A stretch of DNA of 40,956 nucleotides from NCBI RefSeq assembly GCF_000331535.1, contig NZ_AMZN01000053.1:1-40956 (forward strand), written 5' to 3'. Source of the DNA: Fulvivirga imtechensis AK7 (GTDB lineage Bacteria; Bacteroidota; Bacteroidia; Cytophagales; Cyclobacteriaceae). The notes under the pieces are model-generated. The model was not told the origin of the DNA and ran no database searches. It saw only the letters and a list, made by a program, of their open reading frames with translations. Below, one piece after another: positions 1 through 40,956 of the stretch (position 1 is its first letter; every line of letters starts with the position of its first letter). The position numbers and the translations under genes were made by a program.

Positions 1-77
1 ACTATAAACTATAAACTATAAACTATAAACTATAAACTATAAACCGTAAACTGTAAACTGTAAACTATAAACTGTAA
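1..77. repeat. Heptanucleotide tandem array, 11 units
   Basis: Eleven back-to-back 7-base units: ACTATAA six times, then ACCGTAA, ACTGTAA twice, ACTATAA and ACTGTAA. The period is exactly 7 and does not slip. The left end is cut by the window edge, so the array may be longer. It lies about 145 bases upstream of the superoxide dismutase gene. Units vary only at positions 3 and 4. Confidence 0.95.
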
Positions 78-222
78 ACCCCCTATCTACTTTCAAAACT
101 TTTGGAAGAAATGAAATAGCACACCACTACTCACGACTCTCTTCGCGGCTATTACCCATAGGGTGGATAAGAAGATTATTTTCTCTTATATTGGCCCCGA
201 TTTTTAACCAACGATAATAACT

Positions 223-816
223 ATGAAAAAACTAAACTTGTATTTTCTGATGGTACTGGGGGCTACATTGGCGGCCTGTAATGGTACTTCCAATAAGGGG
301 GAAGCTAACGAGACAGAGACAACAGAAACAACTGAAGAGGTCAAAGCCAGTAAGGAGCAGATGACTGCCCGGGCGCAGTTGTCGAGCGCTAGCGGGAGCG
401 GGGCAACCGGAGAGGCTACGTTTACCGATCTTGGAGAAGGAGAAGTAACGCTTAAACTGACGATAGAGAATGCTACTCCGGGGGAGCATGCAGTGCATTT
501 GCATGAAAATGGAGATTGTAGCGCTCCTGATGCCAGTTCAGCAGGCGGGCACTGGAATCCTGCCGGTGTTGAGCATGGTAAGCGCCCGGTAGATATGCAA
601 TTTCATGCAGGTGATATTGATAACCTTGTGGTAGGTGAAGACGGTAAGGGAGAACTGACTATGACCGTGGCCGGATGGAGCATAGGAGGGTCTGACAGCA
701 CTAATATTATCAATAAAGCAGTAATTGTACATGCTGAGGCTGATGATTTCGAATCACAACCATCTGGCGCTGCAGGCAAACGAATTGCCTGCGGGGTGAT
801 AAAAAAGACTGAATAA
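223..816 (+). CDS. sodC: Cu/Zn superoxide dismutase, lipoprotein
   Basis: 197-residue Cu/Zn superoxide dismutase that would convert superoxide to oxygen and peroxide outside the cytoplasm. A lipobox (LGATLAAC, Cys19) follows a short hydrophobic signal, so it is probably a lipoprotein. A Thr/Glu-rich linker (about residues 22-50) precedes the dismutase fold. Metal ligands are visible in HLHENGDC (two Cu-binding His), GGHWNP (bridging His), FHAGD (Zn His and Asp) and VHAE (Cu His). The active-site Arg and disulfide Cys are in GKRIACGV near the C-terminus. Length is normal for a periplasmic SodC plus linker. It stands alone; its 3' end faces a minus-strand small ORF across a hairpin. Identification is firm; surface versus periplasmic exposure is inferred. 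Confidence 0.95.
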   Translation: MKKLNLYFLMVLGATLAACNGTSNKGEANETETTETTEEVKASKEQMTARAQLSSASGSGATGEATFTDLGEGEVTLKLTIENATPGEHAVHLHENGDCSAPDASSAGGHWNPAGVEHGKRPVDMQFHAGDIDNLVVGEDGKGELTMTVAGWSIGGSDSTNIINKAVIVHAEADDFESQPSGAAGKRIACGVIKKTE

Positions 817-842
817 AGTGCCGTTGAGTAATCATAAGCTAT

Positions 843-879
843 TTTGGATAAAATGAAGGGTTACTTCATTTTATCCAAA
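843..879. terminator. Bidirectional hairpin between convergent genes
   Basis: A perfect 16-base inverted repeat (843-858 against 864-879) with a 5-base loop lies 26 bases after the sodC stop. It also covers the 3' end of the convergent small ORF. The arms are A/T-rich, ending in runs of T and A, so it could stop transcription from both sides. Terminator function is inferred. Confidence 0.6.
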
Positions 880-1013
880 GCTATTTTCCTGGCCGCAATT
901 TCCATTTTCATATAGGCCAATACTTTATTTACCCTTTCCTCGATTTCCTTCTTTGAGATATACTTACTTGGCTCGGGAAAAGCTTTGATGTGCTTTCTAA
1001 TATCGATGATCAT
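861..1013 (-). CDS. Small hypothetical protein, 50 aa
   Basis: A short minus-strand frame starting with ATG at 1013 (MIIDIRKHIKAFPEPSKYIS...), 50 residues, Lys/Glu-rich and predicted mainly helical. An in-frame upstream start at 1088 would give 75 residues but adds an unconvincing N-terminus. I do not recognise a family. Its last codons lie in the hairpin shared with sodC. It sits just downstream of the CHAD gene on the same strand (17 bases from the longer start), so it might be co-transcribed. It may be spurious. Confidence 0.4.
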   Translation of the reverse strand: MIIDIRKHIKAFPEPSKYISKKEIEERVNKVLAYMKMEIAARKIALDKMK

Positions 1014-1104
1014 AATACTCTTAAATTTTAAAATGTTCCAACTTCTATATTTAAATAACGTAAAATCACCGCGATCGGTGCAGGGCATTCGATAATATTT
1101 TTTA

Positions 1105-2061
1105 TTAATTTCCCTGTTCCAGACTGGCGATATTTACCTCTTCATTTTGCAAAAGTTTTTGCTGGTAATTATCCCAGTAAGCCGTTATCTTTTTGGCAAA
1201 ACTATCGGGGTCATCCTGGTACAGGTTTGAACCTAACAGAAATGCCAACCGTTGCAGTTGATCACGTTGAAAATTAATTAAAGCGGAAAGTAATCCTTTT
1301 TCTGCCTCATCTTTAAAATTAACTCTTCCACCACTAATTTGTTCATGTAAAATTGACAGATCGTGGTCTAGTCCGAGAAAATCTGCCAAACTATCTAATT
1401 CTGTAGTATAAGCGTTCATTACATTTGGCCAAACAATGGTGAATATCTCATACTGATAACGTAAATATTTGACTCTTTTCCGCCATTCATGCAAATCATT
1501 GGTGTCTTTCGAATGCTTTGATTTGTTAAAAGATTCCAGTCCACGGGCATACACTTTCCTCATACCGGATGCCACATGGTCAAAAGTAAGAGCGTCCGGT
1601 GACAGATGATTTTGTTGTTTAGTTTTTTCTTGCAGGTGGTTGCTGATGTTCTCAAGTCTTTTTTCCCCGGTTAAATATTGTTTAACCATCTTTTGTCTGT
1701 GGGCTCTCAACGTTTTTAATGGCACTTCAAAGGCATCATTAGCCAGCTCAGGTTGATACACACCTTTTATATGCTGCAAGGCTTCAATTATGGCGGTACT
1801 GTCGCGTAACTCCGCTATTTGTTTACCCATATCCCGGTAAAACCCATTTTCGGCTTTGTACGACTCCTCACCAATAGCATGCCGGATAAAGCGCAGCATA
1901 GCTCTGATCTTTTTGCCGGACTTTCGCAGTTCATGGATAACGTTGTGACGGTTGCTGGAAGAAACCTTTTCCAAAATTTCAAGGCAAAAAGATTCTTCCT
2001 GACGTATTAATTTATTGATTCCGTCTGTAAGGTTTTTGTCGGGAAGTTGCAGGCTCATCAT
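1105..2061 (-). CDS. CHAD domain protein
   Basis: 318-residue helical protein with the two halves of a CHAD (conserved histidine alpha-helical) domain. The first signature is around residues 38-60 (VIHELRKSGKKIRAMLRFIR) and the second around 190-215 (LHEWRKRVKYLRYQYE). Both have the conserved His and the Arg/Lys clusters that in this family bind polyphosphate or other polyanions. No CYTH triphosphatase domain is fused or adjacent, so it is a stand-alone CHAD protein. No signal peptide. Polyphosphate binding is family knowledge, not visible here. The starting ATG ATG pair leaves 1-2 residues uncertain. Confidence 0.88.
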   Translation of the reverse strand: MMSLQLPDKNLTDGINKLIRQEESFCLEILEKVSSSNRHNVIHELRKSGKKIRAMLRFIRHAIGEESYKAENGFYRDMGKQIAELRDSTAIIEALQHIKGVYQPELANDAFEVPLKTLRAHRQKMVKQYLTGEKRLENISNHLQEKTKQQNHLSPDALTFDHVASGMRKVYARGLESFNKSKHSKDTNDLHEWRKRVKYLRYQYEIFTIVWPNVMNAYTTELDSLADFLGLDHDLSILHEQISGGRVNFKDEAEKGLLSALINFQRDQLQRLAFLLGSNLYQDDPDSFAKKITAYWDNYQQKLLQNEEVNIASLEQGN

Positions 2062-2258
2062 TTCCCAGGAAATTTACTCAATAAACGCGCCATTTGGAAT
2101 AAAAACATGTTTGTATATATTGCCTCTGAGAATTGGGTAGTGATGTGCACGCAAAGGGTATTAATTTGCACAAATACAGTGACAAGTAGTGGCTCGTCAT
2201 GGCCACTTTCTCAGGGCTGTTGAGATTGTTTTGTCATTATTCACAAAATCAACTAAAG

Positions 2259-2281
2259 GTAATTGGCTACCTGCCAATTAC
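2259..2281. repeat. Perfect hairpin in a long spacer
   Basis: A perfect 9-base inverted repeat (2259-2267 / 2273-2281) with a 5-base loop, in the 509-base spacer between the divergent CHAD and cytochrome c genes. There is no T-run, so it is not a classic terminator. It could be an operator or chance. The rest of this spacer from 2062 to 2312 shows nothing else I can identify. Confidence 0.4.
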
Positions 2282-2312
2282 GATTAAGTGTGAGTTTTGT
2301 TTGAGTACTAAG

Positions 2313-2482
2313 TAGTGTCTCTAAGAACACGTCAATGTCCGCGTTACGCTCGTTGCAAAATGATCTTCCCGACAACTGTAACAACTGTACATGACTACCG
2401 CTTTTTGGAACTTCGTCCCGCACTTTGTCACTTTATCGGGAACGTTTTCTTACAGCCACTTAGAGTTTTCTTACAAACACTA
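2313..2482 (+). repeat. Dispersed repeat family I, copy A
   Basis: About 170 bases. It begins TAGTGTCTCTAAGAACAC and ends in GTTTTCTTACAAACACTA, the inverted form of the family end. The internal segments GCGTTACGCTCGT and CCGCTTTTTGGAACTTCGTCCCG are shared with the other copies. It is a little longer and more diverged than copy B. It lies 88 bases upstream of the cytochrome c start, in the same direction. A spurious frame beginning at the repeat runs into the cytochrome gene. Confidence 0.85.
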
Positions 2483-2570
2483 AGTATGCTCTCCCTTCAT
2501 CGGGTGACACCACATGTAACTCCTCAGTGGTATCCACCATGTGTGGCACAAATTTTTCGGGGAGTTAGAT

Positions 2571-3239
2571 ATGAGAATTTTTAAGACAAATTACTTGCCT
2601 TGCGTATTTATAGGCTTGTTTTTGCCAATTGCTACTGTTTTTTCCCAATCAGGAAACCGCATTGACTATTACTCAGACAGTAGAAATCAGGCAGACCTTC
2701 CCACAGACCAGATGGTATTGCTTGAGGGGAAGCAGTTGTTCAACACGCATTGTGGAAGCTGTCACAGCCTTTGCCAACAAAGAATCGGCCCTCCACTGGC
2801 CGGAGTAACCGACCGAAGACCTGTGTCATGGTTGTTTGACTTTATAGCCAGCTCGCAAAAGGTGATTCAAAATGGGGACCCATATGCAGGCTTTCTATAT
2901 CAGCAATACAATAATGCCATTATGCCCGACTTCAACTTTTTATCACAGGAAAAAGTGTTGGCTATCCTGGGGTACATCAATGCAGCTTCTTCTGCACCTT
3001 CACACATAGCGGGCGTAAATGGCAGGCCTTTGCGCGATGCACAAGAACTTAAGCAGCCTGGGGAATTTCCACTGCAGGGTAAGGTGACAGCAATGGAGGA
3101 CGAACAGGAGGGATCGGCCGGCACTAAGTATCTTATATTGAAGGTAGTGATCTTTGTGGTGGCTACACTTTCAATGCTGGCGCACATTCTCTATGTAGCA
3201 AGTTTATGGAAAAAGGGAAAAGCGAAATTTAGGATATAG
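2571..3239 (+). CDS. Membrane-anchored c-type cytochrome
   Basis: 222 residues from the ATG at 2571, chosen because it gives a clean signal peptide (about residues 1-26) and follows a GGGAG stretch; a GTG 30 bases upstream is less likely. One haem-c site, CGSCH at residues 61-65, with a probable Met axial ligand in NAIMPDF about 60 residues later. A C-terminal membrane helix (about 190-212) is followed by a Lys-rich tail. This suggests a mono-haem cytochrome c tethered to the outer face of the inner membrane, an electron carrier. No oxidase or reductase gene is next to it, so its partners are unknown. It converges on the Mrp operon (10 bases between stops). Confidence 0.85.
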   Translation: MRIFKTNYLPCVFIGLFLPIATVFSQSGNRIDYYSDSRNQADLPTDQMVLLEGKQLFNTHCGSCHSLCQQRIGPPLAGVTDRRPVSWLFDFIASSQKVIQNGDPYAGFLYQQYNNAIMPDFNFLSQEKVLAILGYINAASSAPSHIAGVNGRPLRDAQELKQPGEFPLQGKVTAMEDEQEGSAGTKYLILKVVIFVVATLSMLAHILYVASLWKKGKAKFRI

Positions 3240-3248
3240 ATTTAGCAT

Positions 3249-3602
3249 CTATTCGTGAGAAGCTTCTTTGTTGCGTTGTTGAGCTTTTTCAAGATCATCT
3301 CTGTGCGTTTTTTTCCATTTTGGCACCTGCATCAAATGAGCAGCTCTGCTAATCATATGTGTAGCAACAGGTGTGGTAAGGAATATGAATGACATGATGA
3401 CAACACATTTAATGACAGTGGCAAGATCAAAAAAATGAATGCACAGCGCGGTGAGCATAAGGAACATACCCAACGTTGGAGCCTTGGTAGTGGCATGCAT
3501 GCGCATATAAACATCAGGAAGTCTATGCAGTCCGATGCTTGCTATGAGCATGAACAACGCTCCCGATACCAGTGATATGACAACCAGCCACTCTCTAATC
3601 AT
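3249..3602 (-). CDS. mnhG: Na+/H+ antiporter subunit G
   Basis: 117 residues from ATG 3602 (MIREWLVV...). A longer frame to 3665 would overlap mnhF heavily and is rejected. MrpG/MnhG/PhaG family: three membrane helices and the signature IGLHRLPDVYMRMHATTKAPTLG near the first third. It is the last gene of the Mrp operon; its start overlaps the mnhF stop by 8 bases, indicating translational coupling. MrpG is a small scaffold subunit of the hetero-oligomeric Na+(K+)/H+ antiporter. The charged C-terminal tail faces the cytoplasm. Confidence 0.92.
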   Translation of the reverse strand: MIREWLVVISLVSGALFMLIASIGLHRLPDVYMRMHATTKAPTLGMFLMLTALCIHFFDLATVIKCVVIMSFIFLTTPVATHMISRAAHLMQVPKWKKTHRDDLEKAQQRNKEASHE

Positions 3603-3864
3603 TCCTGGCTTTGGTTTTGAGATACTTAGCAATAACAACGGTGCCCAGGAAAAATATAGGAGCAATAATAAGTACGGTGTTGATGTATACTATTTTGTTG
3701 CTCATAAATATGAAACTTATAATAATCCCCATTGTCAACGAAGCGACCAGATCCAGCGAAATTACCCTGTCAGGTAAGGTCGGACCCTTAATTAACCAAA
3801 TGATGGTAATAGCAAGTGCTAATAACAGAATAACAAATGTAATATGTGTGGCTGTTTCTATCAT
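3595..3864 (-). CDS. mnhF: Na+/H+ antiporter subunit F
   Basis: 89 residues, three membrane helices, MrpF/MnhF/PhaF family: GPTLPDRVISLDLVAS in the first loop is the family hallmark, with the Asp of LPDRV conserved. It overlaps the preceding mnhE stop by one base (TAATG) and the following mnhG start by 8 bases. It is an essential small subunit of the Mrp antiporter complex. Length is normal. Confidence 0.95.
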   Translation of the reverse strand: MIETATHITFVILLLALAITIIWLIKGPTLPDRVISLDLVASLTMGIIISFIFMSNKIVYINTVLIIAPIFFLGTVVIAKYLKTKARND

Positions 3865-4196
3865 TAATCAAATATTTTATCTATCCTTTGTTCCAACTGT
3901 TTTATTTCTTTTAGAAAATCCTTTACGTTATCTACATACATAGCATGTATATACAGCTTTTCCTTATTATCAGAGATATCAAGGCTTAAGGTGCCGGGTG
4001 TCATACTTATCAGGTTGGCCAGGAGCAGAATCTCATGATCAGTTTTGACTTCAATAGGCACCTCAATAACTGCCGGCTCCATATAAAAGGTAGGGGTGAG
4101 AACTTCATGAGCGACTTCAATATTTGAAGAGATGAATCGCTTAAAAAAGAAAAAGACCATTTCAATAACGAACCATATTTTAGATACTGCTCTCAT
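3864..4196 (-). CDS. mnhE: Na+/H+ antiporter subunit E (short form)
   Basis: 110 residues. The conserved C-terminal half of MrpE is clear (LLANLISMTPGTLSLDIS, then the HAMYVD segment). Typical MrpE proteins are about 155-165 residues with two extra N-terminal helices. This one has a single short hydrophobic segment (about 6-20), so it is a short form. The start overlaps the mnhD stop by 4 bases (ATGA), which supports the chosen start and argues against a lost upstream part. The consequence of missing helices is unknown. Confidence 0.88.
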   Translation of the reverse strand: MRAVSKIWFVIEMVFFFFKRFISSNIEVAHEVLTPTFYMEPAVIEVPIEVKTDHEILLLANLISMTPGTLSLDISDNKEKLYIHAMYVDNVKDFLKEIKQLEQRIDKIFD

Positions 4197-5668
4197 GGTG
4201 TTGCCCCTCCTAGTATTGCTTTTATATAATGATCCGGGTTCAACAATTGTTCAGCGGCAATAGTGGTCAGGTCAATGAAAAAAGATGCACCTATGCCCAA
4301 TGCAATACTTAGGGAAGCTAATACAATGCAGGGCAACGCCAACGCTATGGAGAGTTTTGTTTTAGCAGTGGGGGTGTTCTGATCTTCTTGCCAAAAGGCT
4401 TTATTCCATATTTTTATCATTGAAAATAATGTGATGATACTCACTAAAAGTGCAAAAAAGGAAATAACATATTGTTGACTTTCCAATCCCGCTTTAACGA
4501 GGAGAAATTTACCAAAGAACCCGGAGAGGGGAGGTAGTCCTGCCAGGGCCATCGCAGGAATAAAGAATAGCAAAGCGACCAACGGACGTTCATTATACAC
4601 ACCTCTTAAGGTCTTTAGGTGGTATGAGCCCTTCAGATGATTTAAGATCCCGGCTACAAGGAACGTATTTGTCTTGGCCATTACGTTGTGAAAAATAAAG
4701 TATATAGCCCCTGCTATACCTAAGGGAGTAAATATGCCGAGGCCCATGATCATATAGCCTATTTGGCTTATGATATGAAAAGATAAGATGCGCCTGATGT
4801 CGTTTTGGGAAGCAGCCATAAGCACACCGATAAGCATGGTTGCTCCGGCTGTAACTAATAGCAGTGTGTGCCAAAAAGAGGTATTATGAATAAAAAACAA
4901 TGTAAAGGAGCGGATTAAGCCATATACACCAACTTTGGTTAATAAACCTGCAAACAAAGCGCTGACTGCTACAGGAGGTGTATGGTAAGATGCAGGGAGC
5001 CAGTAAAAAAAAGGAAACATAGCCGCTTTTATGCCAAAAGCAATGAAAAACAACATTGCCGAAGTGTTCATGAGCATAGAATTATCTTCTTTTATTATGC
5101 GTGCGAGGTCAGCCATGTTTAGTGTGCCGGTTTCTCCATAGATAAGTCCAATACCTGCTATAAAGAAAAATGAAGAGAGAAGGCTGAGTGTGATGTATTT
5201 TATAGCACCTTCGAGTTGAGCTTTTTCATTTCCCAATACCAACAAGCAAAATGAAGCCATTAGCATCACCTCGAACCATACGAAGAGGTTAAAAATATCC
5301 CCGGTAATAAAAGCTCCATTAACACCGAGCAAGAGGGCGTTAAAAAGCGGATGAAAATGATAGAGCTCTCTTTGTCGGCCCACGTTGGAAGTTGAAAATA
5401 TGCTGATGCAGATACCTATTATGCCCGACATCACCAGCATAATTGCGCTAAACATATCGATCACTAAAGGTATACCCATGGGAGCAGGCCAGTTGCCAAC
5501 ATGCATCACTTGAATACCTTGTACATGAACGATGTTAAGGAGGTAAATAGATGATACTAGCAGGAGTAGGGTTGCTGTGATGGAGATGAAGCGTTTGAAC
5601 ACAATATTTTTGAATAATAGCAGTAATATGATGCTTGCAAAAGGGATTAAAATGGGTAGCGTTATCAT
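4193..5668 (-). CDS. mnhD: Na+/H+ antiporter subunit D
   Basis: 491-residue polytopic protein of the MrpD/NuoN-like antiporter family. The glutamate in the helix FNLFVWFEVMLMASF (about residue 130) and the lysine-bearing GIKAAMFPFFYWLPASYHTPP (about 210-232) are the proton-path elements seen in complex I antiporter subunits. A further conserved stretch is LPPLSGFFGKF near residue 390. Start and stop overlap mnhC and mnhE by 4 bases. Together with MnhA it forms the ion-translocating core of the antiporter. Confidence 0.95.
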   Translation of the reverse strand: MITLPILIPFASIILLLLFKNIVFKRFISITATLLLLVSSIYLLNIVHVQGIQVMHVGNWPAPMGIPLVIDMFSAIMLVMSGIIGICISIFSTSNVGRQRELYHFHPLFNALLLGVNGAFITGDIFNLFVWFEVMLMASFCLLVLGNEKAQLEGAIKYITLSLLSSFFFIAGIGLIYGETGTLNMADLARIIKEDNSMLMNTSAMLFFIAFGIKAAMFPFFYWLPASYHTPPVAVSALFAGLLTKVGVYGLIRSFTLFFIHNTSFWHTLLLVTAGATMLIGVLMAASQNDIRRILSFHIISQIGYMIMGLGIFTPLGIAGAIYFIFHNVMAKTNTFLVAGILNHLKGSYHLKTLRGVYNERPLVALLFFIPAMALAGLPPLSGFFGKFLLVKAGLESQQYVISFFALLVSIITLFSMIKIWNKAFWQEDQNTPTAKTKLSIALALPCIVLASLSIALGIGASFFIDLTTIAAEQLLNPDHYIKAILGGATP

Positions 5669-6018
5669 TCGAATTTATCCGTTTCTTTTACCTGATCAAG
5701 ATCTTCAGTGCCTGAAACACTATGATATTTGTAAGTTAGCACCAGGGTAAATGCTATCAGCCCGAAACCAATAACAATGGCTGTAAGGATTAATGCCTGC
5801 GGTAACGGATCCGCAATATTCTCAGGAGGTGTTTGTTGTTCCTGTTCAATAAAAGCGGGTTTTCCATGGGTGAGTCCGCCGGCCGTAAATACAAGAAGAT
5901 TGGTTGCATTGCTTAAGAACATAATGCCCAATATCAACTTTACAATACTCCTTCTTAGCAGAAGGTATACGGATATAGCATATAATAATCCTATTGATAT
6001 GGCTAAAATTACTTCCAT
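5665..6018 (-). CDS. mnhC: Na+/H+ antiporter subunit C
   Basis: 117 residues from ATG 6018 (MEVILAIS...). The frame is open to 6147, but that extension lies inside mnhB and looks non-membrane, so it is rejected. It is a NuoK-like three-helix subunit: LILGIMFLSNATNLLVF carries the family signature, and PLPQALILTAIVIGF is the third helix with its conserved Ala-Leu-Ile-Leu-Thr-Ala-Ile-Val. It overlaps mnhB by 10 bases and mnhD by 4. The C-terminal tail is acidic. Confidence 0.93.
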   Translation of the reverse strand: MEVILAISIGLLYAISVYLLLRRSIVKLILGIMFLSNATNLLVFTAGGLTHGKPAFIEQEQQTPPENIADPLPQALILTAIVIGFGLIAFTLVLTYKYHSVSGTEDLDQVKETDKFE

Positions 6019-6428
6019 TCCAGTTCCTCCAATATTGCAAGTGTAATTCCTAACAGCACGCTCATTACTATAAAATAGATCCCGATATCGAACAAAAGAG
6101 GTGTGCCGAGCTTTATCTGTGTTATCCCGATATCTACCTCCGTCCATAAGCCGGTGAGTAAAGGGTTATTTGTAGCGAATGCCGCTGTAGCACCAGCCAA
6201 GATCATTACCATTCCGAAAACCAGGAGTGTCTTTGGCCTGTGGTACCATAAATATCCCTTATCTGCTCCATGAGCAAAGGTATAGAATAGAATGCCTGAT
6301 GAAGCCAGAAGTCCACCTATGAACCCACCCCCGGGTGCATTATGCCCTCGAAGAAGCACGTATATTGAGAAAAGCAAAAGCACCGGTTTCAGATACCTGG
6401 CTGCCAACTGTAAAATGATCGAATTCAT
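6009..6428 (-). CDS. mnhB: Na+/H+ antiporter subunit B
   Basis: 139 residues with four membrane helices. The MrpB signature is RGHNAPGGGFIGGLLASS (about residues 27-44). The gene overlaps mnhA by 4 bases and mnhC by 10. In this genome mnhB is separate, while the MbhD/MbhE-like parts are at the C-terminus of mnhA, which is the Group 1 (seven-gene) Mrp arrangement. Confidence 0.94.
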   Translation of the reverse strand: MNSIILQLAARYLKPVLLLFSIYVLLRGHNAPGGGFIGGLLASSGILFYTFAHGADKGYLWYHRPKTLLVFGMVMILAGATAAFATNNPLLTGLWTEVDIGITQIKLGTPLLFDIGIYFIVMSVLLGITLAILEELEWK

Positions 6429-8716
6429 ATGTTGTTATTTTTAAATTTGAGTAGAGAAAAGATGCCCAGAGATGCAATGGCCAAAACCAATATTTCTCCC
6501 ATAGTATCCAAAGCCCGGAAATCCACTAGGATTACATTTACAATATTTTTCCCATGGGCTTCTGTATAGCTATTTTGAGCGATATAGTTTGAAACCGGAT
6601 AGCTAAGGTGTAAATGGTCTGATTTTAGTACCAGTCCTGCCATAAAACCTCCTATCGACAGCGCTATTATTGCATCACGAACTTTGGAAGAGCGGGATAG
6701 GTGCTTGGTGAAGGGTGGTAATTTTTGAAAAACGAGTACAAAAAGAACCAGTGTCAGCGTCTCTACCAATACCTGGGTAATGGCAAGGTCTACAGCTCCG
6801 TAAACCAGGTAGATCACAGCAACCCCAAAACCTACTGCTCCCATAATGACGATCGCGACAAGCCTGGACGTGGTGAAAACAGCAGCTATTGCGGCTACAG
6901 ACATAGCAATGGCAATTGTAGCCACGTAGTAAGAAACGGGAGACAGATTTTGAAGGAATACCCAACTCCATGTATTATTTAGTTGATACCATATCAGCCC
7001 GGCAGCAACGATAAATACCACCATCAGGTAAAAGCGGTAGTACCCATGCTGAAAGAAGCTGGTATGTTTCTTTGTCAGTATCAGGAAATGATGCACCAGG
7101 TTATTGAAAACCGCCGCAAACTCAATGCTGAAAAGGGCGTTATTGACCTTGGCGAAAAGCGGTAACATAAATCTTCTGAAAGTAAAAATTAAAACACCCG
7201 ATGCTACCGTCACCAGGCTTAGCAGAAACGCCACATTGAAGCCGTGCCACAGCTTTAATTCAACTTCTACCGGTATGACTTTGACAGCGGCAAGAGCAAA
7301 TTCCATCAAAGGTTCAATGGGTTTGGGAAACAATGCCAATACGAGGCTCAGGGTAGCCAGGATGGCGGGTCCTATCCAGAAGGCAGCCCCTGCTTCCTTT
7401 ACCTGATGCTGCCGGTCTTCTTTTTTGAAGAATACTTTGTAGGCGAAGATCATGGAAACAGCCACCATAAAAATGTTGGACAGAACGCTGAACATCAACA
7501 CATAATCAGAAACCCCGGGGGCTTGTTCTCCGGCCTGGTATATGAATTCTTTGCTGATGTAGCCAAGCATTGGAGGCAGACCTGCCATTGATAGAAGCGC
7601 CAGCATGGCTGTGGCTGTGGTCAGCGGCATCTTTTTGTAAAGCCCTCCCAGCTCATTAATATTTCGGGTGCCCGTTTTTTTGTCGATGGCGCCGGCCACC
7701 ATAAACAAGGTGGCCTTATACAGCGCATGTACGATGAGATAGGTCAGGGCAGCTTTCACCGAAAGAAAAGTGCCTATTCCGATCAGCATCACTAAAATAC
7801 CCAAAGCGCTGATTGTTACATAAGCAAGTATGGCTTTAAGGTCTTTTTGCGTTAGGGAAAGATAAGCTCCGACCAGCATTGTGGCTGCCCCAAAAAAAGT
7901 GATAATATTTTGCCATTCGCTGGTATTTCCAAGTATAGGATTCAGCCGTGCCAACAGGTATATTCCTGCGTTGACCATAGCTGCCGAATGCAGGTAAGCG
8001 CTCACCGGGGTGGGCGCTTTCATGGCTATTGGCAACCAAAAGTGAAATGGGAATTGCGCTGACTTTGTGAATGCACCTATCAGTATGAGAATTAAGAGCG
8101 GCAGGTACAATGGATGCTCCGACAGCGACTCAGGGTTCGACAGCAGTTCAGTCAACTCGTAGGTTCCGGAGGCATGCCCCAGCAGGATGAATCCTGCCAG
8201 TAAGGATAGCCCTCCAAACTCAGTGATGATGAGCGCTTGCAAAGCAGCAGATCGGGCCTTCTTTTTATAGTGGTGAAAACCAATGAGTAAAAATGAGCTG
8301 ATACTGGTGAGTTCCCAGCAAACGTACAGGGTGATGAGGTTGGCAGAAAGTACCAGGCCGAGCATGGCTCCCATAAAAACAAGCATAAAGCCATAGAACC
8401 GCCCCTTATGTTCGTCAGACTTCATATACCCATTGGAGTAAATAAGCACCAACCCACCGATACCCAGAATTATTAGAGAAAACAGCAAGCTGAGACCATC
8501 CAGGTAAAAAGTCAATTGAATGCCCAGGGATTCCACCCATCCATAGGAGGTGTATAACTCCTGGCCGTTCCTGATAGCCGAATAAAGGGTCAAAAAGTAA
8601 ATGAAGAGTATCAGGGGGAGGATGGCCAAAACCATCCCGATACTCTTTTTGAGCAATTTTGCTATCAATGGTGCGAAGGCAGCAGCCACAAATATCGACA
8701 AAACGGATTGAAGCAT
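6425..8716 (-). CDS. mnhA: Na+/H+ antiporter subunit A
   Basis: 763-residue MrpA, the largest subunit, homologous to complex I NuoL. The antiporter core covers about residues 60-420: CWELTSISSFLLIGFHHY has the key Glu, SAQFPFHFWLPIAMKAPTPVSA is the family hallmark, and HALYKATLFMVAGAID carries the Lys/His. The C-terminus has an MbhD-like helix pair (VYGAVDLAITQVLVETLTL) and an MbhE-like end (RALDTMGEILVLAIASLGIF). The size is slightly below the roughly 800 residues of the Bacillus protein. It is the first gene of the operon; its promoter must lie in 8717-8895, shared with the divergent phospholipase-like gene. Physiological role: Na+ extrusion and alkaline pH homeostasis. Confidence 0.96.
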   Translation of the reverse strand: MLQSVLSIFVAAAFAPLIAKLLKKSIGMVLAILPLILFIYFLTLYSAIRNGQELYTSYGWVESLGIQLTFYLDGLSLLFSLIILGIGGLVLIYSNGYMKSDEHKGRFYGFMLVFMGAMLGLVLSANLITLYVCWELTSISSFLLIGFHHYKKKARSAALQALIITEFGGLSLLAGFILLGHASGTYELTELLSNPESLSEHPLYLPLLILILIGAFTKSAQFPFHFWLPIAMKAPTPVSAYLHSAAMVNAGIYLLARLNPILGNTSEWQNIITFFGAATMLVGAYLSLTQKDLKAILAYVTISALGILVMLIGIGTFLSVKAALTYLIVHALYKATLFMVAGAIDKKTGTRNINELGGLYKKMPLTTATAMLALLSMAGLPPMLGYISKEFIYQAGEQAPGVSDYVLMFSVLSNIFMVAVSMIFAYKVFFKKEDRQHQVKEAGAAFWIGPAILATLSLVLALFPKPIEPLMEFALAAVKVIPVEVELKLWHGFNVAFLLSLVTVASGVLIFTFRRFMLPLFAKVNNALFSIEFAAVFNNLVHHFLILTKKHTSFFQHGYYRFYLMVVFIVAAGLIWYQLNNTWSWVFLQNLSPVSYYVATIAIAMSVAAIAAVFTTSRLVAIVIMGAVGFGVAVIYLVYGAVDLAITQVLVETLTLVLFVLVFQKLPPFTKHLSRSSKVRDAIIALSIGGFMAGLVLKSDHLHLSYPVSNYIAQNSYTEAHGKNIVNVILVDFRALDTMGEILVLAIASLGIFSLLKFKNNNI

Positions 8717-8895
8717 AGGGAATATCGTCTTACCTGCTTGTTCAACAAGTAGTACCGGTAATAGTTATACCCGATTCTATTACCGGTTAAAGAAATCCAT
8801 ACTGTACAAAACAAACAATCAATCTGCCGGTTATTAAAATGACTTCCTTTTAGTCCTGATATTTCTTGGGGCAAATTTTGCAGCAAAATATTTTT

Positions 8896-9879
8896 ATGTT
8901 GATAAAACAGCATCTGGTATTTATATTTATTTTAATTTCAGCTTTTGGGCAGGCGCAATACGATGACCAAAGTACCGCATCTGATAGTAGTCAATTCCTG
9001 TCGCTTATTTATGCCAATCGCGACCTGACCTATTTCACTTTTTTTGATGGAGTGGGGAACCTGCCGAATATGGTAACAGAAGCACGTTTTTCCGGTAGTT
9101 ACTTCCTCAAAAACAGCAAGGTGAATTGGGCGCTGGAGCTCAATCTCAATATGACACTCCGCATCCTCGACAAGAAATCCTATCCCATTCCACCTCCCAG
9201 TTATAATCCTGAGTTAACTTATTATCGATTGATTAGAAGCAGTAATTCGGGCGTGTTGAGTAAACTTTTATTTAAAAATGCATACTGGGAGATCTCATTG
9301 GGTCATCACTCCAACGGGAGGGCGGGTGATTTCTATAAAGCAGATAGTTTAGGGAATGAAACACGGCAAATTGATCTAAGAGATGCCAGTTTTACCACCC
9401 ATTATATAGAGCTGGGATATTCGACATTCCATCATCGTAAGAATAATGCCGGGCAGGATTTTTACACCAATTTGAAACTTGCTTTGCGCGTGCTTCCGGC
9501 CCTTATGGCTACAGAAGAACTGAATGATAGCTACGGCTTTTACAGAGCGTTTATTACATACAATATTTTTCGTATTCCACTGGGTAATCTACAGAATAGT
9601 TCCGGCTTCTTTTCAAGGTCCCGATTGAGGTTTCATGCCGGCTGGATATTTGGTGATGTTTTTAATGCTGCTGCCAATGAAGCAGAAAAGCGATTGGTAG
9701 GGGAGGTCACCTGGTTTTATTTCCCTGACTGGCTGGCAGAAATGGGGTTTTTCGTTCAATATTATTATGGTCAGGATTACTACAACCTGCAGTTTATGCG
9801 AACCATGAATACTTTTAGGATAGGGATATCTTCTAATCCCCTGAATTTTTCAGGATTCCGTAAATTTCTTAAAAACTAA
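8896..9879 (+). CDS. Outer membrane phospholipase A-like protein
   Basis: 327 residues from ATG 8896; a TTG 30 bases upstream is rejected because the ATG gives a proper signal peptide (MLIKQHLVFIFILISAFGQAQ, cleaved near 21). Beta-barrel character. The segment EISLGHHSNGRAGDFY (about residue 132) matches the OMPLA active-site pattern His-x-Ser-Asn-Gly-Arg. NPELTYYRL precedes it, and the C-terminal YYGQDYYNLQ...FRIGIS resembles the last OMPLA strands. OMPLA hydrolyses acyl chains of outer-membrane phospholipids and needs Ca2+ and dimerisation. Homology is judged by motif only. The gene diverges from the Mrp operon and faces mscS. Confidence 0.68.
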   Translation: MLIKQHLVFIFILISAFGQAQYDDQSTASDSSQFLSLIYANRDLTYFTFFDGVGNLPNMVTEARFSGSYFLKNSKVNWALELNLNMTLRILDKKSYPIPPPSYNPELTYYRLIRSSNSGVLSKLLFKNAYWEISLGHHSNGRAGDFYKADSLGNETRQIDLRDASFTTHYIELGYSTFHHRKNNAGQDFYTNLKLALRVLPALMATEELNDSYGFYRAFITYNIFRIPLGNLQNSSGFFSRSRLRFHAGWIFGDVFNAAANEAEKRLVGEVTWFYFPDWLAEMGFFVQYYYGQDYYNLQFMRTMNTFRIGISSNPLNFSGFRKFLKN

Positions 9880-9893
9880 CACCAGATAACGGG

Positions 9894-10790
9894 TCATGAT
9901 TTTTGCTTGTTGAGTACATCAGACAGCTTTTCACCACCTTTTATTCCGAAGTCCAATGTTCTGATAGGGAATGGAATGGTGATACCATTGTTGTCGAAAG
10001 CCTTCTTTAGGTTTTTGATACCATCACTTTGAGCTTGTAAAAAATCCGGTTGTTTTTTAAAATGCACCCAGTACCGTACTACAAAATTGATAGAACTGTC
10101 ACCAAATTCCTGGTAGAAAAACTCGACTTTCTTACCAGGCAGCAAGTATGGTATCTGTTCGATGGCCCTTACCGATACCTGCTCCACTTTGTCCAGATCA
10201 TCACCATATGAAATACCACATACCAGGTCTATTCTTCGGCTGCCATTTATCGTATAGTGGGTATATACGTTTTGAAAGATCAGCCTGTTTGGGATAACTA
10301 CATCTTGCCCTTTAGGGTTGAATATTGTTGTTGCTCTTAACCCAATTTCCTTTACAGTACCTAATACACCTTGAGACTCAATAATATCGCCTACGTTAAT
10401 GGGACTCTGAACCGCCATGATAACACCGGATATCAGGTTAGCGGCAGCATCCTGAAAAGCAAATCCGAGGGCCAAACCAATAACACCAACACCAGCCAGC
10501 ACTGAGGTTACCGTTTTGTCCAGTTTGAGTACACCCAGGGCTACTGTAAGCCCTATGATCACAATAATAAAAGATGAGATAGAGAGGATCAGACTAACAA
10601 CGGACTGGTTTCTGACAAACCGGGACAATGCTCCTTTTAAGATACGTGCTGTTATTTTAGCAATAAAATAGAAGACAATAACTACCAGAATGGCTATTAC
10701 AAAGTTTGGAAGCATGACAATAGCCGAATCAAGCCAGCCCTGTAGCTTTTGCACAACTAATTTAGACGCATCAGTGATTTCGGTAAACAT
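9894..10790 (-). CDS. mscS: Small-conductance mechanosensitive channel, MscS family
   Basis: 298 residues. Three N-terminal helices (about 22-45, 62-84, 90-115). The pore-lining helix and start of the beta domain is GVIGLALGFAFQDAAANLISG, with the Gly/Ala packing pattern of MscS TM3, followed by SPINVGDIIESQGVLGTVKEIGLRAT. The cytoplasmic alpha/beta domain with PNRLIFQNVYTHYT completes the fold. Length is close to E. coli MscS (286). It releases solutes on hypo-osmotic shock. It is a single gene converging on the phospholipase-like gene with only 14 bases between. Confidence 0.94.
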   Translation of the reverse strand: MFTEITDASKLVVQKLQGWLDSAIVMLPNFVIAILVVIVFYFIAKITARILKGALSRFVRNQSVVSLILSISSFIIVIIGLTVALGVLKLDKTVTSVLAGVGVIGLALGFAFQDAAANLISGVIMAVQSPINVGDIIESQGVLGTVKEIGLRATTIFNPKGQDVVIPNRLIFQNVYTHYTINGSRRIDLVCGISYGDDLDKVEQVSVRAIEQIPYLLPGKKVEFFYQEFGDSSINFVVRYWVHFKKQPDFLQAQSDGIKNLKKAFDNNGITIPFPIRTLDFGIKGGEKLSDVLNKQKS

Positions 10791-10860
10791 ATTGGCTTAG
10801 TGAAAAGTTAGTGGTTAAACTTAATGAATGAGTATAAAACTTTAGGTATCCTAAATTATA

Positions 10861-10888
10861 TCCCGATAGTGCATATAGCACATCGGGA
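10861..10888. promoter_or_regulatory. Palindrome between divergent mscS and DUF202 genes
   Basis: An 11-pair hairpin, TCCCGAT + GTGC against GCAC + ATCGGGA, with one bulged A and a 5-base loop. It lies in the 209-base divergent spacer 71 bases upstream of the mscS start and 112 bases upstream of the DUF202 start. It could be an operator or transcript structure; function is inferred from position only. Confidence 0.35.
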
Positions 10889-10999
10889 CAGGCGGGGGAT
10901 GGATAAAGTTTATAGCGAATTCCATATGGCTATTGAAAATTAAATTATATACACATGCAACTAATTTAGTAATTCATTATATTCTGCCAAAACTAAATT

Positions 11000-11239
11000 A
11001 TGCGGGACAGGAGACACTACTTTGCACGTATAAGAACCCAAATGGCAAATGAACGCACGCTGATGTCGTATTACAGAGCCGGATTAGCACTAATCGGGAT
11101 TGGTGCGTTTATATATAAATTCTTTGTTTCCCTTGTGTTTATGATATTATCAGGTCTATTTCTGGCCTTAGGTATTGCAATGGCTGTATATGGTACTTTA
11201 CGTTATTTCAGGTTTAAGAAAAAAATATTGAGGAAATAA
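11000..11239 (+). CDS. DUF202 family membrane protein
   Basis: 79 residues. The DUF202 signature is present: MANERTLMSYYRAGLALIGIG (about residues 15-35), with the conserved Asn-Glu-Arg-Thr and Arg. Two membrane helices (about 28-46 and 47-68) and a basic C-terminal tail. The biochemical role of bacterial DUF202 is not established. It is 8 bases upstream of the SLC13-type transporter on the same strand, so it is very probably co-transcribed with it. Confidence 0.88.
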   Translation: MRDRRHYFARIRTQMANERTLMSYYRAGLALIGIGAFIYKFFVSLVFMILSGLFLALGIAMAVYGTLRYFRFKKKILRK

Positions 11240-11247
11240 GTCCTTAT

Positions 11248-13050
11248 ATGACAGTAGAGCTTATCATATTGTCGGCTATCGTGTTGGGAGCACTGGTTCT
11301 TTTCACCACAGGTGTCGTTTCTGTGGATATTACCGCCATTATCGTGATGGTATCGTTGATGGTTACCGGCATTTTAACACCAGAAGAGGGAATTTCCGGG
11401 TTTAGCAGCACAGCCACCACCACAGTTCTTGCTTTGCTTATCCTCAGTGAAGGACTAAAAAATACCGGAGCAGTGGAAATGCTGGGTGATAAAATGATTA
11501 CCCTTACGGGAAAGTATGAATGGTTTACCCTGGTGGTGGTGATGATCATTCCTGCTTTTGCTTCCGCCTTTATCAATACCACGGCTGTTGTGGCCGTATT
11601 TATTCCGGTGATGTTCCGCATTGCCAGGTCTACAGGTATCAAAGTGTCCGTTTTGTTAATCCCGCTTTCTTTTTCCGCGATGATTGGTGGCGCTTCAACA
11701 ATGATCGGTACGTCAACCAACCTCCTGATCAACTCAATCAGTCAGAGCTACGGCCTTAATAAATTCAGGATATTTGATCTTACCCTGATGGGAGGCATCC
11801 TGTTCTTATCACTGATGCTTTATATGCTTCTTATCGGCAGGCATTGGCTCAAAAAAGGAGGAAAAAAAGAGAAAGCTACGGATGACAGCTATGCTACCGC
11901 TAATTACCTTACGGAAATTGTTATTCCCGAAGGGTCATCGCTGATCAATAAGAGCCTGAATGGCGGGCCGCTGGCGCCATCAGCAGACTTAAACATATTG
12001 CGGGTGATCAGGGGAAGTGAGGGAGAGGGGTCGTTTTCTCCGGTACAGGTAGGTAAGCTTAAGGCTAATGATATACTGGTGATCAAAACCAATATCAAAG
12101 AACTCATCAAGCTTAATAACGACCCAAACGTGAGGATTATGACCAACATAATGCCCGCAAGGAAGTCTGATGCCGGTGTGACAATGGAAACAGATCTGTT
12201 CGAAGCGCTTGTTATACCTAATTCTAATCTCATTGACAGAAAAGTTAAAGACGTGGATTTTTTACGGTTCTATGGGGCATATCCACTGGCAGTGCGAAAA
12301 GGCGGGGTAATAGGTGATCAGAAGCTGATGGACCATAAAATTCATCTGGGAGATATACTTCTGATGGATGGTGATAGTGAGCCTAAAACTTTCTATTCCA
12401 GAAACGACTGGATCACTATCCAGCGCATCGCCAGAGATGAAATTGAAAAGCACCTCTATCGAAAGGATAAGCTGACACTGTCTGTGGCTATATTGATTGG
12501 CGTGATCCTGCTGGCTGTGACTAACACATTGCCCATACTAATTAGCGCATGGGCAGGAGTTGCTCTTATGCTCCTGACCAGATGTATTTCAATAAAACGC
12601 GCTTATCAGAATGTAGACTGGAGGGTGATATTTCTGCTGGCGGGAATTATTCCATTAGGAGCAGCTATGAACAAAACCGGGGCAGATCAGTTGATAGCAC
12701 ATGGCTTTGTGGAGCTGACATCAGGTACATCTTCTGTATTTGTGGTTTCAGGTCTTTTTTTGCTTACTACCCTGCTTACCGGGGTCATATCCAATCAGGC
12801 AACAGCAGTATTGCTGGTGCCAATAGCCATAAAAATAGCCACAGAGTTGGGCATGCCCCCGGAGCCATTGATTATTGCCATTCTTTTTGGAGCCAACACT
12901 AGCTTTTTAACACCCGTTGGCTATCAAACCAATGCCATGGTCTATGGGCCGGGCAATTATAAGTTCACCGATTTTGTTAAAGTAGGAGGCGTTATTTGCT
13001 TCATTTTCTGGCTCCTTGCCACCTTTCTCATCCCACGCTTGTACATGTAA
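11248..13050 (+). CDS. SLC13-type anion permease with TrkA_C domains
   Basis: 600 residues with two halves of an ion-transporter-superfamily membrane domain (about 1-190 and 410-600). Between them are two cytoplasmic RCK/TrkA_C-like regulatory domains (about 205-295 and 310-390). The helix-hairpin signatures are GGASTMIGTSTNLLINS (about 150) and a second one in the C-terminal half (SNQATAVLLVPIAI...GANTSFLTPVGYQTNA). Members of this architecture are annotated as sulfate, citrate or dicarboxylate permeases (SLC13/DASS, Na+-coupled); the substrate cannot be read from sequence. The gene follows the DUF202 gene by 8 bases and its 3' end faces queE across a GC-rich heptamer array. Confidence 0.88.
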   Translation: MTVELIILSAIVLGALVLFTTGVVSVDITAIIVMVSLMVTGILTPEEGISGFSSTATTTVLALLILSEGLKNTGAVEMLGDKMITLTGKYEWFTLVVVMIIPAFASAFINTTAVVAVFIPVMFRIARSTGIKVSVLLIPLSFSAMIGGASTMIGTSTNLLINSISQSYGLNKFRIFDLTLMGGILFLSLMLYMLLIGRHWLKKGGKKEKATDDSYATANYLTEIVIPEGSSLINKSLNGGPLAPSADLNILRVIRGSEGEGSFSPVQVGKLKANDILVIKTNIKELIKLNNDPNVRIMTNIMPARKSDAGVTMETDLFEALVIPNSNLIDRKVKDVDFLRFYGAYPLAVRKGGVIGDQKLMDHKIHLGDILLMDGDSEPKTFYSRNDWITIQRIARDEIEKHLYRKDKLTLSVAILIGVILLAVTNTLPILISAWAGVALMLLTRCISIKRAYQNVDWRVIFLLAGIIPLGAAMNKTGADQLIAHGFVELTSGTSSVFVVSGLFLLTTLLTGVISNQATAVLLVPIAIKIATELGMPPEPLIIAILFGANTSFLTPVGYQTNAMVYGPGNYKFTDFVKVGGVICFIFWLLATFLIPRLYM

Positions 13051-13062
13051 CCTTCTGCTAAG

Positions 13063-13149
13063 CGCGGAGAGCGGAGGGATGGGTGTTGGGGTGTTTGGAG
13101 GATTCAGCTCTCCGCCCCCAGCTCTCCGCCCTCCGTCCTCCGCCCTCCG
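13063..13149. repeat. GC-rich heptamer array with inverted left arm
   Basis: From 13108 to 13149 six in-phase 7-base units are seen: CTCTCCG, CCCCCAG, CTCTCCG, CCCTCCG, TCCTCCG, CCCTCCG. At 13063-13080 the complementary motif CGGAGAGCGGAGGG occurs, so the spacer can fold into a GC-rich stem. It lies between the convergent stops of the SLC13 gene and queE, with only two bases to the queE stop codon. The base composition is far above the surrounding DNA. Confidence 0.85.
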
Positions 13150-13151
13150 CT

Positions 13152-13904
13152 CTATACCCCTCGTTTATTTCCATAAATATGGATATGCAGGCGATCAGTG
13201 TAATGGAAGTGATGTTCTTTGCATTGCTCGATAAGCCACTGTTGCTTTTGTTTGAGGGTTTCAGCAGAAGTGCCTTCAGGCATCAGGTATACTTTATTGT
13301 GATTGATCTCATATTTCCTGATCAGCCTGAAAACCTCTTCCATATCTTCGGGGGTATTGACCACAAACTTAAACACAGCTTTGGCATTGCTGGAAAAGAA
13401 ATTATAGGCATCTTCCTTCTCTCTGATCCTTTGTGTATTGCCTGAGTTGGCGAGCTTAGGCGACACATTGTACTGGTCGATGAGGACATCAAATTTTGCA
13501 CTGGGTATAATAGTGCCATTGGTTTCTATTTCAAACCAGTAGCCGGGATCAATATTTCTCAGATGCCGGATAAGGTCTAAAAGATCAGTCTGCTGCAGTA
13601 GGGGCTCGCCACCAGTTAGTACTATGTTTTTGCAACCCAGGGCCACCACCTCACAGGCAATGCCTTCAATGGATAGTTCGGCAATATACTCCGCTTTATC
13701 AAACTTCTGATAGCCCGGCAGCGCCTCATTTTGATGGTGAAAGGGGGTGCCTTTCCAGTTCCAGGTGTAGTCTGTATCACACCATGAGCAATGCAGGTTG
13801 CATAGTGATGTACGTATAAAAATACTGGGACGCCCGATATTTTTTCCTTCTCCCTGAATACTATAAAATATTTCTGCTTTCCCGTTGAGCCTGGCCAGTT
13901 TCAT
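13152..13904 (-). CDS. queE: 7-carboxy-7-deazaguanine synthase
   Basis: 250-residue radical SAM enzyme. The cluster-binding motif is CNLHCSWC (Cys35, Cys39, Cys42; CxxxCxxC), within FIRTSLCNLHCSWCDTDYTW. It is preceded by EIFYSIQGEG, typical of QueE, and followed by a Gly-Gly-Glu-Pro SAM-binding motif (VLTGGEPLLQQ). It converts 6-carboxytetrahydropterin to CDG on the route to queuosine (preQ0). No other que genes are adjacent. The start ATG lies 152 bases from divergent manA. Confidence 0.95.
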   Translation of the reverse strand: MKLARLNGKAEIFYSIQGEGKNIGRPSIFIRTSLCNLHCSWCDTDYTWNWKGTPFHHQNEALPGYQKFDKAEYIAELSIEGIACEVVALGCKNIVLTGGEPLLQQTDLLDLIRHLRNIDPGYWFEIETNGTIIPSAKFDVLIDQYNVSPKLANSGNTQRIREKEDAYNFFSSNAKAVFKFVVNTPEDMEEVFRLIRKYEINHNKVYLMPEGTSAETLKQKQQWLIEQCKEHHFHYTDRLHIHIYGNKRGV

Positions 13905-14056
13905 CCTTGATTAAACATTTAAAGTGCAAAAGTACATATATTAATATTAAAGAGAAGATGATTGTTCAATTTGAAAAGATGCGGTAATTTTCGGGTTACA
14001 ATTTATTCAACCCCAGCTAATTGTAAATTAATTATTTCACTAAAACTCAAAAACAA

Positions 14057-15037
14057 ATGAATGCTTATCCTTTGAAGTTCAAAGCTATATTTAAAGACAA
14101 AATTTGGGGTGGACAAAAAATTGGTACTATTCTGAAAAAAGATTACTCACCACTTCCTAACTGTGGAGAAACGTGGGAATTGTCGGCAGTAGAGGGAAAT
14201 GTATCGATCGTGGATAACGGTGAATTGGCAGGAGAGCCTTTGGACAGGGTGATTGCGGCTCACCGTAATGAGATACTGGGGAGTAGCGTGGTCAAAAAGT
14301 TCGGAGACGAGTTTCCGCTTCTCATTAAGTTTATCGATGCCAAAGAAGACCTTTCGGTGCAGGTACACCCAGATGATGAACTTGCACAAGTGCGCCATCA
14401 GGGAAAAGGTAAAACGGAGATGTGGTATATTTTGCAAGCAGATGCAGATGCTTCTCTGATTGCAGGCTTTAACCAACCGATGGATAAAACTTCCTATCTG
14501 GATCATTTCAATAAAGGAGCGCTAAATAACGTACTAAATAGGGTAAGTGTACATGCGGGTGATGTCTTCTTCATTCCAGCAGGTCGTATTCATACTATTG
14601 GCAAGGGTATTTTATTGGCGGAAATTCAGCAGACATCGGATATCACTTATCGTATTTATGACTTTGACAGAATAGATGCCGAGGGTAACAAGCGACAGCT
14701 ACACACCCAAGAGGCCTTGGATGCCCTGGACTATAAATATTACGATACCTACAAAACCCCTTATACTTCGGGTGTTAATAAAAGAATTTCGCTGGTACAG
14801 GCGGAGTACTTTACCACCAATAAATTTGAGCTGGATCAACCCCTGGGTCTTGATTATGCAAAGCTGGATTCTTTTGTGATCCACATTTTCACAAAAGGGC
14901 AGGGCCACCTGAAATATGGAGACGGGGAGGAGGCAGTTAAAATGGGAGATGTATACTTGCTTCCTGCGACTATGAAGCAGATTCAAATAGTTCCGGATGG
15001 TAAATTAGAGCTCCTTGAGGTGTATGTAGAGGCATAA
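14057..15037 (+). CDS. manA: Mannose-6-phosphate isomerase, class I
   Basis: 326-residue type I phosphomannose isomerase that interconverts fructose-6-phosphate and mannose-6-phosphate. Zn ligands are visible: SVQVHPDD (Gln and His, about 101-103), KTEMWYIL (Glu) and the His of IPAGRIHTIG. The catalytic Arg is in ITYRIYDFDR. N-terminal KDKIWGGQKI and the short length fit the small ManA subgroup common in Bacteroidetes and Firmicutes. It divides cleanly from queE (divergent) and is followed 97 bases later by the amidotransferase. It probably supplies GDP-mannose for glycans. Confidence 0.95.
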   Translation: MNAYPLKFKAIFKDKIWGGQKIGTILKKDYSPLPNCGETWELSAVEGNVSIVDNGELAGEPLDRVIAAHRNEILGSSVVKKFGDEFPLLIKFIDAKEDLSVQVHPDDELAQVRHQGKGKTEMWYILQADADASLIAGFNQPMDKTSYLDHFNKGALNNVLNRVSVHAGDVFFIPAGRIHTIGKGILLAEIQQTSDITYRIYDFDRIDAEGNKRQLHTQEALDALDYKYYDTYKTPYTSGVNKRISLVQAEYFTTNKFELDQPLGLDYAKLDSFVIHIFTKGQGHLKYGDGEEAVKMGDVYLLPATMKQIQIVPDGKLELLEVYVEA

Positions 15038-15134
15038 AACTTGATGATCAACGGGTTGAAGAAAAAGAAACCTCACGGGCGTAAGTATTATTCAAAATTT
15101 AGAATTAACTTATGTTGATTAATTGTTTTGATAC

Positions 15135-15992
15135 ATGTGTAGACTGTTGGCTTACCTCGGACAGCCGGTTTTAATGGATAAGTTCCTTTATGAACCGGAC
15201 AATTCAATGATTAAACAAAGCTTTGAAGCAAAGGAAATTGAAGAACCGCTTAACGGCGATGGCTTTGGAGTGGGGTGGTACCACAGGAGCATAACTCACC
15301 AACCCGCTGTATTTGTTTCTGTTTATCCTGCGTGGAACAACAGAAACCTCAGGTACCTTTCTTCCCTTATTCAGTCAGACTGCCTGGTGGCGCATGTGCG
15401 GGCAGCCAGTGTTGGTGATGTGTCGGAGTCCAACTGTCACCCTTTTCACTACAGCAACTACCTTATGGCACATAACGGAGGTGTTGAAGAGTTCGAGAAA
15501 ATAAAGCGACCACTAAAGCAGTTGCTGTCTGATGATAAATATCTCTGGATAAAAGGACAAACAGACTCGGAACATCTGTTTGCGCTTTTCCTGGAGTATC
15601 TTGAGGTCAAAGGCACAGTATACACCGCTGATGATGTCGCAGACGCCTTTGAGCAGATGATAGATACGTTGAAAAAACTCATGAATGATCGTGGAATTAC
15701 CGAACCGGCCTACCTGAATATGGTATTCATAGATGGAGAAAGAATGGTGGGCCTACGCTATGCGACTGATGAAAATGTGAAACCACTTACATTATACTAC
15801 TCTGAGGGTAGCAAATATATCTGTGAAGAGGGCGCATGCTATATGGTTCCCGCCAACGGTAGTGATAAGTCAGTGATGATAGTTTCTGAAAAACTAACTG
15901 ATATCGCTGAGGATTGGCGTATGATCCCCGATAATCATATGGTTCTTGTTTATAAAGATCTAACTGTTAAATTGCGCAAGGTAACCGTGTAG
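15135..15992 (+). CDS. Class II glutamine amidotransferase (YafJ/EgtC-like)
   Basis: 285 residues starting Met-Cys-Arg-Leu-Leu, so Cys2 would be the N-terminal nucleophile after Met removal. Ntn-hydrolase features: NGDGFGVGWY (about 41-50), LVAHVRAASVGD and CHPFHYSNYLMAHNGG, the last giving the oxyanion-hole Asn-Gly. No synthase domain is fused, so it resembles the YafJ/EgtC group rather than GlmS or PurF. EgtC hydrolyses a gamma-glutamyl intermediate in ergothioneine synthesis, but no other egt gene is near. The true substrate is unknown. Confidence 0.88.
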   Translation: MCRLLAYLGQPVLMDKFLYEPDNSMIKQSFEAKEIEEPLNGDGFGVGWYHRSITHQPAVFVSVYPAWNNRNLRYLSSLIQSDCLVAHVRAASVGDVSESNCHPFHYSNYLMAHNGGVEEFEKIKRPLKQLLSDDKYLWIKGQTDSEHLFALFLEYLEVKGTVYTADDVADAFEQMIDTLKKLMNDRGITEPAYLNMVFIDGERMVGLRYATDENVKPLTLYYSEGSKYICEEGACYMVPANGSDKSVMIVSEKLTDIAEDWRMIPDNHMVLVYKDLTVKLRKVTV

Positions 15993-16059
15993 ACAAAAAG
16001 TGAAAAATTCCATGTATTGCTTTTTTAAAAACTTTGGTGACTTATAGTCGTGATCTGTG

Positions 16060-18654
16060 ATGATAAGGACGGCTATATTTTTCATATTTCTACAACTTCC
16101 TTCGCTCTATGGACAAGACCAGAGGCTTGACAGTATGCGGTCTGTTTTAGATCGCCAGCCATCTGCCAATGAGAGATTGGATACTTATAATGCCATTGCC
16201 GGGTATTTATGGCACTATGATCCTACAACTGCGGCTTTGTATGCAGATTCTGCTTATCAGTTGGCAGAAAATTCTGATTATGCGTCCGGCCGGGTTGAAG
16301 CTTACGCTAATAAGGGTATTGCTGCCTATACTGCAGGTGATTATAGTGGAAGTGCACACCTTTACTCCAAAGCTATCGATCTGGCTGCGCAAAACAACCT
16401 CCCGTCAATTCATATTTTTGCTTTTTATATCAGCCTGTTAAAGCGCCAGGGAAGCTACCTTAAAGCCCTAAAGGTATCTGATTCGTTGATAACTGCATTA
16501 CCACCATCCCACTCGTTCGTTAAAAGGCTGCAGTTAGGCAAAGTCGATTCTTATATAGAATTAGGGCAGATATCTGAAGCTCAGGAAGTGGTCGATTTTT
16601 TGGTGGCATCTGAATCTTTTATGGAAGGGAAGGAGAACAAGGCGGACTTGTATGTAAGATTTGGTGAACTTGATGGTCTGAGAGGCGATTACGAAGAGGG
16701 AATTAGAAAGCTTCAGGAAGCCATAGCAATATATTTGCAGATAGATGATGTGCTGGGTGCAGGCAGGGCATATCTCGAGTTAGGGATGCTTTACGCAGCC
16801 AAAGGGAACTACGTACAGGCAAGGGAGGCTTTCAATCAATCCAAATTATATAATGAAAAAGTGAAATATCCATTCGGCATGGCCGAGGCAGTTTATCAAC
16901 TGGGAGCATTATATGCTTCGCTCGGTGAGTATAAACTGGCAACCGAGTTTTTCTTTAAGTCGCTGGATATCTACGAGCATCAGAAAAACAGAAATGAGAT
17001 AGGAAAGGTATACTATGATCTTGGATGGGTGTATATGAAACAGCAGTGGTATGAAAAAAGTGAATACCAGATAAAGCAGGCTATCGACATCAGCAAGGAA
17101 ATTGGCAATGTGAATGGAGAGGCAACAGGATATAACTACCTGGGGATCCTCTATTTTACTCAAAAAAAATATGACGCTGCACTACAAGCGTTGAACAGGG
17201 CGCTTGATATGAAGAAGCAGATCCTTGATAAGAAAGGTATAGCCGATACGCAATTCAATTTAGCAGAATTGTACGAAGAGCTGGATTTTTCTACCAGGGC
17301 TGTTGACTTATACCTAAGATCGTATGAAACAAGGAAGGAGTTAGGAAATCTGATTGGTATAGCTATCAGTGAGAATAAGCTGGGCAGCTTTTATACAGCA
17401 AATAATCAGCTTGAAAAGGCAAAAATGTATCTGGATAAGTCCAGAGCTACTCTACTAAAGCTTGGCGCTAAAGAAGAGCTATTAAAAAACTACAAGTATA
17501 CGGCTGAGTATTTTAAAAAAGTTGCGGATTATAAGTCGGCCCTTGGTTACAACGAAATGTATGCCAGCCTTCGAGATACTGTTTTTAGCGCAACCAAGAA
17601 TTTCCAGATTGCCGAGATGGAATCCCGTTATGCGCTGGAATCCAAAGAACGCGAAATAGCGCTGCTGAATCTCGAAAATACAAGCCGCGAACAGAGCCTT
17701 AAGCTGCAGGAGGAAACCATTCGCAATCAGCGAGCAATTATATGGGTAATATCTATTACCGGTTTACTGGTAATATTTCTGTTATTCATTATGTATCGCC
17801 TGCTACAAATGAGAAATAAAGCCAATAAAGAGCTTATTTCATTGAACAAGGCTGTGCATGAGCAGAAGGAAGAAATTACAGCCCAGGCTGAAGAATTACA
17901 GGAGGCGCACGATCAAATAGGCGCTTTAAATGAAGACCTCGAATTCAGGGTACGCCAGAGAACACATCAACTGAAAGAAGCGCATAAAGAACTGGATACC
18001 TTCTTTTATCATGCGTCACACGATTTCAGGAAGCCACTGACAACTTTTCTCGGGCTGGTAGAGATAGCCCGGAAGGAAGTAAAAGATGATGAAGCGCTGT
18101 TTCTGTTCGAAAAGGTAAGAGAAACTGCCGGCAGCCTTGATAAAATGGTAAATAAACTGAGAGCTGCAAGTATCATTGGCTCCGATGATATGGCGATTGA
18201 AGAGCTTTCTTTTCAGCAGATAATTAATGAGGTGCTGACAGAGAATCAGCAACTGATCAATAAGTACAATGCAAGCATAAGATTGAATATGCAGGAGGTG
18301 AAACCTTTTAAAGGCTCGAAGTATTTGATGAAGGTTTGTATCAACAACCTGATTGAAAATGCACTGCTCTATTCCCGGCCGGAAGGTGTTTCAGTTGTTG
18401 AGGTCTCAATAAGAAATGAGCGTGGAGATGTGGTTATAGAAGTGAAGGATAATGGTCAGGGTATAGAAGCATCGCTGCAACCACGCATATTTGATATGTA
18501 CTTTAGAGCTAACGAAAGCTCTGAAGGCAATGGCCTCGGATTATATATAACAAAGAAAGCTGTAGAGAAAATGGGAGGCGATATTACCTTTACAAGTGAG
18601 TATGAGCATGGCAGCTCCTTTATTCTGCATTTTCCTACCGGACGCATCTATTAG
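16060..18654 (+). CDS. TPR-repeat membrane sensor histidine kinase
   Basis: 864 residues from ATG 16060 (a GTG directly before is possible). Order: signal peptide (1-18); about ten tetratricopeptide repeats (about 25-480), presumably periplasmic; a coiled coil (about 520-558); a membrane helix (about 561-584); a second long coiled coil (590-640); HisKA with phospho-acceptor His654 in YHASHDFRKPLTTF; and HATPase_c with N box LIENALLY (about 763), DNGQGIE (about 797) and GNGLGLYIT (about 827). There is no receiver or DNA-binding domain and no response regulator next to it, so its partner is elsewhere. TPR-kinases are common in Bacteroidetes; the signal is unknown. Repeat copy B starts 16 bases after its stop. 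Confidence 0.93.
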   Translation: MIRTAIFFIFLQLPSLYGQDQRLDSMRSVLDRQPSANERLDTYNAIAGYLWHYDPTTAALYADSAYQLAENSDYASGRVEAYANKGIAAYTAGDYSGSAHLYSKAIDLAAQNNLPSIHIFAFYISLLKRQGSYLKALKVSDSLITALPPSHSFVKRLQLGKVDSYIELGQISEAQEVVDFLVASESFMEGKENKADLYVRFGELDGLRGDYEEGIRKLQEAIAIYLQIDDVLGAGRAYLELGMLYAAKGNYVQAREAFNQSKLYNEKVKYPFGMAEAVYQLGALYASLGEYKLATEFFFKSLDIYEHQKNRNEIGKVYYDLGWVYMKQQWYEKSEYQIKQAIDISKEIGNVNGEATGYNYLGILYFTQKKYDAALQALNRALDMKKQILDKKGIADTQFNLAELYEELDFSTRAVDLYLRSYETRKELGNLIGIAISENKLGSFYTANNQLEKAKMYLDKSRATLLKLGAKEELLKNYKYTAEYFKKVADYKSALGYNEMYASLRDTVFSATKNFQIAEMESRYALESKEREIALLNLENTSREQSLKLQEETIRNQRAIIWVISITGLLVIFLLFIMYRLLQMRNKANKELISLNKAVHEQKEEITAQAEELQEAHDQIGALNEDLEFRVRQRTHQLKEAHKELDTFFYHASHDFRKPLTTFLGLVEIARKEVKDDEALFLFEKVRETAGSLDKMVNKLRAASIIGSDDMAIEELSFQQIINEVLTENQQLINKYNASIRLNMQEVKPFKGSKYLMKVCINNLIENALLYSRPEGVSVVEVSIRNERGDVVIEVKDNGQGIEASLQPRIFDMYFRANESSEGNGLGLYITKKAVEKMGGDITFTSEYEHGSSFILHFPTGRIY

Positions 18655-18670
18655 TGTGTAGCATGCTAAT

Positions 18671-18819
18671 TAGTGTCTGTAAGAAAACGCCAATGTCTGC
18701 GTTACGCTTGTCCCAAAAATGCTCTCGTACCTTAGTACGCTCCGCTTTTTGGGACTTCGTCCCGCCCTTTGGCGGGAACGTTTTTCTTAAAGCTACTTAG
18801 AGTTTTTTTGCAAACACTA
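18671..18819 (+). repeat. Dispersed repeat family I, copy B
   Basis: 149 bases, the best-preserved copy. Ends are TAGTGTCTGTAAGAAAACG and the inverted GCAAACACTA. Internal palindromes are GTACCTTAGTAC, GGGACTTCGTCCC and CCCGCCCTTTGGCGGG, and CCAAAAA pairs with TTTTTGG around the centre, so a strongly folded single strand is expected. It lies 16 bases after the histidine kinase stop and directly abuts a family II element. Confidence 0.92.
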
Positions 18820-18820
18820 A

Positions 18821-19049
18821 TTAACGTGAGTTCGATATGAAATGCTTAAAAAAGGGCAGTCATCCTATCCCGAAGGCTTTAAGGCTTTCGGGAGAAGGAT
18901 CTTCCTAAGTTGTTGGTAGTATACTTGAACTTAGTAAGATTCTTCGTGCCTCCCCGAGGCAAGTTGGGACAGGCAGAATGACCTAAAAAGAGGGTTTTTA
19001 GGGATATGAATACAATTTTATTGGTTCTACTATATCAAACTCACGTTAA
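18821..19049. repeat. Dispersed repeat family II, copy 1
   Basis: 229 bases bounded by inverted ends TTAACGTGAGTTCGATAT and ATATCAAACTCACGTTAA (17 of 18 positions pair). Inside is a hairpin CCCGAAGGC...GGCTTTCGGG (about 18872-18892) and the segment GTGCCTCCCCGAGGCAAG, also found in copy 2 at 28235. No coding frame. It occupies most of the 538-base gap between the kinase and the TonB receptor. Confidence 0.85.
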
Positions 19050-19130
19050 TTAACACTCTACACACTCAATATGCGGGCTCTTGTAATCCCTATTTAGAAC
19101 TTTCATCCAAAAAGTGATGTCCCCAATAGC

Positions 19131-19176
19131 AAAAAGCTCCTGAAGCTATTGTCGGTTAAAACCTGCTTCAGGAGCT
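19131..19176 (-). terminator. Rho-independent terminator of the TonB receptor gene
   Basis: On the minus strand a 12-base stem (19176-19165 with 19146-19135, AGCTCCTGAAGC / GCTTCAGGAGCT) and an 18-base loop are followed by TTTTT. It begins 17 bases after the receptor stop codon. The symmetry is perfect, and the T-run is on the side expected for minus-strand transcription. Confidence 0.8.
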
Positions 19177-19192
19177 AAGACCGCAATTGCTA

Positions 19193-21349
19193 TTAGAGAT
19201 TTACCTTTACATCAAATAGTATACTTCTTTCAGGCCTCCTGTAATCAAAGGGATAAGCATTATTTTTGATCAAATAATTTTCGCTATTAAATAAGTTTTT
19301 TACCAGTATGCCGACTTCTATTTTCTTAGAGGGAGTATACGCCACCTTTAGGTCCATTTCCGCCCAGGCATCAAGGTTTTGCGGCCTGAAAGGAATTGTT
19401 TCTATGGTGATGTCTGATGACCTTCTGCTTACCTCTCCCTGGTAGTGGACAACCGAGCTCAGGTAAAATTTCTTATTGGTATAAGTGATGCCCAGGTTGG
19501 CGGTTTGTTGGGGTACCCACGTTACCTCGTCTTTGCTTTCGGTAATGGTGTTATCCAGTATCTCCTCGTCTTGTCTCCATACTTGTGAGTAGTTGAAGAA
19601 ACCCGAAAACTTGTTGATATTGTACAGCAATTCCAACTCTGAACCCAAAGAGGTAAGCGAGTAAATATTTGTGCTTAAGTTAGCATTGGCCACACTATAG
19701 GCGATTTGATTTTCAAAGTCAGTATAGAAGCTGTTAATCCTCAGATTAAACTGCTTATTGAGCTTCCAATCGGCAGCAAACTCTATTGTGGTAATGAGCT
19801 CAGGTTCTAATTCACCTATGTTAGAGGCCAGTGAATAGGTGTTGGCTCCAAACATCTCAGTAGGTGCTGGAGTTCTAAAGGCCCGGCCGGCCAGCCCCTT
19901 AAAAGTAAGACTCTCATTAGCGAAAAATACCAACCCTACACGTGGGCTGAATTGACTGAATGACTTGCTTTCCTCCTGGTCATTGTTATATATGTCTATA
20001 TAATCAAATGACTGTGTATCGAAACGTGCACCTATGGTGGCTTGCAGTTTTCCACCCATTTTCGGTGAAATATATTGTCCGAATACGCCCACTGTATTGA
20101 CAGGTTTTCCATCAATAAACTCGAACCAGGGATTGGCGGCTACAAACTGGTTGCCCGGGTTTGCTTCGTAAGTATTATTGAGGTCAATGTTGCTACTATG
20201 AGCATCATCCCCGTTGTAAATAAAAAGAGTGTGTTCGATACCGGCAAGCAAGGACGATTCGCTACCAAAATTGTAGTTAACCTGAGCTCTGGTAAGCAAG
20301 TCATCTGCATGAGTTTTCAGATATTCAGTTACTCCATCCGGGTAAAAATCATCAAAAGCACCGTCTGAATAATACCTCATATTCCAATCCAGGCCATGGC
20401 GCTGATAGCGGGTCATAAATTCATAACCGAAATTTGAGTTGAGGTTCTGGGGCTTGTATTTCAGAGAGATGAGTCTTCTAAACTCTTTCATGGATTCTGG
20501 CTGATCTGGTATGTAGAAAAGCCACCCATGTCCTGTTTGAAAATCCCAATGCTGCTCGTGGTACTGTACCGAAAGGCCTTCTAAAGCTCCTTTTGCTGCT
20601 ATTTTTGCAAAAATGTAGTTGCTGGAACGGCCATCCTGCACTTTTCTTTTTGTGGTGAGGTAGTTGTCGCCATTATCCCTTGTGTCATCATAAGAAAAAT
20701 ACTCATTGCCTTTTGTTTCAAAAGAGTTAAATGCAAGAAGTATTGAAGCATTGTCATTTTCTGCCCCTGTTATAGCATCGTAGATTCTCGTACCCCTGGA
20801 GCCAATTCGCATTCTGGCTGTCCCAATTCCATTCAGGTCTCCGGGGTTCATGGTGTTAATGGTGACAACACCATTGGTGGCATTAGAACCATACAAAGCA
20901 GACCCTGGTCCACGTATGATCTCCAGGGATTTTGTAAACACCAGAGGTGTTATTTCCCAGGTATATGCCGTGCCATACAGGTTGTCGTTTACGGGCACAC
21001 CATCCACCAACATCAGCAGGTGGTTATTATTCCATCCTTCATAAAGTCCGCGGCTTGACAGTGTTCTACGATCATAATCTTTTGATTGTGAAAAGCCTGG
21101 CAAAGTACCAGCAATATCATGTATACTGATCCAGCCGTATTTCTGGATCTGACTCTGGTTGATCAAAGACACAACACTTGGCGCATCGGATATCTTTTGC
21201 GAAAATTTTGAGGCGCTGCTAATAGGTATATTCAGTAGTTCCTCCAACGTAAGCTCAAAGTAGTCGACTCTGGTTGTATCTTCCTGGGCTCTAAGTGGCA
21301 GAGTGGAAGAAATGCATATAGCAAGGATGACGTAATAAATGTTTCTCAT
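19193..21349 (-). CDS. TonB-dependent outer membrane receptor
   Basis: 718 residues from ATG 21349; the frame extends to a TTG at 21373, but the ATG directly precedes the signal peptide (MRNIYYVILAICISSTLPLRAQ). The plug domain is at about 40-150 (SDAPSVVSLINQSQIQKYGW, GVPVNDNLYGT, IEIIRGPGSALYGSNATNGVV-type motif at SLEIIRGPGSALYGSNATNG). A 22-strand-type barrel runs to the C-terminus, ending ILFDVKVNL. It has no SusD partner or N-terminal carboxypeptidase-like domain, so it resembles siderophore/cobalamin/metal receptors more than SusC. The ligand is unknown. Energised uptake via TonB-ExbBD. It is monocistronic with its own terminator. Confidence 0.9.
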   Translation of the reverse strand: MRNIYYVILAICISSTLPLRAQEDTTRVDYFELTLEELLNIPISSASKFSQKISDAPSVVSLINQSQIQKYGWISIHDIAGTLPGFSQSKDYDRRTLSSRGLYEGWNNNHLLMLVDGVPVNDNLYGTAYTWEITPLVFTKSLEIIRGPGSALYGSNATNGVVTINTMNPGDLNGIGTARMRIGSRGTRIYDAITGAENDNASILLAFNSFETKGNEYFSYDDTRDNGDNYLTTKRKVQDGRSSNYIFAKIAAKGALEGLSVQYHEQHWDFQTGHGWLFYIPDQPESMKEFRRLISLKYKPQNLNSNFGYEFMTRYQRHGLDWNMRYYSDGAFDDFYPDGVTEYLKTHADDLLTRAQVNYNFGSESSLLAGIEHTLFIYNGDDAHSSNIDLNNTYEANPGNQFVAANPWFEFIDGKPVNTVGVFGQYISPKMGGKLQATIGARFDTQSFDYIDIYNNDQEESKSFSQFSPRVGLVFFANESLTFKGLAGRAFRTPAPTEMFGANTYSLASNIGELEPELITTIEFAADWKLNKQFNLRINSFYTDFENQIAYSVANANLSTNIYSLTSLGSELELLYNINKFSGFFNYSQVWRQDEEILDNTITESKDEVTWVPQQTANLGITYTNKKFYLSSVVHYQGEVSRRSSDITIETIPFRPQNLDAWAEMDLKVAYTPSKKIEVGILVKNLFNSENYLIKNNAYPFDYRRPERSILFDVKVNL

Positions 21350-21543
21350 AGGGCATCTATATTTAAGGTCCAATATTCAAAAAAAAATAGAGAGAAGTGG
21401 CCCTACCACTGCAACGTAAGTCAAAATGGTGCTTTCAGGTAAAAAATGTAAAGCCAACTTTATTTATAATATACAACTAATTTTTGTACTAAACCAGAAA
21501 AAGGGATGCCTGTGTTGCTCATGAGTTGATAGTCCAATCTAAC

Positions 21544-21632
21544 TAGTGTCTGTAAGAAAGCGCCAATGTCTGCGTCCCCAAAAAAGCTCTCCTACCTCAG
21601 GACGTTCCACTTTTGGTACTTCGCAAGCCTTG
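21544..21632 (+). repeat. Dispersed repeat family I, truncated copy C
   Basis: Begins TAGTGTCTGTAAGAAAGCGCCAATGTCTGCG as in the other copies and keeps the AAAAAGCTCTCCTACCTCAG and CCACTTTTGGTACTTCGCAAGCCTTG regions. The 3' inverted end is absent or unrecognisable after about 21632. It lies about 110 bases upstream of the 4HB gene in the same direction. The rest of the 389-base spacer shows nothing else clear. Confidence 0.75.
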
Positions 21633-21725
21633 CTGATATTCCCGCATTAAGATCCGGGGTTTTTTTAGGACCTGTAGGATTTTAAACCCCATAGTTTTCG
21701 TTATCTTTATATACATTAAAATCGA

Positions 21726-21731
21726 AGGAGG
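21726..21731 (+). promoter_or_regulatory. Strong Shine-Dalgarno AGGAGG
   Basis: A consensus AGGAGG seven bases before the ATG at 21739. Most genes in this window lack a recognisable Shine-Dalgarno site, as is usual in Bacteroidetes, so this one stands out and settles the start of the 4HB protein. Confidence 0.8.
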
Positions 21732-21738
21732 TAATAAT

Positions 21739-22413
21739 ATGAAGTGGATACATCAAAACCGAAATAAGGCGCGCGCTACACTCTTGCTGACGGTCATTAT
21801 TTTAGTGATCCTGGCTGGTGGTTTTTGGGAAAGATCATTAATAACCCGCATGAACCACTCCTTTACATCTATTTATAAGGACAGGCTGGTGCCTGCTGCA
21901 GAGTGGTTTCATGTTAATGACATAATGTATAGCAAGCGACTGCTCCTGGAAAAACATTTGTTGGGCCATGATGAACTGCCGGCAGACGTAGTACGGGATA
22001 AACTGGCTGTTCATAATGCACAAATAGATTCTATTATAGAGGCTTTTGAAACCACCTACCTCGTACATGAGGAGAGTGACGCTCTGCACCTGTTTAAAGC
22101 CAAAATGATGCAATATAATGATATCGAACATCGATATGTATCTCTGGAGGCAGGGACCAAAATGAAAGGCTATGGTCAGGAGTTAGAGCCATTGTTTAAT
22201 GAATTGAACCGGCAGATCGTTCGGCTGGGAGATATACAAACTAAAGTGGGCAAGGAGCTGGTGCAAGGTTCGGAGTATACTATGGGCAGCGCCAGTATGT
22301 TGAACTCCTTGCAAATTGCAATGGCTGTGGTAATTGCGCTCCTTGTGCAAATATTGCTTTGGACTTCCAGGAGTGTGATGCCTAAAAAGCCTCAGAAATT
22401 TCATTTGAATTAG
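21739..22413 (+). CDS. 4HB_MCP-type membrane sensor without output domain
   Basis: 224 residues: short basic N-terminus, membrane helix (about 13-33), an extracytoplasmic helical region (about 34-190), a second membrane helix (about 192-212) and a 12-residue tail ending MPKKPQKFHLN. The periplasmic part matches the four-helix-bundle ligand-sensing domain of methyl-accepting chemoreceptors (MNHSFTSIYKDRLVPAAEWF start, paired helices). There is no HAMP, signalling, kinase or cyclase domain, so output must come through a partner or it acts otherwise. It is probably co-transcribed with the hydroxylase 34 bases downstream. Confidence 0.72.
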   Translation: MKWIHQNRNKARATLLLTVIILVILAGGFWERSLITRMNHSFTSIYKDRLVPAAEWFHVNDIMYSKRLLLEKHLLGHDELPADVVRDKLAVHNAQIDSIIEAFETTYLVHEESDALHLFKAKMMQYNDIEHRYVSLEAGTKMKGYGQELEPLFNELNRQIVRLGDIQTKVGKELVQGSEYTMGSASMLNSLQIAMAVVIALLVQILLWTSRSVMPKKPQKFHLN

Positions 22414-22447
22414 AGAAACAGTATACAGAGCCTGTTGTTTTAACAGC

Positions 22448-23194
22448 ATGAGCTCAGAAGTCACTTCTACCGCTAGCTTTTTGCTGTTGACATCTATATT
22501 TTTTGTCGCCATAGTACTGCGTTACTTTCTGGTTGCCGGCATTTTTCACCTCCATTACTATGTAGTCAAACCCGGGGCCTACCGTTACCGTAAGTTGGGT
22601 AAAGAGGTAAATAATAGTCAAATCAGACGGGAAATATTAAGAAGCATTACATCTTCCATTGTTTTTGCTGTAGCCGGAGCAGGCTCATTTTGGCTCTGGC
22701 AAGAGGGTTATACGGCCATCTATTTGGAAGCAGACCAATATGGCCATTGGTATTTGCCTGTAAGTCTTATCATAGCCATGCTGATCCATGAAACGTATTA
22801 TTACTGGGTACACCGGCTAATGCACCACCCCGGAATATTCAGGGTTGTTCACAAAGCCCATCATGATAGCTTGTCGCCAACTCCCTGGACGGCCTTTTCA
22901 TTTCACCCATGGGAGAGCCTGCTGGAAGCCATTATTCTTCCGCTGATCCTGATAATTGTACCCCTTCACCCGGCTGTAATAGGTTTCCACCTGATGATCA
23001 TGACTGTTAGCAGCGTAATCAATCACCTTGGCATTGAAGTATATCCGGTAAAATTCCTGGAGCATCCTGTGGGGAAATTATTTATCGGAGCTACACATCA
23101 CCACCTTCACCATAAAGAGTTTCGAACTAATTTTGGCCTGTACTTCACCTTTTGGGATAAGTGGATGGGCACCGAGAGCAAGGCCGGGGGATAG
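22448..23194 (+). CDS. Sterol desaturase / fatty acid hydroxylase family protein
   Basis: 248 residues with four or five membrane helices and the complete set of His boxes binding a di-iron centre. They are HETYYYWVHRLMHH (about 114-127), HKAHHDS (about 136-142) and HHHLHH (about 216-221, preceded by GAT). The C-terminal FGLYFTFWDKWMGT is also typical. It introduces hydroxyl groups or double bonds into lipids; in bacteria, targets include carotenoids, sphingolipids and fatty acids, and cannot be decided here. It follows the 4HB gene by 34 bases and ends at a heptamer array. Confidence 0.9.
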   Translation: MSSEVTSTASFLLLTSIFFVAIVLRYFLVAGIFHLHYYVVKPGAYRYRKLGKEVNNSQIRREILRSITSSIVFAVAGAGSFWLWQEGYTAIYLEADQYGHWYLPVSLIIAMLIHETYYYWVHRLMHHPGIFRVVHKAHHDSLSPTPWTAFSFHPWESLLEAIILPLILIIVPLHPAVIGFHLMIMTVSSVINHLGIEVYPVKFLEHPVGKLFIGATHHHLHHKEFRTNFGLYFTFWDKWMGTESKAGG

Positions 23195-23229
23195 TTGCTG
23201 GTCACTGGTGACTGGTCATTGGTTGCTAG
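23195..23229 (+). repeat. Heptamer array after the hydroxylase gene
   Basis: Five in-phase 7-base units: TTGCTGG, TCACTGG, TGACTGG, TCATTGG, TTGCTAG, starting at the first base after the hydroxylase stop codon. It shares the units TCATTGG and TTGCTGG (the latter inverted, as CCAGCAA) with the arrays at 25714 and 25892. Confidence 0.85.
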
Positions 23230-23240
23230 CTGACATGTCG

Positions 23241-24212
23241 TTAAACATAGCCCAGTTTTCTGCGTACTTTGCCAAGAACTTCCCTGGCAATAACACGGGC
23301 CTTTTCTTCTCCTTCTTTTAATTTATTATCCAGTTCTTCAGGGTTTTCCATATAATAACTGAATAACTTTCGCTGCTCTGCATACTCTTCCACTAGCAAC
23401 TCAAAAAGCGCTTGTTTGGCATGGCCATAGCCATAGTTGCCTGCCAGGTATTTGTTGCGTAGCTGTTCCGTTTGCCCTGGTGAAGCTATCAATCTATAAA
23501 TCGCAAACACATTACAGGTATCGGGGTTCTTGGGTTCCTCAAGAGGCGTGCTATCAGTAACAATAGACATCACCTGCTTTCTAAGCTGCTTTTCAGGTAG
23601 GAACAGATCGATAGTATTGCCATAAGACTTACTCATTTTCTGACCGTCAGTACCTGGTATGGTCATTACATTTTCGTCTATCTGTGCTTCGGGAACCACA
23701 AAAGTATCACCATATATATTGTTAAAAATGTTGGCGATGTCTCTTGTAATCTCCAGGTGTTGCTTCTGATCTTTACCCACAGGCACTATATTAGCATCGT
23801 AAAGCAGGATATCACAGGCCATAAGCACAGGATAGGTAAACAGACCTGCATTCACATCGGCCAGTTTATCCGATTTTTCTTTAAATGAATGTGCATTAGC
23901 CAACATGGGGAAAGGAGTGAAGCAGTTGAGGTACCATGTCAGTTCGCACACCTCCGGTATGCGGGATTGTCTGTAGAAGAGGTTTGTATCCGTATCAAAA
24001 CCAAAGGCAAGCCAGGCGGCAGCAGTGGCATTGACATTGTCAATGCGAAGTTGAGCATCCTTAATTGTCGTAAGGGAGTGGAGGTCGGCTATAAAAAAGA
24101 GGGAATCATTGTCCTTCTGCCTGGAAAGCTCAATAGCCGGTTTAATTGCTCCGAGTATATTTCCAAGGTGTGGCCTTCCGCTACTCTGAATGCCTGTAAG
24201 AATTCTCGCCAT
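23241..24212 (-). CDS. trpS: Tryptophanyl-tRNA synthetase
   Basis: 323 residues from ATG 24212 (MARILTGIQSSG...). The frame extends to 24269, but homologues start at this Met. Class I synthetase: HIGH-like GRPHLGN (about 12-18), KMSKSYGNTIDLF (about 195) and the Trp-pocket region around FIADLHSLTT. It charges tRNA-Trp. Length and motif order are normal. It is followed by nothing on the same strand; the hydroxylase converges on it across the heptamer array. Confidence 0.97.
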   Translation of the reverse strand: MARILTGIQSSGRPHLGNILGAIKPAIELSRQKDNDSLFFIADLHSLTTIKDAQLRIDNVNATAAAWLAFGFDTDTNLFYRQSRIPEVCELTWYLNCFTPFPMLANAHSFKEKSDKLADVNAGLFTYPVLMACDILLYDANIVPVGKDQKQHLEITRDIANIFNNIYGDTFVVPEAQIDENVMTIPGTDGQKMSKSYGNTIDLFLPEKQLRKQVMSIVTDSTPLEEPKNPDTCNVFAIYRLIASPGQTEQLRNKYLAGNYGYGHAKQALFELLVEEYAEQRKLFSYYMENPEELDNKLKEGEEKARVIAREVLGKVRRKLGYV

Positions 24213-24453
24213 GATTTGAAATTTTTGGCAAATAAAAGAAAAACAGTTTAGAAATGATAAGCGCGCCAAGTAATAAGTGAACCTTTTTGTGTTAATACTG
24301 ATTAATAGATCATCTTATGTTCCGCAGTTATTGTTGTTATTGATCTGTTAATTCCTCATCAGAATACTGGCAGACTATCGACATTTTATTATTTTTAACG
24401 AATAATATTTCTTGCAAAAGGGTTTGGCCCTGGAATTGAAAAAAATACATGTT

Positions 24454-25548
24454 ATGACCGTAAAGCATTTTTTGTTGGTAATAGTTGGAATGGTATCTAC
24501 AGTTTTTGTTTATGCCCAGCAAGCTGAGGAGCTTGTGTTTAGCGAAAAGACCTTTGATTTTGGAACCGTTAAAGAAGAAGATGGACCCATTATCCATGAA
24601 TTCAGCTTTATCAACAAAGGTTTAAAGCCGATAAAGATCACTGGCGTCAAAGCTTCCTGTGGGTGTACTACTCCGGACTGGACTAAAGAAACCGTTAACC
24701 CTGGTGAAACAGGTTATATCCAGGCCCAGTATAATCCACGCAATCGCCCCGGAGCATTTAATAAGAGCCTTACCGTTACTACAGATGCTTCAAACACACC
24801 TATGAGGCTGTATATTAAAGGAAATGTGGTGCCAAAGCCAAAGTCTGTAGAGGAGGAATTACCCACCGCCATGGGTGGGTTGCGGGTGAAGTATCGCTCT
24901 TTCAATATGGGTAAAGTGGAGACCACTGATGAACCTGCGGTGAAGGAGTTTCAGGTTTATAATATGAGTGAGACCCCGGTTACATTTCTGGAAAAGCAGG
25001 AGGCGCCTTCTTACATCAGGTTGGAGTTCGATCCTCAGGTGCTGGCCCCTGCTTCGGAGGGTGTGGTCAAGGTGATCTATGATGCTAAAGCGAAAAATGA
25101 TCTTGGCTTTAGCTCTGATAATGTAAAATTCTTGACAGATGAGGAGGGAGATGATGCGGTGAAATCGATTTCTGTTTATGCTACCATAGAAGAATATTTT
25201 CCACCGATGAGCCGGGAGGAGATGGATAAGGCGCCTCGTCTTAAGCTGGATGAAAATGTCCATGATTTTGGAAAGCTGAATGCTGATAAAAGTACAACCG
25301 GCAAGTTTACACTTACAAATGTTGGAGGGGGTCCATTAAAAATACGTCAGACAAAGTCCAACTGTACCTGTGTGGTAGCCAAATTGGGTAAAGAGACCCT
25401 GGAACCCGGGGAGAGTACCGAAATGGAGGTAACTTTTAACTCAGAAGGAAGGCGCGGCAATCAGCAAAAATCGGTCACCATCTTTTCCAATGACCCGCGA
25501 GGTTCAGCCCAGCGTGTGACTATTAAGGGGTACGTTAATAGCGATTAA
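24454..25548 (+). CDS. DUF1573 secreted protein, two domains
   Basis: 364 residues from ATG 24454, which gives a signal peptide (MTVKHFLLVIVGMVSTVFVYAQ); the in-frame upstream start is rejected. Two DUF1573 immunoglobulin-like domains: FDFGTVKEEDGPIIHEFSFINKG...ASCGCTTPDW (about 32-80) and HDFGKLNADKSTTGKFTLTNVGG...SNCTCVVAKLG (about 270-320). Each has the Cys-x-Cys typical of the family. A central region of about 110 residues may be a third, diverged Ig fold. Common in Bacteroidetes; function unknown, presumably periplasmic or cell surface. Monocistronic. Confidence 0.9.
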   Translation: MTVKHFLLVIVGMVSTVFVYAQQAEELVFSEKTFDFGTVKEEDGPIIHEFSFINKGLKPIKITGVKASCGCTTPDWTKETVNPGETGYIQAQYNPRNRPGAFNKSLTVTTDASNTPMRLYIKGNVVPKPKSVEEELPTAMGGLRVKYRSFNMGKVETTDEPAVKEFQVYNMSETPVTFLEKQEAPSYIRLEFDPQVLAPASEGVVKVIYDAKAKNDLGFSSDNVKFLTDEEGDDAVKSISVYATIEEYFPPMSREEMDKAPRLKLDENVHDFGKLNADKSTTGKFTLTNVGGGPLKIRQTKSNCTCVVAKLGKETLEPGESTEMEVTFNSEGRRGNQQKSVTIFSNDPRGSAQRVTIKGYVNSD

Positions 25549-25557
25549 ATATGGTCA

Positions 25558-25713
25558 CTGGTGTTAAGTTAAGCATACTTTAGCCATACCAAGCTTTGTT
25601 GTTTTTGTCCCATGCTGCCTTAAAAAATACACGGCTATGCTCATATTTTTTGCGTTGCCTGGAACAAAAATAACTACAACTTATACGACACAGTACACTT
25701 AACTCAACACTAG
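25558..25713. repeat. Dispersed repeat family III, complete near-palindrome
   Basis: 156 bases that pair along most of their length: CTGGTGTTAAGTTAAGCATACT against AGTACACTTAACTCAACACTAG, then TTGTTGTTTTTGTCCCATGC against GCCTGGAACAAAAATAACTACAA. The centre is AAAAAATAC...ATATTTTTTGC. A half copy is found at 36020. No coding frame. It lies 9 bases after the DUF1573 stop and directly abuts heptamer arrays. Confidence 0.82.
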
Positions 25714-25926
25714 CTGCTAGTCACGAGTCATTGGTCAGGTTCAATCTATGGCCGGTGTCTTAAAAGTAGGCAGTTGGCAGAAGCAGTAGGCAAGTAGCGT
25801 CCTGAGTGTTTAGTCATGAGTATTGAGTGTCGAGTTACGAATGCTGCGTTACTAATCCTATAAAAGACTAGTAAAGCTTTTCAGCAAGAAACCAGCAACC
25901 GACTGACCAGAACCAGCAACCAACAA
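25714..25926. repeat. Cluster of four heptamer arrays
   Basis: Four blocks with period 7 fill the spacer. 25714-25741: CTGCTAG, TCACGAG, TCATTGG, TCAGGTT. 25766-25799: GTAGGCA, GTTGGCA, GAAGCA (one base short), GTAGGCA, AGTAGCG. 25801-25842: CCTGAGT, GTTTAGT, CATGAGT, ATTGAGT, GTCGAGT, TACGAAT. 25892-25926: CCAGCAA, CCGACTG, ACCAGAA, CCAGCAA, CCAACAA, ending at the sulP stop codon. The first and last blocks use complementary units. Confidence 0.8.
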
Positions 25927-27462
25927 TTACACCATATCCGTAGCTACTTTGTAGGTAGGATCTTCGTAGTAATTTACTTCAATAATAGCCGAGGCATTAT
26001 TCATAAGTTTGCGGCAATCTTCACTCAAGTGCCTTAAATGTACTTTTTTTCCAACTTTAGCGTAGCGTTCGGTTACTTTATTGAGCGCTTCAATAGCGCT
26101 ATGATCCACTACTCTTGATTCTTGAAAGTCTATTACCACATGTTCGGGATCATTAGCCACATCAAATTTTTCATTAAATGCCGCTACTGATCCGAAAAAC
26201 AAAGGTCCGTAGATCTCATAATGCTTGTGTCCATGCTCGTCCAGGCTTTTTCGGGCTCTGATACGCTTGGCGTTTTCCCATGCAAATGCAAGTGCCGAGA
26301 TTACCACTCCAAGAATTACGGCCACGGCAAGGTTGTGAAAGATAACGGTTACACCAGCTACCAATACCATTACAATTACGTCAGTGAGGGGTACTTTTCT
26401 GAATATTCTCAGGCTTGCCCATTCAAAAGTGCCAATAGATACCATAAACATAAGCCCTACGAGCGCTGCCATGGGTATTTGCTCTATGAGTGATGACCCA
26501 AATAGTACAAAAAGCAGTAAAAACACCGCAGCAACGATCCCTGAAAGCCTGAACCGGCCACCGGAACTCACATTAATAATACTCTGGCCTATCATTGCGC
26601 ATCCGCCCATTCCGCCAAAAAAGCCCGTTGCTATATTGGCAACACCTTGAGCCACACATTCTTTATTGCCCCGTCCTCTTGTTTCAGTCATTTCATCAAC
26701 CACTGCCAAAGTGAGCAGACTTTCAATTAAACCTACCAGAGCCATGATTAACGAGTAAGGAAAGATAATGGTCAGCGTTTCCCAGTTTAATGGGACCACC
26801 GGAAAATGGAACTCGGGTAGTCCACCGGCAATGGAGGCAATATCACCTACTGTTTTTGTAGGTATACCAGCATAGATTACCACCAGTGAAATACTTACAA
26901 TGGCCATTAATGAAGAAGGTACTGCCCTGGTAAGCTTAGGGAGAAAATGAATAATGGCCATTGTAAGTATTACGAGGCCCAGCATAGTATATAGTGGCTC
27001 ACCAGTGAGCCATTGCAAGTTGCCAGAAGCATCTCGGGCTTTAAATTGACTTAGTTGAGCCAGGAATATGACTATAGCCAACCCGTTAAGAAAGCCGTAG
27101 ATCACCGGATGCGGAACTAGTCTGATGAATTTACCCATCCGTAGTACACCTATAACTATTTGAATAAGCCCCATGAGTACAGCGGCAGCAAAAAGGTATT
27201 CAACACCATGCCTGGCCACAAGAGTAACAATAACTACAGCTATAGCACCTGTGGCTCCCGAGATCATTCCTGGCCTGCCCCCAAGAATGGATGTGATCAG
27301 CCCGATAATAAATGCAGTATATAGTCCGATCAGAGGGCTTACACCTGCAATAATGGAAAATGCTACTGCCTCTGGTACCAGAGCCAATGCTACGGTTAGG
27401 CCCGACAATATTTCATTTTTAGGGTTGAATCCCTTCGTCTTCAATTGCTGAATAAAGGTCAT
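25927..27462 (-). CDS. SulP family anion transporter with STAS domain
   Basis: 511 residues. The transport domain (about 1-385) opens with [32 protein letters not shown], the SulP signature, and contains [20 protein letters not shown] around 285-305. The C-terminal STAS domain (about 410-500) has [19 protein letters not shown] with the conserved Asp-His-Ser. It is shorter than plant and animal SulP because of a compact STAS. Substrates in bacteria include sulfate, bicarbonate and C4-dicarboxylates; no carbonic anhydrase is adjacent. Repeat copy D ends 12 bases upstream of its start, so the element is part of its leader. Confidence 0.93.
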
Positions 27463-27474
27463 TTATAGAATAAT

Positions 27475-27619
27475 TAGGGTTTGTAAGAAAACGCTAAGTG
27501 GCTTTACGAAAACGTTGCTGCCAAAGGACGCGGCGAAGGGCCAAAAAGCGGAGTCCGCGGGGGATGAGCATTTTTGGGTCGGGCGTAACGCAGACATTGA
27601 CATTTTCTTAGAGACACTA
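27475..27619 (-). repeat. Dispersed repeat family I, copy D
   Basis: 145 bases in minus orientation: ends TAGGGTTTGTAAGAAAACGCTAAGTGGC (plus strand, left) and TTTCTTAGAGACACTA (right). The internal CCAAAAAGCGGAGTCCGCGG...GAGCATTTTTGGG matches copies B and E inverted. It sits 12 bases upstream of the sulP start codon, with the same direction as the gene. Confidence 0.9.
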
Positions 27620-27819
27620 TAATTAATAATTAGAGAATAGTTGACTCGTCTTCATTGCTTCAATGAATGAGTCGGACAGAATACTATGATAGACGCGCTA
27701 ATAGCCTGAGTGAGTATCAGGGTGGAGTCGGACGGGTGTGTTTTATACTGTGTTTCATAAAGAAGCTGCGAAGATAAAGTGCTATTAGGTAATAAGCAAA
27801 GAGGGGACAGCTATTTAAT
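27620..27819. other. Non-coding spacer with one weak hairpin
   Basis: No gene seen between repeat copy D and the terminator of the small charged protein. A hairpin with interrupted stem (GACTC...CATTG / CAATG...GAGTC, 27643-27673) is the only structure found. Nothing else can be supported. Confidence 0.4.
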
Positions 27820-27899
27820 AAAAAAAAGTGCTACTATCAGCAGCAGGCGAAGTGAAGCTGGAATGGTTAAAGTACACCTGCTGATGTGCTGATAGTAGC
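27820..27899 (-). terminator. Terminator of the small charged protein gene
   Basis: A 13-base perfect stem (27830-27842 with 27887-27899, GCTACTATCAGCA / TGCTGATAGTAGC) plus an inner GCAGG / CCTGC pairing. On the minus strand it is followed by ACTTTTTTTTATTAAAT. It starts 10 bases past the stop of the 81-residue gene, so it fits a minus-strand terminator with a large loop. Confidence 0.75.
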
Positions 27900-27908
27900 G
27901 GTTTCGGT

Positions 27909-28154
27909 TTAAGATTGATTATTGGTGTGCTTATCTATATTAGGCTTACGAGTATTTCTATTTGGTTTTGTCCGCGCATCCTGTTCAGGTAGGTCATCAT
28001 CATCAACATGTCTCACACGAACGCGATCGCTCTCCTTCATTTTTTTACGGTCGTAGCTACTTGTTTTGATGGCCGCTTTACTCTGTTCATTCTGAGTTGG
28101 GCTTCCCTTATGGGTTTTTCCTCCGCTTTTGGTTTTTTCAGACTGTCGTGGCAT
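27909..28154 (-). CDS. Small highly charged hypothetical protein
   Basis: 81 residues, Lys/Arg/Asp/Gln-rich with no hydrophobic segment, so probably disordered and cytoplasmic (MPRQSEKTKSGGKTHKGS..., ending KPNIDKHTNNQS). I do not recognise a family. The acidic run DDDD in the middle is flanked by basic stretches. A good terminator directly downstream and the unbroken frame support it being expressed. Nucleic-acid binding is possible from charge but not shown. Confidence 0.65.
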   Translation of the reverse strand: MPRQSEKTKSGGKTHKGSPTQNEQSKAAIKTSSYDRKKMKESDRVRVRHVDDDDLPEQDARTKPNRNTRKPNIDKHTNNQS

Positions 28155-28234
28155 ATCGGTGAGGTTTAAGTGATTAGTTTATTCCATACCTGATTAACAA
28201 ACAGACATACCAATGGTTATGGCATAGTAAATAT

Positions 28235-28435
28235 TTTAACGTGAGTTCGATACAGTGGAACCGATGAAAGGTATACATATCAGAAAACAGCCAAAAGAAC
28301 CTCTTTTTAATATCATTATTCACAGAATCAACCGAAAGTTGTTGCGTGCCTTCCCGAGGCAAATTCAGAGGCAAGTTCGGGACAGGGCAGAATGACCGCC
28401 TATTTTTATGGGTTCTATATCCGAACTCATGTTAT
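28235..28435. repeat. Dispersed repeat family II, copy 2
   Basis: 201 bases bounded by TTAACGTGAGTTCGATA and TATCCGAACTCATGTTAT. It shares with copy 1 the right-hand part (GTGCCTTCCCGAGGCAA, GGGACAGGGCAGAATGACC, GGTTCTA), while the left-hand part differs. It fills most of the 291-base gap between the small charged protein and the PRPP-synthetase-like gene. A short frame overlapping it is not considered coding. Confidence 0.82.
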
Positions 28436-28445
28436 TTTAGAGTAG

Positions 28446-29354
28446 TTAATGGATATGCTGGCAGATCAAAGGTGCTATACTCCTTACCTCAAGAAAATCA
28501 TCCTGAATATTGATGGCGTTTTTATGTGTGTCTGTACAGATCACTTTGCGGATCAGTCCGGATGATTTTAGTTTATCCAGTCCGTTGTTAATGAACAAAC
28601 CATGTGTGGTGATAACATAAATATCCGAAGCGCCTGCTTGTTTGTAGGTTCGGGCGGCATTGATGATACTGCCTCCGGAGCGGATCATATCATCATAAAT
28701 AACCACTTTCTTGCCTTCAACATCTGCATTTACGGCACTTACTTCAGTGTGGTCTCCTTTGATACGCCTCTTCAGGATAAAGGCTGCATTTACCCCGGCA
28801 TCATTGGCAAGTGATTCTACCCATTTGGCACGGCCGGAGTCTGTACTGGCCATTACAAAATCATCACCAGCATAGTCCTTTGCGGTGTCAATGACTATAT
28901 CCTTGCAGTAAACATGAATTGGATACAGGTGGCCTTCAAAATAATGAGGAATACCCTCAGTATGAAGGTCAAAAAGATAGATCTTGTTGCCCTTGTTACT
29001 TCTGGGAATGGAGGACAACAGCCGTGCCCGTGTTTTTGCTGTTACAATCTCCCCGGGTAATACAGATCGCTCCATAGTTGAATATCCATAGTAGGGTACC
29101 ACCAGGCTTAGAGAATTAGCCCCGCAACTGACAATTGAAGATGCGAGATCAAATAATTCTAAAGTAGCCTGATCATTGATCGTGCCACCTACGATCACTA
29201 CGTTCCGGTCTTCCACGGAGGTTATTATCCTTTGATAGCGCTCTTCATCGGAAAAGAAATTCACTTCCACCTCCCCGTTTTCAAAATCGCCACAATCAAG
29301 CATCTTGTTGGCCAGGTATGTGTAATCGGTAGTGTGGAACAATAGCTTTTTCAT
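28446..29354 (-). CDS. PRPP synthetase-like protein with altered active-site motifs
   Basis: 302 residues with the two-domain phosphoribosyltransferase-like fold of ribose-phosphate pyrophosphokinase. Conserved: PYYGYS (87-92), FDLHTE with His131, Asp172, flexible-loop LKRR (Lys195, Arg196) and the PRPP loop VVIYDDMIRSGGSI (217-230). Altered: the usual ATP-binding Ala-Arg-Gln-Asp-Arg after Gly-Tyr is replaced by Ser-Thr-Met-Glu-Arg (92-96), and Asp-Thr-Gly-Gly-Thr of the phosphate loop by Arg-Ser-Gly-Gly-Ser (225-229). A housekeeping Prs would normally keep these. It may be a divergent paralogue making a related diphosphorylated sugar; ADP-ribose, as used by phage Adps enzymes, is one possibility. 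Single gene. Confidence 0.85.
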   Translation of the reverse strand: MKKLLFHTTDYTYLANKMLDCGDFENGEVEVNFFSDEERYQRIITSVEDRNVVIVGGTINDQATLELFDLASSIVSCGANSLSLVVPYYGYSTMERSVLPGEIVTAKTRARLLSSIPRSNKGNKIYLFDLHTEGIPHYFEGHLYPIHVYCKDIVIDTAKDYAGDDFVMASTDSGRAKWVESLANDAGVNAAFILKRRIKGDHTEVSAVNADVEGKKVVIYDDMIRSGGSIINAARTYKQAGASDIYVITTHGLFINNGLDKLKSSGLIRKVICTDTHKNAINIQDDFLEVRSIAPLICQHIH

Positions 29355-29464
29355 AATTTTAGTTTTGCGGTATGTATGTTAATAAATAGTTTAAACCTCA
29401 AGTGTAACATTTAAGTGATCTGCCACTATTCTACACACCAGGTACTCATACTATACCACCAAAG

Positions 29465-29815
29465 CTATTGGTTAATGTACTTAAAAACAAAGCTGAGCCC
29501 AAGGCACAGCAAACCAAGTATTGGGAAGGGGGCTCCAGCTAATGAGCCGTGAACCAAAGCATGCGCTAACTGTATCTTCGTCATCTCACCTGCAGCATCT
29601 GCTGCCTGTAATACGTCCATATATCCTTTTACAAGACCGATGACTCCAAAGGTAAGAGCTGTCAGGCCTAAGGGTACAAGCGAATGCCCCGAGAGGCCGG
29701 GCTTTCTAAAAAGATGCTTATTGAGCGATTGCCACAGACCTATTCCAAATATTAAAAAAAGACAGAGATACAAGACAACAGATATCCATGAGGAGACGGG
29801 GTAGGGTAAAGTCAT
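29465..29815 (-). CDS. Small membrane protein, MotA/TolQ/ExbB-like
   Basis: 116 residues with three membrane helices (about 12-30, 46-66, 92-113). The segment ALTFGVIGLVKGYMDVLQAADAAGE followed by a small-residue helix (AHALVHGSLAGAPFPILGLL) resembles the conserved C-terminal half of MotA/TolQ/ExbB proton-channel proteins. It is much shorter than ExbB (about 240), lacks the large cytoplasmic loop, and has no ExbD/TolR neighbour. The assignment is therefore tentative; a hypothetical membrane protein is the safe reading. Confidence 0.55.
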   Translation of the reverse strand: MTLPYPVSSWISVVLYLCLFLIFGIGLWQSLNKHLFRKPGLSGHSLVPLGLTALTFGVIGLVKGYMDVLQAADAAGEMTKIQLAHALVHGSLAGAPFPILGLLCLGLSFVFKYINQ

Positions 29816-29940
29816 AACTATAGATTTTAAGGCTCAAATTAACGTTATTTCCCTGAATACAAAATTATTTTTTCTTTCATAAAACACTTTGAACCAAGAT
29901 TTTCAGGAAATGTCAGGTATAATAACCTCGGAACCCGGAA

Positions 29941-30852
29941 CTATCCTTTTTCTTTTTTTAAAGCCTCGATCTCAGATGGCTCTATGTGAACCAGCACGTC
30001 TTGTATCTCAGGTAAATTTTCCTGAATATAATTCTTTACCTCGTGAGCTATCTCATGTCCATCGGCAACGGAGATGTTGGAGTCGACCCAAATGTGCATA
30101 TCTACTATATGCATAACGCCCATTTTTCGGGTATAGCACTTTTCCACATGATGCACACCTTTAACATGGAAGGCCAACTCTTTTACCTGTTTATTTAATT
30201 CAGGAACAAGTGATTCATCCAATAGTTCACCGATGGCCGGCCTGGCAATATGGTAGGCATTATAGCCAATAACAATAGCGGCAAGTATTGCGGCATAATC
30301 ATCAGCCGACTCATAGCCTTCACCACCTATAATGGCAATAGATATACCCACAAAAGCTGCAACTGATGTAATGGCATCACTTCTGTGGTGGAAGGCATCC
30401 GCTTTAACTGCTCCGCTGTTTATTTCTTCTGCGGTTTTTAGTACGTAGCGGTAGAGCAGTTCCTTTACCACAACAACACCCACTAAAATGATGAGAGTAA
30501 ATGGTGCAGGAGTTTTGTGTGGGGTCAATATATTATTGATACTGTCTTTCGTGATGATAATTGCGGCCGTGGTAAGCGCCAGAGCAATGCCCAACGCTAT
30601 TAATGCCTCGGCTTTCCCATGTCCGTAGGGATGGTTCTTGTCAGGGGGGCGAGCCGACCATTTTAACCCTAACCAGAGCATGGTTGAAGAAAGCACATCC
30701 CCGGCTGATTCTATGGCATCAGCGATAAGGGCATACGAATTGCCAAATATTCCGCCCAAAGCCTTCACTACTGCCAGTACGGTACTAATAATAATGCCTG
30801 TTAGTGTGGTTTTCAGGCCTTTTTCCGTAGGGTGTGAAATATTCTCTTGCAC
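29941..30852 (-). CDS. Cation diffusion facilitator metal transporter
   Basis: Zn2+/Fe2+/Co2+-type efflux pump of the CDF family, about 303 residues from a GTG at 30852. The frame is open to an ATG at 30936, but that extension reads the end of the upstream DUF2231 gene out of frame and adds no membrane helix. A TTG at 30864 is also possible. Metal-site motifs: DAIESAGD in helix 2 and HHRSD in helix 5. Also NHPYGHGKAEAL in the loop and a C-terminal cytoplasmic domain (about 200-300) with HVEKCYTRKMG. It overlaps or nearly touches the DUF2231 gene, so they form one operon. Confidence 0.92.
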   Translation of the reverse strand: MQENISHPTEKGLKTTLTGIIISTVLAVVKALGGIFGNSYALIADAIESAGDVLSSTMLWLGLKWSARPPDKNHPYGHGKAEALIALGIALALTTAAIIITKDSINNILTPHKTPAPFTLIILVGVVVVKELLYRYVLKTAEEINSGAVKADAFHHRSDAITSVAAFVGISIAIIGGEGYESADDYAAILAAIVIGYNAYHIARPAIGELLDESLVPELNKQVKELAFHVKGVHHVEKCYTRKMGVMHIVDMHIWVDSNISVADGHEIAHEVKNYIQENLPEIQDVLVHIEPSEIEALKKEKG

Positions 30853-30856
30853 TTCT

Positions 30857-31345
30857 TTATTCAAATCCTTTACAATCTGCAGGGGGAACGGATACCCCCG
30901 CTGCCTGCTGATATACCAATGAGGCGCCCAGATCACCCATGTATGTAAGCATGCCGCTGCCGATAAGCATTAACGTAACTACAACGGCTGTCCAGATTTT
31001 TTTAAAACCCGGAAGTTTGTCGGATATTATGGACAAATCCAGAATTGAAGCCACTGAGAAAATATACGCAAGGTAGTAGGCCATGTTTTCATGACTTTTA
31101 AGCACTGTTGGATCACAAATCGACCTGCTTACTCTTCCATCTGCGAGATCTCCTGTGTAAATAGCTATCCATGCCGTAATAGTACCCAAATACAACAAAA
31201 GGCTTCCTGATGAGGTTAAAAATTGCTTCTTTACAAATATAGCAATTAACTTCAGCAGTGTGCCCAACAGCAGAAATGCTATTGGAAAATGGACGGACAG
31301 AGCATGATAAACCTCTGTCCTTATCCAATCCGGTAATAATCCCAT
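30857..31345 (-). CDS. DUF2231 membrane protein
   Basis: 162 residues with four membrane helices. DUF2231 features: an early His-Phe-Pro-Ile in the first helix (ALSVHFPIAFLLLG), the HENMAYY motif in the third, and C-terminal MGDLGASLVYQQAAGVSV. Related proteins often carry haem-type His pairs, but function is unknown. It lies 3 bases after a lipoprotein gene and runs directly into the CDF transporter gene. Confidence 0.85.
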   Translation of the reverse strand: MGLLPDWIRTEVYHALSVHFPIAFLLLGTLLKLIAIFVKKQFLTSSGSLLLYLGTITAWIAIYTGDLADGRVSRSICDPTVLKSHENMAYYLAYIFSVASILDLSIISDKLPGFKKIWTAVVVTLMLIGSGMLTYMGDLGASLVYQQAAGVSVPPADCKGFE

Positions 31346-31348
31346 ACT

Positions 31349-31675
31349 TTATTCAAGTACTCTTACTGCAATAGGATCAAGTCTCTTACCCACTTTCTCA
31401 ACTTCAACTTCAACCTTCATGCCTTTTTTTAATACTTCAAAATCTGCAGGGGCACCATTTTGGGTGAGGGTGGTTTGATCAGTAAAGTAGAGCTCTAGTT
31501 TTTTGTTGTCTGCTGTTTTTACATATATCTCTGTTTTTTCAGGCTCAACTTTATCGATAGTGCCCTGGTAGGTACCAGACTCAACTACATCGGTACCCCC
31601 TCCGCAGGCGGCCAAAGTAACAACAAACAAAATAGCCAATGATACTGCGGAAAGATAATTTGTTATTCTCTTCAT
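31349..31675 (-). CDS. Small lipoprotein with beta-barrel-like (OB/DUF5666-type) domain
   Basis: 108 residues. Lipobox VTLAAC gives an acylated Cys24, followed by a Gly-rich linker and a compact beta domain: GTYQGTIDKVEPEKTEIYVKTAD...LYFTDQTTLTQNG...LKKGMKVEVEVEKVGKRLDPIAVRVLE. That pattern resembles small OB-fold domains such as DUF5666. It is the first gene of an operon with DUF2231 and CDF. A periplasmic metal- or ligand-binding role is possible from context but not shown. Confidence 0.72.
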   Translation of the reverse strand: MKRITNYLSAVSLAILFVVTLAACGGGTDVVESGTYQGTIDKVEPEKTEIYVKTADNKKLELYFTDQTTLTQNGAPADFEVLKKGMKVEVEVEKVGKRLDPIAVRVLE

Positions 31676-31825
31676 AAATAAAAATGTTTAAAATTATTAA
31701 TGTGAAATCTGTGCCCTAATAAACAGTTATAAAACCAAATGCTCTAGCCTGAATGTGGGTTTTATTTAAACGGTGTATTGTAGCGGGTTCAAAGTTACTA
31801 AACCACAGGCATAACCCCGAACAAT

Positions 31826-32296
31826 TTATGTGAGGTCATCGTCCGGATCATGATCATGAGGCCCAACTCCAGGTGGGTTGAACAGCCCCCAGCGGTCGAT
31901 AGTGTAGTTCCATTGGTCAAACTGGCTCACCCATTCAATGAATAACAACCTGTATTCTTCAATCGCTTCTCTGATCAGGTGGAGATACTGTGTTTCCTTA
32001 AAACCAAACATCTCCAAACCACTGCAATGTGTCATCAGGTCACGGGCGGCTTTTCTGATGATGGTTGCATTTTCCATTCTGATATCGTATAGATCGGCTG
32101 CTTCTGCACCAGCTACCTTTACGGTGAGCATGGCAGCATCTTCCAACATAAATTCCTTGTAATTGCACAACATACGGTCATCATCATCAGCAATCAAGTC
32201 AGTGATCTTTGAGGTAAGGTCGAATATTTCCTTGCCCTTTTTGAATATCGGTAGCTGTTCAGGGTTTATGGTATGATCGTCTTCTTCTTCGTGCAT
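31826..32296 (-). CDS. Helical hypothetical protein, 156 aa
   Basis: Acidic protein beginning MHEEEDDHTINPEQLPIFKKG and ending in a His/Asp-rich tail (PHDHDPDDDLT). The middle (about 20-140) is predicted to form helical hairpins, e.g. DLTSKITDLIADDDDRMLCNYKEFM and TIIRKAARDLMTHCSG. No signal or membrane helix. The layout recalls four-helix-bundle proteins; I do not recognise the family. The acidic/His tail might bind metal. It is a single gene, divergent to the repeat cluster at 32405. Confidence 0.7.
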   Translation of the reverse strand: MHEEEDDHTINPEQLPIFKKGKEIFDLTSKITDLIADDDDRMLCNYKEFMLEDAAMLTVKVAGAEAADLYDIRMENATIIRKAARDLMTHCSGLEMFGFKETQYLHLIREAIEEYRLLFIEWVSQFDQWNYTIDRWGLFNPPGVGPHDHDPDDDLT

Positions 32297-32404
32297 GTGC
32301 TGCTCACTTTCTCATGCCAAATTTACTTAACTTATCCTGATGACCAAAAAATGTACGGCTTTATCAGTATATGCGGGAGTCTATTGTGATAAAAGAGCAC
32401 TAAT

Positions 32405-32547
32405 TAGTGTCTCTAAGAAAACGTCATCTGCGTTATGCTCGTCCCAAAAATGCTCACGTACCCCCAGTACGCTCCGCTTTTTGGCACTTCACAAGCCTTG
32501 ACCTTAACGTTTTCTTAAAGCCACTTAGAGTTTTCTTACAAACACTA
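32405..32547 (+). repeat. Dispersed repeat family I, copy E
   Basis: 143 bases, complete: TAGTGTCTCTAAGAAAACG at the left and GTTTTCTTACAAACACTA at the right, with CCCAAAAATGCTCACGTACC...GTACGCTCCGCTTTTTGG inside. Copy F begins three bases later, giving a head-to-tail pair joined by AAT. Confidence 0.92.
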
Positions 32548-32549
32548 AT

Positions 32550-33060
32550 TAGTGTCTCTAAGAAAACGCCAATGTCTGCGTTATGCTTGCCCCAAAATGC
32601 TTTGTGATCATTACACTAGTACCCAGTGCGATTCGCTTTTTGCGACTTCACAAGACTTGCCCCTCAGTCAAGCGATCCCTTTAGTAAATCTTCCATGCTC
32701 TTTAGATAAGAATGTTATCCCGAGACAAACGACAACTTTTAATTGATTTTGAGGATAATGACATTATGCATCATTAACCACAGAGGAGGAACAGAATCAC
32801 AGACCACCACGTCATCCTGGAATTTTCGTAGAGCAACGGAGAAAATATTCAGGATCCCCTGATCCGTTGGCAGAGGCTGAAGTTCAGTCACAACCAGTAG
32901 CGAGGAGATCCCGGATCTTCACTGTGTTACGTCCGGGATGACGGTAGTGGAGAATTGAATAATTATCTGACTATCAGTATGTAATTTAGCCATTTGCTCA
33001 CAGCCTTGGCTTTTTTGTTATCCCGAAAGCTTCTTAAAATTTTCTTTCAGACACCAATTA
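32550..33060 (+). repeat. Dispersed repeat family I, copy F, probably split
   Basis: The left half (32550 to about 32662) starts TAGTGTCTCTAAGAAAACGCC and matches copies B and E. A right-end remnant TTCTTAAA...TTTTCTTTCAGACACCAATTA is at about 33030-33060. The intervening roughly 370 bases include a family IV element (32810-32943). A split by insertion is inferred. The right end reaches the cspA-like stop codon. Confidence 0.6.
32810..32943. repeat. Family IV repeat (GTCATCCTGG ... CCGGGATGACG)
   Basis: 134 bases bounded by inverted ends CGTCATCCTGGA and TCCGGGATGACG. Inside are ATTCAGGATCCCCTGATCCG and GAGATCCCGGATCTTC. Similar GTCATYCTGA/GGATC pieces are found at 18857 and 40899 in this window. 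No coding capacity. Confidence 0.7.
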
Positions 33061-33252
33061 GTCTACTACTTCAACATTCACAGCATTCAGCCCTTTACGA
33101 CCCTGCTCCACATTGTATGTTACACTGTCGTTTTCATTGATTTCGTGGATAAGACCACTTTCATGTACAAAAATATCTTCCTGTGAATCGTCTTGTACTA
33201 TAAAACCGAAGCCCTTTGTTCTGTTAAAGAATTTTACTGTTCCTTTTTTCAT
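33058..33252 (-). CDS. cspA: Cold shock protein, CspA family
   Basis: 64-residue single cold-shock (OB-fold) domain with RNP1 KGFGFIV (about 14-20) and RNP2 DIFVHES (about 27-33). Single-stranded nucleic-acid chaperone that melts RNA structures at low temperature. It is the last gene of a minus-strand operon of DEAD-box helicase, basic protein and Csp (gaps 11 and 15 bases). A run of the repeat element reaches its stop codon. Confidence 0.95.
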   Translation of the reverse strand: MKKGTVKFFNRTKGFGFIVQDDSQEDIFVHESGLIHEINENDSVTYNVEQGRKGLNAVNVEVVD

Positions 33253-33267
33253 TTTTATTATAATTGA

Positions 33268-33504
33268 TTATCTGTACTTATTTTTGTTGTGTTTATCGCC
33301 ATCTTTATCTTCTTCGACTTTCTTTTCATCCGGAGGTGTGGAGGTGATGTTCCCATATTCGTCTACATAGGCTATCATTTGATCCAGATCACCACCTGTA
33401 GAGTTTTCCTTTCTTTCTTGCTTCTTTTGAAGCTTTTCTTCCTTCTTCTTTTGTTTCTTTTTTTCTCTCTGTTGCTTAATGAAGCTGTTTTGAGATCGTG
33501 CCAT
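33268..33504 (-). CDS. Small basic protein of the cold-shock operon
   Basis: 78 residues: a Lys/Glu/Gln-rich N-terminal coiled helix (MARSQNSFIKQQREKKKQKK...) and a conserved centre DLDQMIAYVDEYGNITSTPPDE, then an acidic/basic tail. Similar proteins accompany csp genes in many Bacteroidetes and are often simply labelled cold-shock protein, though they have no CSD. It sits between the DEAD-box helicase and cspA with short gaps. A role in RNA handling is inferred from neighbours. Confidence 0.8.
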   Translation of the reverse strand: MARSQNSFIKQQREKKKQKKKEEKLQKKQERKENSTGGDLDQMIAYVDEYGNITSTPPDEKKVEEDKDGDKHNKNKYR

Positions 33505-33515
33505 ATGATATGCTT

Positions 33516-34712
33516 TTAGTTAATAAATGTGACTGCCTTCCCTGCTTTGCCTGCTCTGCCAGTGCGACCTATCCTGTGGATATAGTCATCATACGTTTTA
33601 GGTATTTCGTAATTGATAACCATTGAAACATCTGTTACATCGATGCCTCTTGCCATCACATCAGTGGCTACCAGTACAGTGATTTTCCCGTCTTTAAATC
33701 GCTTTAACGCTTTTTCCCGCGCTTGCTGGCTCTTGTTCCCGTGTATTTCATCAGCGCGTATGCCTGCTGTGTTCAATTGTTTCGATAGTTTATTGGCCCT
33801 CCTCTTGGTTTCGCAGAAAAGAATTACACGGCTGTCGTGGATATTTTCATTGGACAGTATCCTGACCAGGGAATCAAATTTATTTTCTCCCTCAGATACA
33901 CTGACTACGTCCTGATGAATATTGCTGGATGATTTGAGCGCTGTTGTTGCTTTTACCCTGACTGAAGTGGGCACAATTTTATTAATTATACCTTCCTGGG
34001 CCGCGGGCATAGTAGCTGAAAATAACAGCGTTTGTTTCCGGGCTGTCATCTGACTAATGATCCTCTCAATATCTCTGATAAATCCCATGTCCAGCATTCT
34101 ATCGAATTCGTCCAGAACCAGGAGTGGAAAATTTTTAAAAGGAAGTTTTCCACGCTGCGCCATATCCATTATCCTGCCAGGCGTACCAATGATGATATGT
34201 GACGGTCTGGCAAGCGCGGCCAGCGACTTGTTCATATTTGTTCCCCCGATAAGTGTTGTTGAGAACAAACGTGCTCCTATGGTCAGTTTTTTGAATTCAT
34301 CTTCAATCTGCAGGGCCAGTTCACGAGTGGGTGTAATGATCAAGGTGTCGAAATGTGCCGGATTAGCCAGCAGCCTATTGATGATAGGTACCAAAAAGGC
34401 GCCTGTCTTACCAGTGCCGGTTCCTGCCACCCCAACCACATTTTTTCCGCTAAGAATATGGTTAATACTTTTATCCTGTATCTCGGTGGGGCTGCTATAG
34501 CCACGCTCTTTGATCCTTCTGATCAGTTCGGCATTTAAGGGAAAATCTTCAAAATTATTTTCAATTTGATAGGGCTCTTGCCGCTCATTTATGACAGTTC
34601 TGTTGATGAATTTATTAATATCTATGTTTGTTCCCTTGCTTTTTTTATTGTCAGATCGGGTACGATTAAATTTCGAGGCGGGTCTTGTGGGCCTCTTCTT
34701 AGTTTTATACAT
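33516..34712 (-). CDS. DEAD-box RNA helicase
   Basis: 398 residues from ATG 34712 (MYKTKKRPTRP...); an in-frame start at 34766 is rejected. Basic N-terminal extension (about 1-45), then Q motif (FEDFPLNAELIRRIKERGYSSPTEIQ), motif I AGTGTGKT, Ia PTRELALQ, II DEFD (instead of DEAD), III SAT, IV LFCET, V ARGID and VI HRIGRTGRAG. There is no C-terminal extension after motif VI. Cold-shock-type helicase with neighbours cspA and the basic protein. DEFD in motif II is seen in part of the family and should be active. Confidence 0.95.
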   Translation of the reverse strand: MYKTKKRPTRPASKFNRTRSDNKKSKGTNIDINKFINRTVINERQEPYQIENNFEDFPLNAELIRRIKERGYSSPTEIQDKSINHILSGKNVVGVAGTGTGKTGAFLVPIINRLLANPAHFDTLIITPTRELALQIEDEFKKLTIGARLFSTTLIGGTNMNKSLAALARPSHIIIGTPGRIMDMAQRGKLPFKNFPLLVLDEFDRMLDMGFIRDIERIISQMTARKQTLLFSATMPAAQEGIINKIVPTSVRVKATTALKSSSNIHQDVVSVSEGENKFDSLVRILSNENIHDSRVILFCETKRRANKLSKQLNTAGIRADEIHGNKSQQAREKALKRFKDGKITVLVATDVMARGIDVTDVSMVINYEIPKTYDDYIHRIGRTGRAGKAGKAVTFIN

Positions 34713-35040
34713 TTTTATAATTTTAAGTACATTAAAAAGATGCTTCACCACTCCTGTGGAGAGCATTGCTGTGAACGGAAATATAGCCTGAGCCTACTTT
34801 AGGATCACATAGTTGCTATCAGCCAATACCAAAAAGAATGATTTTTCGGAATATACTGATCTGCTTGAAAAATTTCGGTTTCGATATTTTTAGAAAAGAA
34901 CCGACTTTGGTCAAAGTCGAAGGATTTTAAAGAAAAGAATCTTTTGAGAAATTTTCTGAAAGAGATTGCCTCTACTTTGATAAAGTACAAAGGTAGCATG
35001 AATAAAGTTAGGAACCTAATGGAATGTCTTATATTAAGAC
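34713..35040. other. Leader region of the helicase operon with hairpin
   Basis: A 328-base stretch without a convincing gene. A perfect 8-base hairpin (CGACTTTG / CAAAGTCG, 34902-34919, two-base loop) is followed on the minus strand by GTTCTTTTCT, so it could act as a terminator or as a folded part of a long 5' leader of the cold-shock operon. A 64-residue minus-strand frame here (34805-34999) is not like any known protein. Long structured leaders are typical of cold-shock genes. Confidence 0.4.
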
Positions 35041-35601
35041 TTATTGTTTCAGTGGCAGGCGTAGGAGTACCATTACTTCGTCAGGGTGTTGGCGATACCT
35101 GGCATCAGCCTCTTCGGTGCCTAAAACTTTAAACCGGTCTATGATCACGCCATTTCTGATGATGCTTAAAAAGATTGAACCGTGCTTTTGTGTGGCCTTC
35201 AACTCTGTTACCGAAAGGTAATAGGAACGCTGTACCTCTTCCTGACAAGTTTGCAAATCCGACCACAGAAATTCCGTGTCACCTACAAGCCGCCATTCCA
35301 CAAATTGACAACAGGCCCACACCGGATAGTAATTTTTAGATATGCGTTGCATTCTCACCGTATCAGCATCATAGAATTGGTTGTCTTCATTGCAGCTAAT
35401 GTAGATATACTTATCTTCTCTGTAGGTGAGGTAGTTTCTGATAAATTTCTTCAAGATGGGGCCATCTTCCATGGTCTTTGCTTCCATTTCAATAGAATGC
35501 ATGCTTTCATTGGCATGATGTAATTCTGCCAAAGCGGGCCGCGTTTGTCCGGGAGCTTGTTGTGTCAAAAGTAGCAATATCCAAAAAAGGACCTTCTGCA
35601 T
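35041..35601 (-). CDS. Secreted hypothetical protein
   Basis: 186 residues from ATG 35601. The frame opens further upstream into repeat copy G, but that extension is repeat-derived and the ATG gives a clean signal peptide (MQKVLFWILLLLTQQAPGQ). The mature protein has no membrane helix and two Cys pairs (ACC, TC). I do not recognise a family. Its leader is repeat copy G, ending 9 bases from the start codon, so transcription passes through or starts in the repeat. Confidence 0.7.
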   Translation of the reverse strand: MQKVLFWILLLLTQQAPGQTRPALAELHHANESMHSIEMEAKTMEDGPILKKFIRNYLTYREDKYIYISCNEDNQFYDADTVRMQRISKNYYPVWACCQFVEWRLVGDTEFLWSDLQTCQEEVQRSYYLSVTELKATQKHGSIFLSIIRNGVIIDRFKVLGTEEADARYRQHPDEVMVLLRLPLKQ

Positions 35602-35610
35602 AGTGATAAT

Positions 35611-35753
35611 TAGTACTTGTACGAAAACTCTAAGTGGCTTTAAGAAAACATTAAGAATCAAGGCTTATGAAGTGCCAAAAAGCGCAGTTGGGGGTACGTG
35701 AGCATTTTTGGGACGAGCATAAAGCAGACATTAACGTTTTCTTAGAGACACTA
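35611..35753 (-). repeat. Dispersed repeat family I, copy G
   Basis: 143 bases, minus orientation: left end TAGTACTTGTACGAAAACTCTAAGTGGCTTTAAGAAAAC, right end TTTTCTTAGAGACACTA. Internal GTGCCAAAAAGCGCAGTTGGGGGTACGTGAGCATTTTTGGG. It is the leader of the secreted hypothetical gene at 35601. Confidence 0.9.
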
Positions 35754-36019
35754 ATTATGTTCACTATATCCTATGCCAATGGTTTGCCAAACGGAAAAAA
35801 CGTATATTTTTGAATTTCCGGGTATTATTACCGGTAATTAGTGAGGCCTAAATTCCCCTTGATGTAGTTATGCCTTCGAGTTATAAACACTAATTTTTTT
35901 CACAAAAGGAGGCTGCCTCAACAGGTTTCGTCATCTGTACTTGTTTCATAATCCTTTTCTATTTCTGTGCTTGACGATTATTCCAAAGCGAAGCCTGGAA
36001 TAGCGAACATTCTATAAGA

Positions 36020-36079
36020 CAGCATGTGACAAAAAGAACAAAGCTTGGTATGGCTAAAGTACACTTAACTCAACACTGG
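36020..36079. repeat. Dispersed repeat family III, half copy
   Basis: 60 bases matching the inverse of the left arm of the 25558 element: CAGCATGTGACAAAAAGAAC, AAGCTTGGTATGGCTAAAGT, ACACTTAACTCAACACTGG. The other arm was not found upstream, so the copy is broken. It overlaps repeat copy H by 3 bases at its right end. The region 35754-36019 before it shows no gene. Confidence 0.75.
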
Positions 36080-36224
36080 TGTCTATAAGAAAACTCTAAG
36101 TGGATTTAAGAAAACGTTCCCGCTAAAGAGCTGGATGAAGTGCCAAAAATGCTCACGAACTGAGATATGAGAGCATTTTTGGGACAAGCATAACGCAGAC
36201 ATTGGTGTTTTCTTAGGGACACTA
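36077..36224 (-). repeat. Dispersed repeat family I, copy H
   Basis: 148 bases, minus orientation: left end TGGTGTCTATAAGAAAACTCTAAGTGG, right end TTTTCTTAGGGACACTA, with CCAAAAATGCTCACGAACTGAG and GAGCATTTTTGGGAC inside. The right end lies one base from the metalloprotease stop codon, so the gene reads directly into it. Confidence 0.9.
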
Positions 36225-36225
36225 T

Positions 36226-38805
36226 CTATCCCTCATATTCTTTCAAAGCATTGTCAATTAAAGTTCTCAAGTGTGCTTTATGTGCTTTTGATGCTATGTT
36301 TCCCGTTGATGAACCTGCTTTTATTTTGATAGCGTTAAGGTTATAAAGGGCCATAGATTTAGCTATATTGCTATACTTGCCTACTCTGTCTTTATTTAAT
36401 ATGTCTATCAGCATTTTGGTATACTCCAGTTGCAGGTTTTGCCGGAATGAATTTATCGCAGCAGAAGATATATCCGCATCAAATATCGCCTGATTCAGAT
36501 CGGTCATGAATTCTACCAGATCATAATCGTTACCGTAAAGTTCAGTGTCAGTCAGGCGCTGCAGTGTATTTTCGTGTAGCAAATGCTGAAGTATGGATCG
36601 TTGTGCAGACAGTACAGTTTCATGTATCTTTGGATCTTCAGTATCTCTGGAAAAGTTGAACCCTCTTCGCTGCATTGCCAGATGGCTAAACAGATCAGAA
36701 GGTATGTCAAAAGCAGCAGGACTAAATATGTTCTCGCTCAGCAATTGCATCGCTCTTTTTTGGTCTTGATAAGCCACAGGTGTAAATGGCTGTTTTGCGC
36801 CATCCTGCCCCACCACTGAACGGTCTACATAAATTCCTCCGATAAACCGTGATGCAACCCGCCCGGCCTGCGCATACTGTGCGTGCAGAATGTAAAACGC
36901 TTGCCTTAGCTCCTGGTAGCTCTGACCTTTTTTAGAATACTGTCCTTTTATCTGCCCCATCATATGCTTCACGAGTTCCATTCTGTCTGCTGAATATGAC
37001 AACTGGTCGTTAGACTGGTCACCGATCATCACTCGAGGGTCAACACCACGGTCGGAGGATCGCATATCATCAGCATCGTTTCCAAATAGCAACTGAGGCT
37101 CGGTAGACCTGGCAAGGATCTCATCTAATTCCGAAGCATTTTTTACCACCTTATATCCGAATTCGATCGCCCACTCATCGTAAGGGCCAATGGTTGGAGA
37201 AAAGTACTGTCCCTGCTGGCTCCTGTCTTTTGTTGCATTAATGGCCAAATAATCCATTACGGAGCCTGAAAGCGCCTTTCCCTTAATAAAATCTTTGTCG
37301 TTGAGTTGAGTGGGTGTATATAGCTGGCTTGCTTTCATATTATGGTTCAGGCCCAGTGTGTGACCGACCTCGTGCATGATCAGCTCCATCATGGCTTCTT
37401 TCTTCATACCCTCCAGTTCCAGGGCATTAGCTCCTTCTGCCAGCATTACAGCCTGACCGAAAAGGCTATTTTCGAGCATCATATTGCCATAAAAACAGTG
37501 TTTCGAAGCATCATCAACACCCCATTCAGGCATGTGGTGCTCGGCAGTGGGATTAAGATCGAAAAGATTGGAATATGCTACCCTGTTGGTATGGAAGATG
37601 AATTCAAGCATAATATCAGCACCCATGATCTGGCCTGTTTTAGGGTTGACAAAGCTTGGACCATAGCCCCCAAAAGCAGGCTGGGGAGAAGAAGTCCATC
37701 TGAGCACGTTATAACGAATATCCCCGGCATCCCAGTCGGCATCGTCAGGCTGCACCTTAACCTCGATTGCATTTTTAAAACCGGCCTTCTCAAAGGCTTT
37801 ATTCCACTGCAATACAGCTTTTTTTACGGTCTCTCTGAATTCCAGGGGAGTAGTGTTTTCAATCCACCAGGTAATAGGAGTTACGGGTTCTGAAAGCACA
37901 GCTTCCGGCTCCTTCTTTTTTAAATGCCAGCGCTCGATCATATCCCGGTAAGGTGTGGGGCTTACAGATGTCATATCGTCCACCTGCGTAGTGAAATAGC
38001 CCACCCGAGGATCGTCAAATCGGGGTGTGAAATCATTTTCGGGCATTGCGATAAGGCTGTGGTAAACTTTTATGCTCACATTTCGCCCGTCAGCGATAGC
38101 ATTGGAGCCACTATTGAGTACGGAAGAGCTGCTGTATACGTATTCAACAAGAAAATCAGCATTTTCAGGGTAGTTCCTTATGGCTCTGACTTTGGTTTTT
38201 TCATTATCCAGTTGCCCCAGGGTGAATGAGTTGAGCGGCAAACCGAAAAACTTTGGCGGCTTAACTTGTTCGAATGTCTCTTTTAAGAACAGGTTATCGG
38301 CTTTGATCAGGTAACGGGAGTTGGTGCTGGCTTCTATTTTTTCAGTGGCCATAATTCCCTTACTAGTATTGGCTTCTGCTGATCTGCTTAAGGGGTTTTC
38401 TTCATCAAAATAGAAGGAGTTATTCTGAGTTATAAAATCCAGTTTGTCGTAGTACTTTTCTATTTTAAAAACCTTTGAGCCCCGATAAGCTCCCCGGAAG
38501 GCGTAGGCTTCTCTAACACCATCGGCAATCTGACTGAAATAAATGTATTCCTTATTCAATTGGTTTTCTCTGACCTCCATATATAATGAGCCCGATGTGG
38601 TATCTCTGTAGAAAGTGAAAAGTCCATCTATTTTCTCGCATTTCTTTACCAGATCATTAATGGATTTTTTCTCAGACTTGCGCGTAGTTTGCTCCGGGGC
38701 CTCGTTCCCGGATTTCTTTTTCTTTTGAGCTTCAACAGGGGCCGTTATTAAAAGCAGGTAAAACGCCATAAAGACCCACTTAATTTTTAAGGAGGAAGAT
38801 AACAT
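36226..38805 (-). CDS. Secreted zinc metalloprotease, DUF5117/DUF4953 type
   Basis: 859 residues with signal peptide (about 1-26). The zinc motif is HEVGHTLGLNH (His478, Glu479, His482, His488), extended metzincin-like HExxHxxGxxH. N-terminal DUF5117-like region (about 60-290), a catalytic core (about 300-560), and C-terminal DUF4953-like region. Motif SVMDYLA about 40 residues after the zinc site is the expected Met-turn. These proteins are abundant, poorly characterised in Bacteroidetes, and exported. Its single promoter is likely in 38806-39259, shared with divergent gapN. Confidence 0.9.
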   Translation of the reverse strand: MLSSSLKIKWVFMAFYLLLITAPVEAQKKKKSGNEAPEQTTRKSEKKSINDLVKKCEKIDGLFTFYRDTTSGSLYMEVRENQLNKEYIYFSQIADGVREAYAFRGAYRGSKVFKIEKYYDKLDFITQNNSFYFDEENPLSRSAEANTSKGIMATEKIEASTNSRYLIKADNLFLKETFEQVKPPKFFGLPLNSFTLGQLDNEKTKVRAIRNYPENADFLVEYVYSSSSVLNSGSNAIADGRNVSIKVYHSLIAMPENDFTPRFDDPRVGYFTTQVDDMTSVSPTPYRDMIERWHLKKKEPEAVLSEPVTPITWWIENTTPLEFRETVKKAVLQWNKAFEKAGFKNAIEVKVQPDDADWDAGDIRYNVLRWTSSPQPAFGGYGPSFVNPKTGQIMGADIMLEFIFHTNRVAYSNLFDLNPTAEHHMPEWGVDDASKHCFYGNMMLENSLFGQAVMLAEGANALELEGMKKEAMMELIMHEVGHTLGLNHNMKASQLYTPTQLNDKDFIKGKALSGSVMDYLAINATKDRSQQGQYFSPTIGPYDEWAIEFGYKVVKNASELDEILARSTEPQLLFGNDADDMRSSDRGVDPRVMIGDQSNDQLSYSADRMELVKHMMGQIKGQYSKKGQSYQELRQAFYILHAQYAQAGRVASRFIGGIYVDRSVVGQDGAKQPFTPVAYQDQKRAMQLLSENIFSPAAFDIPSDLFSHLAMQRRGFNFSRDTEDPKIHETVLSAQRSILQHLLHENTLQRLTDTELYGNDYDLVEFMTDLNQAIFDADISSAAINSFRQNLQLEYTKMLIDILNKDRVGKYSNIAKSMALYNLNAIKIKAGSSTGNIASKAHKAHLRTLIDNALKEYEG

Positions 38806-39259
38806 GATTAAACAAAGTTAAAATTGTAAGTAGATAAAGACTGAAAATAATAAATTTATATATAACTGTGTATTAAAAAACATGCCAGAATTCAAATTTT
38901 ATTTTTTGTAAGACCTGATTTACAATAGGAGCAATATTTTGCTTAAGCCTTAGCGAAGCTGACTCAAAACAAGAGTTGAATTCATCTTCCACTTCGAAAA
39001 CACAAATACCGGATAAAAAGTGTAAAAAACTTTAATTTTATTTTTTGCTATAGCATGACGGTAAGGGCAGTACTGTAAAATGCCCGTGTTAACTTTTTCA
39101 ATCGTTACCGGTGGTGTTGCACTTTTGGTCTTTATTTATTTCAGGTGCGTCAGGAGTACTTGTATTGCATCCCGTAGATTTTAAAATCTAATAGATTATT
39201 CCGAATTTGTGATCTGATAGTAGACCGGGTTCCAATATTTCCAATAAAAAGAATAGCAA
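38806..39259. other. Divergent spacer between metalloprotease and gapN
   Basis: 454 bases without a gene. A/T-rich. It contains a small inverted repeat GGGCA...TGCCC (about 39065-39085). No convincing -33/-7 Bacteroidetes promoter pair could be settled by eye, and no repeat of the families in this window was found. Confidence 0.45.
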
Positions 39260-40858
39260 ATGAACACGACACAAAAGGAAGTGCCCGCACAATTTCAGGT
39301 AGCGCCATTAAGCCAGAATACTTACTTGGTAAATGGGGAACTGAAACCATGGGAGGGTAAAATGACAGAGGTGTATTCTTCCATACATACTGTAAATACA
39401 CAAGGGGAGTATACTCCTACCTTGCTTGGAACTGTCCCTCATATGACCGGGGAAGGAGCGCTGGATGCACTTGATGCCGCATGTACGGCCTATAATAAAG
39501 GACAAGGTGTATGGCCAACAATGAAAGTGGCTGATCGTGTAGCTTGTATGGAGAAATTTGTCGCACAAATGAAAACTCAACGCGATGAGGTGGTGAAGCT
39601 TCTGATGTGGGAAATAGGCAAAAGCCTGCCGGATTCGCAAAAGGAATTTGACAGAACGGTGGATTATATCTACGATACTATTGAGGATTATAAGCAACTC
39701 GACAGGAACAGTGCGAAGTTTCAGAAACATGAAGGTGTTCATGCCCATATTCGCAGAGGCCCTTTGGGTGTGGTGCTTTGCCTTGGCCCTTATAATTATC
39801 CGCTGAACGAAACGTTTGCCTTGTTGATACCCGCACTGATTATGGGAAACACGGCTATTTTTAAGCCGGCCAAACATGGTGTTTTATTAATCACCCCGTT
39901 GCTGGAGGCTTTTAGAAGCAGTTTTCCTGCCGGTGTTGTGAATATTATTTACGGAAGGGGCAGAGAGGTAGCAGCGCCAATTATGAAAACAGGCAAAGTT
40001 GATGTGCTGGCCCTCATCGGTAATAGTAAGTCAGCGATAGCGCTGCAAGATCAACATCCGAATAAGAACAGGCTACGTCTTGTGCTAGGATTGGAAGCTA
40101 AAAATCCGGCTATTGTACTGCCGGATGCCGACCTTGATTTGGCAATTGATGAGTGTATAACAGGCACCCTGTCATTCAATGGCCAGCGATGCACGGCTTT
40201 GAAGATACTATATGTACATGATGATATCATCAGTGAGTTCAACAGGCGATTTGCTGAACGTGTCGATACACTTAAGTTTGGCAATCCATGGGATGAAGGA
40301 GTGAAGCTGACACCACTTCCTGAGCCTGATAAACCTGACTACATACAAGGGCTGATTGATGATGCAGTAGATAAAGGGGCGAAGGTAATCAATGAGAAAG
40401 GCGGACAAATTACTGAAAACTATATATTCCCTGCAGTGCTGTATCCCGTTACCAAAGAGATGAGGGTGTATGAGGAAGAGCAATTCGGCCCTGTGATACC
40501 TATACTGTCGTTTAAAGATATTGAGGAGCCCCTAAATGATATGGCAGAGTCGAACTATGGGCAGCAGGTGAGCCTTTTTGGCCAGGATGTACAAACTATA
40601 GCGCCACTGATCGATACACTGGTCAACCTGGTGTGCAGGGTCAATCTCAACAGCTCCTGCCAGCGTGGTCCGGATGTTTATCCTTTTACCGGCAGAAAGG
40701 ATTCTGCGGTAAGCACATTAAGTGTGCATGATGCGTTACGGTCGTTTTCGATCCGGACATTTGTGGCTTCAAAGGATAATCCTTACAACAATAAGATATT
40801 GCAGGACCTGCTTGATAGCAAGGCCTCGAACTTTGTGAACACGGACTATATTTTGTAG
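39260..40858 (+). CDS. gapN: NADP-dependent glyceraldehyde-3-phosphate dehydrogenase (GapN type)
   Basis: 532-residue aldehyde dehydrogenase-fold enzyme of the GapN group. It oxidises glyceraldehyde-3-phosphate directly to 3-phosphoglycerate with NADP+, bypassing ATP formation and providing NADPH. The catalytic Cys is in [10 protein letters not shown] (Cys311) and the general-base Glu in LGLEAKNPA (Glu279). NADP-binding GPYNYPLN and FKPAKHG segments are in the N-terminal half. The [10 protein letters not shown] motif is near 420. Other ALDHs share the fold; the RCTALK sequence and length favour GapN. It stands alone, divergent to the metalloprotease. Confidence 0.88.
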
Positions 40859-40915
40859 AGATATTCAGGCTGTCTCAAAAGACCAAGCTCAAAACTGAAA
40901 GTCATTCTGACGGAG

Positions 40916-40942
40916 TCCCGATAATTATAATAATTATCGGGA
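40916..40942. repeat. Perfect palindrome in a truncated dispersed repeat
   Basis: A 12-base perfect stem (TCCCGATAATTA / TAATTATCGGGA) with a 3-base loop, 57 bases after the gapN stop. It sits inside GTCATTCTGACGGAG...GGATCC, a sequence type related to family IV, and runs to the window end. It may serve as gapN terminator, though there is no T-run. Confidence 0.8.
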
Positions 40943-40956
40943 TCCTTGACTTTGGC

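What the first reader, a model, noticed from the sequence alone, without database searches (positions are those of the whole stretch)
25714..25926. Several different tandem arrays in one spacer, all with a period of seven bases
Between the DUF1573 gene and sulP, four blocks follow one another. Units differ (TCATTGG-like, GTAGGCA-like, nnnGAGT, CCAGCAA-like) but the period stays 7, with a single 6-base unit. Only 2-3 positions of each unit are constant within a block (e.g. GAGT at positions 4-7). The first and last blocks use complementary units. Similar arrays sit at 1-77, 13108-13149 and 23195-23229. A shared period without a shared unit suggests a mechanism measuring length, not sequence. 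Cyanobacterial STRR repeats are also heptanucleotides; I know of no such mechanism described for Bacteroidetes.
Basis: partly seen in the sequence, partly recalled or inferred. Interest (0 to 1): 0.75.

Follow-up and report, generated by a model that had tools for sequence, protein, structure and literature searches.

The report
Seven-base repeat arrays filling gene spacers
This bacterium of the genus Fulvivirga carries many arrays of seven-base repeats between its genes, often starting right where a gene ends; such repeats are known from other bacteria, so this is a rich new example of a known but unexplained habit rather than a new system.

Summary
In detail: in 25714-25926 lag 7 and its multiples stand out (0.413 against 0.252; reached by 0 of 5000 shuffles). 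In 427 kb of the same Fulvivirga genome lag 7 gives 19 segments, lags that are not multiples of 7 at most 3; a further 400 kb holds 24 arrays. This spacer is a composite: a palindromic dispersed repeat, decayed heptamer blocks, a copy of a dispersed module with a hairpin, and a block ending at the sulP stop codon. Arrays change in steps of 7, keep register while units drift, share a restricted, largely species-specific vocabulary, and avoid genes (0 of 112). Six of seven comparable array spacers are longer than in all relatives measured, e.g. 211 bp where three relatives have 1 bp. Arrays abut stop codons more often than chance, also in other genera, though not in six arrays of other Fulvivirga. 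Heptamer arrays, a 'polymerase contacts 7 nt' idea and a weak 7-mer excess in Bacteroidetes are already in print. Verdict: a new, unusually rich member of a known kind; stop-codon anchoring is the property worth testing.

The parts
24454..25548 (+). DUF1573 gene; its stop codon bounds the spacer on the left
   Evidence: ORF; Pfam DUF1573 2.9e-68
25557..25716 (.). Dispersed palindromic repeat (module A, MITE-like in look), not heptameric
   Evidence: hit depth up to 12 in 1.23 Mb of the own genome, e.g. 90.6% over 170 bp; long inverted repeat in the fold
25721..25745 (+). First heptamer block, TCATTGG-like, decayed (limits by eye)
   Evidence: nominal p 0.04 for lag 7 in 25714-25762; pairs with the last block
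25762..25890 (+). Copy of dispersed module B: GGCA block, GAGT block, hairpin
   Evidence: at least 46 matches in the own genome, this copy included, to a composite of the module (40 of 140 first-look candidates scored); longest copy elsewhere 79% over 131 bp
25765..25800 (+). GTAGGCA-like heptamer block inside module B
25801..25846 (+). GAGT-type heptamer block inside module B; some copies elsewhere differ by gaps of 7 and 21, others by other lengths
   Evidence: lag 7 0.590, p 0.0002; alignments
25846..25877 (.). Hairpin of module B (GCGTTACTA..TAGTAAAGC here; GCTTTACTA..TAGTAAAGC in most other copies)
   Evidence: fold of 25840-25892, minus strand, z -3.3, 0 of 200 shuffles; the longer 25784-25892 is not significant (z -1.4 and 0.4); copies
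25882..25926 (+). Last heptamer block, CCAGCAA-like, ending at the sulP stop codon
   Evidence: lag 7 0.526, nominal p 0.02
25927..27462 (-). sulP (sulfate permease family); ends 1 residue before its three closest held relatives, with the array directly after the stop
   Evidence: Pfam Sulfate_transp 3e-56
1..79 (+). Heptamer array AACTATA/AACTGTA at the contig start
   Evidence: TRF 11.3 copies, 93%; score 63
13057..13153 (+). Heptamer array filling a spacer between two convergent stop codons: G-rich units, then C-rich ones
23190..23223 (+). Short heptamer array CTGGTCA

Best explanation
The spacer carries decayed heptanucleotide tandem arrays of the kind found in many spacers of this Fulvivirga genome. 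Proposed working: (1) arrays grow and shrink by whole 7-bp units, by replication slippage or unequal exchange (shown: 7 and 14 bp steps between copies; inferred: the enzyme step); (2) point mutations arise in units and spread along the array, so neighbouring blocks differ in letters but keep register (shown: register; inferred: spread); (3) arrays reach new spacers with small dispersed hairpin or palindrome modules and by copying between arrays, which gives one vocabulary per genome (shown: dispersed modules, shared units; inferred: route); (4) selection removes them from genes, since 7 is not a multiple of 3, and tolerates them up to about the last codon, so they fill tight gene junctions and start at stop codons (shown: 0 of 112 in genes, excess at stops, C-termini kept; inferred: selection as the cause). 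Why 7 and not 6 or 8 remains open; the published polymerase-contact idea is untested here. No function is needed.
For: Lag 7 dominance in this genome. Steps of 7: gaps of 7 (10) and 14 (3) among 19 gaps of 4 or more in arrays, 21 of 324 outside (few repeat families, so not independent). Register: rotation 0 commonest in 16 of 33 arrays, control 52 of 387. Vocabulary: 68 coincident pairs against 5.05, max 13 of 2000 shuffles; 16 against 1.12, max 7 (38 of 51 clusters usable). Dispersal: module B at least 46 matches; 56 of 112 arrays fall in one cluster linked by similar flanks or neighbourhood. Intergenic: 0 of 88, 0 of 24. Gain against G014/G008/G001: own spacers 211, 217, 151, 398, 970, 91 bp against 1-1-1, 40-48-43, 13-18-25, 189-190 (two relatives), 71-71-71, 20-24-3. 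Native ends: 7 of 7 testable abutted genes end within 5 residues of their relatives (4 of 11 candidates had no relative among the fetched loci).
Against: Relatives share only about 65-78% DNA identity, too far to watch single steps; one genome per species is held, so strains were not compared. The seventh comparable array spacer, L023 7359-8347, is not longer than all relatives (987 against 6914, 1029, 903), and 7 of 18 comparable spacers without called arrays also grew by more than 100 bp. Slippage alone does not explain shared units in unrelated spacers, nor 211 bp in a 1-bp junction. Units at stops show a strand bias (31 of 40 GT-type against 507 of 995, p 0.001, pooled by hand) that selection alone does not predict. 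Other Fulvivirga genomes, with MutS like this one, have few or no arrays in the samples taken. Outside the called arrays the lag-7 excess is weak (z 1.3), and in 80 named loci it is absent over spacers as a whole (z 0.7).
Confidence: 0.6

Rival explanations
1. The arrays are cargo of mobile repeats: REP/MITE-like hairpin modules carry heptamer blocks as arms, insert beside genes and decay; the period is a property of the element, not of replication.
For: Module B with its hairpin has at least 46 matches and many copies keep block order; module A is palindromic; some spacers hold complementary arrays at both ends, e.g. L044 6567-6785 around a hairpin; 56 of 112 arrays are linked by flanks or neighbourhood.
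Against: The other 56 arrays fall in 50 small clusters; the insert before hemC in L036 18677-18887 consists of heptamer arrays by eye, with no hairpin module seen; units differ between elements; no constant ends or target duplications seen in the ten sites printed (by eye only).
Confidence: 0.2
2. Purely local slippage: each array starts from a chance duplication in its own spacer, and 7 is favoured by the polymerase (Mrazek 2007, as cited).
For: Steps of 7 and kept register; heptamer arrays also occur in other genera (12 segments at lag 7 in 80 named loci, though 9 at lag 6 and 10 at lag 1) and in print.
Against: Units are shared between unrelated spacers far above a letter-shuffled null; RAACTRW triples give 316 overlapping hits here, 7 in G001 and none in 13 other Fulvivirga genomes.
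Confidence: 0.12
3. The arrays are binding sites or leaders with a regulatory role, as suggested for TAACTGA repeats before start codons in Beggiatoaceae (PMC4679880).
For: 8 of 71 arrays lie within 10 bp of a start codon against 2.9 expected, 3 of 17 against 1.1 in the held-out set; a 182-bp array ends 2 bp before an ATG conserved in two relatives.
Against: Stops show the stronger excess and starts none in other genera (0 of 17); arrays are missing from the same spacers of relatives; units vary between loci.
Confidence: 0.06
4. An enzyme writes heptamers onto DNA ends from a template (telomerase or reverse-transcriptase like), measuring 7 nt.
For: The GT-type strand points away from gene ends at stops; complementary arrays face each other across some spacers.
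Against: This genome, the richest in arrays of those sampled, has one weak reverse-transcriptase fragment, while G005, with no array in 100 kb, has 7 matches; the orientation bias is partly background (control 433 of 710 edges; spacer order p 0.04) and not significant at starts.
Confidence: 0.02

Closest known systems
Heptanucleotide simple sequence repeats of bacteria (Mrazek et al. 2007, seen only as cited; PMC4060949 Table 2)
   Same: Tandem 7-bp units in excess over neighbouring unit lengths. PMC4060949 gives Bacteroidetes a median of +0.75 on a scale of -4 to +4 for three or more heptamers in a row (34 genera) and 0 for 4- to 6-mers and 8- to 11-mers; four other phyla also have a positive median.
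   Different: Here arrays are long, degenerate, mosaics of several unit families, and often anchored at stop codons; I saw no such description in the parts read.
TAACTGA direct repeats of Beggiatoaceae, Cyanobacteria and five Bacteroidetes (MacGregor 2015, PMC4679880)
   Same: Intergenic heptamers, other heptamers nearby, shorter spacers without obvious repeats in some close relatives; [quoted passage not shown]
   Different: No tandem TAACTGA pair in 1.63 of 6.74 Mb of this genome; the main unit here is RAACTRW, and most arrays are not before start codons.
Xanthomonas/Nostoc G-rich heptamers (PMC4692102) and cyanobacterial STRR
   Same: Heptamer period, partly degenerate units, length variation between related genomes (passages).
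   Different: GGGGAYT and GGGAATC pairs: 0 in 1.63 Mb. STRR unit sequences were not compared; the name STRR is from the finding and recall.
BrickBuilt MITE minisatellite of Porphyromonas gingivalis (PMC4596501, abstract and outline)
   Same: Bacteroidetes, tandem array inside a small dispersed inverted-repeat element, intergenic.
   Different: Unit of 23 bp, one element found 19 times in one strain; here 7 bp and many units.

Membership tests
Bacterial heptanucleotide tandem repeats (broad sense) | Unit length 7 dominates over other lengths | tested here: met
   for this genome
Bacterial heptanucleotide tandem repeats (broad sense) | Intergenic location | tested here: met
   0 of 112 arrays mainly inside called genes; elsewhere 0 of 6 and 1 of 18
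Bacterial heptanucleotide tandem repeats (broad sense) | Copy number changes by whole units | tested here: met
   13 of 19 gaps of 4 or more are 7 or 14; between copies in one genome, not between strains
TAACTGA repeats | Unit TAACTGA in tandem | tested here: not met
   0 tandem pairs in 1,626,185 of 6,735,232 bp
TAACTGA repeats | Mostly just upstream of start codons (as in BOGUAY) | tested here: not met
   8 of 71 arrays within 10 bp of a start, 22 of 71 within 5 bp of a stop or overlapping it
Xanthomonas/Nostoc G-rich heptamers | GGGAATC or GGGGAYT units | tested here: not met
   0 tandem pairs in 1.63 Mb
Cyanobacterial STRR (strict) | The published STRR unit sequences | not tested
   units not at hand from any call
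MITE/transposon | Constant terminal inverted repeats and target-site duplication | tested here: inconclusive
   module A palindromic; no constant ends seen by eye in the ten sites printed, no statistical test
Reverse-transcriptase written repeats | A reverse transcriptase in the genome | tested here: inconclusive
   one 75-position match at 31.4 bits, cut-off 29.6

The most novel reading that the evidence does not exclude
Heptamer arrays in Bacteroidota are born or inserted specifically at stop codons, where ribosomes leave the transcript: the displaced, GT-rich coding strand behind the last ribosome (an R-loop zone) would be the substrate that slips in 7-nt steps, so the period would reflect an enzyme footprint and the site would reflect translation. 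It fits the excess at stops in this genome (22 of 71 against 5.3; held-out 4 of 17 against 1.3), in other genera, mostly Bacteroidota (9 of 17 against 1.2, starts 0), and the GT-type coding strand after stops. Against it: six arrays of other Fulvivirga genomes show no excess (1 against 1.1), and selection for the least harmful site is not excluded and is simpler.
Probability: 0.12. Interest if true: 0.75.

Novelty: new member of a known kind. Interest (0 to 1): 0.45.

Why it matters
Heptamer repeats have been noted in bacteria for years without an accepted cause for the number 7. This genome offers several hundred arrays (an extrapolation from 22 in 427 kb, and 24 in 400 kb), relatives that lack many of those compared at the same gene junctions, and two measurable regularities, steps of 7 with kept register and anchoring at stop codons, which open the cause to direct test. 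It also shows a tight gene junction (DNA polymerase III delta'-like gene and hemC) with about 210 bp of repeats where three relatives have 1 bp.

Tried and rejected
Chance: rejected. 'No shared unit': rejected. A common RRY motif in all units: dropped, because any seven-letter circle that is neither all purine nor all pyrimidine contains RRY on one strand (reasoning, no call).

Synteny breaks at arrays: the sulP spacer and L044 14680-15080 suggested it, but the same gene pair was found in at least one relative for 7 of 11 array spacers and 18 of 30 others (my count), so no association; some 'None' rows only mean that the relative's stretch was not fetched.

Phylum-wide preference for particular units: RAACTRW triples occur in 31 of 395 Bacteroidota genomes, the reversed pattern in 30 by my count, so none; AACCAGY triples in 19 of 395 against 5 for the reversed pattern, so weakly yes. 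Left open. In the 80 named loci lag 7 (12 segments) barely leads lag 1 (10) and lag 6 (9).

Telomere-like polarity at both gene ends: first seen by eye, then tested. Skews are mixed (array position against keto skew p 0.04, GC skew p 0.003, TA skew p 0.54). GT/AC counts show it at stops (31 of 40 against 507 of 995) but not significantly at starts (10 of 13 against 754 of 1241, p 0.27). Within arrays GT-first 24, AC-first 21.

Truncation of genes by arrays as the cause of stop anchoring: not supported, C-termini lie within 5 residues of relatives in 7 of 7. But some stops look remade at the array: sulP and the L023 gene ending at 7359 end 1 and 4 residues early, the L044 gene at 15080 has a few foreign last residues, and TAG is 15 of 33 among abutted stops against 229 of 901 others. 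'Arrays hold stops in all frames' is not generally true: 95 of 224 array strands.

Loss of mismatch repair: MutS_V is present in 15 of 15 genomes. RNA families: none at gathering scores in 24300-27600. My first reading of the gene before hemC as hemA was wrong: Pfam says DNA polymerase III delta.

Selection of sequence: of the first 20 own-genome stretches 18 were chosen for matches to this spacer. The 427-kb set (C55, most of C2) and the 400-kb held-out set (C6, C43, part of C9) are runs of contigs, but most of these contigs came to my notice through earlier repeat hits that also told their lengths, so they are not fully blind. In all 1.63 of 6.74 Mb was sampled. Genes were called by a home-made codon model; starts are rough. 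Arrays without both neighbours were left out of the distance tests: 17 of 88 and 7 of 24. Match counts are lower bounds (40 candidates scored of 135 and 140).

Full report
What was checked. The finding says that four blocks with different units but one period of seven lie between a DUF1573 gene and sulP (both names confirmed by Pfam). In 25714-25926 the lag-7 self-match is 0.413, lags 14, 21 and 28 are raised as well, and no other lag from 2 to 30 exceeds 0.314. None of 5000 dinucleotide shuffles reaches it. Only the GAGT block is significant alone; the other three are nominal; 25847-25881 is not heptameric and lies in a hairpin.

Anatomy of the spacer, 25549-25926, between two convergent genes. 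From the left: 25557-25716 is a palindromic dispersed repeat (hit depth up to 12 in 1.23 Mb). Next comes a decayed TCATTGG-like block. 25762-25890 is a copy of a dispersed module made of a GGCA block, a GAGT block and a hairpin; a composite of that module has at least 46 matches in the genome, and aligned copies differ in the GAGT part by gaps of 7 and 21 in two cases and by other lengths in others. Last is a CCAGCAA-like block that ends at the sulP stop codon. The first and last blocks pair in the folded minus strand (z -5.3 for the whole spacer, palindrome included). So the spacer is a composite of repeats, not four independent arrays.

Genome-wide. The window is contig C53 of a 6.74-Mb, 225-contig genome of the genus Fulvivirga: G001, given as the same genus, holds a sulP contig with the length and match position of a named Fulvivirga kasyanovii contig. 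In 427 kb, stretches with at least 62% self-match over 42 bp number 19 at lag 7, 16 at 14, 15 at 21, 12 at 28, 8 at 35 and at most 3 at any other lag from 1 to 40. By a segment score, 1.23 Mb holds 88 arrays at lag 7 and 0 to 3 at lags 8, 10, 11, 13, 16 and 17; a 400-kb held-out set holds 24 against 0 to 2 at ten other lags. Over all sampled spacers lag 7 stands 5.6 standard deviations above lags that are multiples of neither 3 nor 7; lags 3, 6, 9, 12 and 21 are higher, probably from coding sequence missed by my gene calls; without the called arrays the excess falls to 1.3. In samples of five other Fulvivirga genomes it is 0.3 to 2.0, and 0.7 in 80 named loci. So the signal sits in discrete arrays and is strong in this genome. 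Counts elsewhere in the genus: 2 in 200 kb (G014), 0 in 200 (G008), 2 in 100 (G003), 0 in 100 (G005), 1 in 80 (G011), 0 in 60 (G013), 0 in 60 (G009 and G012).

How the arrays behave. Between copies that share flanks, 13 of 19 gaps of 4 bp or more in arrays are 7 or 14, against 21 of 324 multiples of 7 outside arrays (few repeat families, so not independent events). Among unlike units of one array, rotation zero is the commonest best fit in 16 of 33 arrays, against 52 of 387 control stretches: the letters drift, the register stays. In the 81 of 112 arrays with an exact adjacent pair, dominant units coincide 68 times against 5 for shuffled letters, and 16 against 1.1 after collapsing arrays with similar flanks or close neighbours (38 of 51 clusters usable). 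The main family, RAACTRW, gives 316 overlapping hits for three tandem units here, 7 in G001 and none in the other 13 Fulvivirga genomes. Other species show other units, for example CCAATAA in G003 and CCAGTAA in G011.

Position. No array of 112 lies mainly in a called gene; in other genomes 0 of 6 and 1 of 18 do. Of 71 arrays with both neighbours, 22 lie within 5 bp of a stop codon or overlap it, against 5.3 +- 1.5 for random placement in the same spacers (p 0.001, the lowest that 1000 placements allow); 8 lie within 10 bp of a start against 2.9 (p 0.003). Held-out: 4 of 17 against 1.3 (p 0.008) and 3 against 1.1 (p 0.015). In 17 usable arrays of the 80 named loci 9 abut a stop against 1.2 expected (p 0.0002) and none a start; these lie in 8 loci, mostly of other Bacteroidota genera. 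Six arrays from other Fulvivirga genomes show no excess (1 against 1.1). At stops the coding strand of the array is GT-type in 31 of 40 untied cases against 507 of 995 in array-free spacers (p 0.001, counts pooled by hand); at starts 10 of 13 against 754 of 1241 is not significant.

Empty sites. Four 20-kb stretches were compared with three relatives, G014, G008 and G001. Of 11 spacers with arrays, 7 have the same gene pair in at least one relative; 6 of these are longer than in every relative measured: 211 against 1, 1, 1 (between a DNA polymerase III delta'-like gene and hemC), 217 against 40, 48, 43, 151 against 13, 18, 25, 398 against 189, 190, 970 against 71, 71, 71, and 91 against 20, 24, 3. 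The seventh, 987 bp, is not. Of 30 spacers without called arrays, 18 have a counterpart and 7 of these also grew by more than 100 bp; 4 of the 7 hold a dispersed repeat and one, L044 9044-9220, heptamer-like words by eye. In the 398-bp case the array lies between a still recognisable upstream region (by eye) and a conserved ATG, ending 2 bp before it. Abutted genes keep their ends: 7 of 7 testable end within 5 residues of their relatives. At one junction where this genome has other repeats, G014 and G008 carry heptamer-like words with different units (L203 1667-2052, by eye).

Reading. Arrays grow by whole units, drift in register, are copied between spacers with or without small hairpin modules, and are tolerated up to about the last codon. 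Slippage, copying route and selection are inferred. A reverse-transcriptase writer is unlikely (one weak fragment here, 7 matches in G005, which has no array in 100 kb), and loss of MutS is not the cause.

Known work. PMC4679880 (abstract, outline, passages, section 12) describes TAACTGA arrays in Beggiatoaceae, Cyanobacteria and five Bacteroidetes, other heptamers beside some of them, shorter spacers without obvious repeats in some close relatives, and cites Mrazek 2007 for heptamers being the most abundant class in most genomes and for the idea that 7 nt is the stretch contacted by the polymerase. PMC4692102 (passages) describes G-rich heptamers in Xanthomonas and Nostoc and repeats that idea. 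PMC4060949 (passages, section 9 part 1) gives Bacteroidetes, with four other phyla, a positive median for heptamers in tandem. PMC4596501 (abstract and outline) describes a 23-bp array inside a MITE of Porphyromonas. Mrazek 2007 itself was not read. In the listings of searches and the passages read I saw no report of a general excess at stop codons; most subscription journals are not held.

Verdict. Observation confirmed, the length-step part of the interpretation supported, 'no shared unit' and 'not described for Bacteroidetes' not. The spacer is an ordinary, decayed member of a rich family in this genome; the family is a new and unusually informative member of a known kind.

Noticed in passing
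window 18665-19052, 27466-27631, 32399-32662, 35603-35766, 36009-36229, 2306-2489: Dispersed repeats at very high copy number: hit depth 43 to 88 in only 1.23 Mb of the genome. Not named or classified.
   Followed up: no
L028 12499-12550, L031 15251-15410, L040 16463-17128: Hairpins of the module-B kind beside a second hairpin type (GCTTTACTAAACTTCC..GGTAAAGC), repeated in L040; REP/BIME-like in look.
   Followed up: partly
L036 15477-15729 and L044 6567-6785: Another hairpin-like word around TAGTGGTGGCACCACTA / GTGCCACCACT in spacers that grew against three relatives (by eye).
   Followed up: no
L203 1667-2052 and its counterparts in G014 and G008: The same gene junction carries heptamer-like words in two relatives with different units, while this genome has other repeats there (by eye).
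   Followed up: partly
window 1-79; L022 38-224; L024 154-212; L026 121-227; L014 43-88: Contigs C53, C111, C69, C36 and C10 begin within or close to heptamer arrays: the assembly may break there, so array numbers may be underestimates.
   Followed up: no
L045 14807-18592: 3.8-kb repeated segment, hit depth up to 11, possibly an insertion sequence.
   Followed up: no
genes abutted by arrays, own sample of 1.63 Mb: TAG is used by 15 of 33 array-abutted genes against 229 of 901 others, as if arrays sometimes supply the stop codon.
   Followed up: partly
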